From: Paracoccaceae bacterium
GTDB lineage: Bacteria > Pseudomonadota > Alphaproteobacteria > Rhodobacterales > Rhodobacteraceae
DNA: 53,740 nucleotides
Direction of reading: 5' to 3'
NCBI GenBank assembly: GCA_024640245.1
Contig: JAHEFH010000003.1
Coordinates: 1 to 53,740, forward strand
Both the position numbers and the translations under genes were made by a program. This document shows, piece after piece, positions 1 to 53,740 of the stretch. Under the pieces are notes generated by a model, which saw only the letters and a program-made list of their open reading frames with translations, ran no database searches and had not been told where the DNA came from. The first letter of the stretch is position 1, and the number at the start of each line of letters is the position of its first letter.

Positions 1-644
1 GGGTGCAATTTAACAAGGCGCCCGTGCATCTTGCCTTGGGAAAACGCAGTCTGAAGGTTGGAGAAGCCGGCCTCTTCTTCGAACGGATTGCAGATGAACA
101 ATGGCGTGATTCCGCAGGCGGCCTCCCGTCGGCCAGCAACCGCTTTCGCCTGAACCGGCACGTCCTGATCCGTAAAGCTTATCGGGATCGGGAATATTGT
201 ATCGAGGTCCCGGGACTGCGCCGCGACATAGACGAATTTCGCTTCGATGCCGTCCGTCGTCCCGAAATTGTCAACCCAAGCCTGATCGATCGGCTCCCAG
301 TCATTATCCGGAATTTCCGTCAGGAATATCACGTTGAACGGGTTACCGGCCTCATCGACGTAGTTCAGAGTCACATTGAACTCACCGTCCTCCAGACTCA
401 GGAAACTGACGCTGTTGCCGACCTCGGTCATTGCAGCCTTCGCGCGTATAATCGCATCCGGACCACCATCCAGTTCACCGGCTGCCGCCAAGGCCACGGC
501 GTCCGCCGCCGCATAGAGATCGGAATGCGCATTGTTTCCGCGCCCCAGGTCGATAATCAGAAGACTAAGGCCGATAAATATTGGCATAAACAAAAGAGTC
601 AGAACCAAAGCATAGCCTCGGTCTTCCCGCACAAATCGTTTCAT
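1..644 (-). CDS. TadG-like Flp pilus assembly protein (partial)
   Basis: Minus-strand reading frame that starts at the ATG complementary to 642-644 and runs off the left edge, so only about 214 N-terminal residues are visible. A GGAG ribosome-binding site lies 7 bases before the ATG. The protein starts MKRFVREDRGYALVLTL, with one hydrophobic helix at about residues 12-32, then DLGRGNNAHSDLYAAADAVA and ALAAAGELDG. This is the usual start of the TadE/TadG-like pilus assembly family: a single membrane anchor and a pseudopilin-like N-terminus followed by a periplasmic region. It lies downstream of tadD and the prepilin peptidase on the same strand, which fits a tad (tight adherence) pilus cluster. 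A C-terminal von Willebrand-like domain, if present, would be outside the window. Confidence 0.8.
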   Translation of the reverse strand, partial: MKRFVREDRGYALVLTLLFMPIFIGLSLLIIDLGRGNNAHSDLYAAADAVALAAAGELDGGPDAIIRAKAAMTEVGNSVSFLSLEDGEFNVTLNYVDEAGNPFNVIFLTEIPDNDWEPIDQAWVDNFGTTDGIEAKFVYVAAQSRDLDTIFPIPISFTDQDVPVQAKAVAGRREAACGITPLFICNPFEEEAGFSNLQTAFSQGKMHGRLVKLH

Positions 645-812
645 CTTACGACTCCAACCTCGTCAATCATCAACCCGACTTCGCGCTCAGGAGGTTTAAA
701 ATGTCCACCGTCAATTCGAAGCCAACTAAAAATACCACTTCAGTTTATCAGTAATTTCGCTCTTTTGGTAGCGGCGTTACACAATTTTTCGTCACCACTG
801 CCTTGGACGCGT

Positions 813-1313
813 CTATAAAAACACGTTCGGAAACAGGGTGATTATCGTCGCAACCGAGATCGGCACGGCGTAAGGCACCTTTTTACCGCGCCTCAATTCA
901 TCCAACCGGTCGATCACAGCCAGATGCCGCATCCCCAGCGGAAACGGCACTCTGACCAGCGCTAAAAGGACAACAGAGCAGAGTAGTAACAGGATCGACC
1001 ATCCGAACAGGTTCGGCAAACTCACCCAAAAGCCAACGGCGAAAAACAGCTTTGCATCCCCTGCCCCCATCAACTTTGCGAACCAGAATGCCACGCCCAG
1101 CAAAAACAACAGCAAACCGCCGTACAAGTCATATATGACCGGGTTGAAGTTGCCCCGCGCCAGCGCAAAAACGACATAGATTGCAAGCAACGCAAGAACA
1201 CTGGAATTACGGACGCGGAATTTCCGGAAGTCTTCCCACGCCACAAAAACCAGAAAGAGGCACGCTGTCAGCAGTGCCACCTTCTCAATAATAAATGCTA
1301 TGCTTTCCACCAT
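813..1313 (-). CDS. cpaA: Prepilin peptidase, CpaA/TadV type (A24 family)
   Basis: A 166-residue membrane protein with about five hydrophobic segments. It carries the two aspartates of type IV prepilin peptidases: D28 in WEDFRKF and D86 in MGAGDAKLF (the GxGD signature). The length matches the short CpaA/TadV class, which has only the peptidase domain and lacks the N-terminal methylase domain of PilD. The expected role is to cleave leader peptides of Flp pilin and TadE/TadF pseudopilins at the inner membrane. It follows tadD by 22 bases, and a TadG-like gene lies 168 bases downstream, so the three probably form part of one tad operon. Confidence 0.85.
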   Translation of the reverse strand: MVESIAFIIEKVALLTACLFLVFVAWEDFRKFRVRNSSVLALLAIYVVFALARGNFNPVIYDLYGGLLLFLLGVAFWFAKLMGAGDAKLFFAVGFWVSLPNLFGWSILLLLCSVVLLALVRVPFPLGMRHLAVIDRLDELRRGKKVPYAVPISVATIITLFPNVFL

Positions 1314-1335
1314 CGCCCGGCGCTTTCACCAGGAC

Positions 1336-1857
1336 CTAGATGCCCCGCGCCTGATCGAAGCCACGCTTTGGAAAGTTGGCGGAGTTCCGCAGTAATTCCA
1401 GATTGTTAGCCGTTATCTCATTGGACGGATCCAGATCATAGGCTCTCAGGAAGGAGCGCCGCGCGGCAACCAGTTCGCCTTGCAGCAGATAGGAATAGCC
1501 GAGGTTGTTGTGGAACTCGATCCGGTTGCCGATGACCGGTTGCAGCCTGCTGTAGGCTTTCTTCGACTGGTCGAACCGGCGCAGCATATCAGCCGACGCC
1601 GCGTATCCGAGCCAGGCGGCCGGATCTCTCGGGTGCTCATTAATAGCCTGTTTGAACAGGGAATAGGACTTGCCGTAGTTGCCTTCGCGGAACTGGAGCC
1701 TACCGCTGATGATCAACTGGTCGTCTGTATAATAATCGGCCCTCGACGTGTCCTTCACGCTCGCCGCGCTGTCCCCGAAGGAAGAAAGATCGCCCATATT
1801 CACATCACTGCAGGATGTGAGCAACATTGCTCCGACTACAAAAATTAACCGCTTCAT
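1336..1857 (-). CDS. tadD: TadD-like tetratricopeptide lipoprotein
   Basis: A 173-residue protein with a lipoprotein signal peptide: a charged start, a hydrophobic core and the lipobox LLTSC with C16 as the acylated cysteine. Residues of about 50-155 form two to three TPR-like helical pairs (FREGNYGKSYSLFKQAINEH, then YSYLLQGELVAARRSFLRAY and LDPSNEITANNLELL). TadD proteins are outer-membrane-associated TPR lipoproteins that help assemble the Tad secretin. The position directly before the prepilin peptidase supports this assignment. It is the most upstream tad gene in the window, and nothing of the cluster lies between it and the gcv operon. Confidence 0.8.
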   Translation of the reverse strand: MKRLIFVVGAMLLTSCSDVNMGDLSSFGDSAASVKDTSRADYYTDDQLIISGRLQFREGNYGKSYSLFKQAINEHPRDPAAWLGYAASADMLRRFDQSKKAYSRLQPVIGNRIEFHNNLGYSYLLQGELVAARRSFLRAYDLDPSNEITANNLELLRNSANFPKRGFDQARGI

Positions 1858-2138
1858 AAATACTGACCCCTCGGGTTTTTCCGAATTATCCTATGTATAG
1901 ACCTCATTACGGCCCTTCAAATCAAAACCTTAGCCGCTGAAACTCGATTCTCAAAGCACCGATTCTCCGGAATTGGGAAAACATGGATTTTCGACAACAC
2001 TACCCTTCTTCATTTTTCATCCGAACCCGCATTCGCCCCGCTGCATTTTGGCCGAGATAGCGACTGACACACCTTGTTTCTCCAACCACTGAATTGCGAC
2101 ATTGCCAGCCCCGAAATTCTAGGCTAGTTTCGTGAAAC
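1858..2138. other. Divergent intergenic region tadD / gcv
   Basis: This stretch separates the minus-strand tad genes from the plus-strand gcv transcript. It is AT-richer than its flanks and should contain promoters in both directions. I found no convincing -35/-10 pair for either direction: a TTGCGA at 2094-2099 has only a poor -10 partner near 2117-2122. No ORF worth naming was seen. Confidence 0.4.
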
Positions 2139-2290
2139 CGTTACGGGAGACGCTGGTGAAAACCAGGGCCGAAGGAGCAACCGCCCCGGAAACTCTCAGG
2201 CAAAAGGACCGTAACGCTTTTGAAATTCTGGAGAGAGGCGCCCGAGCGTCCGCCGAAGGGATAGCGATCTCAGGCAAAAGAACAGGAGGG
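2139..2290 (+). ncRNA. Tandem glycine riboswitch
   Basis: Two consecutive glycine aptamers precede gcvT. Aptamer I has its P1 stem as CGTTACGG (2139-2146) pairing with CCGTAACG (2209-2216), and contains GGCCGAAGGAGCAA and CTCTCAGGCAAAAGGACC. Aptamer II starts at about 2226 (TCTGGAGAG), contains GCCGAAGGGAT and TCTCAGGCAAAAGAACAG, and ends near 2287. The GCCGAAGG and CAGGCAAAAG boxes in both halves are diagnostic of this class. Such switches turn on glycine cleavage genes when glycine is plentiful, which fits the downstream gcvTHP. Downstream, a long hairpin (2291-2326) and a second stem (2325-2341) share bases and are the likely expression platform. Confidence 0.93.
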
Positions 2291-2341
2291 GCATCGACGC
2301 ACAGCATAACTGTGCACAATCGGTGCCGGAAAAAAGCCGGC
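2291..2341 (+). promoter_or_regulatory. Candidate expression platform of the glycine riboswitch
   Basis: The first hairpin pairs GCATCGA (2291-2297) with TCGGTGC (2320-2326, one G-U pair) and GCACAG (2299-2304) with CTGTGC (2310-2315) around a CATAA loop. A second stem pairs GCCGG (2325-2329) with CCGGC (2337-2341). They share bases 2325-2326, so they cannot form fully at the same time. No uridine run follows, so control of translation or of an alternative fold is more likely than simple intrinsic termination. This is an inference from pairing alone. Confidence 0.5.
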
Positions 2342-2363
2342 CTTGATGTTCGAGGGGAATAAT

Positions 2364-3494
2364 TTGGCCGAACTTTTCAAAACTCCGCTTCATGCAGTCC
2401 ATCTGGAACTGGGTGCAAAAATGGTGCCCTTTGCCGGATATGACATGCCGGTGCAGTATCCTTTGGGCGTTCTCAAGGAACATCTGCATACTCGGCAATC
2501 GGCCGGCCTGTTCGATGTCAGCCACATGGGCCAGGTCCGCCTGACCCCGAAATCCGGCAACGTGAAAGACGCGGCACTAGCGTTGGAAGCTCTTGTTCCG
2601 ATGAACCTTCTGGATCTCGGTTTGAGCCGCCAGCGATATGCATTTTTTACCAATGACACCGGCGGAATACTGGACGACCTTATGGTCGCGAACCGCGGCG
2701 ACCACCTGTTTGTCGTGGTCAATGCCGCCTGCAAGGGCGCCGATTTCGAACACATGAAAAAGTACCTGTCGGACAGCTGCAAGCTAGAGATGATAGAGGA
2801 TCGCGCGCTGATCGCGCTTCAGGGACCCAAGGCCGAAACCGTGCTGGCGCGTCTGGCGCCGGAGGTTACGGACATGCGCTTCATGGACGTCGCGACGGTC
2901 ACCCTGAACGGGTCGGAATGCTGGATATCCCGTTCCGGCTATACCGGCGAGGACGGCTACGAAATATCCGTGCCCGAGGCAGACACCGTGGCCCTGACCC
3001 GCGCGCTGCTCGCCTTCGAGGAAGTCGAGCCGATCGGCCTTGGCGCCCGCGACAGCCTCCGCCTGGAGGCAGGGCTTTGCCTTTACGGCCATGACATCGA
3101 CACCGAAACGACTCCTGTCGAAGGAAACCTTGTCTGGGCGATGCAGAAGGCGCGGCGCGCAGGCGGCGAGCGCGCCGGAGGATTTCCGGGCGCGGATGTC
3201 ATTCTGGACCAACTCGCCAACGGCTGTGCCCGCAAGCGTGTCGGCATAAAACCTGATGGACGCGCGCCAATGCGGGACGGAACCCCCCTCTTCGCGACCG
3301 AGGATGCGTCTGACGCCATGGGCAGCATCACGTCCGGAGGGTTCGGCCCGACGGTCGGACACCCCGTAGCGATGGGTTATGTCGACAGCGCGCATGCCGC
3401 GACCGGCACCACGATCTTTGCCGAGTTGCGCGGCAAACGCCTGCCCGCAACTATTGTTAACCTGCCGTTTACTCCGGCCAATTTCAAAAGATAA
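2364..3494 (+). CDS. gcvT: Glycine cleavage system T protein (aminomethyltransferase)
   Basis: A 376-residue T protein. It transfers the aminomethyl carbon from the lipoyl arm of H protein to tetrahydrofolate, releasing ammonia. The N-terminal segment PLHAVHLELGAKMVPFAGYD, GLFDVSHMGQV and the folate-site region GGILDDLMV are typical, as is GYTGEDGYEI in the second domain. I chose the TTG at 2364 (protein MAELFKTPLH) because GAGGGG sits 6 bases before it and the resulting N-terminus matches the family. An in-frame ATG at 2346 lies next to the riboswitch hairpins and lacks a good ribosome-binding site. It is the first gene of gcvT-gcvH-gcvP and is controlled by the upstream glycine riboswitch. 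Confidence 0.95.
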   Translation: MAELFKTPLHAVHLELGAKMVPFAGYDMPVQYPLGVLKEHLHTRQSAGLFDVSHMGQVRLTPKSGNVKDAALALEALVPMNLLDLGLSRQRYAFFTNDTGGILDDLMVANRGDHLFVVVNAACKGADFEHMKKYLSDSCKLEMIEDRALIALQGPKAETVLARLAPEVTDMRFMDVATVTLNGSECWISRSGYTGEDGYEISVPEADTVALTRALLAFEEVEPIGLGARDSLRLEAGLCLYGHDIDTETTPVEGNLVWAMQKARRAGGERAGGFPGADVILDQLANGCARKRVGIKPDGRAPMRDGTPLFATEDASDAMGSITSGGFGPTVGHPVAMGYVDSAHAATGTTIFAELRGKRLPATIVNLPFTPANFKR

Positions 3495-3509
3495 AACAGG
3501 AGAATACCA

Positions 3510-3875
3510 ATGAAATTCACAGAAGAACATGAATGGCTCGATACCACGGAAGACGAAGGTGTTGTCACGGTCGGCATTACCGAGCACGCGGCGGAGGCCT
3601 TGGGCGAACTCGTCTTTCTGGAGTTGCCGGAAGTGGGCACCAAAGTGGTCAAGGGTGACGAGGTCGCCGTTATCGAAAGCGTCAAGGCCGCGTCTGAAAT
3701 CCTCGCGCCTCTGGACGGCGAAATCGTCGAGGTGAACGAGCCGCTGGTGGATAATGTGACACTGGTCAACGACGACCCGACCGGCAAGGGATGGTTCTTC
3801 CGGATCAAGCTCGACAACCCGTCCGACATGGACGATCTGCTTGACGAAGACGCCTACAAAGCCCTTATCGAATAA
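3510..3875 (+). CDS. gcvH: Glycine cleavage system H protein
   Basis: A 121-residue lipoyl carrier protein of normal length. The lipoylated lysine is K59 in [11 protein letters not shown], and the fold signature [20 protein letters not shown] precedes it. It shuttles the aminomethyl intermediate from P protein to T protein and electrons to the L protein. It starts 15 bases after gcvT with an AGGAG site and is followed by gcvP after 19 bases, so the three genes are one operon. The L subunit (dihydrolipoyl dehydrogenase) is not in this operon; the lpd at the other end of the window is attached to sucAB. Confidence 0.97.
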
Positions 3876-3894
3876 AGCCGCGCAGGAGCCGCAA

Positions 3895-6747
3895 ATGCCG
3901 TATAAGCCAACCGACTACAAGCCATTCGACTTCGCCAACCGGCGTCACATCGGCCCCTCCAACGAGGAAATCGATGCGATGCTCAAGGTCGTTGGCTGCG
4001 AGACCCTCGACCAGTTGATCGACGAAACCGTACCTGCCTCGATCCGGCGCGAAAAGCCGCTGGCCTGGGGGCCGGCGCTCAGCGAACGGCAAATGCTGCA
4101 TGACATGCGGCAAGTCGCGCAGAAGAACCAGATTTTCGTCTCTCTTCTGGGTCAGGGCTATCACGGCACGGTCACGCCACCGGCGATCCAGCGCAACCTG
4201 CTGGAAAACCCGGCCTGGTACACGGCCTATACCCCCTACCAGCCGGAAATCTCGCAAGGAAGGCTGGAAGCGCTGCTGAACTACCAGACGATGATCACCG
4301 ACCTCACAGGGCTGGAGATCGCAAACGCCTCGTTGCTGGATGAAGCCACCGCCTGCGCCGAGGCCATGACCATGGCGCAGCGGGTCGCAAAATCCAAGGC
4401 GCTGGCCTTCTTCGTCGATAAAAACTGCCACCCGCAGAATATCGCCGTGGTCAAGACCCGCGCAGAACCGCTGGAAATCGAGATTATTGTAGGCGATCCG
4501 GAGACCGACCTGAAGGCGCACAAGGTATTCGGCGCCCTTTTCCAGTATCCCGGAACCCATGGCCACTTGACCGACTTCACCTCGCAGATCGAGGCCCTGC
4601 ACGCAGAAGGCGCCATCGGCATCGTCACCGCCGACCCGCTGGCCCTGACCCTGCTCAAGGAACCCGGCCAGATGGGGGCCGACATCGCCGTCGGCTCGAC
4701 CCAGCGCTTCGGCGTCCCGATGGGTTACGGCGGGCCGCACGCCGCCTATATGGCGACAAAAGAGGCCTATAAGCGCGCCATGCCCGGCCGTCTGATCGGC
4801 GTATCGATCGACGCCCGCGGCAACCGCGCCTACCGACTTGCCCTGCAAACCCGCGAACAGCATATCCGCCGTGAAAAGGCGACCTCGAACGTCTGTACGG
4901 CACAGGCTCTGCTGGCTGTAATGGCATCGATGTATGCGGTGTTCCACGGACCGGAAGGGCTAAGAGCCATTGCCCAGAACATCCATCTTGAAACAGCGCG
5001 GCTTGCCGCCAATCTGGAGGCCGGCGGCTTCCGGCTGGTCAATGACTCGTTCTTTGACACGATCACAGTCGATGTCGGCAACCACCAGTCCGGGATCATG
5101 CGTCGCGCTCGCCACAAGCGCATCAACCTGCGCAAGGTTGGCACCGGCCAGATCGGCATCACCATCGACGAGGCGACACGCCCGGAAATTATCGACCAGT
5201 TGGTCGCGGTCTTTGTCGGGCCGAAGCACAAAACCGATGCGGAGTTCAGCTATCGCCTGCCCGAAGAACAGCTCCGGACCACCGATTATCTGGCCCACCC
5301 GATTTTTCACATGAACCGCGCCGAAACCGAGATCATGCGCTATATGCGGCGCCTGTCGGACCGCGATCTGGCGCTGGACCGCGCGATGATCCCTCTGGGC
5401 TCGTGCACAATGAAGTTGAACGCCGCCGCGGAAATGATCCCGATCAGCTGGCGCGAGTTTGCCAATATTCACCCGTTTGCACCTGAAGAGCAGGTCGAGG
5501 GCTATCACGAGATGATAGACGACTTGTCCGACAAGCTGTGCCAGATCACCGGCTACGATGCGATCTCGATGCAGCCGAACTCGGGCGCGCAGGGTGAGTA
5601 CGCCGGCCTGATGACAATCCGTGCATATCACGCGTCGCGCAACGACACACACCGCAACATCTGCCTGATCCCGACCTCGGCGCATGGCACCAACCCTGCG
5701 ACGGCGCATATGGTGGGCTATGACGTTGTCGTGGTCAAATCCGCCGCCAACGGTGACATAGATTTGCAAGATTTCAGGGAAAAGGCCGAAAAACACGCTG
5801 CCAAGCTGGCTGCCGTCATGATCACCTACCCCTCGACCCACGGCGTTTTCGAAAATACCGTTCGCGAGGTCTGCGAGATCACGCACAAAAACGGCGGCCA
5901 GGTCTATATTGACGGCGCAAACATGAACGCCATGGTCGGATTGGCCGAACCGGGCAAGATCGGCGGCGACGTCAGCCACCTGAACCTGCACAAGACCTTC
6001 TGCATTCCGCATGGCGGCGGCGGACCGGGCATGGGACCGATCGGCGTGCGCAAGCACCTTATCCCCTTCCTGCCCGGCCATCCTGAAACCGGTGGTTCCG
6101 AAGGTCCGGTATCCGCCGCGCCCTTCGGCTCACCATCGATCCTGCCGATCAGCTGGGCCTATGTCCTGCTGATGGGCGGCGAGGGCCTGACGCAGGCGAC
6201 CAAGATCGCGATCCTGTCGGCGAACTATATCTCCAAACGCCTCGATGGCGCGTTCAATACGCTCTACAAGGGGCCGACGGGGCGCGTGGCCCATGAATGC
6301 ATCATCGACACTCGACCGCTGAAAGACAGCGCCGGGGTGGAAGTGGACGACGTGGCCAAGCGCCTGATCGACTGTGGTTTCCACTCGCCCACCATGAGCT
6401 TCCCTGTTCCGGGAACCCTGATGGTGGAACCGACAGAATCCGAGACCAAGGCGGAACTGGACCGCTTCTGCGACGCCATGCTGGCGATCCGCGAAGAAGC
6501 ACGTGATATCGAGGAAGGCCGTTCCGATCCCGTCAACAACCCGCTTAAGAACGCGCCGCATACGGTTGAAGATCTGGTAGGCGAATGGGACCGTCCCTAC
6601 AGCCGCGAACAGGCCTGCTATCCGCCGGGCGCGTTCCGGGTGGACAAGTACTGGGCGCCCGTCAACCGCGTCGACAACGCCTATGGCGACCGGCACCTGA
6701 TCTGCTCCTGCCCGCCGCTGGAGGATTACGCGGAAGCAGCGGAATAG
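3895..6747 (+). CDS. gcvP: Glycine dehydrogenase (decarboxylating), P protein
   Basis: A 950-residue single-chain P protein, the PLP enzyme that decarboxylates glycine and loads the aminomethyl group on H protein. The PLP-binding lysine is K700 in [16 protein letters not shown], followed by the Gly-rich GPGMGPIGV. The N-terminal half begins [10 protein letters not shown], as in the family. The ATG at 3895 is preceded by GGAG and gives this normal start. A longer frame opens inside gcvH at 3841, but that extension has no family match. Both halves are fused in one polypeptide, unlike the split gcvPA/gcvPB of some bacteria. A bidirectional terminator follows about 110 bases downstream. Confidence 0.97.
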
Positions 6748-6854
6748 GTTTGCGCCTTAGAGTTTTGGACGTCCCGCGCAACAATGCGCGGGGCGATATC
6801 CGTGCCGAGCAACGATACCGGTGAGTGCCGGCAAGGGACTTCAGATGCGGCAAT

Positions 6855-6892
6855 AAAAAGGGGAGCCCATTCGGAGCTCCCCAATTTTCTTA
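6855..6892. terminator. Bidirectional intrinsic terminator between gcvP and a lipoprotein gene
   Basis: A perfect 7-bp stem, GGGGAGC (6860-6866) with GCTCCCC (6876-6882), is followed on the plus strand by AATTTTCTT. On the minus strand the same stem is followed by TTTTTATTG. It therefore fits Rho-independent termination for both convergent genes. Confidence 0.8.
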
Positions 6893-6913
6893 TCAAACAA
6901 AGTCCAGAGCGAC

Positions 6914-7240
6914 CTACAATCCTTTACAGCCCTTTTCAGCGCCGATCTCGAACAAGTATTCACGACGGTCTTTTGCTGCATCGACGGCTTCGCCGACATT
7001 ATTATATGTCACCAGAAGTGCAGGCCAAAAAAGCAATCCGGCAGCTACATTTGTGCCGGTCATTCCCTTTTCGCTACGCGCCTTCTCTTCAAAGCTTTCA
7101 GTCTCGGCGATTTCTTTCTTGATTTCATCACAGGTTAACGCAGTGTCTCCTGCCTGCCTTTTGGACACCACTTCCGGGTTTGCACAGGCGCCAAGAAGAG
7201 TAACACCAAAAGCTATTAATCCAAGTTGCTTAACTATCAT
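6914..7240 (-). CDS. Small lipoprotein of unknown function
   Basis: A 108-residue predicted lipoprotein with lipobox LLGAC (C19). The mature part has two further cysteines (LTCDEIKKEI and the near-terminal KGCKGL), a charged helix at about residues 35-60, and a hydrophobic stretch (NVAAGLLFWPALLV). A GGAGG site lies 7 bases before the ATG at 7240, so I prefer it to the TTG one codon upstream. I do not recognise the family. It is transcribed alone, toward gcvP, and shares the terminator at 6855-6892. Confidence 0.7.
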   Translation of the reverse strand: MIVKQLGLIAFGVTLLGACANPEVVSKRQAGDTALTCDEIKKEIAETESFEEKARSEKGMTGTNVAAGLLFWPALLVTYNNVGEAVDAAKDRREYLFEIGAEKGCKGL

Positions 7241-7659
7241 CAAATTACCTCCAAAAAATTAACTATCGTTAACCCTTAGTTTACTTCTCGAAAGCGGCAC
7301 AAGCTAAATTGTTGAAAAATATAACTTTCCAGATTTTCGGCAATTTGGTTTTTTGAGTTCGCTGACGTTTGGCTTGAGCAATTGATTACCATTGCTCTTA
7401 GCTGGCAAGAGACAGGTAACTGAAAAATCCTTACGCTCGCCACATCGCGCGCCAAAAATAACAAGCTTATAACCCTCACCCAATCAAACCAATTTCTTTT
7501 GACAGTGCCAATTTCGATTATGGCGCGAGAATTTAATTGCGTTATACTGCTCGGATAGCGGCGCTCAGAATTGGATCGCGAGACAAGGTTTCGCACCCGT
7601 TCGGGCTGTGGTGGAGGTTTGTTACCAATAGTGCGCGCCGCACGAAACGGAGGAGAAGG
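7241..7659. other. Divergent intergenic region before the BMP transporter operon
   Basis: A 419-bp AT-rich gap. It contains a perfect inverted repeat, GAGCAAT (7376-7382) / ATTGCTC (7391-7397) with an 8-base spacer, which could be an operator or hairpin. A TTGACA at 7499-7504 has no good -10 at normal spacing. A TATACT at 7543-7548 is a possible -10 for the downstream operon but lacks a clear -35. No ORF with a recognisable product was found. Confidence 0.4.
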
Positions 7660-8688
7660 ATGAATTTTTTGAACAACTTTACCAAGAAAACCGCAATAGC
7701 CGCAGCCCTGTTTCTGGGATCAGTGTCCGTCGCGTCTGCTTTTACGGCCTGCCAGGTCACTGACACTGGTGGTATCGACGATAACGGCTTCAACCAGACT
7801 GCCTGGAAGGGTGTTACAGACGCGCAGGAAAAGTTTGGGATCGATAGTCGGTTCCTCGAATCCCAAGCTGAAACAGACTATGAGGCCAATATCAACTCAC
7901 TCTTGGGTGGGCAGTGTGATGTGATTGTCACCGTGGGCTTCTTGCTGGGCGACGCAACCAAGAATGCCGCCGAAACGAACCCGGATCAAAAGTTCTCGAT
8001 CGTCGACTACGCCTATGATCCGACGATCCCAAATGTGCTGGGTCAAGTCTATGCGACCGATCAGGCCGCGTTCATGGCGGGTTACCTGTCTGCGGGTATG
8101 TCAAAGACAGGAATTTTGGGAACTTTTGGCGGAATCAACATTCCGCCCGTGACCATCTTCATGGACGGTTTCGTAAGCGGGGCGAATTACTACAACGCTC
8201 AGAAAGGCGCCAGTGTGAAAGTCTTGGGCTGGGATAAGGCCAGCCGCGAAGGTCTTTTCACCAACAACTTTGACTCTCTCGACGATGGCCGGGCCTTCGC
8301 GCAGAATCTTTATGATGAGGGCGCCGACATCGTGCTGCCGGTTGCTGGTCCGGTTGGACTGGGTTCGGCCGCTCTTGCCGATGAACTTGGTACAGACGCC
8401 CTCAAGATCATTGGGGTCGACGCTGACCTATTTCTGACCGACCCTGCGAAGAAGCACGTCTACCTGACATCGATTGTAAAGCGCATGGATTCGACCGTGA
8501 CGGCAGTGATCCAAGCTGCCATGGAGGGAACGTTTGAGGGTGGCCTGATTGTCGGTACGCTTGAAAATAACGGTGTCGGTATTGCACCTCTCCACGACTT
8601 CGAAGATGCCGTGCCGGCCGAATTGAAAGCTGAACTGGAAGCGATCCGTGCAGGCATCATCGACGGTTCGATCAACGTCGGCGGTTGA
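7660..8688 (+). CDS. BMP-family ABC transporter substrate-binding protein (nucleoside type)
   Basis: A 342-residue periplasmic binding protein. The start at 7660 has a strong GGAGGAGA site and a classical signal peptide (KKTAIAAALFLGSVSVASA, cleavage near residue 27). The mature chain shows the PnrA/BmpA pattern TDTGGIDDNGFNQTAWKG near the N-terminus, plus VGFLLGDATKNAA, GILGTFGGINIPPVTIFMDG and LKIIGVDADLF. Characterised family members bind purine or other nucleosides. Its position before a double-domain ATPase and two permeases is the usual BmpA-NupABC arrangement, so nucleoside uptake is the best guess, though the exact ligand is not shown. A 10-bp hairpin follows the stop codon. Confidence 0.9.
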   Translation: MNFLNNFTKKTAIAAALFLGSVSVASAFTACQVTDTGGIDDNGFNQTAWKGVTDAQEKFGIDSRFLESQAETDYEANINSLLGGQCDVIVTVGFLLGDATKNAAETNPDQKFSIVDYAYDPTIPNVLGQVYATDQAAFMAGYLSAGMSKTGILGTFGGINIPPVTIFMDGFVSGANYYNAQKGASVKVLGWDKASREGLFTNNFDSLDDGRAFAQNLYDEGADIVLPVAGPVGLGSAALADELGTDALKIIGVDADLFLTDPAKKHVYLTSIVKRMDSTVTAVIQAAMEGTFEGGLIVGTLENNGVGIAPLHDFEDAVPAELKAELEAIRAGIIDGSINVGG

Positions 8689-8700
8689 GCCAAACTAACA

Positions 8701-8730
8701 GTCCCGCGGCGCACAAAAGTGCCGCGGGAC
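8701..8730 (+). other. Intercistronic stem-loop after the binding-protein gene
   Basis: A perfect 10-bp inverted repeat, GTCCCGCGGC (8701-8710) / GCCGCGGGAC (8721-8730), has a 10-base loop. It lies between the binding-protein stop codon and the ATPase ribosome-binding site. There is no uridine run, so it is unlikely to terminate by itself. Such hairpins commonly protect the upstream mRNA from 3' decay, raising binding protein over the membrane subunits. Confidence 0.7.
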
Positions 8731-8756
8731 CAGTAGTGGCGGGAGGGTGCGGCCAG

Positions 8757-10268
8757 ATGGATGTCGAGCTTCGAGGCATAACCAAGCGGTTTGGTCCAGT
8801 TGTGGCCAACGATGGCGTGAACCTAACCATTCGCGGTGGCGAGGTGCTGGGCCTGTTGGGCGAGAACGGCGCCGGAAAATCGACAATGATGAACATTCTC
8901 TCCGGACTTTACCGGCCGGATGAGGGTGAGATTCTTGTCAACGGAAAGGCCGTCGTTTTTGAAGGGCCCGGCGACGGGATTTCTGCCGGAATTGGAATGG
9001 TACACCAGCATTTCATGCTCGTACCCGTCTTTACCGTGGCCGAAAATGTGGTTCTCGGAGTCGAACCAACCGGGCGGCTCGACTATCTTGACCTGAAGAC
9101 CGCGCGCGAACAGGTGCGCGAGATCAACGACGAGTACGGACTTGAGGTCGATCCGGACGCGCTGATCGAAAATCTGCCAGTCGGCATTCAGCAGCGGGTG
9201 GAAATCCTCAAGGTTCTGTTCCGGTCGGCTGACGTGCTCATTCTGGACGAACCGACAGCAGTTCTGACCCCGCAGGAAGTCGACGAGTTTTTCGAGATCG
9301 TCAAAAGCCTGCGCGACGCGGGCAAGGCGATTGTTTTCATCACCCACAAGCTGCATGAGATCCTTGAAATCTCGGATCGGATCAGCGTGTTGCGCGGCGG
9401 GCGTATTACCGGCGAGGGAGATCCCAAGACGGTGACCACGGAAGAGTTGGCAGAGATGATGGTCGGTCGCCCGGTGAGTTTCGAGGTCGACAAGACACCC
9501 AGCCAGCCTGGCGAGTCGATGCTCGAAGTGCGCGATCTGGTGGTGCTGCGCGACAATGACGAGATTGCGGTCGACCACCTGTCCCTGAACGTGCGTTCGG
9601 GCGAGGTTGTAGGTATCGCCGGAGTACAGGGCAACGGCCAGTCGGCGCTGGTCGAGGCGATCACTGGGCTTACCCGCCCGGTGCATGGTGAGATTCTGTT
9701 TCAGGGTGCTGATATCACACGCAGTTCGGTGCGCGCGCGCCACCGGATGGGCATGGCGCATATCCCCGAGGACCGGCACAAAAGCGGGATGATTTCAAAC
9801 TTTACCGTGGCCGAGAACATGGTGCTTAACTCGTATTACGCCCCGGCATTTTCCAACGGCCCGCAAATCGACTGGCGAAGGGTGAACCAGACCGCCGCCA
9901 AATTCTGTGTAGATTTCGACGTGCGAACCCCCAGCGTGTTCCTGCGCGCGGGCAACCTGTCGGGCGGAAACCAGCAGAAAATGGTTGTGGCGCGTGAACT
10001 CGAGCGCGAAACCCGGCTGGTGATCGCCGCGCAGCCGACGCGGGGGCTTGACGTCGGATCAATCGAATACATCCATGAACGGCTGATCGCGTCTCGTGAT
10101 GAAGGTGATGGGGTGCTGATCGTCTCGTCTGAACTGGACGAAATCATGGGACTGTCCGACCGCATCCTCGTTATGTTCGAGGGCCGGATCGTGGCAGAGT
10201 TTGATGCAAGCAAGGGCCCGGTCGACCGCAACGCCGTCGGACTGGCTATGGCGGGGGCGGCGGCATGA
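8757..10268 (+). CDS. ABC transporter ATP-binding protein, two fused ATPase domains (nucleoside type)
   Basis: A 503-residue protein with tandem ATPase domains, as in sugar and nucleoside importers. The first half has Walker A GENGAGKST, a degenerate signature (LPVGIQQRVEI) and Walker B LILDEPTAVLTP. The second half has a non-canonical Walker A (GVQGNGQSALVE, no GK-S/T), signature LSGGNQQKMVVA and a B-site with AAQPTRGLDVGS. This asymmetry is normal for the family. I chose the ATG at 8757 because GGGAGGG lies 9 bases upstream; the frame is open back to 8685, but that extension has no homology I can see. It overlaps the next gene by 4 bases (ATGA), indicating coupled translation. Confidence 0.92.
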   Translation: MDVELRGITKRFGPVVANDGVNLTIRGGEVLGLLGENGAGKSTMMNILSGLYRPDEGEILVNGKAVVFEGPGDGISAGIGMVHQHFMLVPVFTVAENVVLGVEPTGRLDYLDLKTAREQVREINDEYGLEVDPDALIENLPVGIQQRVEILKVLFRSADVLILDEPTAVLTPQEVDEFFEIVKSLRDAGKAIVFITHKLHEILEISDRISVLRGGRITGEGDPKTVTTEELAEMMVGRPVSFEVDKTPSQPGESMLEVRDLVVLRDNDEIAVDHLSLNVRSGEVVGIAGVQGNGQSALVEAITGLTRPVHGEILFQGADITRSSVRARHRMGMAHIPEDRHKSGMISNFTVAENMVLNSYYAPAFSNGPQIDWRRVNQTAAKFCVDFDVRTPSVFLRAGNLSGGNQQKMVVARELERETRLVIAAQPTRGLDVGSIEYIHERLIASRDEGDGVLIVSSELDEIMGLSDRILVMFEGRIVAEFDASKGPVDRNAVGLAMAGAAA

Positions 10269-11413
10269 GCGAAAAGACCGATATCAACGCAGAAATGAAC
10301 AGGCTGCTGGCGCGTGCGACGCGCGACCGGTCTGATATTGAAGACCTTGTCGTCGTGCCGGTTTTTGCCGTTATTGTGGCCCTGATCCTCGGAGCAGCTA
10401 CTATGCTGGCGACCGGCGTGGACCTCGCCACAATCGGAAAAAGTTTCGTGGCGCTGTTTGTCGGCTCGGTAGGATCGCTTAACGCGATATCCGAAACACT
10501 GACCGCCGCGATCCCTCTGGTGCTGGCGGGGCTTGGCCTGGCGCTGGGCTTTCGCGCCGGGCTTTTCAACATCGGGGCCGAAGGTCAGCTCTTGCTGGGT
10601 GGCGTGGCCGCCGTGGTCTTTGGCTTTTCCTTTCCAGACCTGCCGTTTGTGGTGCTGATGCCATTATGCTTGCTCGCTGGTGCGCTAACAGGTGCGTTTT
10701 ATGCGTCAATCGCAGGCGCGCTCAAGGCTGCCACCGGGGCGCATGAGGTCATTTCGACCATCATGCTCAACCTCATTTCCTACCGGCTTCTCGACTATCT
10801 TCTGCGCAGCCCCTGGATCCAGAAGGAGGGCCGGTCGGACCCCATTTCGAAATCCGTGCCAGACAATGCGCAACTGCCAAGGTTGCTGGACTGGATCGAG
10901 CCGAACCTGCGACTGCATGCGGGCATCTTCGTGATGCTGATCGCAGTTTTCGTGGTCTATTGGATCCTCTTCCGGTCAAAAATCGGTTTTGCCTTCCGCG
11001 CAAGCGGTGAAAATCCGGATGCGGCGCGCTATGCGGGGATGCATTCCGGGCTGATCATCGTGGCGGCGATGGCCTCGGCCGGCGCGCTCGCCGGACTTGC
11101 CGGGGCCGCCCAGGTTCTGGGAGTGCTTGATCGTGCATCGCCCGGTTTTTCAGCCGGAATCGGCTTTGATGCCATCGCGGTGGCGCTTCTGGGCAGGTCG
11201 CACCCATTGGGCGTGCTGTTTGCCGGAGTATTGTTCGGCGGGCTGGAAGCTGGCGGGCGCCAGATGCAGGTAGATGCAGGCGTGTCGATCGACATCATCG
11301 GCATCATCCAGGCGCTGATCATCGTCTTCATCGCCGCTCCGTTACTGGTGCGGGCGATCTTTCCGTGGGGCTTTCGCCGAACCGGTGACAATCACGGAGG
11401 GAAAGGGAAATGA
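10265..11413 (+). CDS. ABC transporter permease (nucleoside type), first subunit
   Basis: A 382-residue membrane protein with about nine hydrophobic segments. It carries the branched-chain/ribose-type permease landmarks ALGFRAGLFNIGAEGQLLLG, GAHEVISTIMLN and GFAFRASGENPDAARYAGM. These match the YufP/NupB-like permeases that pair with BMP-type binding proteins. Start and stop overlap the flanking genes by 4 bases on both sides, so the ATPase and both permeases are translationally coupled. The two permeases would form the heterodimeric channel. Confidence 0.9.
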   Translation: MSEKTDINAEMNRLLARATRDRSDIEDLVVVPVFAVIVALILGAATMLATGVDLATIGKSFVALFVGSVGSLNAISETLTAAIPLVLAGLGLALGFRAGLFNIGAEGQLLLGGVAAVVFGFSFPDLPFVVLMPLCLLAGALTGAFYASIAGALKAATGAHEVISTIMLNLISYRLLDYLLRSPWIQKEGRSDPISKSVPDNAQLPRLLDWIEPNLRLHAGIFVMLIAVFVVYWILFRSKIGFAFRASGENPDAARYAGMHSGLIIVAAMASAGALAGLAGAAQVLGVLDRASPGFSAGIGFDAIAVALLGRSHPLGVLFAGVLFGGLEAGGRQMQVDAGVSIDIIGIIQALIIVFIAAPLLVRAIFPWGFRRTGDNHGGKGK

Positions 11414-12684
11414 CCGTCGCAACCACTAACACCGCTACCGCTTCCGGCCAGAAACTGGACGTGGGCAAGCAACGTCGGGCCCGGATCACCGGTGCCGTTA
11501 TGATTGGCTTGGCACTGCTTGTGCTGCTCGTCCTGGGCGTAGACGGTGGTGAGCAGGCCACCTTCCGCCTTTCGCGCCCGACCGACACATGGGTGCTGCC
11601 CGACCTTGTCGTGCCAGCCGGTCCGTTCAACTATGTCGCTGCCACGGTGCTTGCCTTTCTGGGTGCGCGCCAGTTCCTGCAAGGGGGAGTGCGCTGGACC
11701 TCGCTTTCGCTGGGTTTCGGGCTGGCCATTCTGGTCATGGCTTTCCTGGTCTGGGCCACCGCGGGCAAGGCGTTTTCGCTCACCGGTATGCTGCAGGCAA
11801 CTATGGTGCGTGCGGTTCCGATCGCGCTTGGCGGGCTGGCCGGAGTGCTGTGCGAGCGGGTCGCAGTCGTGAACATCGCGATCGAGGGCATGCTGTTGGC
11901 CGGTGCCTTCACCGGCGCGCTAATGGGATCGCTTCTGGGCGGATGGGGCGGGCTTGTAGCCGCGGTCGCCGTCGGCGGTGCTTTTGGCTTTTTCCTCGCG
12001 GCTCTTGTGGTGACCTTCAGAATGGATCAAATCATCGCGGGCGTGGTGATCAACCTTTTCGTTCTGGGGTTAACTAGTTACGTCAGTTCGCAGGTGTTCG
12101 CTGATCTGCGTCACCTGAACAACGCTCCGGTGTTCAGGGCTTGGAAGATCCCCGTGCTGAGCGATATACCGGTCATCGGGCCGATGCTGTTCTATCAGAA
12201 CATCTTTGTTTACGGCGCGCTTATATTAGTGGCGATTGCGACCTACTACCTTTTCCACACCCGCAGTGGATTACGGGCCCGCGCGGTCGGTGAGCATCCG
12301 CGCGCTGCCGACACGCTGGGTGTCAACGTCTACCGCACCCGCTATATTCACGTGACATTGGGGGGTATGGTTGCAGGTTTCGGAGGGGCTTGGTTCACAC
12401 TGGGTTCGGTCGGGCGGTTCGACGAAAATATGACTGGCGGACGCGGGTTCATCGGTCTAGCAGCAATGATCTTTGGCCGCTGGCATCCGGTTGGTGCACT
12501 TGCCGCCGCCCTGGTCTTTGGATTTGCCGATTCACTCCAACAGAAACTCGCACTTTTGCGGACTCCGATCCCCTCCGAATTTCTGGCGATGTCGCCTTAT
12601 ATTGCCACAATCATCGTTGTGGCAGGATTGGTCGGCAAGGCTCGTCCGCCTGCCGCCGATGGCAAACCCTACGTGAAGGAGTAG
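11410..12684 (+). CDS. ABC transporter permease (nucleoside type), second subunit
   Basis: A 424-residue membrane protein and the second permease of the set. It shows MVRAVPIALGGLAGVLCERV, VNIAIEGMLLAGAF, MDQIIAGVVINLF and LRARAVGEHPRAADTLGVNV, the YufQ/NupC-type pattern. It is longer than its partner because of about 100 extra N-terminal residues containing two to three more hydrophobic helices. It is the last gene of the operon. The following 370 bases hold no recognisable gene and no clear terminator. Confidence 0.9.
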   Translation: MTVATTNTATASGQKLDVGKQRRARITGAVMIGLALLVLLVLGVDGGEQATFRLSRPTDTWVLPDLVVPAGPFNYVAATVLAFLGARQFLQGGVRWTSLSLGFGLAILVMAFLVWATAGKAFSLTGMLQATMVRAVPIALGGLAGVLCERVAVVNIAIEGMLLAGAFTGALMGSLLGGWGGLVAAVAVGGAFGFFLAALVVTFRMDQIIAGVVINLFVLGLTSYVSSQVFADLRHLNNAPVFRAWKIPVLSDIPVIGPMLFYQNIFVYGALILVAIATYYLFHTRSGLRARAVGEHPRAADTLGVNVYRTRYIHVTLGGMVAGFGGAWFTLGSVGRFDENMTGGRGFIGLAAMIFGRWHPVGALAAALVFGFADSLQQKLALLRTPIPSEFLAMSPYIATIIVVAGLVGKARPPAADGKPYVKE

Positions 12685-13060
12685 ATAAGCCCAATCTGAC
12701 CGATATTCCGGCAACTTTTCCACTTGAGCATCGAGCATGATCTTTGTGGCGCCCTGATTCTTGCTTTCTTTGATCTGAGCAGGGATTTAGTCGCGCACAA
12801 GCTTTCCCATAACCGCCGTGTTCCTAACGGGTGCGTACGAACTCGATCCCCTTGAAATGATCGAACGACTGTTTTCCCGAAGGTGGCAGTAGGCGTGAGC
12901 CACAGGCGATCCTGCCAAAATTACTGGACGCATTTTTCAAGACTTAATGCTCAACCCTAAATCATAGTCTAAAGATTAAAGTGTTGCGTCCACCTTGAGC
13001 CCATCCCACATGCTGACTATCGCCGAGTAGAATGGGCCTCCACGTTTTGGATTTCCTACT
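12685..13060. other. Non-coding, apparently decayed stretch
   Basis: About 375 bases without a supportable ORF. Base composition is more AT-rich than the flanks and stop codons are frequent in all frames. It leads directly into a broken copy of the ychF 3' end, so I interpret it as decaying DNA. No terminal inverted repeats or intact transposase motif were found. Confidence 0.4.
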
Positions 13061-13200
13061 CTACTTGCCAAAGAAAAATGCAAAACGTCGCCGTCGGCAA
13101 CCTTATAGGTCTTGCCCTCGCCCCACATCTTGCCGGCCCTGCTCGCCGCCGAACCTCTTCCCGCCTCAGTAAGAAATTGTTTCGGAGTAAATAAATTCGT
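13061..13200 (-). pseudogene. Degenerate copy of the ychF 3' end (TGS domain)
   Basis: Minus-strand sequence that encodes AGKMWGEGKTYKVADGDVLH, matching the C-terminus of the intact YchF encoded 1 kb away ([20 protein letters not shown]). By hand alignment, 13077-13137 and 14112-14172 agree at 52 of 61 bases. Beyond that, GTAAGA-ATTGTTTC (from 13169) matches GTAAGATATTGTTTC (from 14215), but the interval is 11 bases shorter. At the 3' end a 1-base deletion puts the ancestral stop (CTA at 13061-13063, minus-strand TAG) out of frame. The open frame therefore reads on to 12976 as meaningless sequence. No GTPase domain is present. It is best read as a partial duplication in decay. Confidence 0.75.
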
Positions 13201-13454
13201 GGTCTTGAACATGGATTGGAATCCCAAGAGGTGCCCGTAATTCGATATTGATCAAGATCATGGCGCCAAATGGGCGCTCATTTTAACCTGACCGCATATA
13301 GTTGAGGGGTTTAGACGATGAATAGTGCCGTAATTTTTGTTTCTTGCATAATTTTGGCCGTGAGTGCCCAAGCGGAAATATTCATGAAACGTCCAGCCTT
13401 GGCCGATCGCCGGACCGGTCCGGACCAATGATTTTTTCCAAATGGGGCGTACGA

Positions 13455-14048
13455 ATGTTTGACACTGGAAATCCAAAAATTCGCAAATTCTGCGCAATCT
13501 TGGCCCTCGCAATCGGCCTAGCGGAACACACGCCGGCAACCGCCGAGGGCCGATGGTACGGTTCCGGCTTTGCCGGCGCCATGACCGAAAACGAATGGGA
13601 AAAAGTCTTTGACCCGAGCACGCTGAAATTTGCCGGCTCAGCCCTGATAGGAATAGCCGTGGGATGGGAGCGTCCGATTGGTGACAGCCGGTTCAGCTAC
13701 GGGTTCGAGGCACAGGCCGTCGGGCATTCCGGACGGCAGGATCATTTCGAATTCAACCTTCCGCTGGTGCTGCGCTACACACCGACGCAGCCCCGTCGGT
13801 TCCGGTTCAAGAGCGTGGCCTTCGGCATCGGCCCATCCTATGCCACAAAAATTCCCCAGGTCGAGATCGACCGAAAAGGGGAATCCCAACGAACTCTGAT
13901 CTATTGGATGGGGGAGCTTGAATTCACCCGACCGCAACCAGACGAAAGTCTGTATTTCCGGCTACATCACCGATCGGACGGCTACGGGCTTATGGAAGCC
14001 GAAAGCGGTTCAACCGGATTGGTCCTTGGATGGCGCAGATCATTCTGA
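13455..14048 (+). CDS. Outer-membrane beta-barrel protein, possibly PagL-like
   Basis: A 197-residue exported protein. The start at 13455 gives a basic stretch followed by a hydrophobic core (CAILALAIGLAEHTPATAEG) as signal peptide; an in-frame ATG at 13428 is an alternative. The mature part has alternating hydrophobic strands and ends in LVLGWRRSF, a terminal phenylalanine typical of outer-membrane barrels. Near the end, LHHRSDGYG contains an H-x-S pair (H172, S174 from this start) like the catalytic motif of PagL lipid A 3-O-deacylases (acyloxyacyl hydrolase family). The family assignment is tentative. It converges on ychF with only 46 bases between the stop codons. Confidence 0.55.
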   Translation: MFDTGNPKIRKFCAILALAIGLAEHTPATAEGRWYGSGFAGAMTENEWEKVFDPSTLKFAGSALIGIAVGWERPIGDSRFSYGFEAQAVGHSGRQDHFEFNLPLVLRYTPTQPRRFRFKSVAFGIGPSYATKIPQVEIDRKGESQRTLIYWMGELEFTRPQPDESLYFRLHHRSDGYGLMEAESGSTGLVLGWRRSF

Positions 14049-14094
14049 ACCGGAACTACTGCCCCGGATCAGTTAGACTTGCGGCCTCAAAACC

Positions 14095-15192
14095 CTATTT
14101 GCTGAACAGGAAATGCAGAACGTCGCCGTCCATGACCTTGTAGGTCTTGCCCTCGGCGCGCATCTTGCCGGCTTCTTTCGCGCCCTGCTCGCCATTGTAC
14201 GTCAAGTAATCTTCGTAAGATATTGTTTCAGCTCGAATAAAGCCTTTTTCAAAGTCGCCGTGAATGACACCAGCTGCTTGTGGGGCCGATGTTCCCTTGC
14301 GGATCGTCCAAGCGCGAGCCTCTTTCGGTCCCACTGTGAAATATGTTTGTAAACCAAGCAGTTCGTAGCCTGCCTTAATGATGCGGTCCAAGCCCGCCTC
14401 GTGCAGACCGAGCTCGTCCAGAAACATCTCGGCTTCTTCACGGGCAAGCTGGCTGATCTCTTCTTCGATCGCTGCCGAAATCACAACTGCCGCCGCGCCC
14501 TGTTCGGCCGCCATCTTGGCGACCCGTGCAGAATGGGCGTTGCCCTCGGCGGCGTTTTCTTCCTCGACGTTGCAAACATAGAGCACCGGTTTCGCCGACA
14601 GCAGTTGCAGCATGTCCCAGTTCTTTTTCTCGTCCGCCGCGATCTCCACCGTGCGTGCCGGCTTGCCGGCCTCGATCGCGGTGCGTGCGCGATCCAGCAG
14701 GTCGTTCTGCGCCGCCGCCTCTTTGTCGCCGCCCTTGATCTTGCGCACCAGGTTGGCCTGACGGCGCTCGATGCTTTCCAGGTCGGCCAGCATCAGCTCG
14801 GTCTCGATGGTTTCGGCATCCTCGATCGGATCGACGCGGCCATCGACATGGGTCACGTCGTCATCCTCGAAGCACCGCAGCACATGGGCAATGGCGTCGC
14901 ATTCGCGGATGTTGGCCAGAAACTGGTTGCCCAGCCCCTCACCCTTGGACGCGCCTTTGACCAGACCCGCGATATCGACGAATGTCATGCGGGCCGGAAT
15001 GATCTTGGCCGAACCCGCGATTTCCGCCAGTTTGTCGAGCCGCGCGTCCGGGACAGAGACTTCGCCGATATTGGGCTCGATCGTACAGAAAGGAAAATTT
15101 GCCGCCTGAGCCGCAGCGGTTCTGGTCAGCGCGTTGAACAATGTGGACTTCCCCACATTCGGCAAACCTACGATTCCAGTTTTAAAACCCAT
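14095..15192 (-). CDS. ychF: Redox-regulated ATPase/GTPase YchF (OLA1 family)
   Basis: A 365-residue protein of the usual YchF length, starting [20 protein letters not shown]. It has Walker [10 protein letters not shown], the G3 region [19 protein letters not shown] and, in place of the canonical NKxD, the variant NVEE (YVCNVEEEN). That variant is typical of YchF and explains its ATP preference. The C-terminal TGS domain ends [17 protein letters not shown]. The ATG at 15192 was chosen over a 35-codon upstream extension because it gives the family N-terminus. It is a ribosome-associated protein linked to stress responses. A decayed copy of its last 45 codons lies at 13061-13200. Confidence 0.96.
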
Positions 15193-15327
15193 TTTCCGAC
15201 CTTCCAGACAGCATTTTGGCGCATGTAGGGTCCAAGGCGGCCCAACGTCAAGCCGGACATGCGTTTTGCCATTGATTTTCGCCCTTCTTTGACGCAAACC
15301 AAGAGCCGGAATTCAAGGGGGCCATCC

Positions 15328-16119
15328 ATGTCACGCATCGACCGGAAATTCGCAGAGCTGAAGGCGCAAGGCAAATCGGCCTTCGTTTCCTATATCATGG
15401 CGGGCGATCCCGACTATGACACTTCGCTTGCGGTAATGAAGGGTTTGCCCGCCGCCGGTGTGGACATCATCGAGCTTGGCGCACCCTTTACCGACCCGAT
15501 GGCCGACGGCCCGGCGATCCAGCTTGCCGGACAGCGCGCGCTGGCCGCCGGCATGACGCTGAACAAGGTGCTGGCGATGATCACCGAGTTCCGCAAGACC
15601 GACGACACGACGCCGATTGTCCTGATGGGGTATTATAACCCGATCTACAACCACGGCGTCGACGCCTTTCTGGTCGATGCCAAGGCAGCCGGCATCGACG
15701 GCTTGATCGTGGTGGACCTGCCCCCCGAAGAGGACGAGGAGCTTTGCATTCCCGCCAATAAGGCAGGGCTCAATTTCATCCGCCTGGCGACGCCCACGAC
15801 CGACGCCAAGCGCCTGCCCAAGGTTTTGCAGAACACTTCGGGCTTTATCTATTACGTCGCGGTCAAGGGCATCACCGGCTCTGGCTCGGCCACTGCCGCT
15901 ACGGTCGCTCCGGAAGTCGCCCGCATCCAGAAAGCCGGCAACCTGCCGGTTTGCGTCGGTTTCGGCATCAAGACGCCCCAGGACGCGGAAAACATGGCCC
16001 GCGTCGCGGATGGCGCCGTGGTGGGCTCGGCCATCGTCGAACGGCTGGCGGCCGGACAATCGCCCGAGCAGGTTCTGGGCTTCGTGAAGGAACTGTCCGA
16101 CGGGGCGCATCGGGCCTGA
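15328..16119 (+). CDS. trpA: Tryptophan synthase alpha chain
   Basis: A 263-residue TIM barrel that cleaves indole-3-glycerol phosphate to indole and glyceraldehyde 3-phosphate. The catalytic pair falls at E49 (DIIELGAPF) and D60 (TDPMADGP), the same numbering as the enterobacterial enzyme. The phosphate loop segment GITGSGSA is also present. The start at 15328 ([20 protein letters not shown]) is the family start. It is divergent from ychF with a 135-base gap. No trpB is adjacent, so the alpha gene stands apart from its partner here. Confidence 0.97.
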
Positions 16120-16140
16120 GCCCTACAAAAAGCAACAAAA

Positions 16141-16159
16141 TGGTAAAACTACCTTACCA
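16141..16159. promoter_or_regulatory. Palindromic operator candidate upstream of lldD
   Basis: TGGTAA (16141-16146) and TTACCA (16154-16159) form a perfect inverted repeat with a 7-base spacer, preceding the lldD promoter candidate. TGGT/ACCA half-sites are typical of GntR/FadR-subfamily regulators such as LldR and PdhR, which control lactate and pyruvate genes. No such regulator gene is adjacent, so the assignment is inferred from the motif alone. Confidence 0.4.
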
Positions 16160-16177
16160 ATTCACGCCTGTTTTTGA

Positions 16178-16205
16178 TTGATCGGGGCGGACACGGCGCT
16201 ATAGA
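16178..16205 (+). promoter_or_regulatory. Candidate sigma-70 promoter of lldD
   Basis: TTGATC (16178-16183) and TATAGA (16200-16205) are separated by 16 bases and lie 38 bases before the lldD ATG. Each hexamer matches four of six consensus positions. Confidence 0.4.
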
Positions 16206-16242
16206 TTGTGCCGACCCCGCGACCCAAGATACGAGACCTGCC

Positions 16243-17406
16243 ATGCCCGTAATCACGAATATCGCCGACCTTAAAGCGCAATACAAACGTCGCGCGCCGA
16301 AAATGTTCTACGACTATTGCGAAAGCGGCAGTTGGACGGAACAGACTTTCCGCGACAACGTCGACGACTTTGCCGATCTCCGCCTGCGCCAGCGCGTAGC
16401 TGTCGATATGGCGAACCGGACCACGGCATCGCAGATGATCGGACAGGATGTGACAATGCCCGTCGCGTTGGCACCTGTCGGGCTGACGGGAATGCAATGC
16501 GCCGACGGAGAGATCAAGGCCGCGCGCGCCGCAGAGGCCTTCGGTGTTCCCTTCACCCTTTCCACCATGTCGATCGGCTCGATCGAGGATGTGGCGGCGG
16601 CGACGACGAAACCGTTCTGGTTCCAGCTCTACGTGATGAAGGACCGCGGCTTCATCAACGAACTGATCGACCGCGCCAAGGCTGCGAAATGCTCCGCCCT
16701 TGTGCTGACGCTCGACCTGCAATTGCTGGGCCAGCGCCACAAGGACCTTAAGAACGGCATGACCGCCCCGCCCCGCCTGACCATTCCAAACATCCTGAAC
16801 ATCATGACCAAACCGCGCTGGGCGCTGGGCATGCTGGGTGCAAAGGAACGCGGGTTCGGCAACTTGAAAACCTATCCTGATGCCGGCTCCAACATGGCCA
16901 GCCTGATGAAATGGATCGGCAGCCAGTTCGAACTGTCCCTGACATGGGACGACGTAGACTGGATCAAGAAACGCTGGGGCGGGCCGCTGATCATCAAGGG
17001 TGTTCTGGATGTGGAAGACGCCAAGAACGCGGTATCCGCGGGTGCCGACGCTATAGTGGTCTCGAACCACGGCGGGCGGCAGCTTGACGGCGCCCTGTCC
17101 TCGATCCGCGTTCTACCCGATATCGTCGACGCGGTCGGCGACAAGATCGAGGTGCATATGGACAGCGGAATACGCTCCGGTCAGGACGTGCTCAAGGCGC
17201 TCGCGCTGGGCGCCAAAGGGACCTACATCGGCCGCTCTTACATTTATGGTCTGGGGGCTGACGGCCAGGCCGGCGTAACAAAGGCGCTGGAAGTCATCCA
17301 CAAAGAGCTGGAAACCACCATGGGCCTGTGCGGCGCCACTAGGATCGACCAGCTCAACCGCGAAAAGCTATATATCCCGCAGGGTTTCCGCGGCCGCTGG
17401 GAATAG
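16243..17406 (+). CDS. lldD: FMN-dependent L-lactate dehydrogenase / alpha-hydroxy acid oxidase
   Basis: A 387-residue FMN enzyme of the alpha-hydroxy acid dehydrogenase family, which oxidises L-lactate to pyruvate and passes electrons to quinone. The active-site histidine is H276 in SNHGGRQLDG, with the substrate arginine in the same motif. The N-terminal part has KRRAPKMFYDYCESGSW and MPVALAPVGLTGMQ (FMN site). DSGIRSGQDVLKALALGAKG forms the phosphate-binding end. The start at 16243 gives the family N-terminus (MPVITNIADLKAQY). Glycolate or another hydroxy acid cannot be excluded as substrate. A TGGTAA-N7-TTACCA palindrome lies upstream. Confidence 0.88.
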   Translation: MPVITNIADLKAQYKRRAPKMFYDYCESGSWTEQTFRDNVDDFADLRLRQRVAVDMANRTTASQMIGQDVTMPVALAPVGLTGMQCADGEIKAARAAEAFGVPFTLSTMSIGSIEDVAAATTKPFWFQLYVMKDRGFINELIDRAKAAKCSALVLTLDLQLLGQRHKDLKNGMTAPPRLTIPNILNIMTKPRWALGMLGAKERGFGNLKTYPDAGSNMASLMKWIGSQFELSLTWDDVDWIKKRWGGPLIIKGVLDVEDAKNAVSAGADAIVVSNHGGRQLDGALSSIRVLPDIVDAVGDKIEVHMDSGIRSGQDVLKALALGAKGTYIGRSYIYGLGADGQAGVTKALEVIHKELETTMGLCGATRIDQLNREKLYIPQGFRGRWE

Positions 17407-17521
17407 GCCTAAAACCGCATTTTTCCCTTTCCATTATCGGGATTCTGCCCTATACGGCGCACTTCGCGTGGCTCTACACCCTTGGAGGAGGCCACTAATC
17501 TAAATCTTTTAGGAGAAGAAC

Positions 17522-18169
17522 ATGGCTGGGAATATACCCGATCTGATCGCCACGGTTCGCACGGGGACAGGCAAGGGGGCCGCCCGTCAAGCTCGCCGTG
17601 ACGGTTTGGTACCAGGAGTTGTTTATGGCGGAGGCACAGATCCTCTTCCGATCAACATCCAATTCAATGTGTTGCTGAAAAAGCTGAAAGAGGGCCGCTT
17701 TCTGTCGACGCTCTTCAACCTCAAGGTCGAAGGCCACGATGACGTCCGCGTTATCTGCCGCAACGTGCAGCGCCACGTTGTAAAGGATCTGCCGACACAC
17801 CTCGACCTGATGCGCCTGCACCGCAACACGCGGGTCAACCTGTACATCCCCGTCGAGTTCATCAACGAGGACATCTCTGTCGGCCTGAAACGCGGTGGCG
17901 TTCTGACCACAGTGCGTCCGGAAGTCGAACTGGTGGTTACTGCCGACAACATCCCGACCAGCATCGTTGTCGATCTGGCCAATGTGGATATCGGCGATAT
18001 CGTCCACATCTCTGACGTAACACTGCCCGAAGGCTCACGCCCGTCGATCACGGACCGCGACTTCGTTATTGCCAATATTTCCGCTCCAAGCAGCCTTAAA
18101 TCCGAAGGCGATGAAGAGGAAGAGGCAGAAGAAGCAGAAGTGGAAGAAGAAGAGACATCCGAAGAGTAG
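17522..18169 (+). CDS. rplY: 50S ribosomal protein L25 (Ctc-type, long form)
   Basis: A 215-residue L25/Ctc protein, which binds 5S rRNA in the large ribosomal subunit. The N-terminal L25 domain starts with [20 protein letters not shown] and VPGVVYGGG. The C-terminal Ctc domain contains [18 protein letters not shown]. The tail is very acidic ([20 protein letters not shown]), common in alphaproteobacterial forms. A TTAGGAG site precedes the ATG at 17522. A strong intrinsic terminator follows, but pth starts only 90 bases beyond it on the same strand. Confidence 0.95.
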
Positions 18170-18191
18170 TCTTCGACCATGTTCAAATTCG

Positions 18192-18223
18192 AACGCCCGG
18201 GACTTCGCGTCCCGGGCGTTTTT
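18192..18223 (+). terminator. Intrinsic terminator after rplY
   Basis: A perfect 12-bp stem, AACGCCCGGGAC (18192-18203) / GTCCCGGGCGTT (18209-18220), has a TTCGC loop. It is followed by a run of T that begins inside the stem (18219-18223). It should separate rplY from pth transcription, at least in part. Confidence 0.88.
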
Positions 18224-18311
18224 CGTTTCACCGCATTGCCATCCGCTACGGCCCGCCATACATTTGGAACGATCTATCGGGGCCCTATGGCCCGCCTGAA
18301 CGGGAAGCGAC

Positions 18312-19001
18312 ATGAAACTGTTTGTAGGGCTGGGAAATCCGGGCGCCAAATACGAAAACACCCGCCACAACATCGGCTTCATGGCCGTTGACAGGTTGGC
18401 GCAGGACAATGGTTTCGGCCCGTGGAAGTCCAAGTTTCAAGGTGTGTTCACAGACGGCAATCTGGACGGCGAAAAGGTCATACTGCTGAAACCTCAGACC
18501 TTCATGAACCTGTCCGGCCAGTCGGTCGGCGAGGCCATGCGGTTTTTCAAGCTGACACCGCAGGACATCGTCGTGTTCCATGACGAGATCGACCTCGCGC
18601 CCGGAAAATGCCGCGTGAAACACGGTGGCGGGCATGCCGGCCACAACGGGTTGCGCTCCCTGCACCAGCATATCGGCGATGCTTACGGCCGCGTCCGTAT
18701 CGGCGTGGGCCATCCGGGGCGCAAGGAGCAGGTCGCGAGCTTTGTCCTGCATGACTTCGCCAAGGCCGATCAGGACTGGCTGGAGGACGTACTGACCGGC
18801 ATTTCGGATGGCGCTCCGCATCTGGCGCGCGGCGACGACGGTAAATTCATGAACGCCGTCGGGCTGCGTACGTCACCGCAGCGTCCCTCTGCCACGACCA
18901 AACCAAAGCCCGCCCAATCTCCGTCCCAAGCATCCGATGGCGAAAGCGAAGCGAAAGACGATCGCAGCGCTCTGCAGAAACTGGTGGACAAATTTCGGTG
19001 A
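18312..19001 (+). CDS. pth: Peptidyl-tRNA hydrolase
   Basis: A 229-residue enzyme that releases peptides from prematurely dissociated peptidyl-tRNA. Conserved residues are N9 (GLGNPG), the catalytic H19 (NTRHNIGF), N66 (FMNLSG) and D91 (FHDEIDLAPGK). The catalytic domain ends near residue 185. The remaining 40 or so residues are a Pro/Ser/Lys-rich tail ending in DRSALQKLVDKFR, an extension seen in alphaproteobacterial Pth. The rplY-pth pairing is common in bacteria. An iron-box-like palindrome for the next gene begins 17 bases after the stop. Confidence 0.96.
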   Translation: MKLFVGLGNPGAKYENTRHNIGFMAVDRLAQDNGFGPWKSKFQGVFTDGNLDGEKVILLKPQTFMNLSGQSVGEAMRFFKLTPQDIVVFHDEIDLAPGKCRVKHGGGHAGHNGLRSLHQHIGDAYGRVRIGVGHPGRKEQVASFVLHDFAKADQDWLEDVLTGISDGAPHLARGDDGKFMNAVGLRTSPQRPSATTKPKPAQSPSQASDGESEAKDDRSALQKLVDKFR

Positions 19002-19017
19002 TGGCTCTGGCATAGAA

Positions 19018-19034
19018 CTTAGAATAGTTCTAGA
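19018..19034. promoter_or_regulatory. Irr/ICE-box-like palindrome upstream of nfuA
   Basis: TTAGAA (19019-19024), a 3-base spacer, then TTCTAG (19028-19033) form an imperfect palindrome. It resembles the alphaproteobacterial iron control element (arms TTTAGAA and TTCTAAA). It abuts the -35 hexamer of the promoter before the Nfu iron-sulfur gene, a sensible position for an Irr site. The call rests on motif similarity only. Confidence 0.5.
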
Positions 19035-19038
19035 TTAC

Positions 19039-19069
19039 TTGACATGCGGGGCAGAGCAACGCATATCTT
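19039..19069 (+). promoter_or_regulatory. Candidate promoter of nfuA
   Basis: A perfect TTGACA (19039-19044) is followed by an AT-rich ATATCTT region at 19063-19069. The best -10 (TATCTT at 19064) gives a long 19-base spacer; CATATC at 19062 gives 17. The nfuA ATG is at 19097. Confidence 0.45.
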
Positions 19070-19096
19070 CTGACGGAACAGAAAGGTTTTTCAGCT

Positions 19097-19657
19097 ATGT
19101 TTATTCAGACAGAATCCACGCCGAACCCGGCCACGTTGAAATTCCTGCCGGGCCAGACGGTCATGTCTGCAGGAACAGCAGATTTCACGACAGCGGAAGC
19201 CGCCGGAAATTCGCCGTTGGCCCAGCGTGTCTTCACCGTGGAAGGCGTCAGCGCGGTATTTTTCGGCCCCGACTTCGTGACAGTCACGAAAACCGAGGAA
19301 ACCGACTGGAATCACATCAAGCCGTCGATCCTCGGCGCGATCATGGAGCATTACCAGTCCGGCCAGCCCGTGATCGAGGGAACGAACGACGACAGCGGCC
19401 ATGCCGAGCACAGCGGCGAGGATAGTGACATCGTAGAGCAGATCAAGGAACTGCTGGATACCCGCGTCCGTCCGGCCGTTGCCCAGGACGGCGGCGACAT
19501 CACGTTCCACGGTTTTGACCGCGGCGTTGTCTACCTGCACATGCAAGGCGCCTGTGCCGGTTGTCCGTCCTCGACGATCACCTTGAAAATGGGCATCGAG
19601 AACCTGCTGCGCCACTATATCCCCGAAGTGACAGAGGTCCGTCCGGTTGGCGTCTGA
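19097..19657 (+). CDS. nfuA: Nfu-type iron-sulfur cluster carrier protein
   Basis: A 186-residue protein with an N-terminal Nfu domain (FIQTESTPNPATLKFLPG, as in mitochondrial NFU1) and a C-terminal NifU-like domain. The latter holds the cluster cysteines C153 and C156 in QGACAGCPSS. These proteins carry a 4Fe-4S cluster to apo-enzymes. An acidic linker (DDSGHAEHSGEDSD) joins the domains. Its upstream region has a TTGACA promoter and an Irr-like box, suggesting iron control. The stop codon overlaps the TTG start of tsaB by 11 bases. Confidence 0.92.
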   Translation: MFIQTESTPNPATLKFLPGQTVMSAGTADFTTAEAAGNSPLAQRVFTVEGVSAVFFGPDFVTVTKTEETDWNHIKPSILGAIMEHYQSGQPVIEGTNDDSGHAEHSGEDSDIVEQIKELLDTRVRPAVAQDGGDITFHGFDRGVVYLHMQGACAGCPSSTITLKMGIENLLRHYIPEVTEVRPVGV

Positions 19658-20291
19658 CCCTCTGATACTGGCAATTGATACAACGGCCGCGCATTGTGCG
19701 GCCGCTTTGCTGTCCGGCGACCACATTCTGGCGCACCGGTTCGAGGCGATGGCCAAGGGTCAGGCCGAGCGCCTTATGCCGCTGGTCGAGGAAATCCTGT
19801 CTGAAAACGGCAAGACGCCGCACGACCTGACTGCAGTTTCGGTCTGCACTGGACCGGGCAATTTCACCGGTATCCGCATAGCTGTCGCCGCCGCGCGCGG
19901 TCTGGCGCTGTCGCTGGGCATTCAAGCCATCGGCGTCTCGCGGCTGGAGGCTCTGGCCCATGGCTTTATGAAGCCGGTCACGACCTTGCTGGACGGTAGG
20001 CAAGATCATGTTTTCGCACAGTCTTTCGAGCAGGCCAATGCCCTTGGCGACCCAATACTGATACCGGTTGAAAACCTGCATGATGGAGCGGCCTACGTCA
20101 CCCTGTCAGGCGACCTCGACGACCTCGCCCTGCCCCATTGCACACGTGCTCAGCCGGAAAAGGTGGTTGTGAACATCGCGCGCATCGCGGCCGGCAAACT
20201 CGGTCAGAATCTGCCGCGTCCGGCGCCGGTCTATGTGCGGACCGCCAATGCGGCCCTTCCGACGGAACCGCCACCGGTCCTGCTGCCATGA
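19647..20291 (+). CDS. tsaB: tRNA threonylcarbamoyladenosine biosynthesis protein TsaB
   Basis: A 214-residue ASKHA-fold protein that partners TsaD in making the t6A modification of ANN-decoding tRNAs. Typical segments are ILAIDTTAAHCAAALL, AERLMPLVEEIL, and VCTGPGNFTGIRIAVAAARG. The start is the TTG at 19647, inside the end of nfuA. It gives MASDPLILAIDTT, and no ATG lies nearby, so translation is probably coupled to nfuA. The next gene, rimI, overlaps by 4 bases. tsaB-rimI is a widespread pairing. Confidence 0.93.
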   Translation: MASDPLILAIDTTAAHCAAALLSGDHILAHRFEAMAKGQAERLMPLVEEILSENGKTPHDLTAVSVCTGPGNFTGIRIAVAAARGLALSLGIQAIGVSRLEALAHGFMKPVTTLLDGRQDHVFAQSFEQANALGDPILIPVENLHDGAAYVTLSGDLDDLALPHCTRAQPEKVVVNIARIAAGKLGQNLPRPAPVYVRTANAALPTEPPPVLLP

Positions 20292-20707
20292 CACCGAAAC
20301 AGCTGGCTGCAATCCATGCCGAATGTTTCACCTTGCCGCGCCCCTGGTCGGCAGAGGAATTCACCGACCTTCTGAAATCCCGCAACATCTTCCAGTGCAA
20401 CCTGCCTGCGGGATTTGCGCTTGGCCGCGTCGCCGGACCCGAGGCGGAATTGCTGACTCTCGCTGTCCTGCCCGCCGAACAGGGCCAGGGGATCGGACGG
20501 CAACTGGTCCGGCAATTCGAGGGAGAAGCCATCCGGCGCGGCGCATCCGAAGCGTTTTTGGAGGTTGCGGTCCAAAACGACGCCGCCATATACCTTTACA
20601 GGTCCGAAGGTTACCGCGACGCCGGCATGCGCAAGGACTATTACGACGGCCCTAAGGGTTCGAAACTGTCCTGTCTGGTTCTGCGCAAGGAACTCGCGCC
20701 GGAGTGA
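20288..20707 (+). CDS. rimI: Ribosomal protein S18-alanine N-acetyltransferase-like GNAT
   Basis: A 139-residue GNAT acetyltransferase. The N-terminus has CFTLPRPWSAEEFTDLL, matching the RimI pattern with its conserved tryptophan. The acetyl-CoA loop is AEQGQGIGRQLVRQFEGEAI, and YRSEGYRDAGMRKDYY ends the fold. The start at 20288 overlaps the tsaB stop (ATGA). RimI acetylates the N-terminal alanine of S18 in enterobacteria; whether this homologue does so is inferred from the tsaB neighbourhood. Confidence 0.88.
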   Translation: MTPKQLAAIHAECFTLPRPWSAEEFTDLLKSRNIFQCNLPAGFALGRVAGPEAELLTLAVLPAEQGQGIGRQLVRQFEGEAIRRGASEAFLEVAVQNDAAIYLYRSEGYRDAGMRKDYYDGPKGSKLSCLVLRKELAPE

Positions 20708-20769
20708 CGCGACGAAACTGCAATTTCGCCATTCAAGCTTTTGCCGGACACCTCAGAACAAGATTAATA

Positions 20770-20798
20770 TTGACGCATGTGTCACCATTGTCCTTAAT
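20770..20798 (+). promoter_or_regulatory. Candidate promoter for the small peptide and punA
   Basis: TTGACG (20770-20775) and CTTAAT (20793-20798) are spaced by exactly 17 bases in the gap after rimI. They lie about 80 bases before the 33-codon ORF that leads into punA. Confidence 0.5.
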
Positions 20799-20878
20799 TC
20801 GATGCAATCAACAACGCATTGAGTCACGAGCAGCGGGTCTTCCCGTTGCCGGTTACCTGAAAAAAAGGGCGTATTTTT

Positions 20879-20980
20879 ATGTGTATCACCAAATCCGTTC
20901 CGGCAGCGGTAGTTGCCACATTTTTGGCAGGCACTGCATTGGCCGCAGCCGACGGCCGGCCCCAAGTAAAGGAACACTAA
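20879..20980 (+). CDS. Small putative secreted peptide (33 aa) fused end-to-start with punA
   Basis: A 34-codon frame whose TAA (20978-20980) is immediately followed by the punA ATG at 20981, with no intervening base. The peptide begins MCITKSVPAAVVATFLAG, then TALAAADGRPQVKEH: a lysine, a hydrophobic core and an ALAAA-D site that looks like a signal peptidase I site. Only about nine residues would remain after cleavage. It could be a genuine micro-protein or a leader frame whose translation delivers ribosomes to punA. The punA AGGA site lies inside its last codons. I do not recognise the sequence. Confidence 0.45.
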   Translation: MCITKSVPAAVVATFLAGTALAAADGRPQVKEH

Positions 20981-21790
20981 ATGAGCGCATCTGATATTGC
21001 CGGACTGATCCGGAACCGCGCGGGAACCGAACCGGTCGACACCGGCCTGATACTCGGCTCGGGGCTGTCGTCCTTTGCCGACGGGTTCGAGGGCGTATCG
21101 ATCGACTACAGCGATCTGGACGGTTTTCCGCACGCGGGTGTGTCAGGGCACAACCCGACTCTGTTCATCGGCCAGATCGGGGCCAAGAGGGTCGCGATTT
21201 TCGGCGGACGGTCGCATTATTACGAACACGGCAAGGCCGACATCATGCGCCTGCCACTGGAGGTGCTTGCCGAACTGGGCGCGAGCGAGATGATCGCCAC
21301 CAATGCCGCCGGATCGTTACACCCCCACACCCCGCCCGGCGACCTGATGCTGATCCGCGACCACATAAATTTCTCGGGCCTCAATCCCTTGATCGGAGAG
21401 CCGACAGACCGCCGCTTCGTCAATTTGGTCGATGCCTATGATCCCGGTATCCGCCGGAAACTCGCGGATTGCGCCGCCGACGAAGGCATCGCGATCAAGT
21501 CCGGCGTCTATGCCTGGTATTCCGGACCGAGCTTCGAAACGCCGGCAGAGATCCTTGCCATACAGACACTCGGCGCCGATGCGGTCGGCATGTCCACCGT
21601 GCCCGAAGTGATCCTCGCCCGTTTCCTCGGCATGAAGGCGGCGGCAATTTCGGTCATCACCAACATGGCGGCCGGAATGAGCGACGAAAGCATCAGCCAC
21701 GAGCACACCAAGGCGATGGCCCCTATCGGCGCGCAAAAACTTTCGCGGGTTCTGAAACGCTATCTGGCGGGCGGGTTCGTACTAGACTAG
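20981..21790 (+). CDS. punA: Purine nucleoside phosphorylase (trimeric class)
   Basis: A 269-residue phosphorylase that splits purine nucleosides with phosphate into base and (deoxy)ribose 1-phosphate. Characteristic segments are LILGSGLSSFAD, GRSHYYEHG, ATNAAGSLHP, HINFSGLNPL, the substrate loop YSGPSFETPAEI and the purine-site region AVGMSTVPEVI with ITNMAAGM. It fits functionally with the BMP-type nucleoside importer earlier in the window, although they are in separate operons. Its stop codon overlaps the stop of the convergent SDR gene by 4 bases. Confidence 0.95.
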   Translation: MSASDIAGLIRNRAGTEPVDTGLILGSGLSSFADGFEGVSIDYSDLDGFPHAGVSGHNPTLFIGQIGAKRVAIFGGRSHYYEHGKADIMRLPLEVLAELGASEMIATNAAGSLHPHTPPGDLMLIRDHINFSGLNPLIGEPTDRRFVNLVDAYDPGIRRKLADCAADEGIAIKSGVYAWYSGPSFETPAEILAIQTLGADAVGMSTVPEVILARFLGMKAAAISVITNMAAGMSDESISHEHTKAMAPIGAQKLSRVLKRYLAGGFVLD

Positions 21791-22524
21791 CCGCGACCGA
21801 CATAGGGCATCGTGTTCGCCATGATAGTCATGAACAGGATGTTCGCGTCCGGCGGCAGGTTCGCCATGTTCAGCACGGCGTCGGCAACGTGACCGACATC
21901 CATAGTCGGTTCGGCGCGCACACTGCCGTCGGCCTGCGTAATACCGGCCTTCATCCGCTCGGTCATTTCGGTTCCGGCGTTGCCGATATCGATCTGGCCG
22001 CAGGAAATATCCAGACCACGCCCGTCCAGCGACAGCGTCTTGGTCAGGCCGGTGATCGCATGTTTGGTACTTGTATATGGCACCGATCCCGGCCGCGGCG
22101 CATGGGCCGAAATAGAACCGTTGTTGACGATCCGCCCGCCCTGTGGCGACTGGTCCCGCATATGGCGAAACGCCTCCCGGGCACATAGGAATGCTCCGGT
22201 CAGGTTGACGTCGACGACCTTTTGCCAGTCGGCCAGCGAAATGTCGGCGATATGGGCGGCAGGGACGTTGTTGCCGGCGTTGTTGAACAGGAAGTCGATC
22301 CGCCCGAAACGCGCCGCGACCGCGCCGAAGGCCGCGATCACCTGGTCCTCGTCGCTGACATCGCAGACCAGCGGCAGGGCGTTGGCGTGGCCCTTTGCGA
22401 CGTCCGACAGCTTGTCCTTGCTGCGCGCCAGCAAGCCTACGTTCCAGCCCGCCTCGAGAAAACGCTCCGCCGTCGCGCGCCCGATACCGCCGCTGGCACC
22501 TGTTATGATTGCTGTCTTTGTCAT
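21787..22524 (-). CDS. SDR family oxidoreductase
   Basis: A 245-residue short-chain dehydrogenase/reductase. It has the cofactor motif TGASGGIG (residues 8-15), NNAG (81-84) and the catalytic set S137, Y150 and K154 (YTSTK). R34 after the second strand (LLARSKDK) suggests NADPH preference. The loop before the C-terminus (TEMTERMKAGI) shapes the substrate pocket, but the substrate cannot be told. It converges on punA, with overlapping stop codons. The gene upstream on the other strand is a transporter with no obvious link. Confidence 0.88.
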   Translation of the reverse strand: MTKTAIITGASGGIGRATAERFLEAGWNVGLLARSKDKLSDVAKGHANALPLVCDVSDEDQVIAAFGAVAARFGRIDFLFNNAGNNVPAAHIADISLADWQKVVDVNLTGAFLCAREAFRHMRDQSPQGGRIVNNGSISAHAPRPGSVPYTSTKHAITGLTKTLSLDGRGLDISCGQIDIGNAGTEMTERMKAGITQADGSVRAEPTMDVGHVADAVLNMANLPPDANILFMTIMANTMPYVGRG

Positions 22525-22646
22525 CGTTGTTCCCCGTCCTGACGCCTGTACCGCCGCGCGGTCCCCGTCGTGGCGTTTAATTGCACTCCCGCGACCTTGT
22601 GTGCAGGAAAATTACTCGGCATACTCCTAAGTTATAGAAAGCAAAA

Positions 22647-22665
22647 ACTGATTTCCGTTATCAGT
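22647..22665. promoter_or_regulatory. Inverted repeat in the leader of the first SLC13-like gene
   Basis: ACTGAT (22647-22652) and ATCAGT (22660-22665) are perfect complements with a 7-base spacer, ending just before the AGGAAAGG ribosome-binding site of the transporter gene. It could be an operator or an mRNA hairpin near the start. Nothing equivalent was seen before the paralogue. Confidence 0.35.
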
Positions 22666-22688
22666 AACCGAGGAAAGGTCAGCATTCA

Positions 22689-24572
22689 ATGGACCCAATA
22701 CCACTGACATTGGAAATGATTGCCATCCTCTGTCTGCTTGGGTTTACTGTCTTCCTGTTCGTATCGGAACTACTTCGTGTCGATCTCGCGGCCATCCTGG
22801 TCATGGTCGTACTCGGCTCCCTCAGCTACATCCCGGGGTTGCAGGGGCTGGCCGATGTAAGACACCTGTTCGACGGCTTCGCTTCAAACGCGGTGATATC
22901 GATAATCGCGGTGATGATCATCGGCGCCGGGCTGGACAAGACAGGACTAATGTCCAGGGTAGCCGCCACAATCTTGCGCTTTGGCGGATCGACCGAGAGG
23001 CGCATCGTTCCGGTGATTTGCGGAACCGTAGGTTTCATTTCCAGCTTCCTGCAGAATGTCGGAGCCGCCGCGCTGTTTCTGCCGGTGGTCAGCCGGATAT
23101 CGGCGCGCACCGACATACCGCTCAACCGGATGCTGATGCCGATGGGGTTCTGTGCAATCCTCGGCGGCACGATGACGCTGGTCGGCTCCTCGCCCCTGAT
23201 CCTGCTGAACGACTTGATTATGACTGCCAATACCGAGCTGCCCGAGTCGCAAAAGATGCAAACGTTCAGCCTGTTTTCCGTCACGCCGGTCGGCGCGGCG
23301 CTTTTGGTGACGGGCATCCTGTATTTCGTGCTTTTCGGTTCCTTCGTGCTTCCCGGCCACCGCCACGAGCGCCAGACCACATCCGGCCAGTCCATGCACG
23401 AATATCTGAAGCGCCTCTATGGGCTGGACGCGGATATCTTCGAGGTTTCCGTCCCGCCCGGAAACCTGCTGCTGGGCGAGAAGATCGGCGAGATAATGGA
23501 GGCGCACCACCTCTATGTCATCGGCTACTACGCTTCCGGCAACCGGATCATAGCCCCGAGGCTCACGCACCTGATCGGCGACGATTGCCGCCTGGCTATT
23601 TTGGGAAAAAAGACCGCGGTATTGGAAATGGCCGATGATTTCGGCCTGATCGTGCTCGACGAGCATGAAATTTTCGCCGAGGAATTCGTCCCCACCAAGG
23701 CCGGCGTGGCAGAGATAGTGATTCCGCCGGACAGTTCTTTCATCGGCAAAACCGCCCGCGAAATGGATTTCCGGCAAGCGCTCGGCCTTAGCCTTCTGGC
23801 GATTTACCGCACCGGCGAAACTTTTAGCTATGTCGAAACCGAAGACCACAAAGGCACCCGCATCGGGGTAATCCCGTTTCAGGCAGGCGATACGCTGGTC
23901 GTTCACACCCAGTGGGAGCGGTTGGTACAGGCCAAGAAGAACCGTAGTCTGGTCGTTGTGACCTCCGACTTTCCGCAGGAGGAACTGCGCCCTCAAAAGG
24001 TTGGCTGGGCACTGGTGTTTTTCGTGATCGCCCTGACGCTGATCCTGACCACTGACATGCGCCTGTCGCTGTGCCTTCTGGTCGGCGCGGTCGGCATGAT
24101 GATCACCCGCGTCCTGTCAATTGACGAGGCTTATAACGCCGTCGGCTGGAATACGGTATTCCTGCTGGCCAGCCTGATCCCTCTGGGTCATGCGGTACAG
24201 ACCACCGGGACAGCGGAATGGATAGCACACCATATACTGACGATATTGCATGGCTGGCCCAACTGGGCGCTGCAATCCGGCATTGCCCTGCTTTCGACGG
24301 CCTTCACGCTTGTAATGTCGAATGTGGGCGCGACGGTTCTGCTGGTCCCGTTAGCGGTGTCCATCGCGATAGCCGCCGGCGCCGACCCGGCGATATTTGC
24401 CCTTACCGTTGCTATTTCGACTTCGAACTCCTTCTTGATCCCGACGCATCAGGTCAACGCGCTGATCATGGGTCCGGCAGGATATCGTGTGATAGATTTC
24501 GTCCGCACCGGTGGCATTATGACAGTACTGTTTCTGGTGGTATCCATTATTATGATGAACCTCGTATTCTGA
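22689..24572 (+). CDS. SLC13-like permease with two RCK-C domains (copy 1)
   Basis: A 627-residue membrane transporter of the SLC13/DASS (CitT-like) superfamily. About five to six helices precede a large cytosolic insert (residues of about 230-430) with two RCK-C/TrkA-C-type domains (EVSVPPGNLLLGEKIGEIME and EIVIPPDSSFIGKTAREMDF); further helices follow. Signature loops are LQNVGAAALFLPVV, SPLILLNDLI and SNVGATVLLVPLAVS, with STSNSFLIPTHQVNALIMGP near the end. Members take up sulfate, dicarboxylates or other anions with sodium; the substrate here is unknown. The adjacent downstream gene encodes a paralogue of identical length. Confidence 0.85.
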   Translation: MDPIPLTLEMIAILCLLGFTVFLFVSELLRVDLAAILVMVVLGSLSYIPGLQGLADVRHLFDGFASNAVISIIAVMIIGAGLDKTGLMSRVAATILRFGGSTERRIVPVICGTVGFISSFLQNVGAAALFLPVVSRISARTDIPLNRMLMPMGFCAILGGTMTLVGSSPLILLNDLIMTANTELPESQKMQTFSLFSVTPVGAALLVTGILYFVLFGSFVLPGHRHERQTTSGQSMHEYLKRLYGLDADIFEVSVPPGNLLLGEKIGEIMEAHHLYVIGYYASGNRIIAPRLTHLIGDDCRLAILGKKTAVLEMADDFGLIVLDEHEIFAEEFVPTKAGVAEIVIPPDSSFIGKTAREMDFRQALGLSLLAIYRTGETFSYVETEDHKGTRIGVIPFQAGDTLVVHTQWERLVQAKKNRSLVVVTSDFPQEELRPQKVGWALVFFVIALTLILTTDMRLSLCLLVGAVGMMITRVLSIDEAYNAVGWNTVFLLASLIPLGHAVQTTGTAEWIAHHILTILHGWPNWALQSGIALLSTAFTLVMSNVGATVLLVPLAVSIAIAAGADPAIFALTVAISTSNSFLIPTHQVNALIMGPAGYRVIDFVRTGGIMTVLFLVVSIIMMNLVF

Positions 24573-24656
24573 CCTATGCCCCCGGAAACGCAGCGCGGGA
24601 CTATCCTTACGTTTCGAGGTAAAAGAAAAGACGCCGAAAAGAGCGCATATTGGAAG

Positions 24657-24686
24657 TTGACCTTTGCCCTTGGTGGGTAAATATAT
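24657..24686 (+). promoter_or_regulatory. Candidate promoter between the two SLC13-like genes
   Basis: TTGACC (24657-24662) is followed at 15-19 bases by an AT-rich TAAATATAT tract (24678-24686), about 45 bases before the second transporter gene. The second copy therefore probably has its own transcription start. The exact -10 is unclear. Confidence 0.35.
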
Positions 24687-24728
24687 GTATGCGCTTACAT
24701 TGCCACGCGATCACAAGGAATCCGCGTC

Positions 24729-26612
24729 ATGCCGCCCGCAGAACTGACATTTGAAATGATGGTCGTGCTGGGAATCCTCGGCCTGACGATCGTTTTGTTC
24801 GTGACCGAGGTTGTGCGCGTAGATGTCACAGCCATCCTGATCATGGTCCTGCTTGGCCTGCTCAGCAATATTCCGGAACTGAGTGGTCTGGCAGACATTC
24901 AGCACCTGTTTGACGGCTTTGCTTCCAATGCGGTCATCGCGATTATCGCGACGATGATCCTCGGTGCGGGGCTGGATAAGACAGGCCTGATGACACGGGT
25001 AGCCTCGATGATCCTGAAATTCGGTGGCTCTACGGAAAAACGGCTTCTTCCGATCATCTGCGGATCTGTGAGTTTTATCTCGAGTTTCGTCCAGAACGTC
25101 GGCGCCGCAGCGCTGTTCCTGCCGGTGGTCAGCCGGATATCGGCACGCACCGACATTCCCCTTGCCCGCCTGCTTATGCCGATGGGCTTCTGTACCATCC
25201 TCGGCGGCACCATAACGATGGTTGGGTCATCGCCGCTGATCTTGCTGAACGACCTGATCGTCAGCAGCAACGCAAAGTTGCCCGACACGATGCAAATGCG
25301 GGAATTCGGTCTGTTTTCCGTGATGCCGGTAGGTTTGGCCCTTACGGCTTCGGGCATCCTCTATTTCGTTTTACTCGGGCGCTGGATTCTGCCCGGATCG
25401 CGTTATGGGCAGGATGCCACATCCGGCCAGTCTATCCGCGAATACCTGAAACGCCTCTACGGCCTGAACGCCGACATCTTCGAGGTCGCGATCCCCGAGG
25501 GCAGCCTTCTGCTCGGCGAAAAAATCGGAGAGATCATGGAGGCCCACCACCTCTATGTCATCGGCTATTATGATGCAGGCAACCGGATCATTGCCCCTAG
25601 ACTGACAAACAAGATCACCAGCAAATGCCGGATCGCTATCCTCGGCCAGCGCGAAGCCGTGCAAGAAATGGTCGATGACCACGGCCTGAAGCTTTTGCCT
25701 GCCCTTGATGTCTTCGCCGAGGATTTCGCCGCCACCAAGGCCGGTGTGGCCGAGATCGTTGTGCCGGCGAACAGTTCCTTCATCGGCAAGACCGCGCGCA
25801 AGATGGACTTCCGGCAGACGTTCGGGCTCAGCCTGCTGGCGATCCACCGCACCGGTGAAACCTTCAGCTATGTCGAAACCGAGGATCACGAGGCTTCCCG
25901 TATCGGGGTCATACCGCTTCAGGCCGGCGATACACTTGTCGTCCACACGCCTTGGGAGCGCCTGATACAGGTCAAGAAGAACCGCAATCTGGTCGTTGTC
26001 ACCACCGATTTTCCACAAGAGGAAATCCGCCCGAAAAAAGTCGGCTGGGCCGTGTTTTTCTTTCTGCTCGCCCTCGGACTGATGCTGTTTACAGACCTGC
26101 GCCTGGCTCTCTGCCTGATGACCGGCGCCATCGGAATTATCATCACCCGCGTTTTGTCGATGGACGAGGCCTATGACGCGGTCAGTTGGAACACCGTTTT
26201 CATGCTGGCCAGCCTGATCCCGCTGGGACAAGCTGTTCAGGCCACCGGAACGGCCGAATGGATCGCAAACGAGATCGTAAGCATTCTGGAAGGCTGGCCG
26301 ATCTGGGCGCTACAGACCGCCGTTGCGGTGCTGTCCACCATCTTCACCCTTGTCATGTCGAATGTCGGCGCGACCGTCCTGCTCGTACCCCTCGCTGTCT
26401 CGATCGCGGTCGCTTCGGGCGGCGATCCGGCGGTCTTCGCGATGACGGTGGCGATCTCGACTTCGAACTCTTTCCTGATTCCGACCAACCAGGTCAACGC
26501 GCTGATCATGGGACCTGCCGGTTATCGCGTCATCGATTTCGTCCGCATCGGCGGCATGATGACGGTGCTCTACCTTGTGGTGACGGTCGGGATGATGAAC
26601 CTGGTTTTCTAG
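24729..26612 (+). CDS. SLC13-like permease with two RCK-C domains (copy 2)
   Basis: A 627-residue paralogue of the preceding gene, colinear along its whole length and very similar (for example FVQNVGAAALFLPVVSRIS and YGLNADIFEVAIPEGSLLLG). Differences concentrate in the first helices, in the loop near residues 180-195, and in the residue pairs around HRTGETFSYVETEDHEAS. The same two RCK-C-like regulatory domains occupy the central insert. The equal length and 156-base spacing point to a tandem duplication with later divergence. Two similar carriers with different affinity or substrate are plausible, but nothing in the sequence proves it. Confidence 0.85.
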   Translation: MPPAELTFEMMVVLGILGLTIVLFVTEVVRVDVTAILIMVLLGLLSNIPELSGLADIQHLFDGFASNAVIAIIATMILGAGLDKTGLMTRVASMILKFGGSTEKRLLPIICGSVSFISSFVQNVGAAALFLPVVSRISARTDIPLARLLMPMGFCTILGGTITMVGSSPLILLNDLIVSSNAKLPDTMQMREFGLFSVMPVGLALTASGILYFVLLGRWILPGSRYGQDATSGQSIREYLKRLYGLNADIFEVAIPEGSLLLGEKIGEIMEAHHLYVIGYYDAGNRIIAPRLTNKITSKCRIAILGQREAVQEMVDDHGLKLLPALDVFAEDFAATKAGVAEIVVPANSSFIGKTARKMDFRQTFGLSLLAIHRTGETFSYVETEDHEASRIGVIPLQAGDTLVVHTPWERLIQVKKNRNLVVVTTDFPQEEIRPKKVGWAVFFFLLALGLMLFTDLRLALCLMTGAIGIIITRVLSMDEAYDAVSWNTVFMLASLIPLGQAVQATGTAEWIANEIVSILEGWPIWALQTAVAVLSTIFTLVMSNVGATVLLVPLAVSIAVASGGDPAVFAMTVAISTSNSFLIPTNQVNALIMGPAGYRVIDFVRIGGMMTVLYLVVTVGMMNLVF

Positions 26613-26615
26613 AAC

Positions 26616-28145
26616 CTATTCAGAAAACATGTCGTTTTCCGGCGGGGTCAGTGCCATCTCGGTTGGTGCCAGCGCGCGCAGGTCATCCAGCGTCAGCGGC
26701 TCATCCGGCCTTGCAAGCATGTTGCGCGTCACCCAGTAGAGACGCTCTTCCGCCCGCGTAATCGCGACATAGGCCAGCCGCTTCCACAGCGGGATGCCCG
26801 CCTCGGTCCGACCGGCCCGAGCCGCCGCATAAAGGTCCGGCGCAAAGACCTGCACCTCCGGCCATTGAGAGCCCTGCGCCTTGTGGATCGTGCAGGCAGC
26901 GCCGTGCACGAAGACCGCGCCCATACGCGCCGCCGAAGGGATAAAGGGCTCCTCCTCGCCGGGCGCCTCGATCTTGATGATTGTCGCGGCGGATACCTGC
27001 GGATCGGGCGCGCCAAGAACATGCAGCCGCGAAAAACCCGCTTTTCGGCCCTCGCCCATATAGACCACCTGAGCTCCCTTGATCAGACCGCGGGCCTCCA
27101 GATCGATCCGTTTCTTGCGGTGCTTTGCGGGCAGCTCGATCCCGTCGCAGATCAGCGGCTCACCGGGCAGCAACAGGTCCTCCGGCGCGCCATAAGCATT
27201 GCGGAAGGCGTGGATCAGCCGGATACGCGTGGCGTTGCGCCAGACCAAAACCGGAGAGCGCGCCATCAGGTCGGCCCTGACGCGGGGGCTGATCACCACG
27301 CGGTCGTCGTTTTCGGCTGCGGCATAGACCATACGTTCGAAAGCCTCGAAGCCGATACTCTCGTCGCCCAGCGCATGCGCCAGATCGAGGATCGGATTGT
27401 CTTGTTCTTGCCGGTGCACGCGGCTGAGAACGAGCTTTTTGCTGTCCTTGATCCCGTCAAACACCATGTTTCCGGACTGCCCCACAGGAGCCAACTGCGC
27501 CGGATCCCCGAACAGGATCAGCGTGGTGAAAATCTCTTTCAGATCGTCGTACTGCCGGTCGTCCAGCATGGAGGATTCATCGACGAACCCGATATCCAGC
27601 GGGTCCTCGCGCCGGCTCCATCCTGTTATGAAGTCCGACCCTCGCAGGCCTGCGGCGGCCAGCGCTCCGGGAATGGAGTTGTTGGATTTGTAGAACAGCA
27701 TGGCCCGGTCCAGCCCAACGTCCGACAGGCCCTCGATCTCGGGCCTGTCACCATTGCCCTGCAACCATTCGGCAATCTTTTCATATTCCGGATCATAGAC
27801 CGGCGTATAGAGGATGCGATGGATCGTCGTGGCCGGAACGCCCTGGTTGCGCAGCACGCTCGCCGCCTTGTTGGTGGGCGCGAGGATCGCAACGGTGCGG
27901 CGGTCCTTGACCTTTCGCGGTTCGTAATCGCCCGAAATCGTGCTCACCCCGGCCTCGGTCAGCGCCTTGTAAAGCTCTGACAGCAACATGGTCTTGCCCG
28001 ATCCCGCCTTGCCGAGAACCGCAAGCAGTTGCGGTCCGGCGGGCGCCTCGGGCAGAATCATGGAATTTTCCAGATCGACGCCGGCCGCTTTCAACACCGT
28101 GCTTATGGCGTCGAAAGCATGTGCCTGATCCTCGGAAAATTTCAT
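26616..28145 (-). CDS. RecD-like ATP-dependent DNA helicase (SF1B)
   Basis: A 509-residue helicase-like ATPase. Walker A is GKAGSGKT (K51), followed by ILAPTNKAASVLR (motif Ia), the DEAD-box-like Walker B FVDESSML, motif III LFGDPAQLAPV and motif IV SRVHRQEQDNP. The C-terminal UvrD-type half has CTIHKAQGSQWPEV and YVAITRAEERLYWV. This is the pattern of stand-alone RecD-like/Dda-like helicases rather than the RecBCD subunit. It converges on the second SLC13-like gene with only 3 bases between the stops. The role (repair or replication restart) is not shown by context. Confidence 0.88.
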   Translation of the reverse strand: MKFSEDQAHAFDAISTVLKAAGVDLENSMILPEAPAGPQLLAVLGKAGSGKTMLLSELYKALTEAGVSTISGDYEPRKVKDRRTVAILAPTNKAASVLRNQGVPATTIHRILYTPVYDPEYEKIAEWLQGNGDRPEIEGLSDVGLDRAMLFYKSNNSIPGALAAAGLRGSDFITGWSRREDPLDIGFVDESSMLDDRQYDDLKEIFTTLILFGDPAQLAPVGQSGNMVFDGIKDSKKLVLSRVHRQEQDNPILDLAHALGDESIGFEAFERMVYAAAENDDRVVISPRVRADLMARSPVLVWRNATRIRLIHAFRNAYGAPEDLLLPGEPLICDGIELPAKHRKKRIDLEARGLIKGAQVVYMGEGRKAGFSRLHVLGAPDPQVSAATIIKIEAPGEEEPFIPSAARMGAVFVHGAACTIHKAQGSQWPEVQVFAPDLYAAARAGRTEAGIPLWKRLAYVAITRAEERLYWVTRNMLARPDEPLTLDDLRALAPTEMALTPPENDMFSE

Positions 28146-28205
28146 TCGGGCCGCTCCGTTTTACTGCCCGCACCCTAGTCAGCAGCGACGCGCGATGCCA
28201 GCGGA

Positions 28206-28844
28206 TTACGCATATGCAGGCTCGGAAACCTGCATTCCGAACGAAGTCTGGAACCAGGCGGCAGACTGATACGGCGAAACCCCCGCCTTTCGCGCCAACC
28301 TGTCCCGCGTTTCGGTATCGAATTCCCACAACCCGACGCAGATCTTGCCAAGCCCTTCGCCCATACTGCCGAGGATTTCCGGCGCCCATCCCAGCGACCG
28401 ATAGATGCGCACCATGCGCGGATCAAAGACGCCGACAGCGTGTTTCAAGCCGAAATTCAGGCCGATCTCGCAGCCCGCCAGCATCAGCGCCGCAGAAATC
28501 CGCGCCGACTGCCTGCCCGCCTTGGGCGACAGGCAAAACCGCGTGCTTTCCCAGATCAGGGGGCTGGTGATGGCCCCGCCCGCGATATCGATGAAATGGT
28601 CGTTGGTTAGGCAGGGACCCGTCGTCGGCAGCACCCGCATCGAGCCGCCATGACCGCCCGACTGCGTCTGCCAGATCACATAGAGCGGGTTCATGGCGTC
28701 GTATTCATCGGTTTCAAATCCGTTTTCGTCGACGCTCACATCCCAGTTCAGGCGGCGCCTGAACTGATCGGCGCGGTCGCGGAACATTTCGGATTGCAGG
28801 GCGGGAAAACGGGCAAGGTCGTTGGCGTAGATATAGGAAAGCAC
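28206..28844 (-). CDS. luxI: Acyl-homoserine lactone synthase (LuxI family)
   Basis: A 212-residue AHL synthase that joins an acyl chain from acyl-ACP to S-adenosylmethionine. The invariant residues are present: R24, F28, W34, D46, D49, R70, F84, E99 and R102 (WESTRF). The start is a GTG at 28844 with AGAGGAG 8 bases upstream, giving MLSYIYANDLARF. Acyl specificity cannot be read from the sequence. The gene lies 153 bases downstream of luxR on the same strand. Its leader can form hairpins covering the ribosome-binding site, and 11-bp tandem repeats lie further upstream. Confidence 0.95.
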   Translation of the reverse strand: MLSYIYANDLARFPALQSEMFRDRADQFRRRLNWDVSVDENGFETDEYDAMNPLYVIWQTQSGGHGGSMRVLPTTGPCLTNDHFIDIAGGAITSPLIWESTRFCLSPKAGRQSARISAALMLAGCEIGLNFGLKHAVGVFDPRMVRIYRSLGWAPEILGSMGEGLGKICVGLWEFDTETRDRLARKAGVSPYQSAAWFQTSFGMQVSEPAYA

Positions 28845-28848
28845 AGCG

Positions 28849-28893
28849 TCGGCTCCTCTCGCAAGTGGGCATCGGATGATTGGAGCCGAGAGG
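28849..28893 (-). promoter_or_regulatory. luxI leader hairpins covering the ribosome-binding site
   Basis: In the luxI mRNA two stems compete. GGCTCC-type arm: 28882-28889 pairs with 28849-28856 (TCGGCTCC/GGAGCCGA on the plus strand, perfect 8 bp). Alternative arm: CCTCTCG (28855-28861) pairs with CGAGAGG (28887-28893), perfect 7 bp. They share bases, so only one can form. Both use part of the AGAGGAG ribosome-binding site of luxI. Confidence 0.5.
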
Positions 28894-28927
28894 ATTGGAC
28901 AGAAATGTTAACGGCGGGTCGCCGTGC

Positions 28928-28949
28928 GTTTGGGTAAGGTTTGGGTAAG
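28928..28949. repeat. Two tandem 11-bp repeats upstream of luxI
   Basis: TTTGGGTAAGG occurs twice without a gap (28928-28938 and 28939-28949), followed by the partial copy GTTGGG. The tract lies between luxR and luxI, about 85 bases before the luxI start. The period of one helical turn would suit cooperative protein binding. I found no classical lux box in this interval. Confidence 0.6.
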
Positions 28950-28997
28950 GGTTGGGAAGCGGTGCGGGCCTTGTGCATTAGCACCGTGACCGGCGGC

Positions 28998-29711
28998 TCA
29001 GATGGCGATCAGACCGTTCGAAACCGCCTTGGCGACCGCATGGGTCGTATTGGTTGCAGAGAGCTTGTGGCGGGCCGATTCAATGTAAACCCGCAAAGTG
29101 TGTTCCGAGATCTTCAGGGATTCGGCAATTCGCGCGCGATTAAGGCCCACGCCCAGCATCTGCAGGGCATCCAGTTCCCGCGGCGACAGGCTGGCATAGA
29201 GCTGCGAGCCGTCCGGAAACTCGATCTTGCGCGCCGCGTAATGGATGTAATGCGCCAGCAACAACAGATCGGACATATGGTTATCGATGAATTTCAGCCA
29301 GACGCTATCTGTGCATTGATGGCTGACCGACACCAGCGAAAACTCTCCGCTCGGTCCGCGCACCGGCAGCGACAGGCCCTGGTTACCAACACCGCCGTCC
29401 ACCGCGTCAAACATAAGACGCCGCGCCGGTTTAGCCCCCCAGTCAAGGCTCTTCCAGCTGTAGGGGTGGAATTTCTGGAACGCTGCCAGAACGACCGGAT
29501 CGATTTTAAAAAGCTGATCGCCCTCGTAAAAAGCGGCCCATTCCGCGCTGTAGCTGGCCAGCGCAAAAGGCTCTCCATGGCGGTTGATCGAGTGATAGAC
29601 GATGTGGCTGACTTGCAGGTTGTCGCGAATTTCCAGAAGCGTCGCGAAAAGGTCCTCGTAACAGGTGCTAGAGCCGATGCGCTCGATAAACGCTTCTATC
29701 CTTATTGCCAT
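28998..29711 (-). CDS. luxR: LuxR-family quorum-sensing regulator
   Basis: A 237-residue regulator with an N-terminal autoinducer-binding domain and a C-terminal LuxR helix-turn-helix. The AHL-pocket residues W58, Y62, D71, P72 and W86 are all present. The DNA-binding domain (residues of about 172-235) has LSPRELDALQML and NRARIAESLKISEHTLRVYI, and ends before NGLIAI. It should sense the AHL made by the luxI next door, which lies downstream on the same strand. Its ATG (29711) lies inside the 3' end of a small upstream ORF, which suggests translational coupling. Confidence 0.94.
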   Translation of the reverse strand: MAIRIEAFIERIGSSTCYEDLFATLLEIRDNLQVSHIVYHSINRHGEPFALASYSAEWAAFYEGDQLFKIDPVVLAAFQKFHPYSWKSLDWGAKPARRLMFDAVDGGVGNQGLSLPVRGPSGEFSLVSVSHQCTDSVWLKFIDNHMSDLLLLAHYIHYAARKIEFPDGSQLYASLSPRELDALQMLGVGLNRARIAESLKISEHTLRVYIESARHKLSATNTTHAVAKAVSNGLIAI

Positions 29712-29868
29712 GGCGCTCGATTACATCGCTCTTTTGACCAATATCCGATATTTCTGCCGCAGCGATGTGGATCGTGTCGTCGAGTTGCTCGACGAGCTTG
29801 CCGAGATCGTTCTTACCCGCGAAATTCCGCAGATCAACCAGTACGTCAATAATCCATTCTTGCGACAT
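29668..29868 (-). CDS. Small conserved-looking protein overlapping the luxR start
   Basis: A 66-residue frame whose last 44 bases overlap the beginning of luxR in another frame. The ATG at 29868 is preceded by GAGG at 6 bases; a second ATG lies four codons upstream. The protein begins MSQEWIIDVLVDLRNFAGKN, then DLGKLVEQLDDTIHIAAAEI: one amphipathic helix pair and no signal peptide. I recall similar W-I-x-D-V-L-x-D-L-R proteins beside luxR genes in roseobacters, but this is memory, not a search. It probably shares a transcript with luxR and luxI. Confidence 0.55.
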   Translation of the reverse strand: MSQEWIIDVLVDLRNFAGKNDLGKLVEQLDDTIHIAAAEISDIGQKSDVIERHGNKDRSVYRAHRL

Positions 29869-30140
29869 GAACAGCCTCATTTATTTTCGTTAATGATAGG
29901 TTAACACAACCTTGACACGATTAGAATACCAGTCATTCACAACTTGTGCATTTAACTATAAATGGGGAGTATTAACAAACTAGGCCATTGTTTTCCAATG
30001 ATTTTAATAAATTTTTAAATAAAAAAAGAACATTTATTAATAAACTCGATCCGGCAACATTGACGATATTTGTCCGGTTTGCCAATTAATCTCGCCCAGA
30101 ACTCTCTCTAAGATTGCAGGCCAGACGACCGCTTACAGAA
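29869..30140. other. AT-rich intergenic region upstream of the luxR transcript
   Basis: Markedly AT-rich, with A/T runs around 29995-30045. It separates the minus-strand luxR group from the pyrophosphatase gene upstream and should hold the quorum-sensing promoter. I could not pick a convincing -35/-10 pair or a lux-box dyad. No ORF was recognised. Confidence 0.4.
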
Positions 30141-30170
30141 AGGCCCGCGCCGTATAAACAGCGCGGGCCT
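30141..30170 (-). terminator. Terminator-like hairpin after ppaC
   Basis: A perfect 10-bp stem, AGGCCCGCGC (30141-30150) / GCGCGGGCCT (30161-30170), lies 25 bases past the pyrophosphatase stop. On the minus strand it is followed by TTTCTGT, a short T-rich tail. Confidence 0.65.
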
Positions 30171-30195
30171 GATGTTTGAGAACCGGTGAGAGCCG

Positions 30196-31110
30196 TCAGA
30201 CTTTCAGGTTCGGTATGATCTGCTTTTTCCTGGATACGACACCTGGCAGAACCACGGCATCGCCTGTGGCGGCCGCACCAAAGGATTTCTCGGCAACCGT
30301 GCGGACCAGATCGTTCGGCACCAGCAGGGTCGCCTCTTCGCGCAGAATATCGACGACAAACAGCAGAACCTGATCGACGCCATCCTCGGAAGCGACGTCC
30401 TGCATCGACTTCATCAGACTGGCCTTGCGGTCGAGCACTACCGCCGGACTTGTGGTTTCCAGTACCGACACGCGGAAGGATTTACCGCCGGCGTCATACT
30501 TCTTGCTGTCCAGACGCAGAAGCTCGGCGTCGGAAAAATGCGAGATATCGGATTTCGCCGCGAACATTTCGCCTGCGTATTCCGTCACGTCCAGTCCCAG
30601 GTCCGCGGCCAGTGATTTCGCCAGATCCCTGTCGACGTCGGTGGTCGTCGGGCTGCGGAATTCCAGCGTGTCGGACAGGATGCACGACAGCACCAGACCC
30701 TTGATGCCGACCGGCGCAGTGGACAGAACGCCGCCCATGATGCCGGCCATGATCGTCGCGGTCGAGGCGACGGGCTTGATGGTGATCTCGATCGGCTGGC
30801 GGGTTTTCAGACCGCCCACCAGCAGGTGGTGGTCGATCACTTGCAGGATATTCGCGTCGTTGATGCCCTCGGGCAACTCGCCCGGGTTGTTGGTGTCCAC
30901 GACAACAACATCGTCGCCTGCCGCGACCGACTTCAGAATTTCCGGTTGGTCAAAACCCCAACGCTTGAGAACGAATTTCGCCTCTGTATTCGGCTCGCCC
31001 AGCACATAGGGCACGGCCTTGCGGCCGGTCTGGTTCAGATACCAGGACCAGATAATAGCGGAGCAGGTTGCGTCGGTGTCGGGGGCCAGATGACCGAAAA
31101 CCTTGATCAT
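30196..31110 (-). CDS. ppaC: Manganese-dependent inorganic pyrophosphatase (family II)
   Basis: A 304-residue DHH-family enzyme that hydrolyses pyrophosphate to phosphate, pulling biosynthetic reactions forward. Metal ligands are visible in FGHLAPDTDATCSA, VVVDTNN and the DHH motif QVIDHHLLVGG. The C-terminal DHHA2 domain carries the basic substrate residues (VLDRKASLMK, with PNDLVRT following). Length and motifs are normal for family II. It is transcribed alone, with a hairpin terminator downstream, and lies 61 bases downstream of the acyltransferase gene on the same strand. Confidence 0.94.
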   Translation of the reverse strand: MIKVFGHLAPDTDATCSAIIWSWYLNQTGRKAVPYVLGEPNTEAKFVLKRWGFDQPEILKSVAAGDDVVVVDTNNPGELPEGINDANILQVIDHHLLVGGLKTRQPIEITIKPVASTATIMAGIMGGVLSTAPVGIKGLVLSCILSDTLEFRSPTTTDVDRDLAKSLAADLGLDVTEYAGEMFAAKSDISHFSDAELLRLDSKKYDAGGKSFRVSVLETTSPAVVLDRKASLMKSMQDVASEDGVDQVLLFVVDILREEATLLVPNDLVRTVAEKSFGAAATGDAVVLPGVVSRKKQIIPNLKV

Positions 31111-31171
31111 ATTGTTACATCTTTCAAACGTGGAGGAATCGCGGTCGTTATAATCGGCCTACTTGGCGGTG

Positions 31172-32584
31172 TCACCCACGCTTTGCCGCTTTTCCCGATT
31201 TCCCTAGGTGCGCAATCGAGTTTGCGTAGAAAGTCACCAGATCGCGCTGGTCGGGATCGACGTGCAGCGGTCCGTCGTCGCCTTCCACCTCCAGAATACC
31301 GCGATAGGTCAACAGGCGGATACCATCACGGATTGCCGCGTCCATTTCCTCGCGCGTGAATTGCAGGCTGGCGCCCTTTCGGATGAGCCAGTCCAGTTTG
31401 GACATGCTCTCTCGGTGCAGTTCCTCGCGCGAGATTTTCGCGTCGATCTGGCGTTCCAGCACGGTCGCGATTACCGGCACCGGCATGACCGGAACCGCCT
31501 TGCTGACGTTGTGCATCAGGATGCGGCCTAGGTTCCTTGTCAGGGTTTCGTGACTGACATCATCCTGCCCCTTCAGGAACTCACGCAGCGAGATCGGCGT
31601 GCCGAAGCTGACGCTGGCATAGCCGAAACGTCGGAAACGCCCGGTCAGGCGCAGCAGCAAATGGTTGAACACTACCCGTATACCGCCGCGCACCTTCGCC
31701 CAGAAAGTGGCCCTCTCTTTCCGCCCCATGGACAGCAAAACCCGGTCCTCCAGTACGCGGTCGTAATTGAGGCCGACAGGAATGAATACGACATCCCGTC
31801 CCTCGGAGGGAGAAAAACCTGACACGATATAGTTCAGGATGCCGAGCTTCGGCGGATGGATCGCTCCGTCGCGGCTCAACCCGCCCTCGGGAAAGATCGC
31901 TTGCGCCACGCCCGCCTCGGTCGCCATCTGCACATAGCGCGCAAGCACCGTGCGATAGAGTCCGTTGCGCGATTTCCGGCGGATGAAATAGGCGCCCGTA
32001 GACCGGATCAACTGTTTCAGGGGCCAGACGCTCGCCCATTCGCCGACCGCATAGGACAAGGCCGACCGCGACGCCGCCAGATAAGTGACCAGAATGTAAT
32101 CCATGTTGGATTTGTGATTCATAACGAATACGACCGTGTCGTTAGGATCGAGCGCCTGCAAGGCGGCCTCGTCCTCGTGCCCCAGCCGCACCTTGAACAG
32201 CGCCTCCGACAACCAGCGCGATGCCTTGATGCCGAAAGAAAAATAGGTGAAGGCCGAAAACGACGGGACGATCTCGCGCGCGTATCTCTCGGCCCGGGCC
32301 TCTGCGACCTTGAACGGGATACCTTCCGCTTCGGCAAAATCGACGATCGCCTGAAGGACTTTCGGATCATGGGCCAGCCGGTCGACCATGACCTGCCGGC
32401 GGGTCAGTTTGAACGGCTGAATGCGGGTCTGGAGCCTTTTGTTCAACTGTTCGATGGCGCGGTCCAGCCGGCGCTTCAGGTACCATCGGACCGAGGGGAT
32501 CAGGATACGGTCCAGCAATGCGACAACCGCCAGAGCGCCAGCCACCCAGATTGCCCAGACAGGAATTTCGACCGTTTCGAACAT
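31172..32584 (-). CDS. PlsB/PlsC-type acyltransferase
   Basis: A 470-residue membrane-associated acyltransferase, with one N-terminal helix (about residues 8-30). Motif I is MNHKSNMDYI (H-x4-D), motif II includes GAYFIRRKSRNGLYR, motif III is IFPEGGLSRDG and motif IV is VFIPVGLNYDRV. These assign it to the glycerophosphate acyltransferase family. It is closer to PlsB in its motif I/III wording than to short PlsC proteins, but shorter than the 800-residue enterobacterial PlsB. It probably acylates glycerol 3-phosphate or lysophosphatidate in phospholipid synthesis; the exact step is inferred. Confidence 0.85.
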   Translation of the reverse strand: MFETVEIPVWAIWVAGALAVVALLDRILIPSVRWYLKRRLDRAIEQLNKRLQTRIQPFKLTRRQVMVDRLAHDPKVLQAIVDFAEAEGIPFKVAEARAERYAREIVPSFSAFTYFSFGIKASRWLSEALFKVRLGHEDEAALQALDPNDTVVFVMNHKSNMDYILVTYLAASRSALSYAVGEWASVWPLKQLIRSTGAYFIRRKSRNGLYRTVLARYVQMATEAGVAQAIFPEGGLSRDGAIHPPKLGILNYIVSGFSPSEGRDVVFIPVGLNYDRVLEDRVLLSMGRKERATFWAKVRGGIRVVFNHLLLRLTGRFRRFGYASVSFGTPISLREFLKGQDDVSHETLTRNLGRILMHNVSKAVPVMPVPVIATVLERQIDAKISREELHRESMSKLDWLIRKGASLQFTREEMDAAIRDGIRLLTYRGILEVEGDDGPLHVDPDQRDLVTFYANSIAHLGKSGKAAKRG

Positions 32585-32733
32585 CGGACAAGATTGACGG
32601 GAAAACCGGCAGGGGTCCAGTCACTTGTTTACTTGACCGAAACAGCGGCTATGGTCTGGTGCCACGCCGGTCCCCGCAGGGCCGGTCACCAACCTGAACA
32701 GGCCGCCGTGCCGGACCAACGGATGACTACAAA

Positions 32734-33720
32734 ATGAAATACACGACACTCGGACACACAGAGACGAAGATCAGCCGCATCGGCCTCGGTTGCATGAACT
32801 TTTGCGGCTTCTATGGGAAATCGGATCAGGGCACCTCTTTCCGCTGTCTCGACGCGGCGGCCGACCACGGCATCACATTTCTGGATACGGCAGAGGTCTA
32901 TGGCCACGGTCGATCCGAAACTCTGATCGGCGACTATCTGCGGCAATCGAAAAACCGTTTCTCGATCGCCACCAAGGCAGGCATCAGGTTCAGGGACGGG
33001 CAGCGCGGTTTCGACAATTCCGCCGACTACCTGCGCACCGCTCTGGAAGGCTCGCTCAAGCGCCTGAATACGGACCACATCGACCTCTATTACATCCACA
33101 GGCGCGAACAGGACCGTCCGATTGAAGAGGTCGCAGAAACCCTCGCCGGTTTCATTAAGGAAGGCAAGATCGGCGGCTACGGCCTGTCAGAGGTCGCCCC
33201 AGCCACCTTGCGCCGCGCCCATGCGGTGCATCCGGTTTCCGCGATCCAGAGCGAATATTCGCTGTGGACCCGCCTGCCCGAACTCGGAATGATCCGGACC
33301 TGCAAGGAACTTGGCACGACCTTCGTGCCATTCTCGCCACTGGGCCGCGGCATGTTCGGAGAGTCCTTTCCCGACCTGACCGGCTATGGCCCCGAGGACT
33401 TCCTGACGGGCAACCCGCGCTTCCAAAGCCCGAATTTCGAGGCCAACTGCGCATGGATCGAGCCCTTCAAGGCCTATGCCAGAGATCGCGGCTGGTCCGT
33501 ACCGACTGCGGCTCTGGCCTGGGTTCTCGACCAGGGAGAACATCTGGTTCCGATCCCAGGCACCCGTACGGCGGAGCATCTGGCCGAATGGGTCGGCGCC
33601 TGCGAACTGTCTCTGACAGAAGCCGATCGCACCGAGATCGCGCGCCTGTTGCCGGTCGGATTTGCCTATGGCGACCGGTATTCCGTTGCGCAGAACAATG
33701 GGCCGGAACGTTACTGTTAA
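32734..33720 (+). CDS. Aldo/keto reductase
   Basis: A 328-residue NADPH-dependent reductase with the complete catalytic tetrad D51, Y56, K81 and H122 (FLDTAEVYG, IATKAG, YYIHRREQ). The cofactor end is typical: VPFSPLGRGMFGE and LVPIPGTRTAEHLAE. The sequence fits the AKR13-like group of bacterial aldo/keto reductases. It is divergent from the acyltransferase, with a 149-base gap. The substrate is unknown. Confidence 0.92.
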   Translation: MKYTTLGHTETKISRIGLGCMNFCGFYGKSDQGTSFRCLDAAADHGITFLDTAEVYGHGRSETLIGDYLRQSKNRFSIATKAGIRFRDGQRGFDNSADYLRTALEGSLKRLNTDHIDLYYIHRREQDRPIEEVAETLAGFIKEGKIGGYGLSEVAPATLRRAHAVHPVSAIQSEYSLWTRLPELGMIRTCKELGTTFVPFSPLGRGMFGESFPDLTGYGPEDFLTGNPRFQSPNFEANCAWIEPFKAYARDRGWSVPTAALAWVLDQGEHLVPIPGTRTAEHLAEWVGACELSLTEADRTEIARLLPVGFAYGDRYSVAQNNGPERYC

Positions 33721-33784
33721 CTTGACGCATCGCTTGTTGCGTATGACAGTGGGGCATTAGGACCTTGCTTCGCAAAGGGACGAT

Positions 33785-36487
33785 ATGAACGACGAAATCC
33801 TTTTTCTGTTTGTGCTGTTGCCGATAGCGGCCTTCATACTGGCCGTCGTGGCGCTGATCCGGATTGGGTTACAAAACAAGAGAATTGCCCATCTCGAGCG
33901 GCAACTGGCAATACTTCTCCTTCGATCCGATCAGGAAAAAGAGGCTCCGCCCGAACCGGCGAAGGAACCCGAAGGCAAAGCCAAACCGAAGCCGGCCGCC
34001 GTTGCCGCCGCCGCGGCGGCCCGCGAACCGGCGAAAAAATCCGCTCCGGCAAAGCCTCCGCAAAAGGAACAGTTCGGGAAACCTTCCCCGCCACCCGCGC
34101 CGCCACCGCCGCCTGCTCCGAGTTTCGTCGACCGCGCGATGGACAATATCATCGCCAACTGGGTGATCTGGCTGGCAGCACTTTCGTTGGGGTTGGGCGG
34201 CGTATTTATCGTGCAATACGGCATCGAGCGCGGATACCTCGGGCCGGTGGCGCGCGTAGTCGCCGCGCTCTGCTTCGGCACGATACTGATCGCGGTCGCC
34301 GAATACGTCCGGCGCAAGAACCCCGATCAGGCGGTCAATTATTTCTCCGCCCATGTGGCCCTCGCGGCGGGCGGAATAGCCTCGCTGTTTGCGGGCGTCG
34401 TGGCGGCGCATGTGCTTTATGGCCTGACGAACGCCCTCGTCGGTTTTGCCTCCATGGCGCTGGTGTCGTGGCTTGCACTGGCAGGAGGCCTGATCTACGG
34501 GCCGGTTCTGGCCGTGATAGGCCTGCTGGGGGCTTATATCTCGCCATTTCTGGTGGCCAGCGAAGGTCCCTCGCCGCTGATGTATCTGTATTTCCTGATG
34601 GTCCTGATGGCCTCGCTGGCGGTCGAGCGCTGGCAGCGCTGGATCTGGCTGTCGACGCTCTCCGTTGCGGGTGCATTGATCTGGGGCGTGCTGCTGCACT
34701 GGTCGATCCCGAACCAACCCTACCTGGCCGCCTATTTCCTTGGCGTCATCCTGACAGCGGTGAGCATTCCGGCCTTCGGGATACCGCCGCGATCCCGCGA
34801 AAACGGATGGGTCACGCCAGCGAGCTTCGCTAGAATCTCGTTCTATTATCCGACCGTTCTGACCGTGGTCACCGCGTTGGTCGCGACCGTTCTGCTGGTT
34901 CTATCCTCGCCCGACAGCCTGGTGTTCTGGCAATCTTCCCTGCTCGCTCTGCTGGCAATTCTTGCGGCGGCCGTCTTCCTGTTTGCAAAGGCGCAGAACC
35001 TCGACCAGATCGCGGCCATCTCAGGCCTCGGCATGATCGGCGTAGTCACGGGTGTCGCCCTGCTTCCGGGAAGCGAGGGCGCCTGGCTCTACGGTGCCGA
35101 ATACGATCAGGTGATCCGGCGCTATTTCCCCTTCGCGGCGCTGTCCTTGTTGGGGCTGACGCTGATCTTCGCGCTGGGTAGCCTCTGGCGCAGCACGCGC
35201 AGCGTGCGGCCGTTTTACTGGAACGCGCTGACTGCCCTGCTTCCCCTGCTCGCACTGGTCGTACTGTGGAACAAGTGGCACCGCACCGATGTCCTGACCA
35301 ACGGCAACTGGCTGACACTCATTCTGCTGCTGACCGCGCTGCTGGCCGGTCTGGCGATCCTGCATCTGCGGCGCGGCGCGGAAATGTTGTCCAGTGCCGA
35401 CATCCTGAGTTGCGGCGCATTCTTCGGCCTCGGCTTTTTCGCCCTGCGCATCCTGTCGCCGGAGGAGCAGATCGTCGGGTTTGCCGCGCTCGCGGTACTC
35501 GCCTTCGTGCTTGAGGCGCGCCACGCCCTGCGCCTCGTCGGACTGGTCAGCCTTGGATATACCTCGCTCGCCTTCGGCCGCATCGTTCTCGATCCGGGCA
35601 TCAGCGGCGGCATTTATGGCGAATTCCTCGAAGGACCCGTCTATATCGCCGTCGCCACCTCGCTGTTTTACGGCGGCGCATGGTGGGCGATGCAGGTCAA
35701 ATCCCCTGCCCGTCTGGTTCAGTTCGAAACCGCAGCCGTCGCGGGCCTCGGCATCCTGATCAGCGTCCTTCTGGGCCGGGCGGCCGAGGCCGGCTACAAC
35801 CTGCCCGATCACGCGCTGCTCGGGCTCTATGTCTCGGTCTGGCTGATCCTGTCGCTGGTGCAGTTCAAGCGCGCCCAACAGACCGACGGCTTCACGCGCC
35901 TGCGCCGCATCTTCGGCTGGGGCTATTTCACCCTGTCGTCACTGGCATTTGTCCTTGGTTCCTTCATGCTCGACCCGGTTCTGGGACTGGCAGCTGAACC
36001 GGTCGCGGGTTTCTTCCCGCTCGACAGCATCGTGATAGCCTATACCATGCCCGCACTTATCCTTTTTGCCTGCCACAGGGTGAAATCCTTGCCGGCGCCC
36101 CTGCCCCGAAGCATCGGCCTGCCCATCGCAGGGGCTCTCGCCACATGGACGATCATTCTGGAAATCCGGCGTTTCTGGCATGGCAACGACATCCGCGGCC
36201 ACGACATCCTGACGCCCGAACTCTACAGCTACACAGTCGCTCTGTTGATCGCGACCGTCACGTGCATCCTGTTGGCCTTGTGGCGCAAAGACCCCGGCTT
36301 GCGAAAATGGGGTCTGTTGCTGGTCGGTGTTACCGCGCTGAAAGTCTTTCTCTGGGATATGTCCGACCTTCAAGGCCTCGGGCGCGCCACGTCTTTTATC
36401 GCCCTCGGCCTGACCCTGGCGGGGATCGCATGGCTGTTCCAGCGCTTTTCGATGGAGAAACCGGCGAAACCGAAAGCCGACGCCTAA
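33785..36487 (+). CDS. DUF2339 multi-helix membrane protein
   Basis: A 900-residue protein. An N-terminal helix (residues of about 5-27) and a short coiled segment (NKRIAHLERQLAILLLR) lead into an Ala/Pro/Lys-rich linker (about 50-115, with long Pro and Ala runs). At least twenty hydrophobic helices follow. The segment NIIANWVIWLAALSLGLGGV marks the start of the DUF2339 domain. The function of this family is unknown; the many-helix layout suggests a transporter, channel or envelope component. Its stop overlaps the convergent DUF1989 gene by 4 bases. Confidence 0.85.
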   Translation: MNDEILFLFVLLPIAAFILAVVALIRIGLQNKRIAHLERQLAILLLRSDQEKEAPPEPAKEPEGKAKPKPAAVAAAAAAREPAKKSAPAKPPQKEQFGKPSPPPAPPPPPAPSFVDRAMDNIIANWVIWLAALSLGLGGVFIVQYGIERGYLGPVARVVAALCFGTILIAVAEYVRRKNPDQAVNYFSAHVALAAGGIASLFAGVVAAHVLYGLTNALVGFASMALVSWLALAGGLIYGPVLAVIGLLGAYISPFLVASEGPSPLMYLYFLMVLMASLAVERWQRWIWLSTLSVAGALIWGVLLHWSIPNQPYLAAYFLGVILTAVSIPAFGIPPRSRENGWVTPASFARISFYYPTVLTVVTALVATVLLVLSSPDSLVFWQSSLLALLAILAAAVFLFAKAQNLDQIAAISGLGMIGVVTGVALLPGSEGAWLYGAEYDQVIRRYFPFAALSLLGLTLIFALGSLWRSTRSVRPFYWNALTALLPLLALVVLWNKWHRTDVLTNGNWLTLILLLTALLAGLAILHLRRGAEMLSSADILSCGAFFGLGFFALRILSPEEQIVGFAALAVLAFVLEARHALRLVGLVSLGYTSLAFGRIVLDPGISGGIYGEFLEGPVYIAVATSLFYGGAWWAMQVKSPARLVQFETAAVAGLGILISVLLGRAAEAGYNLPDHALLGLYVSVWLILSLVQFKRAQQTDGFTRLRRIFGWGYFTLSSLAFVLGSFMLDPVLGLAAEPVAGFFPLDSIVIAYTMPALILFACHRVKSLPAPLPRSIGLPIAGALATWTIILEIRRFWHGNDIRGHDILTPELYSYTVALLIATVTCILLALWRKDPGLRKWGLLLVGVTALKVFLWDMSDLQGLGRATSFIALGLTLAGIAWLFQRFSMEKPAKPKADA

Positions 36488-37338
36488 AGCCCGTGGCTCC
36501 GGTCATAACCGTTCGGCGCGGGTGCTTGCCACCCTGCCACCGGCGGCGCATCAAAGACCTCGATTTTCAGCGGATAGCAGGCTGCCGCGTCGCTGGAATG
36601 CTGCGCCGAGCAATCGCCGCCCGGACAGGCTGACAAATTGGCAAGCAGGTCGATCTCGGCATAGAACTCGAGATAATCGTCTGGGCGCACCGGGCTCGCC
36701 TTCATGAAATACTGATGCGTATCGCGGGTGAAGCCTGTGCACATGAACACGTTCAACACGTCATGCACCATATGCTCCGCTTCGGCCGGGGTCTGCCCCG
36801 TATGCTCCGCCAGCGCCCGCGAGAGGTTGGAATGGCAGCAACGGTGATACTGCCCGCCTGACAAAAGGTTGTTGGTATAGGGATCGCAGCGCGTGCCGAT
36901 GACATCATGGACCCCGCCCCCGAAAGCGTCGAACCCGTACCAGTCCAGCGTATCCGCCGTAATCGTAGCCATCGGGCGCATATTCGGGAAGCTGGACCAG
37001 AGCCGGTCGCCGGTTGACAGGTGCGTGCCGTGCAGCGCACGGGTCTTGCCCGAATAGAACCGCTCTGACAGGTCATTCGCGTTGTGCAAATTCAGGTCGC
37101 CGACCTGCGGGCCTTCAATGGAAACAATGCGGAAAAACTGTCCGGCATTGATGCGCACAGTGCGCGCCTCTCTCGGCGGCACGAGAACTTCCGATACCAG
37201 CGCCATTCCCTGCCGCGCCACGCGATAGGCATCCAGATCAGGCTGCGCCAGCGTGTCGACCGGATAACAGATCACAGGCGCCACGGCGCGGCGGGCGTCT
37301 GCATCGGCGGGCAGGGTAAATTCCTTGATGGTTTTCAT
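36484..37338 (-). CDS. DUF1989 (urea carboxylase-associated) family protein
   Basis: A 284-residue soluble protein. It shows the family pattern VPPREARTVRINAGQFFRIV, GPQVGDLNLHNANDLSERF, the metal-looking YHRCCHSNL, VLNVFMCTGF and the cysteine motif ACPGGDCSAQ near the C-terminus. Relatives accompany urea carboxylase or aminomethyltransferase-like systems, but neither is next door here, so the role is open. It lies 114 bases upstream of the sdh operon end on the same strand, with a terminator hairpin between. Confidence 0.85.
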   Translation of the reverse strand: MKTIKEFTLPADADARRAVAPVICYPVDTLAQPDLDAYRVARQGMALVSEVLVPPREARTVRINAGQFFRIVSIEGPQVGDLNLHNANDLSERFYSGKTRALHGTHLSTGDRLWSSFPNMRPMATITADTLDWYGFDAFGGGVHDVIGTRCDPYTNNLLSGGQYHRCCHSNLSRALAEHTGQTPAEAEHMVHDVLNVFMCTGFTRDTHQYFMKASPVRPDDYLEFYAEIDLLANLSACPGGDCSAQHSSDAAACYPLKIEVFDAPPVAGWQAPAPNGYDRSHGL

Positions 37339-37395
37339 GGGACGGACCTCTCAACGGGTAATACCCCAAAGCTATTCTATTCGCGGATTACAAGA

Positions 37396-37416
37396 AAGGG
37401 GCCACGCGGGCCCCTT
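37396..37416 (-). terminator. Terminator-like hairpin after the sdh operon
   Basis: A perfect 8-bp stem, AAGGGGCC (37396-37403) / GGCCCCTT (37409-37416), has a 5-base loop 37 bases past the sdhB stop. On the minus strand the tail reads TCTTGTAAT, only weakly T-rich. Confidence 0.65.
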
Positions 37417-37452
37417 CATAGTTCCAAAAAATACTCAAAGACCAAGCCGCGT

Positions 37453-38232
37453 CTAAAGCGTCCGCTCGACCATCATCTTCTTGATCTCGGCAATCGCCTT
37501 GGCGGGGTTCAGTTCCTTCGGGCAGGTCTTGGCGCAGTTCATGATCGTATGGCAGCGATACAGCTTGAACGGATCCTGCAATCCGTCCAACCGCTCTCCG
37601 GTGGCCTCATCGCGGCTGTCGATCAGCCAGCGGTAGGCATGCAGCAGCGCGGCAGGTCCCAGATAACGATCGCCGTTCCACCAGTAGCTTGGGCAAGACG
37701 TCGAACAACAGGCGCACATGACGCATTCGTACAGCCCGTCCAGCTTGGCCCGGTCCTCGATCGACTGCCGCCATTCCTTTTCCGGCGTGTTGGTCTTGGT
37801 TTCCAGCCATGGCATGATGGAGGCATGCTGGGCATAGAAATGCGTCAGGTCGGGGATCAGGTCTTTGATCACCGGCATATGCGGCAGCGGATAGATTTTC
37901 ACATCGCCTTTGACCTCGTCGAGCCCGTAAATACAGGCCAGCGTGTTGATCCCGTCGATGTTCATGGCGCAGGATCCGCAGATGCCTTCACGGCAGGACC
38001 GGCGGAAGGTCAGTGTCGGGTCGATCTCGTTCTTGATCTTGATCAGCGCGTCGAGGATCATCGGCCCGCAGGTATCCATGTCGACGTGATAGGTGTCGAC
38101 CCGCGGGTTGTCGCCACTGTCGGGATCATAACGGTAAATCTTGAAGGACCGGACATTCGTCGCCCCTTGCGGCTTGGGCCAGGTCTTGCCCACCGTCATG
38201 CGGGAGTTTTTCGGAAGTGTCAGTTCAACCAT
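37453..38232 (-). CDS. sdhB: Succinate dehydrogenase iron-sulfur subunit
   Basis: A 259-residue subunit that carries electrons from FAD to quinone in complex II. The 2Fe-2S ligands are in [17 protein letters not shown] with a later cysteine in LACIYG. The 4Fe-4S and 3Fe-4S ligands are in [18 protein letters not shown] and [18 protein letters not shown]. The ATG at 38232 ([10 protein letters not shown]) gives the normal start; the frame is open further upstream through the lipoprotein gene region. It is the last gene of sdhC-sdhD-sdhA-lipoprotein-sdhB. Confidence 0.97.
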
Positions 38233-38242
38233 ATTATTTCCT

Positions 38243-38542
38243 TTATGCGCCTTTGGGATACAAAGGTTCGGTCGGGGCCATGCCGGATTTTCGCACGACG
38301 CAATCGTAATAGGTTTGCTCCGGGTTGGTCGCCGCGGCCAGATCGACGTCGACGCCCAGCGAGACACCGGTGCGCGGCTTGCCACCGCCCAGCACGATCC
38401 CGACGCCGACTTCCGTCTCGACAGGCCTCAACACCCGCGCCCGGCATTCAGCCATCGCCTGTTCCACGGAAATCCGTGGCGCTGGCGCACAGGCCGACAG
38501 CAGAACAAGGCCCAGAACAGATGTGAAAATCGCTTTAAGCAC
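38243..38542 (-). CDS. Small lipoprotein inserted in the sdh operon
   Basis: A 99-residue predicted lipoprotein with lipobox LLSAC (C18). The mature part has two more cysteines (MAECRARV and YDCVVRKSG) that could form a disulfide. It also has a glycine-rich central segment ([20 protein letters not shown]) that reads like two beta strands. It sits between sdhA (2 bases after its stop) and sdhB (10 bases before its start), so it must be made with complex II. I do not know the function. I recall a small ORF at this place in other roseobacters. Confidence 0.75.
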
Positions 38543-38544
38543 GC

Positions 38545-40365
38545 CTAGTAAACCCTTTCTTTCGGGGCAATTTTTTTCAGGTCGATACCGCCGTCCTCGT
38601 GTTTGGTCAGCGGCTCCAGATGCACGTCGCGATAGGACAGCTTGACCTTTTCGTCCTTGACCCGCGCCAGGGTATGCTTGCGCCAGTTCTTGTCGTCGCG
38701 GTCGGGATAATCCTCGTGCGCATGCGCGCCCCGGCTTTCCTTGCGCGCCTCGGCGCTGACGATCGTGGCCATCGCGTTCGGCATCAGGTTGGTCAGTTCC
38801 AGCGTCTCCATCAGGTCGCTGTTCCAGATCAGGGACCGGTCGATCACCTTCACGTCGGCGATCTTCTTGGCGATGTCGGTCATTTCCTTTACGCCTTCCT
38901 GCAGCGTCTTGTCGGTGCGGAAAACGGCGGCATCACGCTGCATGGTCTTTTGCATTTCGAGGCGCAGGTCGGCGGTCGATATCGAGCCGTTGGCATGGCG
39001 CAGCCCGTCGAAACGCGCAATCGCCTGATCCACCGATTTCTGGTTCAGCGGAGCGTTTGGCGTCTTCGGATCGATGATCTCGCCGGCGCGAATGGCGGCC
39101 GCGCGTCCGAACACGACAAGGTCGATCAGGCTGTTGGAACCCAGACGGTTCGCACCGTGTACCGAAGCGCATCCGGCTTCGCCAACGGCCATCAGGCCGG
39201 GCAGAATGCGGTTGTGGTCCTTGGCGGTCGGGTCCAGAACCTCGCCCCAGTAATTTGTCGGGATGCCACCCATGTTGTAGTGGACGGTCGGAATAACCGG
39301 GACCGGCTCCTTGGTCAGGTCGACACCCGCGAAAATCCTCGCGCTTTCCGAAATGCCGGGCAGCCGCAACGCCAGCGTTTCGGGCGGCAGGTGGTTCAGG
39401 TGCAGGTGAATGTGGTCCTTCTCGGGTCCGATACCGCGGCCCTCGCGGATTTCGATGGTCATGCAGCGCGACACCACATCGCGCGAAGCCAGATCCTTGT
39501 AGGTCGGGGCATAGCGCTCCATAAAGCGCTCGCCTTCTGAATTGGTGAGGTAACCGCCCTCGCCCCGCGCGCCTTCGGTGATCAGGCAGCCGGACCCGTA
39601 GATGCCGGTCGGGTGGAACTGCACGAACTCCATATCTTGCAACGGAAGGCCCTGACGCGCCACCATGCCGCCGCCGTCACCTGTGCAGGTATGGGCAGAA
39701 GTGGCGCTGAAGAACGCGCGGCCATAGCCGCCGGTGGCCAGAACAACCATCTTGGCGTTGAACCGGTGCAGCGTGCCGTCATCCAGTTTCCACGCCATGA
39801 CGCCCTGACAGCGCCCGTCCTCGGACATGATCAGGTCGGTCGCGAAATATTCGATGTAGAATTCGGCGTTATTCTTAAGCGACTGGCCATAGAGCGTGTG
39901 CAGGATGGCGTGGCCGGTGCGGTCGGCGGCGGCGCAGGTGCGCTGCACCGGCGGGCCTTCGCCGTATTGAGTAGTGTGTCCGCCGAACGGACGCTGATAG
40001 ATCTTGCCATCCTCGGTCCGCGAAAACGGCACGCCGTAATGGTCCAGCTCGTAAACGGCCTTGGGCGCCTCGCGCACGAGGTATTCCATCGCGTCAGTAT
40101 CGCCCAGCCAGTCGGAACCCTTGACCGTATCGTAAAGGTGCCACTGCCAGTGGTCGTTGATCTCGGTACCCACGTCCATGTTGCCAAGGCTGGCGGCAAT
40201 GCCGCCCTGCGCGGCAACGGTGTGGGAACGTGTCGGGAAAACCTTGGTGACGCAGGCGGTCTTAAGCCCCTGCTCCGCCATTCCCAGTGTTGCCCGCAGA
40301 CCGGCGCCGCCGGCACCGACGACGACGACGTCATAGGTATGGTCGATAAATTCGTAAGATGACAT
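38545..40365 (-). CDS. sdhA: Succinate dehydrogenase flavoprotein subunit
   Basis: A 606-residue FAD subunit that oxidises succinate to fumarate. The dinucleotide motif is [20 protein letters not shown]. Covalent FAD attaches at the histidine of [11 protein letters not shown]. Catalytic elements include [29 protein letters not shown] and [15 protein letters not shown]. Length and motifs are normal for a complex II type C enzyme. It starts 12 bases after sdhD. Confidence 0.97.
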
Positions 40366-40377
40366 GTAAGTCTCCGT

Positions 40378-40758
40378 TCAGCCGCTGAACGCGATTTTTG
40401 CGACAGCGAAAATTCCCGCCAGACCAAAAGCCCAGCATCCGAGTTTGGTGACGATCAACAGGGTCAGCAGCGCGCCTTTACCGTGGACGTAATCTTCGAT
40501 CACCACCTGCAGGCCTTCTTCAAGGTGTTTGAAAGTCACCAGCAGAAACAGGATAACCAGGATCGCCTTCAGCGGATTCTGGAAGGTGGCGACGACCGTC
40601 TCATAGCTCTCGCCGATCAGCGGCGCAACGATGCACAGAAACGCAAGTGTCAGCGGGATCATCGCGACGGCCTTCAACCGTTCGCCGAACCAATGCTCCG
40701 CGCCCTGTTTGGCGCTGCCCAGTCCGATGACGCGGCCCATATCGGTTTTATAGCTCAT
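40378..40758 (-). CDS. sdhD: Succinate dehydrogenase membrane anchor subunit D
   Basis: A 126-residue protein with three transmembrane helices. After SAKQGAEHWFGERLKAVAMI the first helix begins. The probable heme-ligand histidine is in VTFKHLEEGLQVVIEDYVHG. With sdhC it anchors complex II and forms the quinone site. It lies between sdhC (11-base gap) and sdhA (12-base gap). Confidence 0.93.
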   Translation of the reverse strand: MSYKTDMGRVIGLGSAKQGAEHWFGERLKAVAMIPLTLAFLCIVAPLIGESYETVVATFQNPLKAILVILFLLVTFKHLEEGLQVVIEDYVHGKGALLTLLIVTKLGCWAFGLAGIFAVAKIAFSG

Positions 40759-40769
40759 TGCCGGTCTCC

Positions 40770-41153
40770 CTAAATGATCACGAGGGTCAGTAACGTCAGG
40801 ATGAAACTGCCGCCGATCATCACGTAACCCATCATATCCGCAGTCTTAAGCTCGAACCCGTACCCCATGTCCCAGATCAGGTGCCGCACTCCGCCCAGAG
40901 CGTGGTACCAAAGCGCCCACAGCGAGGCGACCATGATCAAAACACCAAGCCATGATGTCAGCAATCCATCCACGAAAGCGAAATAGCCCGGACCAGTTGC
41001 GGCGGCAAGCAGCCACCAAATAATCAACAGAAACCCGAGCGTCAGGCCGACACCGGTAATGCGAACGAAGATGGAAGTGATGGAACTCATTTGCGGACGA
41101 TAAATCGTCAAATGCGGCGACAGCGGGCGGTTTCCCCTTTTCATATCGGACAT
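40770..41153 (-). CDS. sdhC: Succinate dehydrogenase cytochrome b556 subunit C
   Basis: A 127-residue membrane anchor with three helices. It has the family start RPLSPHLTIYRPQMSSITSI, where H and S/R residues line the quinone site. The heme-ligand histidine lies in WYHALGGVRHLIWDMGYG. It is the first gene of the sdh operon, with GGGAGACA before the ATG. The leader contains two TTAAACC direct repeats 38-56 bases upstream. Confidence 0.95.
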   Translation of the reverse strand: MSDMKRGNRPLSPHLTIYRPQMSSITSIFVRITGVGLTLGFLLIIWWLLAAATGPGYFAFVDGLLTSWLGVLIMVASLWALWYHALGGVRHLIWDMGYGFELKTADMMGYVMIGGSFILTLLTLVII

Positions 41154-41190
41154 TTGTCTCCCTCGCGGTCAGCTTATTGCTGAGTCTCTG

Positions 41191-41209
41191 TTAAACCATT
41201 TTTTAAACC
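41191..41209. promoter_or_regulatory. TTAAACC direct repeats before sdhC
   Basis: TTAAACC occurs at 41191-41197 and 41203-41209, 12 bases apart. The core resembles a CtrA site (TTAA-N7-TTAA) but the spacing is 8. It lies in the sdh leader or promoter region. I saw nothing else in the rest of the 209-base gap (41154-41362). Confidence 0.3.
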
Positions 41210-41362
41210 TCCGCTACGCGAACTGTGTCGCATCGGAGGGAAATTAAAGGTAGCCAAGGCGCTCCGCATCCGCAACGCCGCATCCCCTCTGCTTACCCAG
41301 TGGTTTGGCAAACGGCAAGCGCATACAATCGCATACTTTCGATTTCTTGCAGGCCGGGACCC

Positions 41363-41566
41363 TTACAACTGTCCCAGTTTCATACTTGGATCATAGTCGG
41401 CCTCGACTTCCTTGGTCACCGCCTGCCCGCAGACAACGCCGCCAACGGCTGCGTCGAAAGTCATCACCGGATCGCCATACAGCTCCCAGCCTTTTGACAG
41501 GGCTTCGGTAACCTTATGGCAAAAAGCCGAAGAATCTTCGGCGGTTAGCAAACGATAGGCCTTCAT
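41363..41566 (-). CDS. DUF1737 domain protein
   Basis: A 67-residue protein that begins MKAYRLLTAEDSSAFCHKVT and contains ALSKGWELYGDPVMTFD, the whole of a DUF1737 domain. The family has no known function; it resembles small regulatory or binding modules found fused to other domains. Here it is the last of three overlapping genes (CoA lyase, NnrU, DUF1737), overlapping nnrU by 4 bases, so it is translated with them. Confidence 0.85.
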   Translation of the reverse strand: MKAYRLLTAEDSSAFCHKVTEALSKGWELYGDPVMTFDAAVGGVVCGQAVTKEVEADYDPSMKLGQL

Positions 41567-42135
41567 CCGTAGGTTCCCAGAAAGGGGTTATAACCCAGCG
41601 CAATATGAATTCCGGCAATGACCGCATAGACCACGACGCTGATCACCATCAGGCGAATATCGCCCTTGGCCGGCCCCGGCTCCGGTCGTTCCCACTCGCC
41701 CTCGGCATAATTTATCATGGTCATCTCGACCACCGCCCAGACGGCCATTGCGCCGAACAGGACGACCGACGCATAGTCGCCGTTGACCAGCAGATGGGCC
41801 ACCGACCAGACGATCACGCCGGTCAGCATGGGATGGCGCAGCCAGCTGCGCATGCGTCCCTTGGAGGAACCCGCGCCCAGCAGGACGACAGCGACAAGCA
41901 TCAGCAGGTTGTTCAGATGGCCGGCCCCCGCCATCGGCGTGTAGACGGGCGAAAACTCCGCGCCGCGATAGCCCACCACCATCAGAACCAGCGACAGAAC
42001 CAGCAACACGGCCACGACGCCCTTTGCCGGACCTTCGCCCAGACGTTCAGTCAGCGCCGCGCGTCCCGCGGGCAAGACCCGCTTGAAAAGATGCGCCGCG
42101 CACCAGAGCGCGATACCCAGATATAGTAGCGTCAT
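41563..42135 (-). CDS. NnrU family membrane protein
   Basis: A 190-residue integral membrane protein with about six helices. It carries the NnrU signature LRHPMLTGVIVWSVAHLLVN, in which two histidines lie in adjacent helices. NnrU was named for denitrification loci, but many homologues, as here, have no denitrification genes nearby. It overlaps the CoA lyase gene and the DUF1737 gene by 4 bases each, forming a tightly coupled three-gene operon. Function unknown. Confidence 0.88.
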   Translation of the reverse strand: MTLLYLGIALWCAAHLFKRVLPAGRAALTERLGEGPAKGVVAVLLVLSLVLMVVGYRGAEFSPVYTPMAGAGHLNNLLMLVAVVLLGAGSSKGRMRSWLRHPMLTGVIVWSVAHLLVNGDYASVVLFGAMAVWAVVEMTMINYAEGEWERPEPGPAKGDIRLMVISVVVYAVIAGIHIALGYNPFLGTYG

Positions 42136-43019
42136 GTCCCTGTCCTATCCTGTGTCACGGTCGCGATCATTTCGGCTTTTTCCAGCACTGCCTTCGCGAC
42201 ATTTATATGCAATTCTTCCAGCATCTCGCCCTCGAAGACGGTAATGCCGGCACCTTCCGCGCGCGCCTGTTCAAAGGCCGCGATCTTGCGCCTCGCCAGA
42301 TCAATCTCGGCCGCGGTCGGGCCGAAGGTTGCATTCGCAGCATCGATCTGGTTCGGATGGATCAGGGTCTTTCCGTCGAATCCCATCATCCGGCCCTGTT
42401 CGCATTCGCTCCTGAAGCCGTCAGAGTCGCTAAATGCGTTGTAAACCGAGTCGAGACAGGCCAGACCATACGCCCGCGCGGCCAGCAAAGTCATCCCGAT
42501 CGTGGTTGTAACAGCTTCCCTGCCCGGCGTCGCGATCCCGCCCAAGTCCTTGAGCAGGTCGTTCGACCCCAATATCAGCCCGGCCATGCGCGGGCTTGCG
42601 GCGGCAATCTCCCGCAGGTTCAACACGCCCAGCGGCGATTCCACCATGGCCAGTATCATCAGATCGGCCTCGCCAATCTGGTCCAGCGCGCAGGCGAGTG
42701 TTGCGATGTCGGCCACGGTCTCGACTTTGGGCAGGACGACCCCCTCCGCTCCCGCGCTCAGGGCAGCCTGTAAGTCATCGGCAAACCAGGGCGTTCCGAC
42801 AGCATTAACGCGAACCAGAAACAGGCGCCCACCCGCGCCGCGCGCGCCGCCGAAGCGGATCAGGTTTTCGCGGGCGTCTTCTTTCTGATGGGCACCCACG
42901 GCGTCCTCCAGATCGACGATGACACCATCGCAGGACAGGGTTTTTACCTTGTCCAGCACCCTCGGTTTCGACGCGGGCGAAAAAAGCAGGGATCTTAGAG
43001 GCCGGTTCTGTAAACGCAT
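42132..43019 (-). CDS. CitE-like CoA ester lyase / malyl-CoA thioesterase family
   Basis: A 295-residue HpcH/HpaI-type TIM barrel. Landmarks are RSLLFSPASKPRVLDKVKTL, CDGVIVDLEDAVG, the arginine in LVRVNAVGTPWF, the metal glutamate in LAMVESPLGVLN and the metal aspartate in ILGSNDLLKDLGG. MGFDGKTLIHPNQID completes the CoA end. In Rhodobacteraceae such genes encode malyl-CoA lyase, (3S)-malyl-CoA thioesterase or citramalyl-CoA-type enzymes; the shorter length favours the thioesterase-like group. The start at 43019 gives the family N-terminus; the upstream in-frame extension to 43307 looks non-coding. Confidence 0.82.
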   Translation of the reverse strand: MRLQNRPLRSLLFSPASKPRVLDKVKTLSCDGVIVDLEDAVGAHQKEDARENLIRFGGARGAGGRLFLVRVNAVGTPWFADDLQAALSAGAEGVVLPKVETVADIATLACALDQIGEADLMILAMVESPLGVLNLREIAAASPRMAGLILGSNDLLKDLGGIATPGREAVTTTIGMTLLAARAYGLACLDSVYNAFSDSDGFRSECEQGRMMGFDGKTLIHPNQIDAANATFGPTAAEIDLARRKIAAFEQARAEGAGITVFEGEMLEELHINVAKAVLEKAEMIATVTQDRTGT

Positions 43020-43223
43020 TGCATTCCCGATATATTTCGGACTTTGAACCACAGAAATCGGCGCTACGCAACGGCTTTGCTCCGGTGGAGCCGACCGCGC
43101 GAACGCTTTGTTAACCATATTTTTTACTCTGCGCGGCAGGTTTGGAACAGGGTTCGGACCCGCCGGCGACCACCCTTTTCGCAACTTGCAGCATTTCCTG
43201 CACCCTGAAGACAAGGACCCAGA

Positions 43224-43538
43224 ATGCAAAAAACCCTGTTTGCTCTTTCTCTCGGTATTGCCGGTTACCTGCTGGCGATCCACGGCGTAATGGCCCAGCA
43301 GGCCCAATGTGCAGAGCGCCAGACCATCATCGAGTCGCTACAGGTCAAATACGGCGAAACGCGCCAGAGCGTCGGCCTTGCGCAAAACAATGGTGTGGTC
43401 GAGATATTCGCTTCGTCCAGCACCGGCACTTGGACCATCCTTTTCACCTCTCCCAGCGGCAGCACATGCCTGGTCGCCTCGGGGGAAAACTACGAGAATG
43501 TCGGTGATCCGCCGGTTCCTACCGGCGAAAAAGCCTGA
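43224..43538 (+). CDS. Small exported protein of unknown function
   Basis: A 104-residue protein with a signal peptide (KTLFALSLGIAGYLLAIHGV, cleavage probably near MAQQ). The mature part has ECRQ-like start QCAERQTIIESLQVKYGETR, then a repeated beta-strand pattern (VVEIFASSSTGTWTILFTSP, SGSTCLVASGENYE). Two cysteines could form a disulfide. It sits divergent from the CoA lyase operon (204-base gap) and before mdh. A terminator-like hairpin follows. Function unknown. Confidence 0.75.
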   Translation: MQKTLFALSLGIAGYLLAIHGVMAQQAQCAERQTIIESLQVKYGETRQSVGLAQNNGVVEIFASSSTGTWTILFTSPSGSTCLVASGENYENVGDPPVPTGEKA

Positions 43539-43585
43539 ATTCAGGCGGTTCCACACCAAAGAATCGCGATGCAAGCTTGGCTAAG

Positions 43586-43623
43586 GCGGCGGGATCGAAC
43601 CGAAACCGGTTTTTTCCCGCCGC
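43586..43623 (+). terminator. Terminator-like hairpin before mdh
   Basis: GCGGCGGGA (43586-43594) pairs with TCCCGCCGC (43615-43623), and an inner AAACCGGTTT palindrome occupies the loop. The tail is TTATTTG. It probably ends the transcript of the small exported protein. Confidence 0.6.
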
Positions 43624-43758
43624 TTATTTGTGGAATCGTTCCGGAATTTTCTATTTTTTTCAGTCTCTTGCGGCCTCTGCAGTTGGCCGCCTCCTCCGAC
43701 TTGTTGTCTTGCGTCTTGCTCTTGCGCGTCTAAAACGCTAGGCAATCCCAGAAATTAA

Positions 43759-44739
<981 letters not shown>

Positions 44740-44768
44740 GCCGAACGCCAAACATCACAATTTACATG

Positions 44769-44798
44769 CCTGCCTGTGCGCCATAGCGCGCAGGCAGG
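44769..44798 (+). other. Stem-loop after mdh
   Basis: A 13-bp stem with one G-U pair, CCTGCCTGTGCGC (44769-44781) / GCGCGCAGGCAGG (44786-44798), has a CATA loop. No T run follows, so it more likely protects the mdh mRNA end or works as a weak terminator. Confidence 0.6.
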
Positions 44799-44918
44799 AA
44801 ATCCAGCGCTGGCGAAACCGAGAGAACACGGGCACGCGCGCAACCCTAAATTTTGTTCGAAACTGAACCAAGCCTGCTGTCGGACCGCCGGATTTCGGCA
44901 CCGGGATTATTTTTCTTG

Positions 44919-44933
44919 TTGGAAAGCGCTTCC
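44919..44933. promoter_or_regulatory. LacI-type operator-like palindrome
   Basis: TTGGAAAGCGCTTCC has the AAGCGCTT core and GGA/TCC flanks expected for LacI/GalR-family operators. It lies 43 bases before the small lipoprotein gene at 44976. No LacI-type regulator is in the window. Confidence 0.4.
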
Positions 44934-44939
44934 TTTACT

Positions 44940-44955
44940 AACGTGTCAACACGTT
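44940..44955. promoter_or_regulatory. Perfect palindrome AACGTGT-CA-ACACGTT
   Basis: A perfect 7-bp inverted repeat with a 2-base centre, lying 7 bases downstream of the LacI-like palindrome and 7 bases before the AAAGGA site of the next gene. Either an operator or a short mRNA hairpin near the ribosome-binding site. Confidence 0.45.
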
Positions 44956-44975
44956 GACTTAGAAAGGAATGAGCC

Positions 44976-45290
44976 ATGAACAATCTTAAAGTAATAGCGT
45001 ATTTGTGCTCTGCAGCAGTATTGGCTGCCTGTTCACAGCAAGAAGAACCTGCCCCGATGGTTATGTCCGCGGAGCCTGTCTACAACAAGATGGGTGACGT
45101 TGTCGGATGTACTGACGGCAGGACTTTTATTCCAGGAACAGCCCCTGCGATAGATCCATGCGCCCCGCCGAGCGAGGAATGCGATCCAAACTTGACCAGT
45201 GCCGCACCCAACTGCCCGCCGCCACGCGACGGAAGGCATGAAGAAGAACCTGATCGCTCGCCCACCGGAGCAGCCGGAACACCGGGCTAA
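44976..45290 (+). CDS. Small proline-rich lipoprotein of unknown function
   Basis: A 104-residue predicted lipoprotein with lipobox VLAAC (C19). The mature part is hydrophilic and rich in proline and acidic residues, with four more cysteines (VVGCTDGR, DPCAPPSEECDPN, APNCPPP) that could pair as two disulfides. It ends DRSPTGAAGTPG. It lies between mdh and the sucCD remnant. Two palindromes are packed into the 60 bases before its AAAGGA site. Not recognised. Confidence 0.65.
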   Translation: MNNLKVIAYLCSAAVLAACSQQEEPAPMVMSAEPVYNKMGDVVGCTDGRTFIPGTAPAIDPCAPPSEECDPNLTSAAPNCPPPRDGRHEEEPDRSPTGAAGTPG

Positions 45291-45521
45291 GGCCGGCATC
45301 CAAACCGACCGTCACCCGAGGTAACTCCATCCCCGGGTGACGCAGCACTTGGCGGGCCTTTAATGCCCGCAGAAAATAGCTGGTCAAACGACAGTAATTG
45401 CCTTGGAATGACGAACAAGGCATGGTTCCGTTTGTAATTTCCGAGATAGCGATAACACCGTCGCAGGCTGAAAACTGCCCCGCATTGCGCCGAAAGCAAT
45501 TTTTTAGCGCGGACAGCACTT
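45291..45521. other. Intergenic region between the lipoprotein and the suc operon
   Basis: No gene seen. The first part holds two hairpins listed separately as a weak terminator; the rest is AT-richer and leads to the operator pair at 45522-45554. It must contain or border the promoter of the sucA operon, but no clear -35/-10 pair could be chosen. Confidence 0.4.
45310..45370 (+). terminator. Two hairpins after the lipoprotein gene (weak terminator)
   Basis: CGTCACCCG (45310-45318) pairs with CGGGTGACG (45334-45342). GCGGGC (45352-45357) pairs with GCCCGC (45365-45370). Neither is followed by a T run, so termination is uncertain. Confidence 0.35.
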
Positions 45522-45554
45522 TTGTGATCACACGCAAATATCGTGTGATCACAA
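45522..45554. promoter_or_regulatory. Paired TGTGATCACA operators before the sucA operon
   Basis: TTGTGATCACAC (45522-45533), a 9-base spacer and GTGTGATCACAA (45543-45554) form a 12-bp inverted repeat. Each arm is itself the 10-bp palindrome TGTGATCACA, and the two centres are 21 bp apart, two helical turns. The half-site T-x-GT/AC-x-A fits FadR-subfamily GntR operators. The same palindrome with one mismatch lies in the leader of the GntR gene at 52523-53173, its likely binding partner. Confidence 0.65.
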
Positions 45555-45659
45555 ATCCGGATATTTCGCCCCGTTATCCCCGAATTGCAATATTTTCGCT
45601 TCAAATCGACTTCGAATCGTGTTTCGGATTTTAACACTCGCGGGATCAGAGGGCTTCGA

Positions 45660-45971
45660 ATGAATACCCATGACTATCAGGGCAGGCAGCTTCTGGGGAA
45701 TTTTGGCGCACCTCCATCAATCGCCCGTCTCGTCCCTTATGCGACAGAGGCCAAGTCCACGATCTTGAACGGCGAAATATGCGGCTGCGGCGAACAAGAT
45801 GCCGCGCAATTCGCGATTGACGACGCCCGAAAAGACCGTAAGAAGCCGATCGCGAGCATCATTGCCGGACAATCAGAATCCTCGGGCTCCCGCATGGGCC
45901 ACGCGGGCGCTATCGTCTTCGGCGACAGTCCCGCCGGGCTGGGCGAGGCCGTACTCAAGGCGATTGGATAA
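45660..45971 (+). pseudogene. sucC-sucD deletion remnant (in-frame fusion ORF)
   Basis: A 103-codon open frame in the slot where sucC and sucD are expected. Its first 40 or so residues (MNTHDYQGRQLLGNFGAPPS, then IARLVPYATEAKS) read like the start of succinyl-CoA synthetase beta chain. Its last 45 read like the end of the alpha chain: RKKPIASIIAGQ, then GSRMGHAGAIVFG with the phospho-histidine motif, then SPAGLGEAVLKAIG, skipping about 25 residues. The ATP-grasp domain, CoA-binding domain and almost all of SucD are missing, so no enzyme can result. The frame is open and followed 3 bases later by the next gene. Inference: large deletions collapsed sucCD here; a functional copy must be elsewhere if the TCA cycle runs normally. 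Confidence 0.72.
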
Positions 45972-45974
45972 TTC

Positions 45975-46292
45975 ATGGCATTTAGCAATGCTATCAGTTC
46001 CGGTGTACATCTCAGCGCTACCATATCAGGTCGCGCGTCGCGCCCTGACTACTGGCGGCTTGAGTTGCTCAATTCCTTGTTCGCTTTTTTCGTCATCTTT
46101 CCGGCCTTTGGCCGGTTTCTTCTGCACTTTCTTTCCGCATCCATCAACCGCATGACCACGCCGTCTCCTCTGGCGTTGACGTTCGCCTTGGCGATCTTTT
46201 CAGTCTTATCTATCCCGCTTTTCTTCGTCGCAAAAGCATCGCAAACAGGCACAAACAAATACGGCCCCAACCTAAGTGAGGTGTCCACATGA
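45975..46292 (+). CDS. Shortened DUF805-like membrane protein
   Basis: A 105-residue frame with the family start SGRASRPDYWRLELLNSLFA and a family-like end (KASQTGTNKYGPN). DUF805 proteins normally have four helices and a central RRLHDxGRSGWW motif. Here only about two hydrophobic segments remain and that motif is absent, so the middle seems to be deleted. It starts 3 bases after the sucCD remnant and overlaps the sucA start by 4 bases (ATGA), so it may now serve mainly to couple translation to sucA. It may be a pseudogene or a reduced but functional protein. Confidence 0.55.
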   Translation: MAFSNAISSGVHLSATISGRASRPDYWRLELLNSLFAFFVIFPAFGRFLLHFLSASINRMTTPSPLALTFALAIFSVLSIPLFFVAKASQTGTNKYGPNLSEVST

Positions 46293-49240
46293 CAGACCAA
46301 CCATCTAACGACCAGTTCCACGCCTCCAGCTTCCTGCAGGGCCAGAATGCGGAATACATCGAACAACTGCACGCGCGCTATTCCCGCGACCCGAATGCGG
46401 TCGATCCGGAATGGGCGAAGTTCTTTGCCGGACTGGGCGAGGATTTGGGCGACGTGCAGAAAGAGGCCGCAGGCCCCTCCTGGTTTCGCCCCGACTGGCC
46501 GCCGGTCCCGAATGACGATCTGACGCAGGCGCTCGACGGCCAGTGGTCCACCGATGTGAAGGTCAACGCCGAGAAGATCAAGACGGCCGCGACCGAGCAG
46601 GGCTACGAACTTAGCGGCGAGCAGGTTCAGCGGGCGGTGCTCGACAGCATGCGCGCCCTGATGATCATCCGGGCCTACCGCTATCGCGGGCACCTGGTCG
46701 CCGATCTAGATCCGCTGAAGATGAAGAACGAGAAACCGCATCCGGAGCTCGATCCGAAATACTACGGGTTCGAGGCCAAGGACATGGACCGTCCGATCTT
46801 CCTCGACTACGTACTGGGGATGCAGACCGCCACCATGCGGCAGATCGTCGAAAAGCTGCAACACACCTATTGCGGCACCTTCGCCCTGCAATACATGCAT
46901 ATTTCCGATCCCGACGAGGCCGCATGGCTCAAGGAACGGATCGAGGACTACGGCAAGGAAAGCTTCTTTACCAAAGAGGGCCGCAAGGCGATCCTCGCCA
47001 AGATGGTGGCCTCCGAAGGCTTCGAGAAATTCTGCCACGTCAAGTATTCCGGCACCAAGCGCTTCGGTCTGGACGGCGGCGAGTCCCTGATCCCGGCGAT
47101 GGAGCAGATCATCAAGCGCGGCGGCGCCCTCGGCGTTAAAGAAATCGTCATCGGCATGCCGCACCGCGGCCGCCTGAACGTGCTGGCCAACGTAATGGGC
47201 AAACCCTATCGCGCAATCTTCAACGAATTTCTCGGCGGCAGCTTCAAGCCCGACGAGGTCGAAGGCTCCGGCGACGTGAAATACCACCTCGGCGCTTCCT
47301 CGGACCGCGAATTCGACGGCAACACCGTCCACCTGTCGCTTACCGCCAACCCCTCGCACCTAGAGGCGGTCAACCCAGTGGTGCTTGGAAAGGCGCGGGC
47401 CAAGGGCGACCAGAACGGCGGCGACCGCATGGCGGTCCTTCCGGTCCTGTTGCACGGCGACGCGGCCTTCGCGGGTCAGGGTGTTGTTGCGGAATGTTTC
47501 GGCCTTTCCGGCCTGCGCGGCCACAGAACCGGCGGCACGATCCACATCGTCGTCAACAACCAGATCGGCTTCACCACCAGTCCGCACATGTCGCGCTCTT
47601 CGCCCTACCCGACCGACATCGCGCTGATGGTCGAGGCGCCGATTTTCCACGTCAACGGCGACGACCCGGAAGCCGTGGTCCATGCCGCCAAGGTCGGCAC
47701 CGAGTTCCGCCAGAAATTCGGCAAGGACGTGGTCATCGACATCTTCTGCTACCGCCGCTTCGGGCATAACGAGGGTGACGAACCGATGTTCACCCAGCCG
47801 CAGATGTACAAGAAGATCAAGAAGCAGAAGACCTCGCTGGCAATCTACACCGAACGTCTGGTGCGCGACGGGCTGATCCCCGAAGGCGAGATCGAGGATA
47901 TGAAAACCGTCTTCCAGGCCGAGTTGAACGAGGATTTCGAGGCCGCCAAGAACTACAAGCCGAACAAGGCCGACTGGCTGGACGGGCGCTGGTCGCATCT
48001 GGAAAGCACCGATCCGGAATACCAGCGCGGTAAAACCAGCATCAGCAAGGCTCGGTTCAAACTTATCGGCGGCGCGCTCACCCGACTGCCGGAAAATTTC
48101 ACCCCGCACCGCACGCTCGAGCGTATCCTCGAAACCAAGAAAGAGATGATCGACAGCGGCAAGGGCATCGACTGGGCCACCGCAGAGGCCATGGCCTTCG
48201 GTTCCCTGCTGCTCGAAGGCTTTCCTGTGCGTCTGTCGGGTCAGGATGTCACCCGCGGCACGTTCAGCCAGCGCCATTCCGGTATTCTCGACCAGAACAC
48301 CGGCGAGAAATACCACCCCCTCAACAACATCAAAGAGGACCAGTCGCGCTACGAGGTCATCGACAGCATGCTCTCGGAATATGCGGTGCTTGGCTATGAA
48401 TACGGCTACTCGCTGGCCGAACCCAACGCCCTGACACTCTGGGAAGCGCAGTTCGGCGATTTCGTCAACGGCGCCCAGATCATGATCGACCAGTTCATCT
48501 CGTCGGGCGAGTCGAAATGGCTGCGGATGTCGGGCCTCGTCATGCTTCTGCCGCACGGCTTCGAGGGTCAGGGTCCGGAACACTCTTCCGCCCGTCCCGA
48601 GCGCTTCCTGCAGATGTGCGCCGAGGATAACTGGACGATCGCCAACTGCACCACGCCGGCGAACTATTTCCACGTCCTGCGCCGGCAGTTGCATCGTACC
48701 TATCGCAAGCCGCTGGTTATCATGACGCCGAAGTCCCTCCTGCGGCACAAGCTTTGCGTGTCGAACATGGAGGACTTCACAAAAGGCTCCAGCTTCCATC
48801 GTGTCCTCTACGATGACGCCCAACTGGGGCACTCCGAAACGAAACTGGTCAAGGACGACAAGATCAAGCGCGTGGTCCTGTGTTCCGGCAAGGTGTACTT
48901 CGACCTTCTCGAGGAACGCGACGCGCGCGGCATCGACGACATCTACCTGATGCGCGTCGAACAGCTCTACCCGATCGCCAACATCGCGTTGCGCGAAGAG
49001 CTGGCACGGTTCAAAAACGCCAATTTCGTCTGGTGTCAGGAAGAGCCGCAGAACCAGGGCGCATGGCTGTATTTCGGCCCGCATATCGAACGTATTCTGA
49101 CCGAAATCGGTGCGAAAAACGCCCGTCCCGGCTATGCCGGTCGCGCGCCCGCCGCGGCGCCCGCCACAGGTCAGGCGAGCAAACACAAAGAACAACAGGC
49201 TGCTTTGGTAAACGAAGCCCTCACTCTGGAAGGAAAATAG
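46289..49240 (+). CDS. sucA: 2-oxoglutarate dehydrogenase E1 component
   Basis: A 983-residue thiamine diphosphate enzyme that decarboxylates 2-oxoglutarate and passes succinyl to the lipoyl arm of E2. The N-terminal segment [20 protein letters not shown] is the E2-binding type. [16 protein letters not shown] and the ThDP motif GDAAFAGQG ... NNQIGFTT are present, with [20 protein letters not shown] in the C-terminal half. The ATG at 46289 has GAGGTG upstream and overlaps the previous stop. It is the first large gene of sucA-sucB-lpd. Confidence 0.97.
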
Positions 49241-49241
49241 A

Positions 49242-50747
<1,506 letters not shown>

Positions 50748-50785
50748 AATATGGTGGATGTCCGGCGATATCGGCTGACACGAGA

Positions 50786-50821
50786 AACGGAACCCGCGGG
50801 CCACGCGCCCGCGCTTCCGTT
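50786..50821 (+). other. Stem-loop in the sucB-lpd gap
   Basis: AACGGAA (50786-50792) pairs with TTCCGTT (50815-50821), and CGCGGG with CCCGCG inside, leaving a 7-base loop and a small CC/C internal loop. No T run follows. It may protect the sucAB mRNA or attenuate transcription into lpd. Confidence 0.6.
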
Positions 50822-50899
50822 CCCGCGCTTCCATTCGCGTCGGAATATCCGATCCGGACATCTTTGCGCGGGCCAAAGCTGGCAAAAGTTAACACGTCC

Positions 50900-50952
50900 T
50901 GTCATACAAAGTGTCATACGCTCTGTGCACGGATGTCATACGCATTTCATAC
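50900..50952. repeat. Four phased TCATAC repeats before lpd
   Basis: TGTCATAC starts at 50900, 50912 and 50934, and TTTCATAC at 50945. The steps are 12, 22 and 11 bp, so all copies fall on nearly the same helical face. They end 36 bases before the lpd ATG. Such phased direct repeats often bind response regulators or other dimers cooperatively. No matching regulator is recognised. Confidence 0.6.
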
Positions 50953-50988
50953 ACGGGTTCCGGCCCGCAATTCGAAAGGTAAACACAG

Positions 50989-52377
50989 ATGGCTGACTAT
51001 GATGTTATTGTAATCGGAGGCGGCCCGGGCGGTTATGTCTGCGCTATCCGCTGTGCCCAGCTCGGTTTGAAAACCGCCTGTGTCGAGGGGCGAGAAACGC
51101 TCGGCGGAACCTGCCTGAACGTTGGCTGCATTCCGTCCAAGGCGCTGTTGCATGCCAGCCATATGTACCACGAGACCGAGCATAACTTCGAGAAAATGGG
51201 CCTGATGGGCGGCAAACCCAAAGTCGATTTTGCCAAGATGCTCGACTACAAGAACGCGGTTATCGGCCAGAACACTTCGGGCATCGAATTTCTGTTCAAA
51301 AAGAATAAGGTAGACTGGATCAAGGGCTGGGGCTCAATCCCTTCCACCGGTCATGTGATGGTCGGCAACAAGTCCTTTACCGCTCGTAATATCGTGATCG
51401 CCACCGGCTCGCAGGCCTCGTCCCTGCCCGGCGTCGAGATTGACGAAAAGATCGTCGTCACGTCTACAGGTGCGCTGGAATTACCCAAGATTCCCAAAAA
51501 GATGGTTGTCATCGGCGCCGGTGTCATCGGCCTCGAACTTGGCAGCGTTTACGCCCGCCTCGGATCCGAGGTGACGGTTGTCGAATACCTTGACCACATC
51601 ACCCCCGGAATGGATTCCGAAATTTCCAAAACGTTTCAAAGAACCTTGAAAAAACAGGGCCTTACCTTCATTCTTGGCGCCGCTGTACAGAAGGTCGAAA
51701 AGACCAAGACCAAAGCCAGTGTCACCTACAAACTGCGCAAGAACGACAGCGAGGCGAGCCTTGAGGCCGACGTGGTTCTGGTCGCAACGGGCCGCAAACC
51801 CTACATGGACGGTCTGGGTTTCGACAAGCTGGGCGGCAAGGTGTCGGAACGCGGTCAGATCGAGATCGGCGCTCTCTGGAACACCAATCTGGACGGCATC
51901 TACGCCATCGGGGATGCCGTCAAAGGCCCGATGCTGGCCCACAAGGCCGAAGACGAAGGCATGGCAGTGGCAGAGGTCATGGCCGGCAAACATGGGCACG
52001 TGAACTACGGCGTCATCCCCGGCGTTATCTACACCACGCCAGAGGTCGCCTCGGTCGGAAAAACCGAGGAAGAGCTGAAAGCCGCCGGCGTTGCCTACAA
52101 GGTCGGAAAGTTCAGCTTCATGGGCAACGGTCGTGCCAAGGCGGTTTTCCAGGGCGAGGGTTTCGTGAAGATACTGGCCGACAAGGAAACCGACCGCATC
52201 CTCGGCTGTCACCTGATCGGCCCTTCCGCCGGCGAACTGATCCACGAGATTTGCGTAGCCATGGAATTCGGCGCCTCGGCGCAGGATCTTGCCCTGACAT
52301 GCCACGCCCATCCGACATTCTCGGAAGCCGTGCGCGAAGCGGCACTTGCCTGCGGCGACGGGGCCATCCACGCCTAG
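50989..52377 (+). CDS. lpd: Dihydrolipoyl dehydrogenase (E3)
   Basis: A 462-residue flavoenzyme that reoxidises dihydrolipoyl groups with NAD. FAD motif [19 protein letters not shown]; redox-active cysteines C42 and C47 in [19 protein letters not shown] motif [19 protein letters not shown]; and the interface catalytic histidine in [14 protein letters not shown]. It serves E2 of the 2-oxoglutarate complex and probably the glycine cleavage system too, since no other E3 is in the window. The long gap after sucB, with a hairpin and phased repeats, suggests it may have its own regulation. Confidence 0.97.
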
Positions 52378-52395
52378 ATCGAGAGATTGATGCAA

Positions 52396-52428
52396 GTCGC
52401 TGGCGAAAAAGGAGAATACGCCAGCGAC
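52396..52428 (+). other. Stem-loop after lpd
   Basis: A perfect 10-bp stem, GTCGCTGGCG (52396-52405) / CGCCAGCGAC (52419-52428). The 13-base loop includes AAGGAG, a ribosome-binding-like string with no start codon after it. There is no T run. Probably an mRNA-end hairpin of the suc operon. Confidence 0.6.
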
Positions 52429-52522
52429 CCGACAGCCTCAAGAGAGGGAGAGAGGCCGAAACGACCCGCTCAATCGCGGGCTTGCATGTCTGGTACGTTC
52501 GTAAAACCCGGTTCCGTCGCAA

Positions 52523-53173
52523 CTATTGCGCCAGCATTCTCAGTCCTGTCGTCACATCCGCCCGAATTGCCAGCCGCAAACCAGGCTCGTCGCCTGCGTG
52601 CAACGCGGACAAGGCGGCGCGATGATTATCTGATGCGCTCTGTCGTTGCAGACGGGTATAAAGGGACCCCATGGTTGGTCCCATTTGCAGCCAGACCGTT
52701 TCCGCCATCGCCAGAATAGCCGGTGCCTGCGCCCGCAAATAGAGGGTTCGGTGGAACTCGATGTTGGCTCTGATATATCCCACGGCATCCCGCTTGACCG
52801 CCATCTGGTCCACGACGCTGTTGATCCGCGTCAACCGGTCGATCAGCGCCGAGTGCACCCTCGGCAAAGCGCGAGAGGCCAGTTCCGGTTCCAGCAAGGC
52901 GCGCAAGCTGGCCAGTTCTTCGATCCGGTCCATCCCGAGCACGGGAGTGGACACGCGGCCCGTTTTGGAAAGCGTCAATGCACCTTCGGCCGACAGCCGT
53001 CGCACCGCTTCCCGTGCAGGGGTCATGCTGACATTGTACTTTTCCGCTATGCCGCGGATCGTCATGTTCTGGCCGGGCTCCAGCTCTCCGAACATGATTT
53101 CATTCCGCAACAGGCGGAACACCCGCTCGTGCGATGGAATCGTTGGTTCAATATTGCGTTCGCGATCTTGCAT
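52523..53173 (-). CDS. GntR-family regulator, FadR/FCD subfamily
   Basis: A 216-residue regulator convergent with lpd. The N-terminal winged helix (residues of about 12-80) has [20 protein letters not shown] and [20 protein letters not shown], typical of GntR. The all-helical C-terminal FCD domain (about 85-212) has [13 protein letters not shown] and [14 protein letters not shown], supplying two of the usual metal-site histidines; the third is not obvious (AIRADV). FCD proteins usually sense carboxylates. A TGTGATCACG site lies 8 bases before its ATG, and two TGTGATCACA sites precede the sucA operon, so it is a good candidate for control of both. Confidence 0.85.
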
Positions 53174-53179
53174 GAATCT

Positions 53180-53190
53180 TTGTGATCACG
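53180..53190. promoter_or_regulatory. GntR autoregulatory operator candidate
   Basis: TTGTGATCACG contains the GTGATCAC core found twice before the sucA operon, with one mismatch to TGTGATCACA. It lies in the GntR leader immediately before the start, where bound protein would block expression. Scanning by eye, I found this 8-mer nowhere else in the window. Confidence 0.55.
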
Positions 53191-53209
53191 TTTTGCCGAC
53201 AAATCAAGC

Positions 53210-53740
53210 CTATAAACGATAGCGGTGCAGCCCTGCCCCGTGTTGCCGCAGCCATAGCCGGTGCCGGTCGAAGTCCGGACAGACCTGTCGCACCAGACGC
53301 CAGAAGGACGGCGAGTGGTTCATCTCGACCAGATGGCACACCTCGTGCGCGGCCACGTAATCCAGAACCGCGACGGGCGCCATCGCCAGACGCCATGAAT
53401 ACATCAGGTTTCCCTGTGAAGTGCAGGACCCCCAGCGCGACCGGGTATCCCGCAGCGTCACACGTCCGATCTGACGGCCTAACAGGCCGGCATAGCGTTC
53501 CGAGGCGGGCACCAACGCATCGCGGGCGCGTAGCTTGTAGAAAGCTCTTAATTTGCCTGCCAACTGGTGTTCACGCGCGGGCACCAACAGTGCATCCTCT
53601 GCCTTGACAGCGTGGCGCCCCGCTCCCGGCGCGATTAAGAGCATTTTGCCGTCCACAGGTACTCTGTCGCCAAAATTCGGTGTGACCGGAACAGAATGTT
53701 TCTCGAGGTTGCGCCGCAACCACGTCTCGTGCTCTCCGGC
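53210..53740 (-). CDS. YgjP-like (M48/DUF45) metallopeptidase, partial
   Basis: The C-terminal 176 residues of a zinc metallopeptidase of the YgjP/WLM (DUF45) family; the N-terminus lies beyond the right edge, and the open frame continues to 53740 with HETWLRRNLEKHSVPV. The zinc motif is HEVCHLVEMNHSPSFW (HExxH with a third ligand histidine), preceded by the family signature TRSRWGSCTSQGNLMYSWRL. Members act on unknown substrates. It lies on the same strand as the GntR gene, with 36 bases between them. Confidence 0.85.
   Translation of the reverse strand, partial: AGEHETWLRRNLEKHSVPVTPNFGDRVPVDGKMLLIAPGAGRHAVKAEDALLVPAREHQLAGKLRAFYKLRARDALVPASERYAGLLGRQIGRVTLRDTRSRWGSCTSQGNLMYSWRLAMAPVAVLDYVAAHEVCHLVEMNHSPSFWRLVRQVCPDFDRHRLWLRQHGAGLHRYRL

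Follow-up and report, generated by a model that had tools for sequence, protein, structure and literature searches.

The open reading frame of 103 residues that lies between mdh and sucA in the window analysed here (the whole stretch of 53,740 bp, from a genome referred to below as G000, with its relatives numbered G001 and onwards) is very probably a relic, left when the sucCD genes of the TCA operon underwent xenologous displacement by the copy of a catabolic (oxalate) island. A foreign copy, brought in with oxalate-degradation genes, appears to have assumed the role of the native pair. In displacement of this kind, a native gene is lost once an acquired homologue has rendered it redundant. 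Here, the incoming copy was phylogenetically distinct, and both relatives carrying the two copies side by side and relatives carrying the incoming copy only were found.

According to this reconstruction, the lineage would have gained an oxalate-degradation island bearing its own sucCD, of a kind that in this analysis otherwise occurs in TCA operons of Rhizobiaceae, and the native pair would have become dispensable because a second, complete synthetase was present in the cell. A large deletion would have joined the start of sucC to the end of sucD and a second one would have taken approximately 20 further codons, with the upstream control region and sucA, sucB and lpd retained. The order of events (gain, then deletions) is the probable one, and the island enzyme would now be expected to carry the TCA flux.

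The relic ORF and its origin

The features of the locus are as follows:

43777–44739 (+): mdh, malate dehydrogenase, 5′ neighbour, 75–87% identical to mdh of relatives
45523–45532 (no strand): palindrome TGTGATCACA, first operator-like site, at −137 from the relic ATG
45544–45553 (no strand): palindrome TGTGATCACA, second operator-like site, at −116 from the relic ATG, 21 bases on
45660–45971 (+): sucC–sucD fusion relic, 103 residues, in-frame
45660–45758 (+): SucC-derived head of the relic, approximately residues 1–33, of which residues 30–33 are assignable to either side of the junction
45747–45971 (+): SucD-derived tail, which includes RMGHAGA and a second gap of ~20 residues near 45923/45924
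45975–46292 (+): DUF805-like small membrane protein of 105 aa between relic and sucA (PF05656, 27.3 bits, cut-off 25.7)
46289–49240 (+): sucA, 2-oxoglutarate dehydrogenase E1
49242–50747 (+): E2 subunit, which we take to be sucB-like from sequence and position
50989–52377 (+): dihydrolipoyl dehydrogenase, presumably lpd-like, named likewise from sequence and position

The relic begins with ATG and ends with TAA. Alignment placed its residues 1–33 on SucC 1–33 and its residues 30–103 on approximately SucD 206–299, RMGHAGA included; the ~20-residue gap falls directly after RMGHAGAIVFG, and the tail otherwise follows the last 94 residues of SucD. The N-terminus reads MNTHDYQGRQLL versus MNIHEYQAKQLL at the start of SucC in congeners. 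The SucD match was far beyond chance (E = 1.5e-17 in a pairwise search of one congener genome, G020), and profiles built from 38 operonic copies recognised both the SucD part (E = 2.3e-21) and the SucC start (E = 3.2e-5), the search space in either case being 24 translated frames only. Both ends of the ORF were thus matched in the manner of the original prediction, which had described a SucC-like start and a SucD-like end with RMGHAGA. None of the Pfam families ATP-grasp_2, CoA_binding and Ligase_CoA matched the 103 residues up to E = 1. By arithmetic on the alignment, approximately 1.8 kb of coding sequence is absent from the locus, a figure that does not fix the true size of the deletion because the spacer between sucC and sucD is highly variable in length across the loci of 38 relatives (4 to 2311 bp).

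An intact protein family of the same size, the possibility against which the prediction had to be set, was not encountered: there was no full-length match to the relic in 100 other genomes (E up to 1e-3), nor in the 32 other genomes of the window's genus. A scan of named genomes with the SucA N-terminus returned 11 loci (55–68% identity), none from the window's species; nine of the 11 were inspected, and all nine hold full-length SucC and SucD and lack the scar. No intermediate carrying the first deletion alone was found.

Relic and operonic SucD of the genus shared 44–51 of 77 positions (77-column alignment, full rows), compared with 38 of 77 for the genome's own intact SucD and 37 of 77 for the island SucD of G017 and G001. 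Judged by these identities, the relic is derived from the native sucCD of the TCA operon. Columns identical in all 38 operonic rows were then taken as invariant, excluding the island copies as well as G011 and G008, whose SucC is truncated by a contig end or missing there. The relic kept 33 of 45 such columns in SucD and eight of 13 in SucC (12 and five changed, respectively), against 99.8% of SucD columns and at worst 13 of 14 SucC columns in leave-one-out controls. The functional island SucD itself keeps just 38 of the same 45 (seven changed), so the lost columns by themselves are no proof of decay; added to the absence of most of both subunits, they fit a native pair freed from constraint. 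The TAPPGR residues beside the histidine motif have also been lost.

Downstream of the relic, ORFs similar to the DUF805 frame occur between sucD and sucA in three of 38 loci of relatives. Upstream, a small ORF with a lipoprotein-like start (44976–45290, + strand) lies between mdh and the relic and gave a weak, sub-cut-off match to LPAM_1.

The intact sucCD pair and its oxalate island

G000 has one ATP-grasp_2 gene and one full-length SucD, both on contig C108. The pair scored above the curated succinate-CoA ligase cut-offs (557 versus 370 and 431 versus 336) and below that for malate-CoA ligase (486 versus 604), and has an MGHAGA loop and a GEIGG motif, which we take to be the phospho-histidine loop and the glutamate motif, respectively. 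It is accordingly annotated here as a predicted succinate-CoA ligase. A further sucCD copy could be missing, since the assembly is a 211-contig draft of 96% completeness. The best identity of the C108 MurA to congeners was 85%, that of the window SucA 81%; contig C108 therefore fits G000, the divergence of MurA resembling that of other genes of the genome.

The same contig carries frc (formyl-CoA transferase, 696 bits, cut-off 504) and oxc (oxalyl-CoA decarboxylase, 1008 bits, cut-off 557), both above curated cut-offs, which marks the region as an oxalate-degradation island. It also encodes a formate-tetrahydrofolate (formate-THF) ligase (943 bits, cut-off 652), a formyltransferase-like gene below the fmt cut-off (135 bits versus 201.5) and a PanE/ApbA-like protein (23.5 bits, cut-off 22.2), with TctC, a universal stress protein, a GntR regulator and an isochorismatase-fold hydrolase also around sucCD. 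A PanE-like oxalyl-CoA reductase, named PanE2, is known from methylotrophs (M. extorquens). By analogy, the C108 PanE/ApbA-like gene may have oxalyl-CoA reductase activity. ApbA2 of Cupriavidus necator is a homologue of this reductase, and its deletion strain grows poorly on oxalate, according to passages of PMC7486775. The likely role of the island sucCD would be to supply the CoA donor while oxalyl-CoA drains to glyoxylate. Against such a role, for the enzymes concerned, speaks a result given in a portion of PMC3720670, where two assayed oxalate CoA-transferases formed no product from succinyl-CoA and oxalate. The idea that the island SucCD replaces Frc as an oxalate-CoA ligase was rejected, Frc being present in the island.

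Distribution of the two copies and the control region

A sample of 295 genomes of the family, screened at E up to 1e-150, yielded island-type SucD in eight genera other than that of the window; one extra match, in G021 of the window's genus, was an operonic copy. Among the 11 family carriers (eight from other genera plus G000, G001 and G017), both pairs were present, with sucCD beside sucA, in five (G001, G178, G315, G338 and G359), and four had no intact pair beside sucA (G000, G017, G342 and G207). Part of an operonic sucD stands beside sucA at a contig end in G339. For G316 the operonic pair was not readable, sucA lying at a contig end, and one SucD was found in the genome. Profile searches of the mdh–sucA gaps of G017, G342 and G207 revealed no relic.

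Within the genus, sucA was visible in 29 of 33 genomes, and 27 of these 29 had sucD at the same locus, with sucC also seen in 26 (in one partly) and the contig of G008 ending inside sucD. The two exceptions were G000 and G017, which are two of the three known carriers of the genus. Operonic loss in two of three carriers versus none of 26 non-carriers gives p = 0.007 (hand arithmetic, kinship ignored), where the status of the 26 as non-carriers rests on a single SucD match per genome at E up to 1e-8. G000, G001 and G017 were not sisters in the SucA tree (starred forks; 43 rows, without G020, G008 and the named rows L075, L079 and L080), so that island gains or operonic losses occurred more than once.

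Frc exceeded its cut-off in 10 of the 11 family carriers, in nine of them on the same contig as sucCD. G017 has frc and gave no oxc match in the genome-wide search conducted within the genus. G342 had no frc over cut-off genome-wide, and no match to frc, oxc, the PanE-like gene or formate-THF ligase within 13.9 kb around its sucCD; in G316, no oxc match was seen within the 8.4 kb locus. To judge from this gene content, the island-type sucCD of G017 and G342 has outlived parts of the oxalate pathway, which is consistent with the proposed takeover of the TCA step.

Twin copies of TGTGATCACA (up to one mismatch each), 20–21 bases apart, precede sucC in 33 of the 38 operonic copies at distances of approximately 107–159 bases, and in eight of the 33 they stand exactly at −137 and −116, as in the window; four of the remaining five operons have one palindrome and one has none. 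They have also been kept before sucA in G017, G342 and G207, so that, with G000, each of the four genomes lacking an operonic pair retains them. The transcript carrying sucA plausibly opens with the relic as its first frame, given that the twin palindromes stand at native spacing before the relic ATG, and the palindromes may act as operators. At 10 of the 11 island sucCD copies, no TGTGATCACA was found within 400 bases upstream. The sole exception is the island sucC of G017 (contig C4, L108) with one site at −136, which is possibly a sign of regulatory capture of the island pair into the TCA regulon. Regulation shared with the TCA operon is hence visible in G017 only, by this one site.

In the window, a GntR-type regulator gene (52523–53173, − strand) has a one-mismatch copy of the palindrome, TGTGATCACG, at 53181–53190 just before its start, and is a candidate regulator of the suc operon. 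For suc-operon palindromes of this kind, CceR/AkgR are likely candidate regulators; a text search of the literature for the palindrome returned unrelated papers only.

Alternative explanations and related systems

Simple relocation, with the native sucCD duplicated or transferred to C108 and its former copy left to decay, had some initial appeal: an intact pair does exist outside the operon, and a first SucCD tree, rooted at the midpoint and without rhizobial rows, recovered the 11 island-type pairs of the family as one clade (100/100) beside a single group made up of 10 operonic copies from the genus. After addition of seven rows, however, a second tree (36 of the 56 rows at hand) grouped the 11 family copies and two from another family (G625 and G702, with frc and oxc beside sucCD) with TCA-operon sucCD (100/100) of the Rhizobiaceae Sinorhizobium (S. 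meliloti) and Rhizobium and of two further genomes outside the family, apart from those operonic family copies that were included. In line with this, the C108 pair was 88–93% identical to its island counterparts in G017 and G001, and only 64–73% (full-length SucC) and 65–83% (full-length SucD) identical to operonic copies of the genus; the partial SucC of G011 reached 88% over 124 C-terminal residues, a stretch over which the full-length operonic SucC of the genus gave 84–93%. A native pair that was itself of island type is also improbable, as the relic matches operonic copies more closely. Relocation is therefore very unlikely, and of the relocated sucCD suggested by the original prediction, what survives is the existence of an intact pair elsewhere in the genome, a xenolog of another clade rather than the native genes in a new place. 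Replacement by a different enzyme has an equally slim prospect. Succinyl-CoA:acetate CoA-transferase is known to perform this TCA step in other bacteria, e.g. AarC in Acetobacter, and an acetate:succinate CoA-transferase had been proposed for this locus as well. For the PF13336 type this found no support: there was no PF13336 match in G000, G001 or G342 (cut-off 23.7), G017 and G207 stayed below the cut-off (20.9 and 23.1 bits), G316 had two matches above it, and G000 already possesses the intact predicted succinate-CoA ligase pair. An assembly error or binning chimera, for which the fragmentation of the draft into 211 contigs might speak, is the least credible of these accounts and extremely improbable. 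Collapse of the assembly, an artefact that could have mimicked the scar, was rejected as its source because the relic differs by substitutions, spread throughout both of its parts, from every intact copy found, with no close match to any of them. Furthermore, the junction lies well within the 53.7 kb contig, the palindrome spacing is that of native operons, and the congener-like MurA on C108 argues against a chimeric bin.

The relic as a product of displacement could still be a maintained small protein, or a leader frame that couples translation to DUF805 and sucA or avoids polarity, and we consider this unlikely. In its favour, the frame is still open after two deletions, the ATG and its distance from the twin palindromes are unchanged, and the DUF805 frame begins three bases past the relic stop and overlaps the start of sucA by four bases, an arrangement in which an open frame might aid translational coupling. 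In a codon model with 20 of the 38 operonic copies, omega on the relic branch was 0.11 compared with 0.054 elsewhere; a purely neutral branch fitted worse by 13 log units, and a branch with the omega of functional copies fell no more than 0.8 log units short of the free model. However, these values are blurred by the functional period of the gene, which the branch also covers, and a two-phase branch (functional, then neutral) was within 0.4 log units. In addition, omega was similarly raised on the G000 branch of the functional gene SucA (0.12 versus 0.06; 20 rows), so the relic omega says little on the fate of the relic, and the codon models neither dated nor proved neutral decay. Timing by the SucA branch (1.7 neutral changes per codon) left approximately 0.8 neutral changes per codon after the loss, and simulated neutral decay without a stop had a probability of 0.17–0.52 over the tested range (25% at 0.7 and 17% at 1.0), odds to be read in the knowledge that the relic was picked for its open frame. 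The loss of TAPPGR and the absence of the ORF from all 100 other genomes also count against maintenance.

Displacement by an oxalate-island copy resembles xenologous displacement in general, where a horizontally acquired homologue leaves the native gene redundant and lost. The difference is that the acquired sucCD is located in a catabolic island separate from the operon, and that a readable in-frame relic, along with the control region, has stayed at the native site. The kind of event is known; the present case is new, clear and accompanied by intermediates. Genomes with both copies, with a relic, with a clean loss and with parts of the donor pathway gone line up as a readable series for how an accessory catabolic gene can take over a step of central metabolism, and they illustrate that the cycle may be complete even where the TCA operon of a draft genome is not. 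The Rhizobiaceae TCA operon mdh-sucC-sucD-sucA-odhB, as on pSymB of S. meliloti (CP090106), provides a close likeness for the island pair itself (77% identity for SucC and 81% for SucD); when the island SucD was compared with the plasmid collection, the pSymB SucD ranked with the best of the named matches. There, sucCD belongs to the TCA operon, whereas here it belongs to the oxalate island.

Plasmid p402633 of Paracoccus alcaliphilus (frc-oxc-GntR-sucC-sucD, with oxlT nearby) likewise has an oxalate cluster in which a separate sucCD accompanies oxc and a GntR gene, its Frc, Oxc and PanE-like protein being 80%, 75% and 62% identical to those of C108. Unlike the C108 island pair, its sucCD groups in the tree with the operonic copies of Rhodobacterales, and because of this operonic type its recruitment looks independent. 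Succinyl-CoA synthetase genes are thus a recurring part of oxalate clusters. Such recurrence, or takeover of the TCA step, was unstated in the open-licence literature reached by a narrow search, including the available portions of PMC12927642, PMC3720670 and PMC7486775. A broader account can be put forward tentatively, and taken jointly it is doubtful: oxalate islands would repeatedly bring their own succinyl-CoA synthetase, which would repeatedly capture the core TCA step; the native pair would then be lost, the operator region and open leader frame being kept because they serve sucAB–lpd expression, and the captured enzyme would outlive parts of its pathway, as in G017 and G342. As a separate observation, SucCD type and the SucA tree conflict for G032 and G018 (L042 and L044), hinting that sucCD may also have been swapped inside the operon within the genus.
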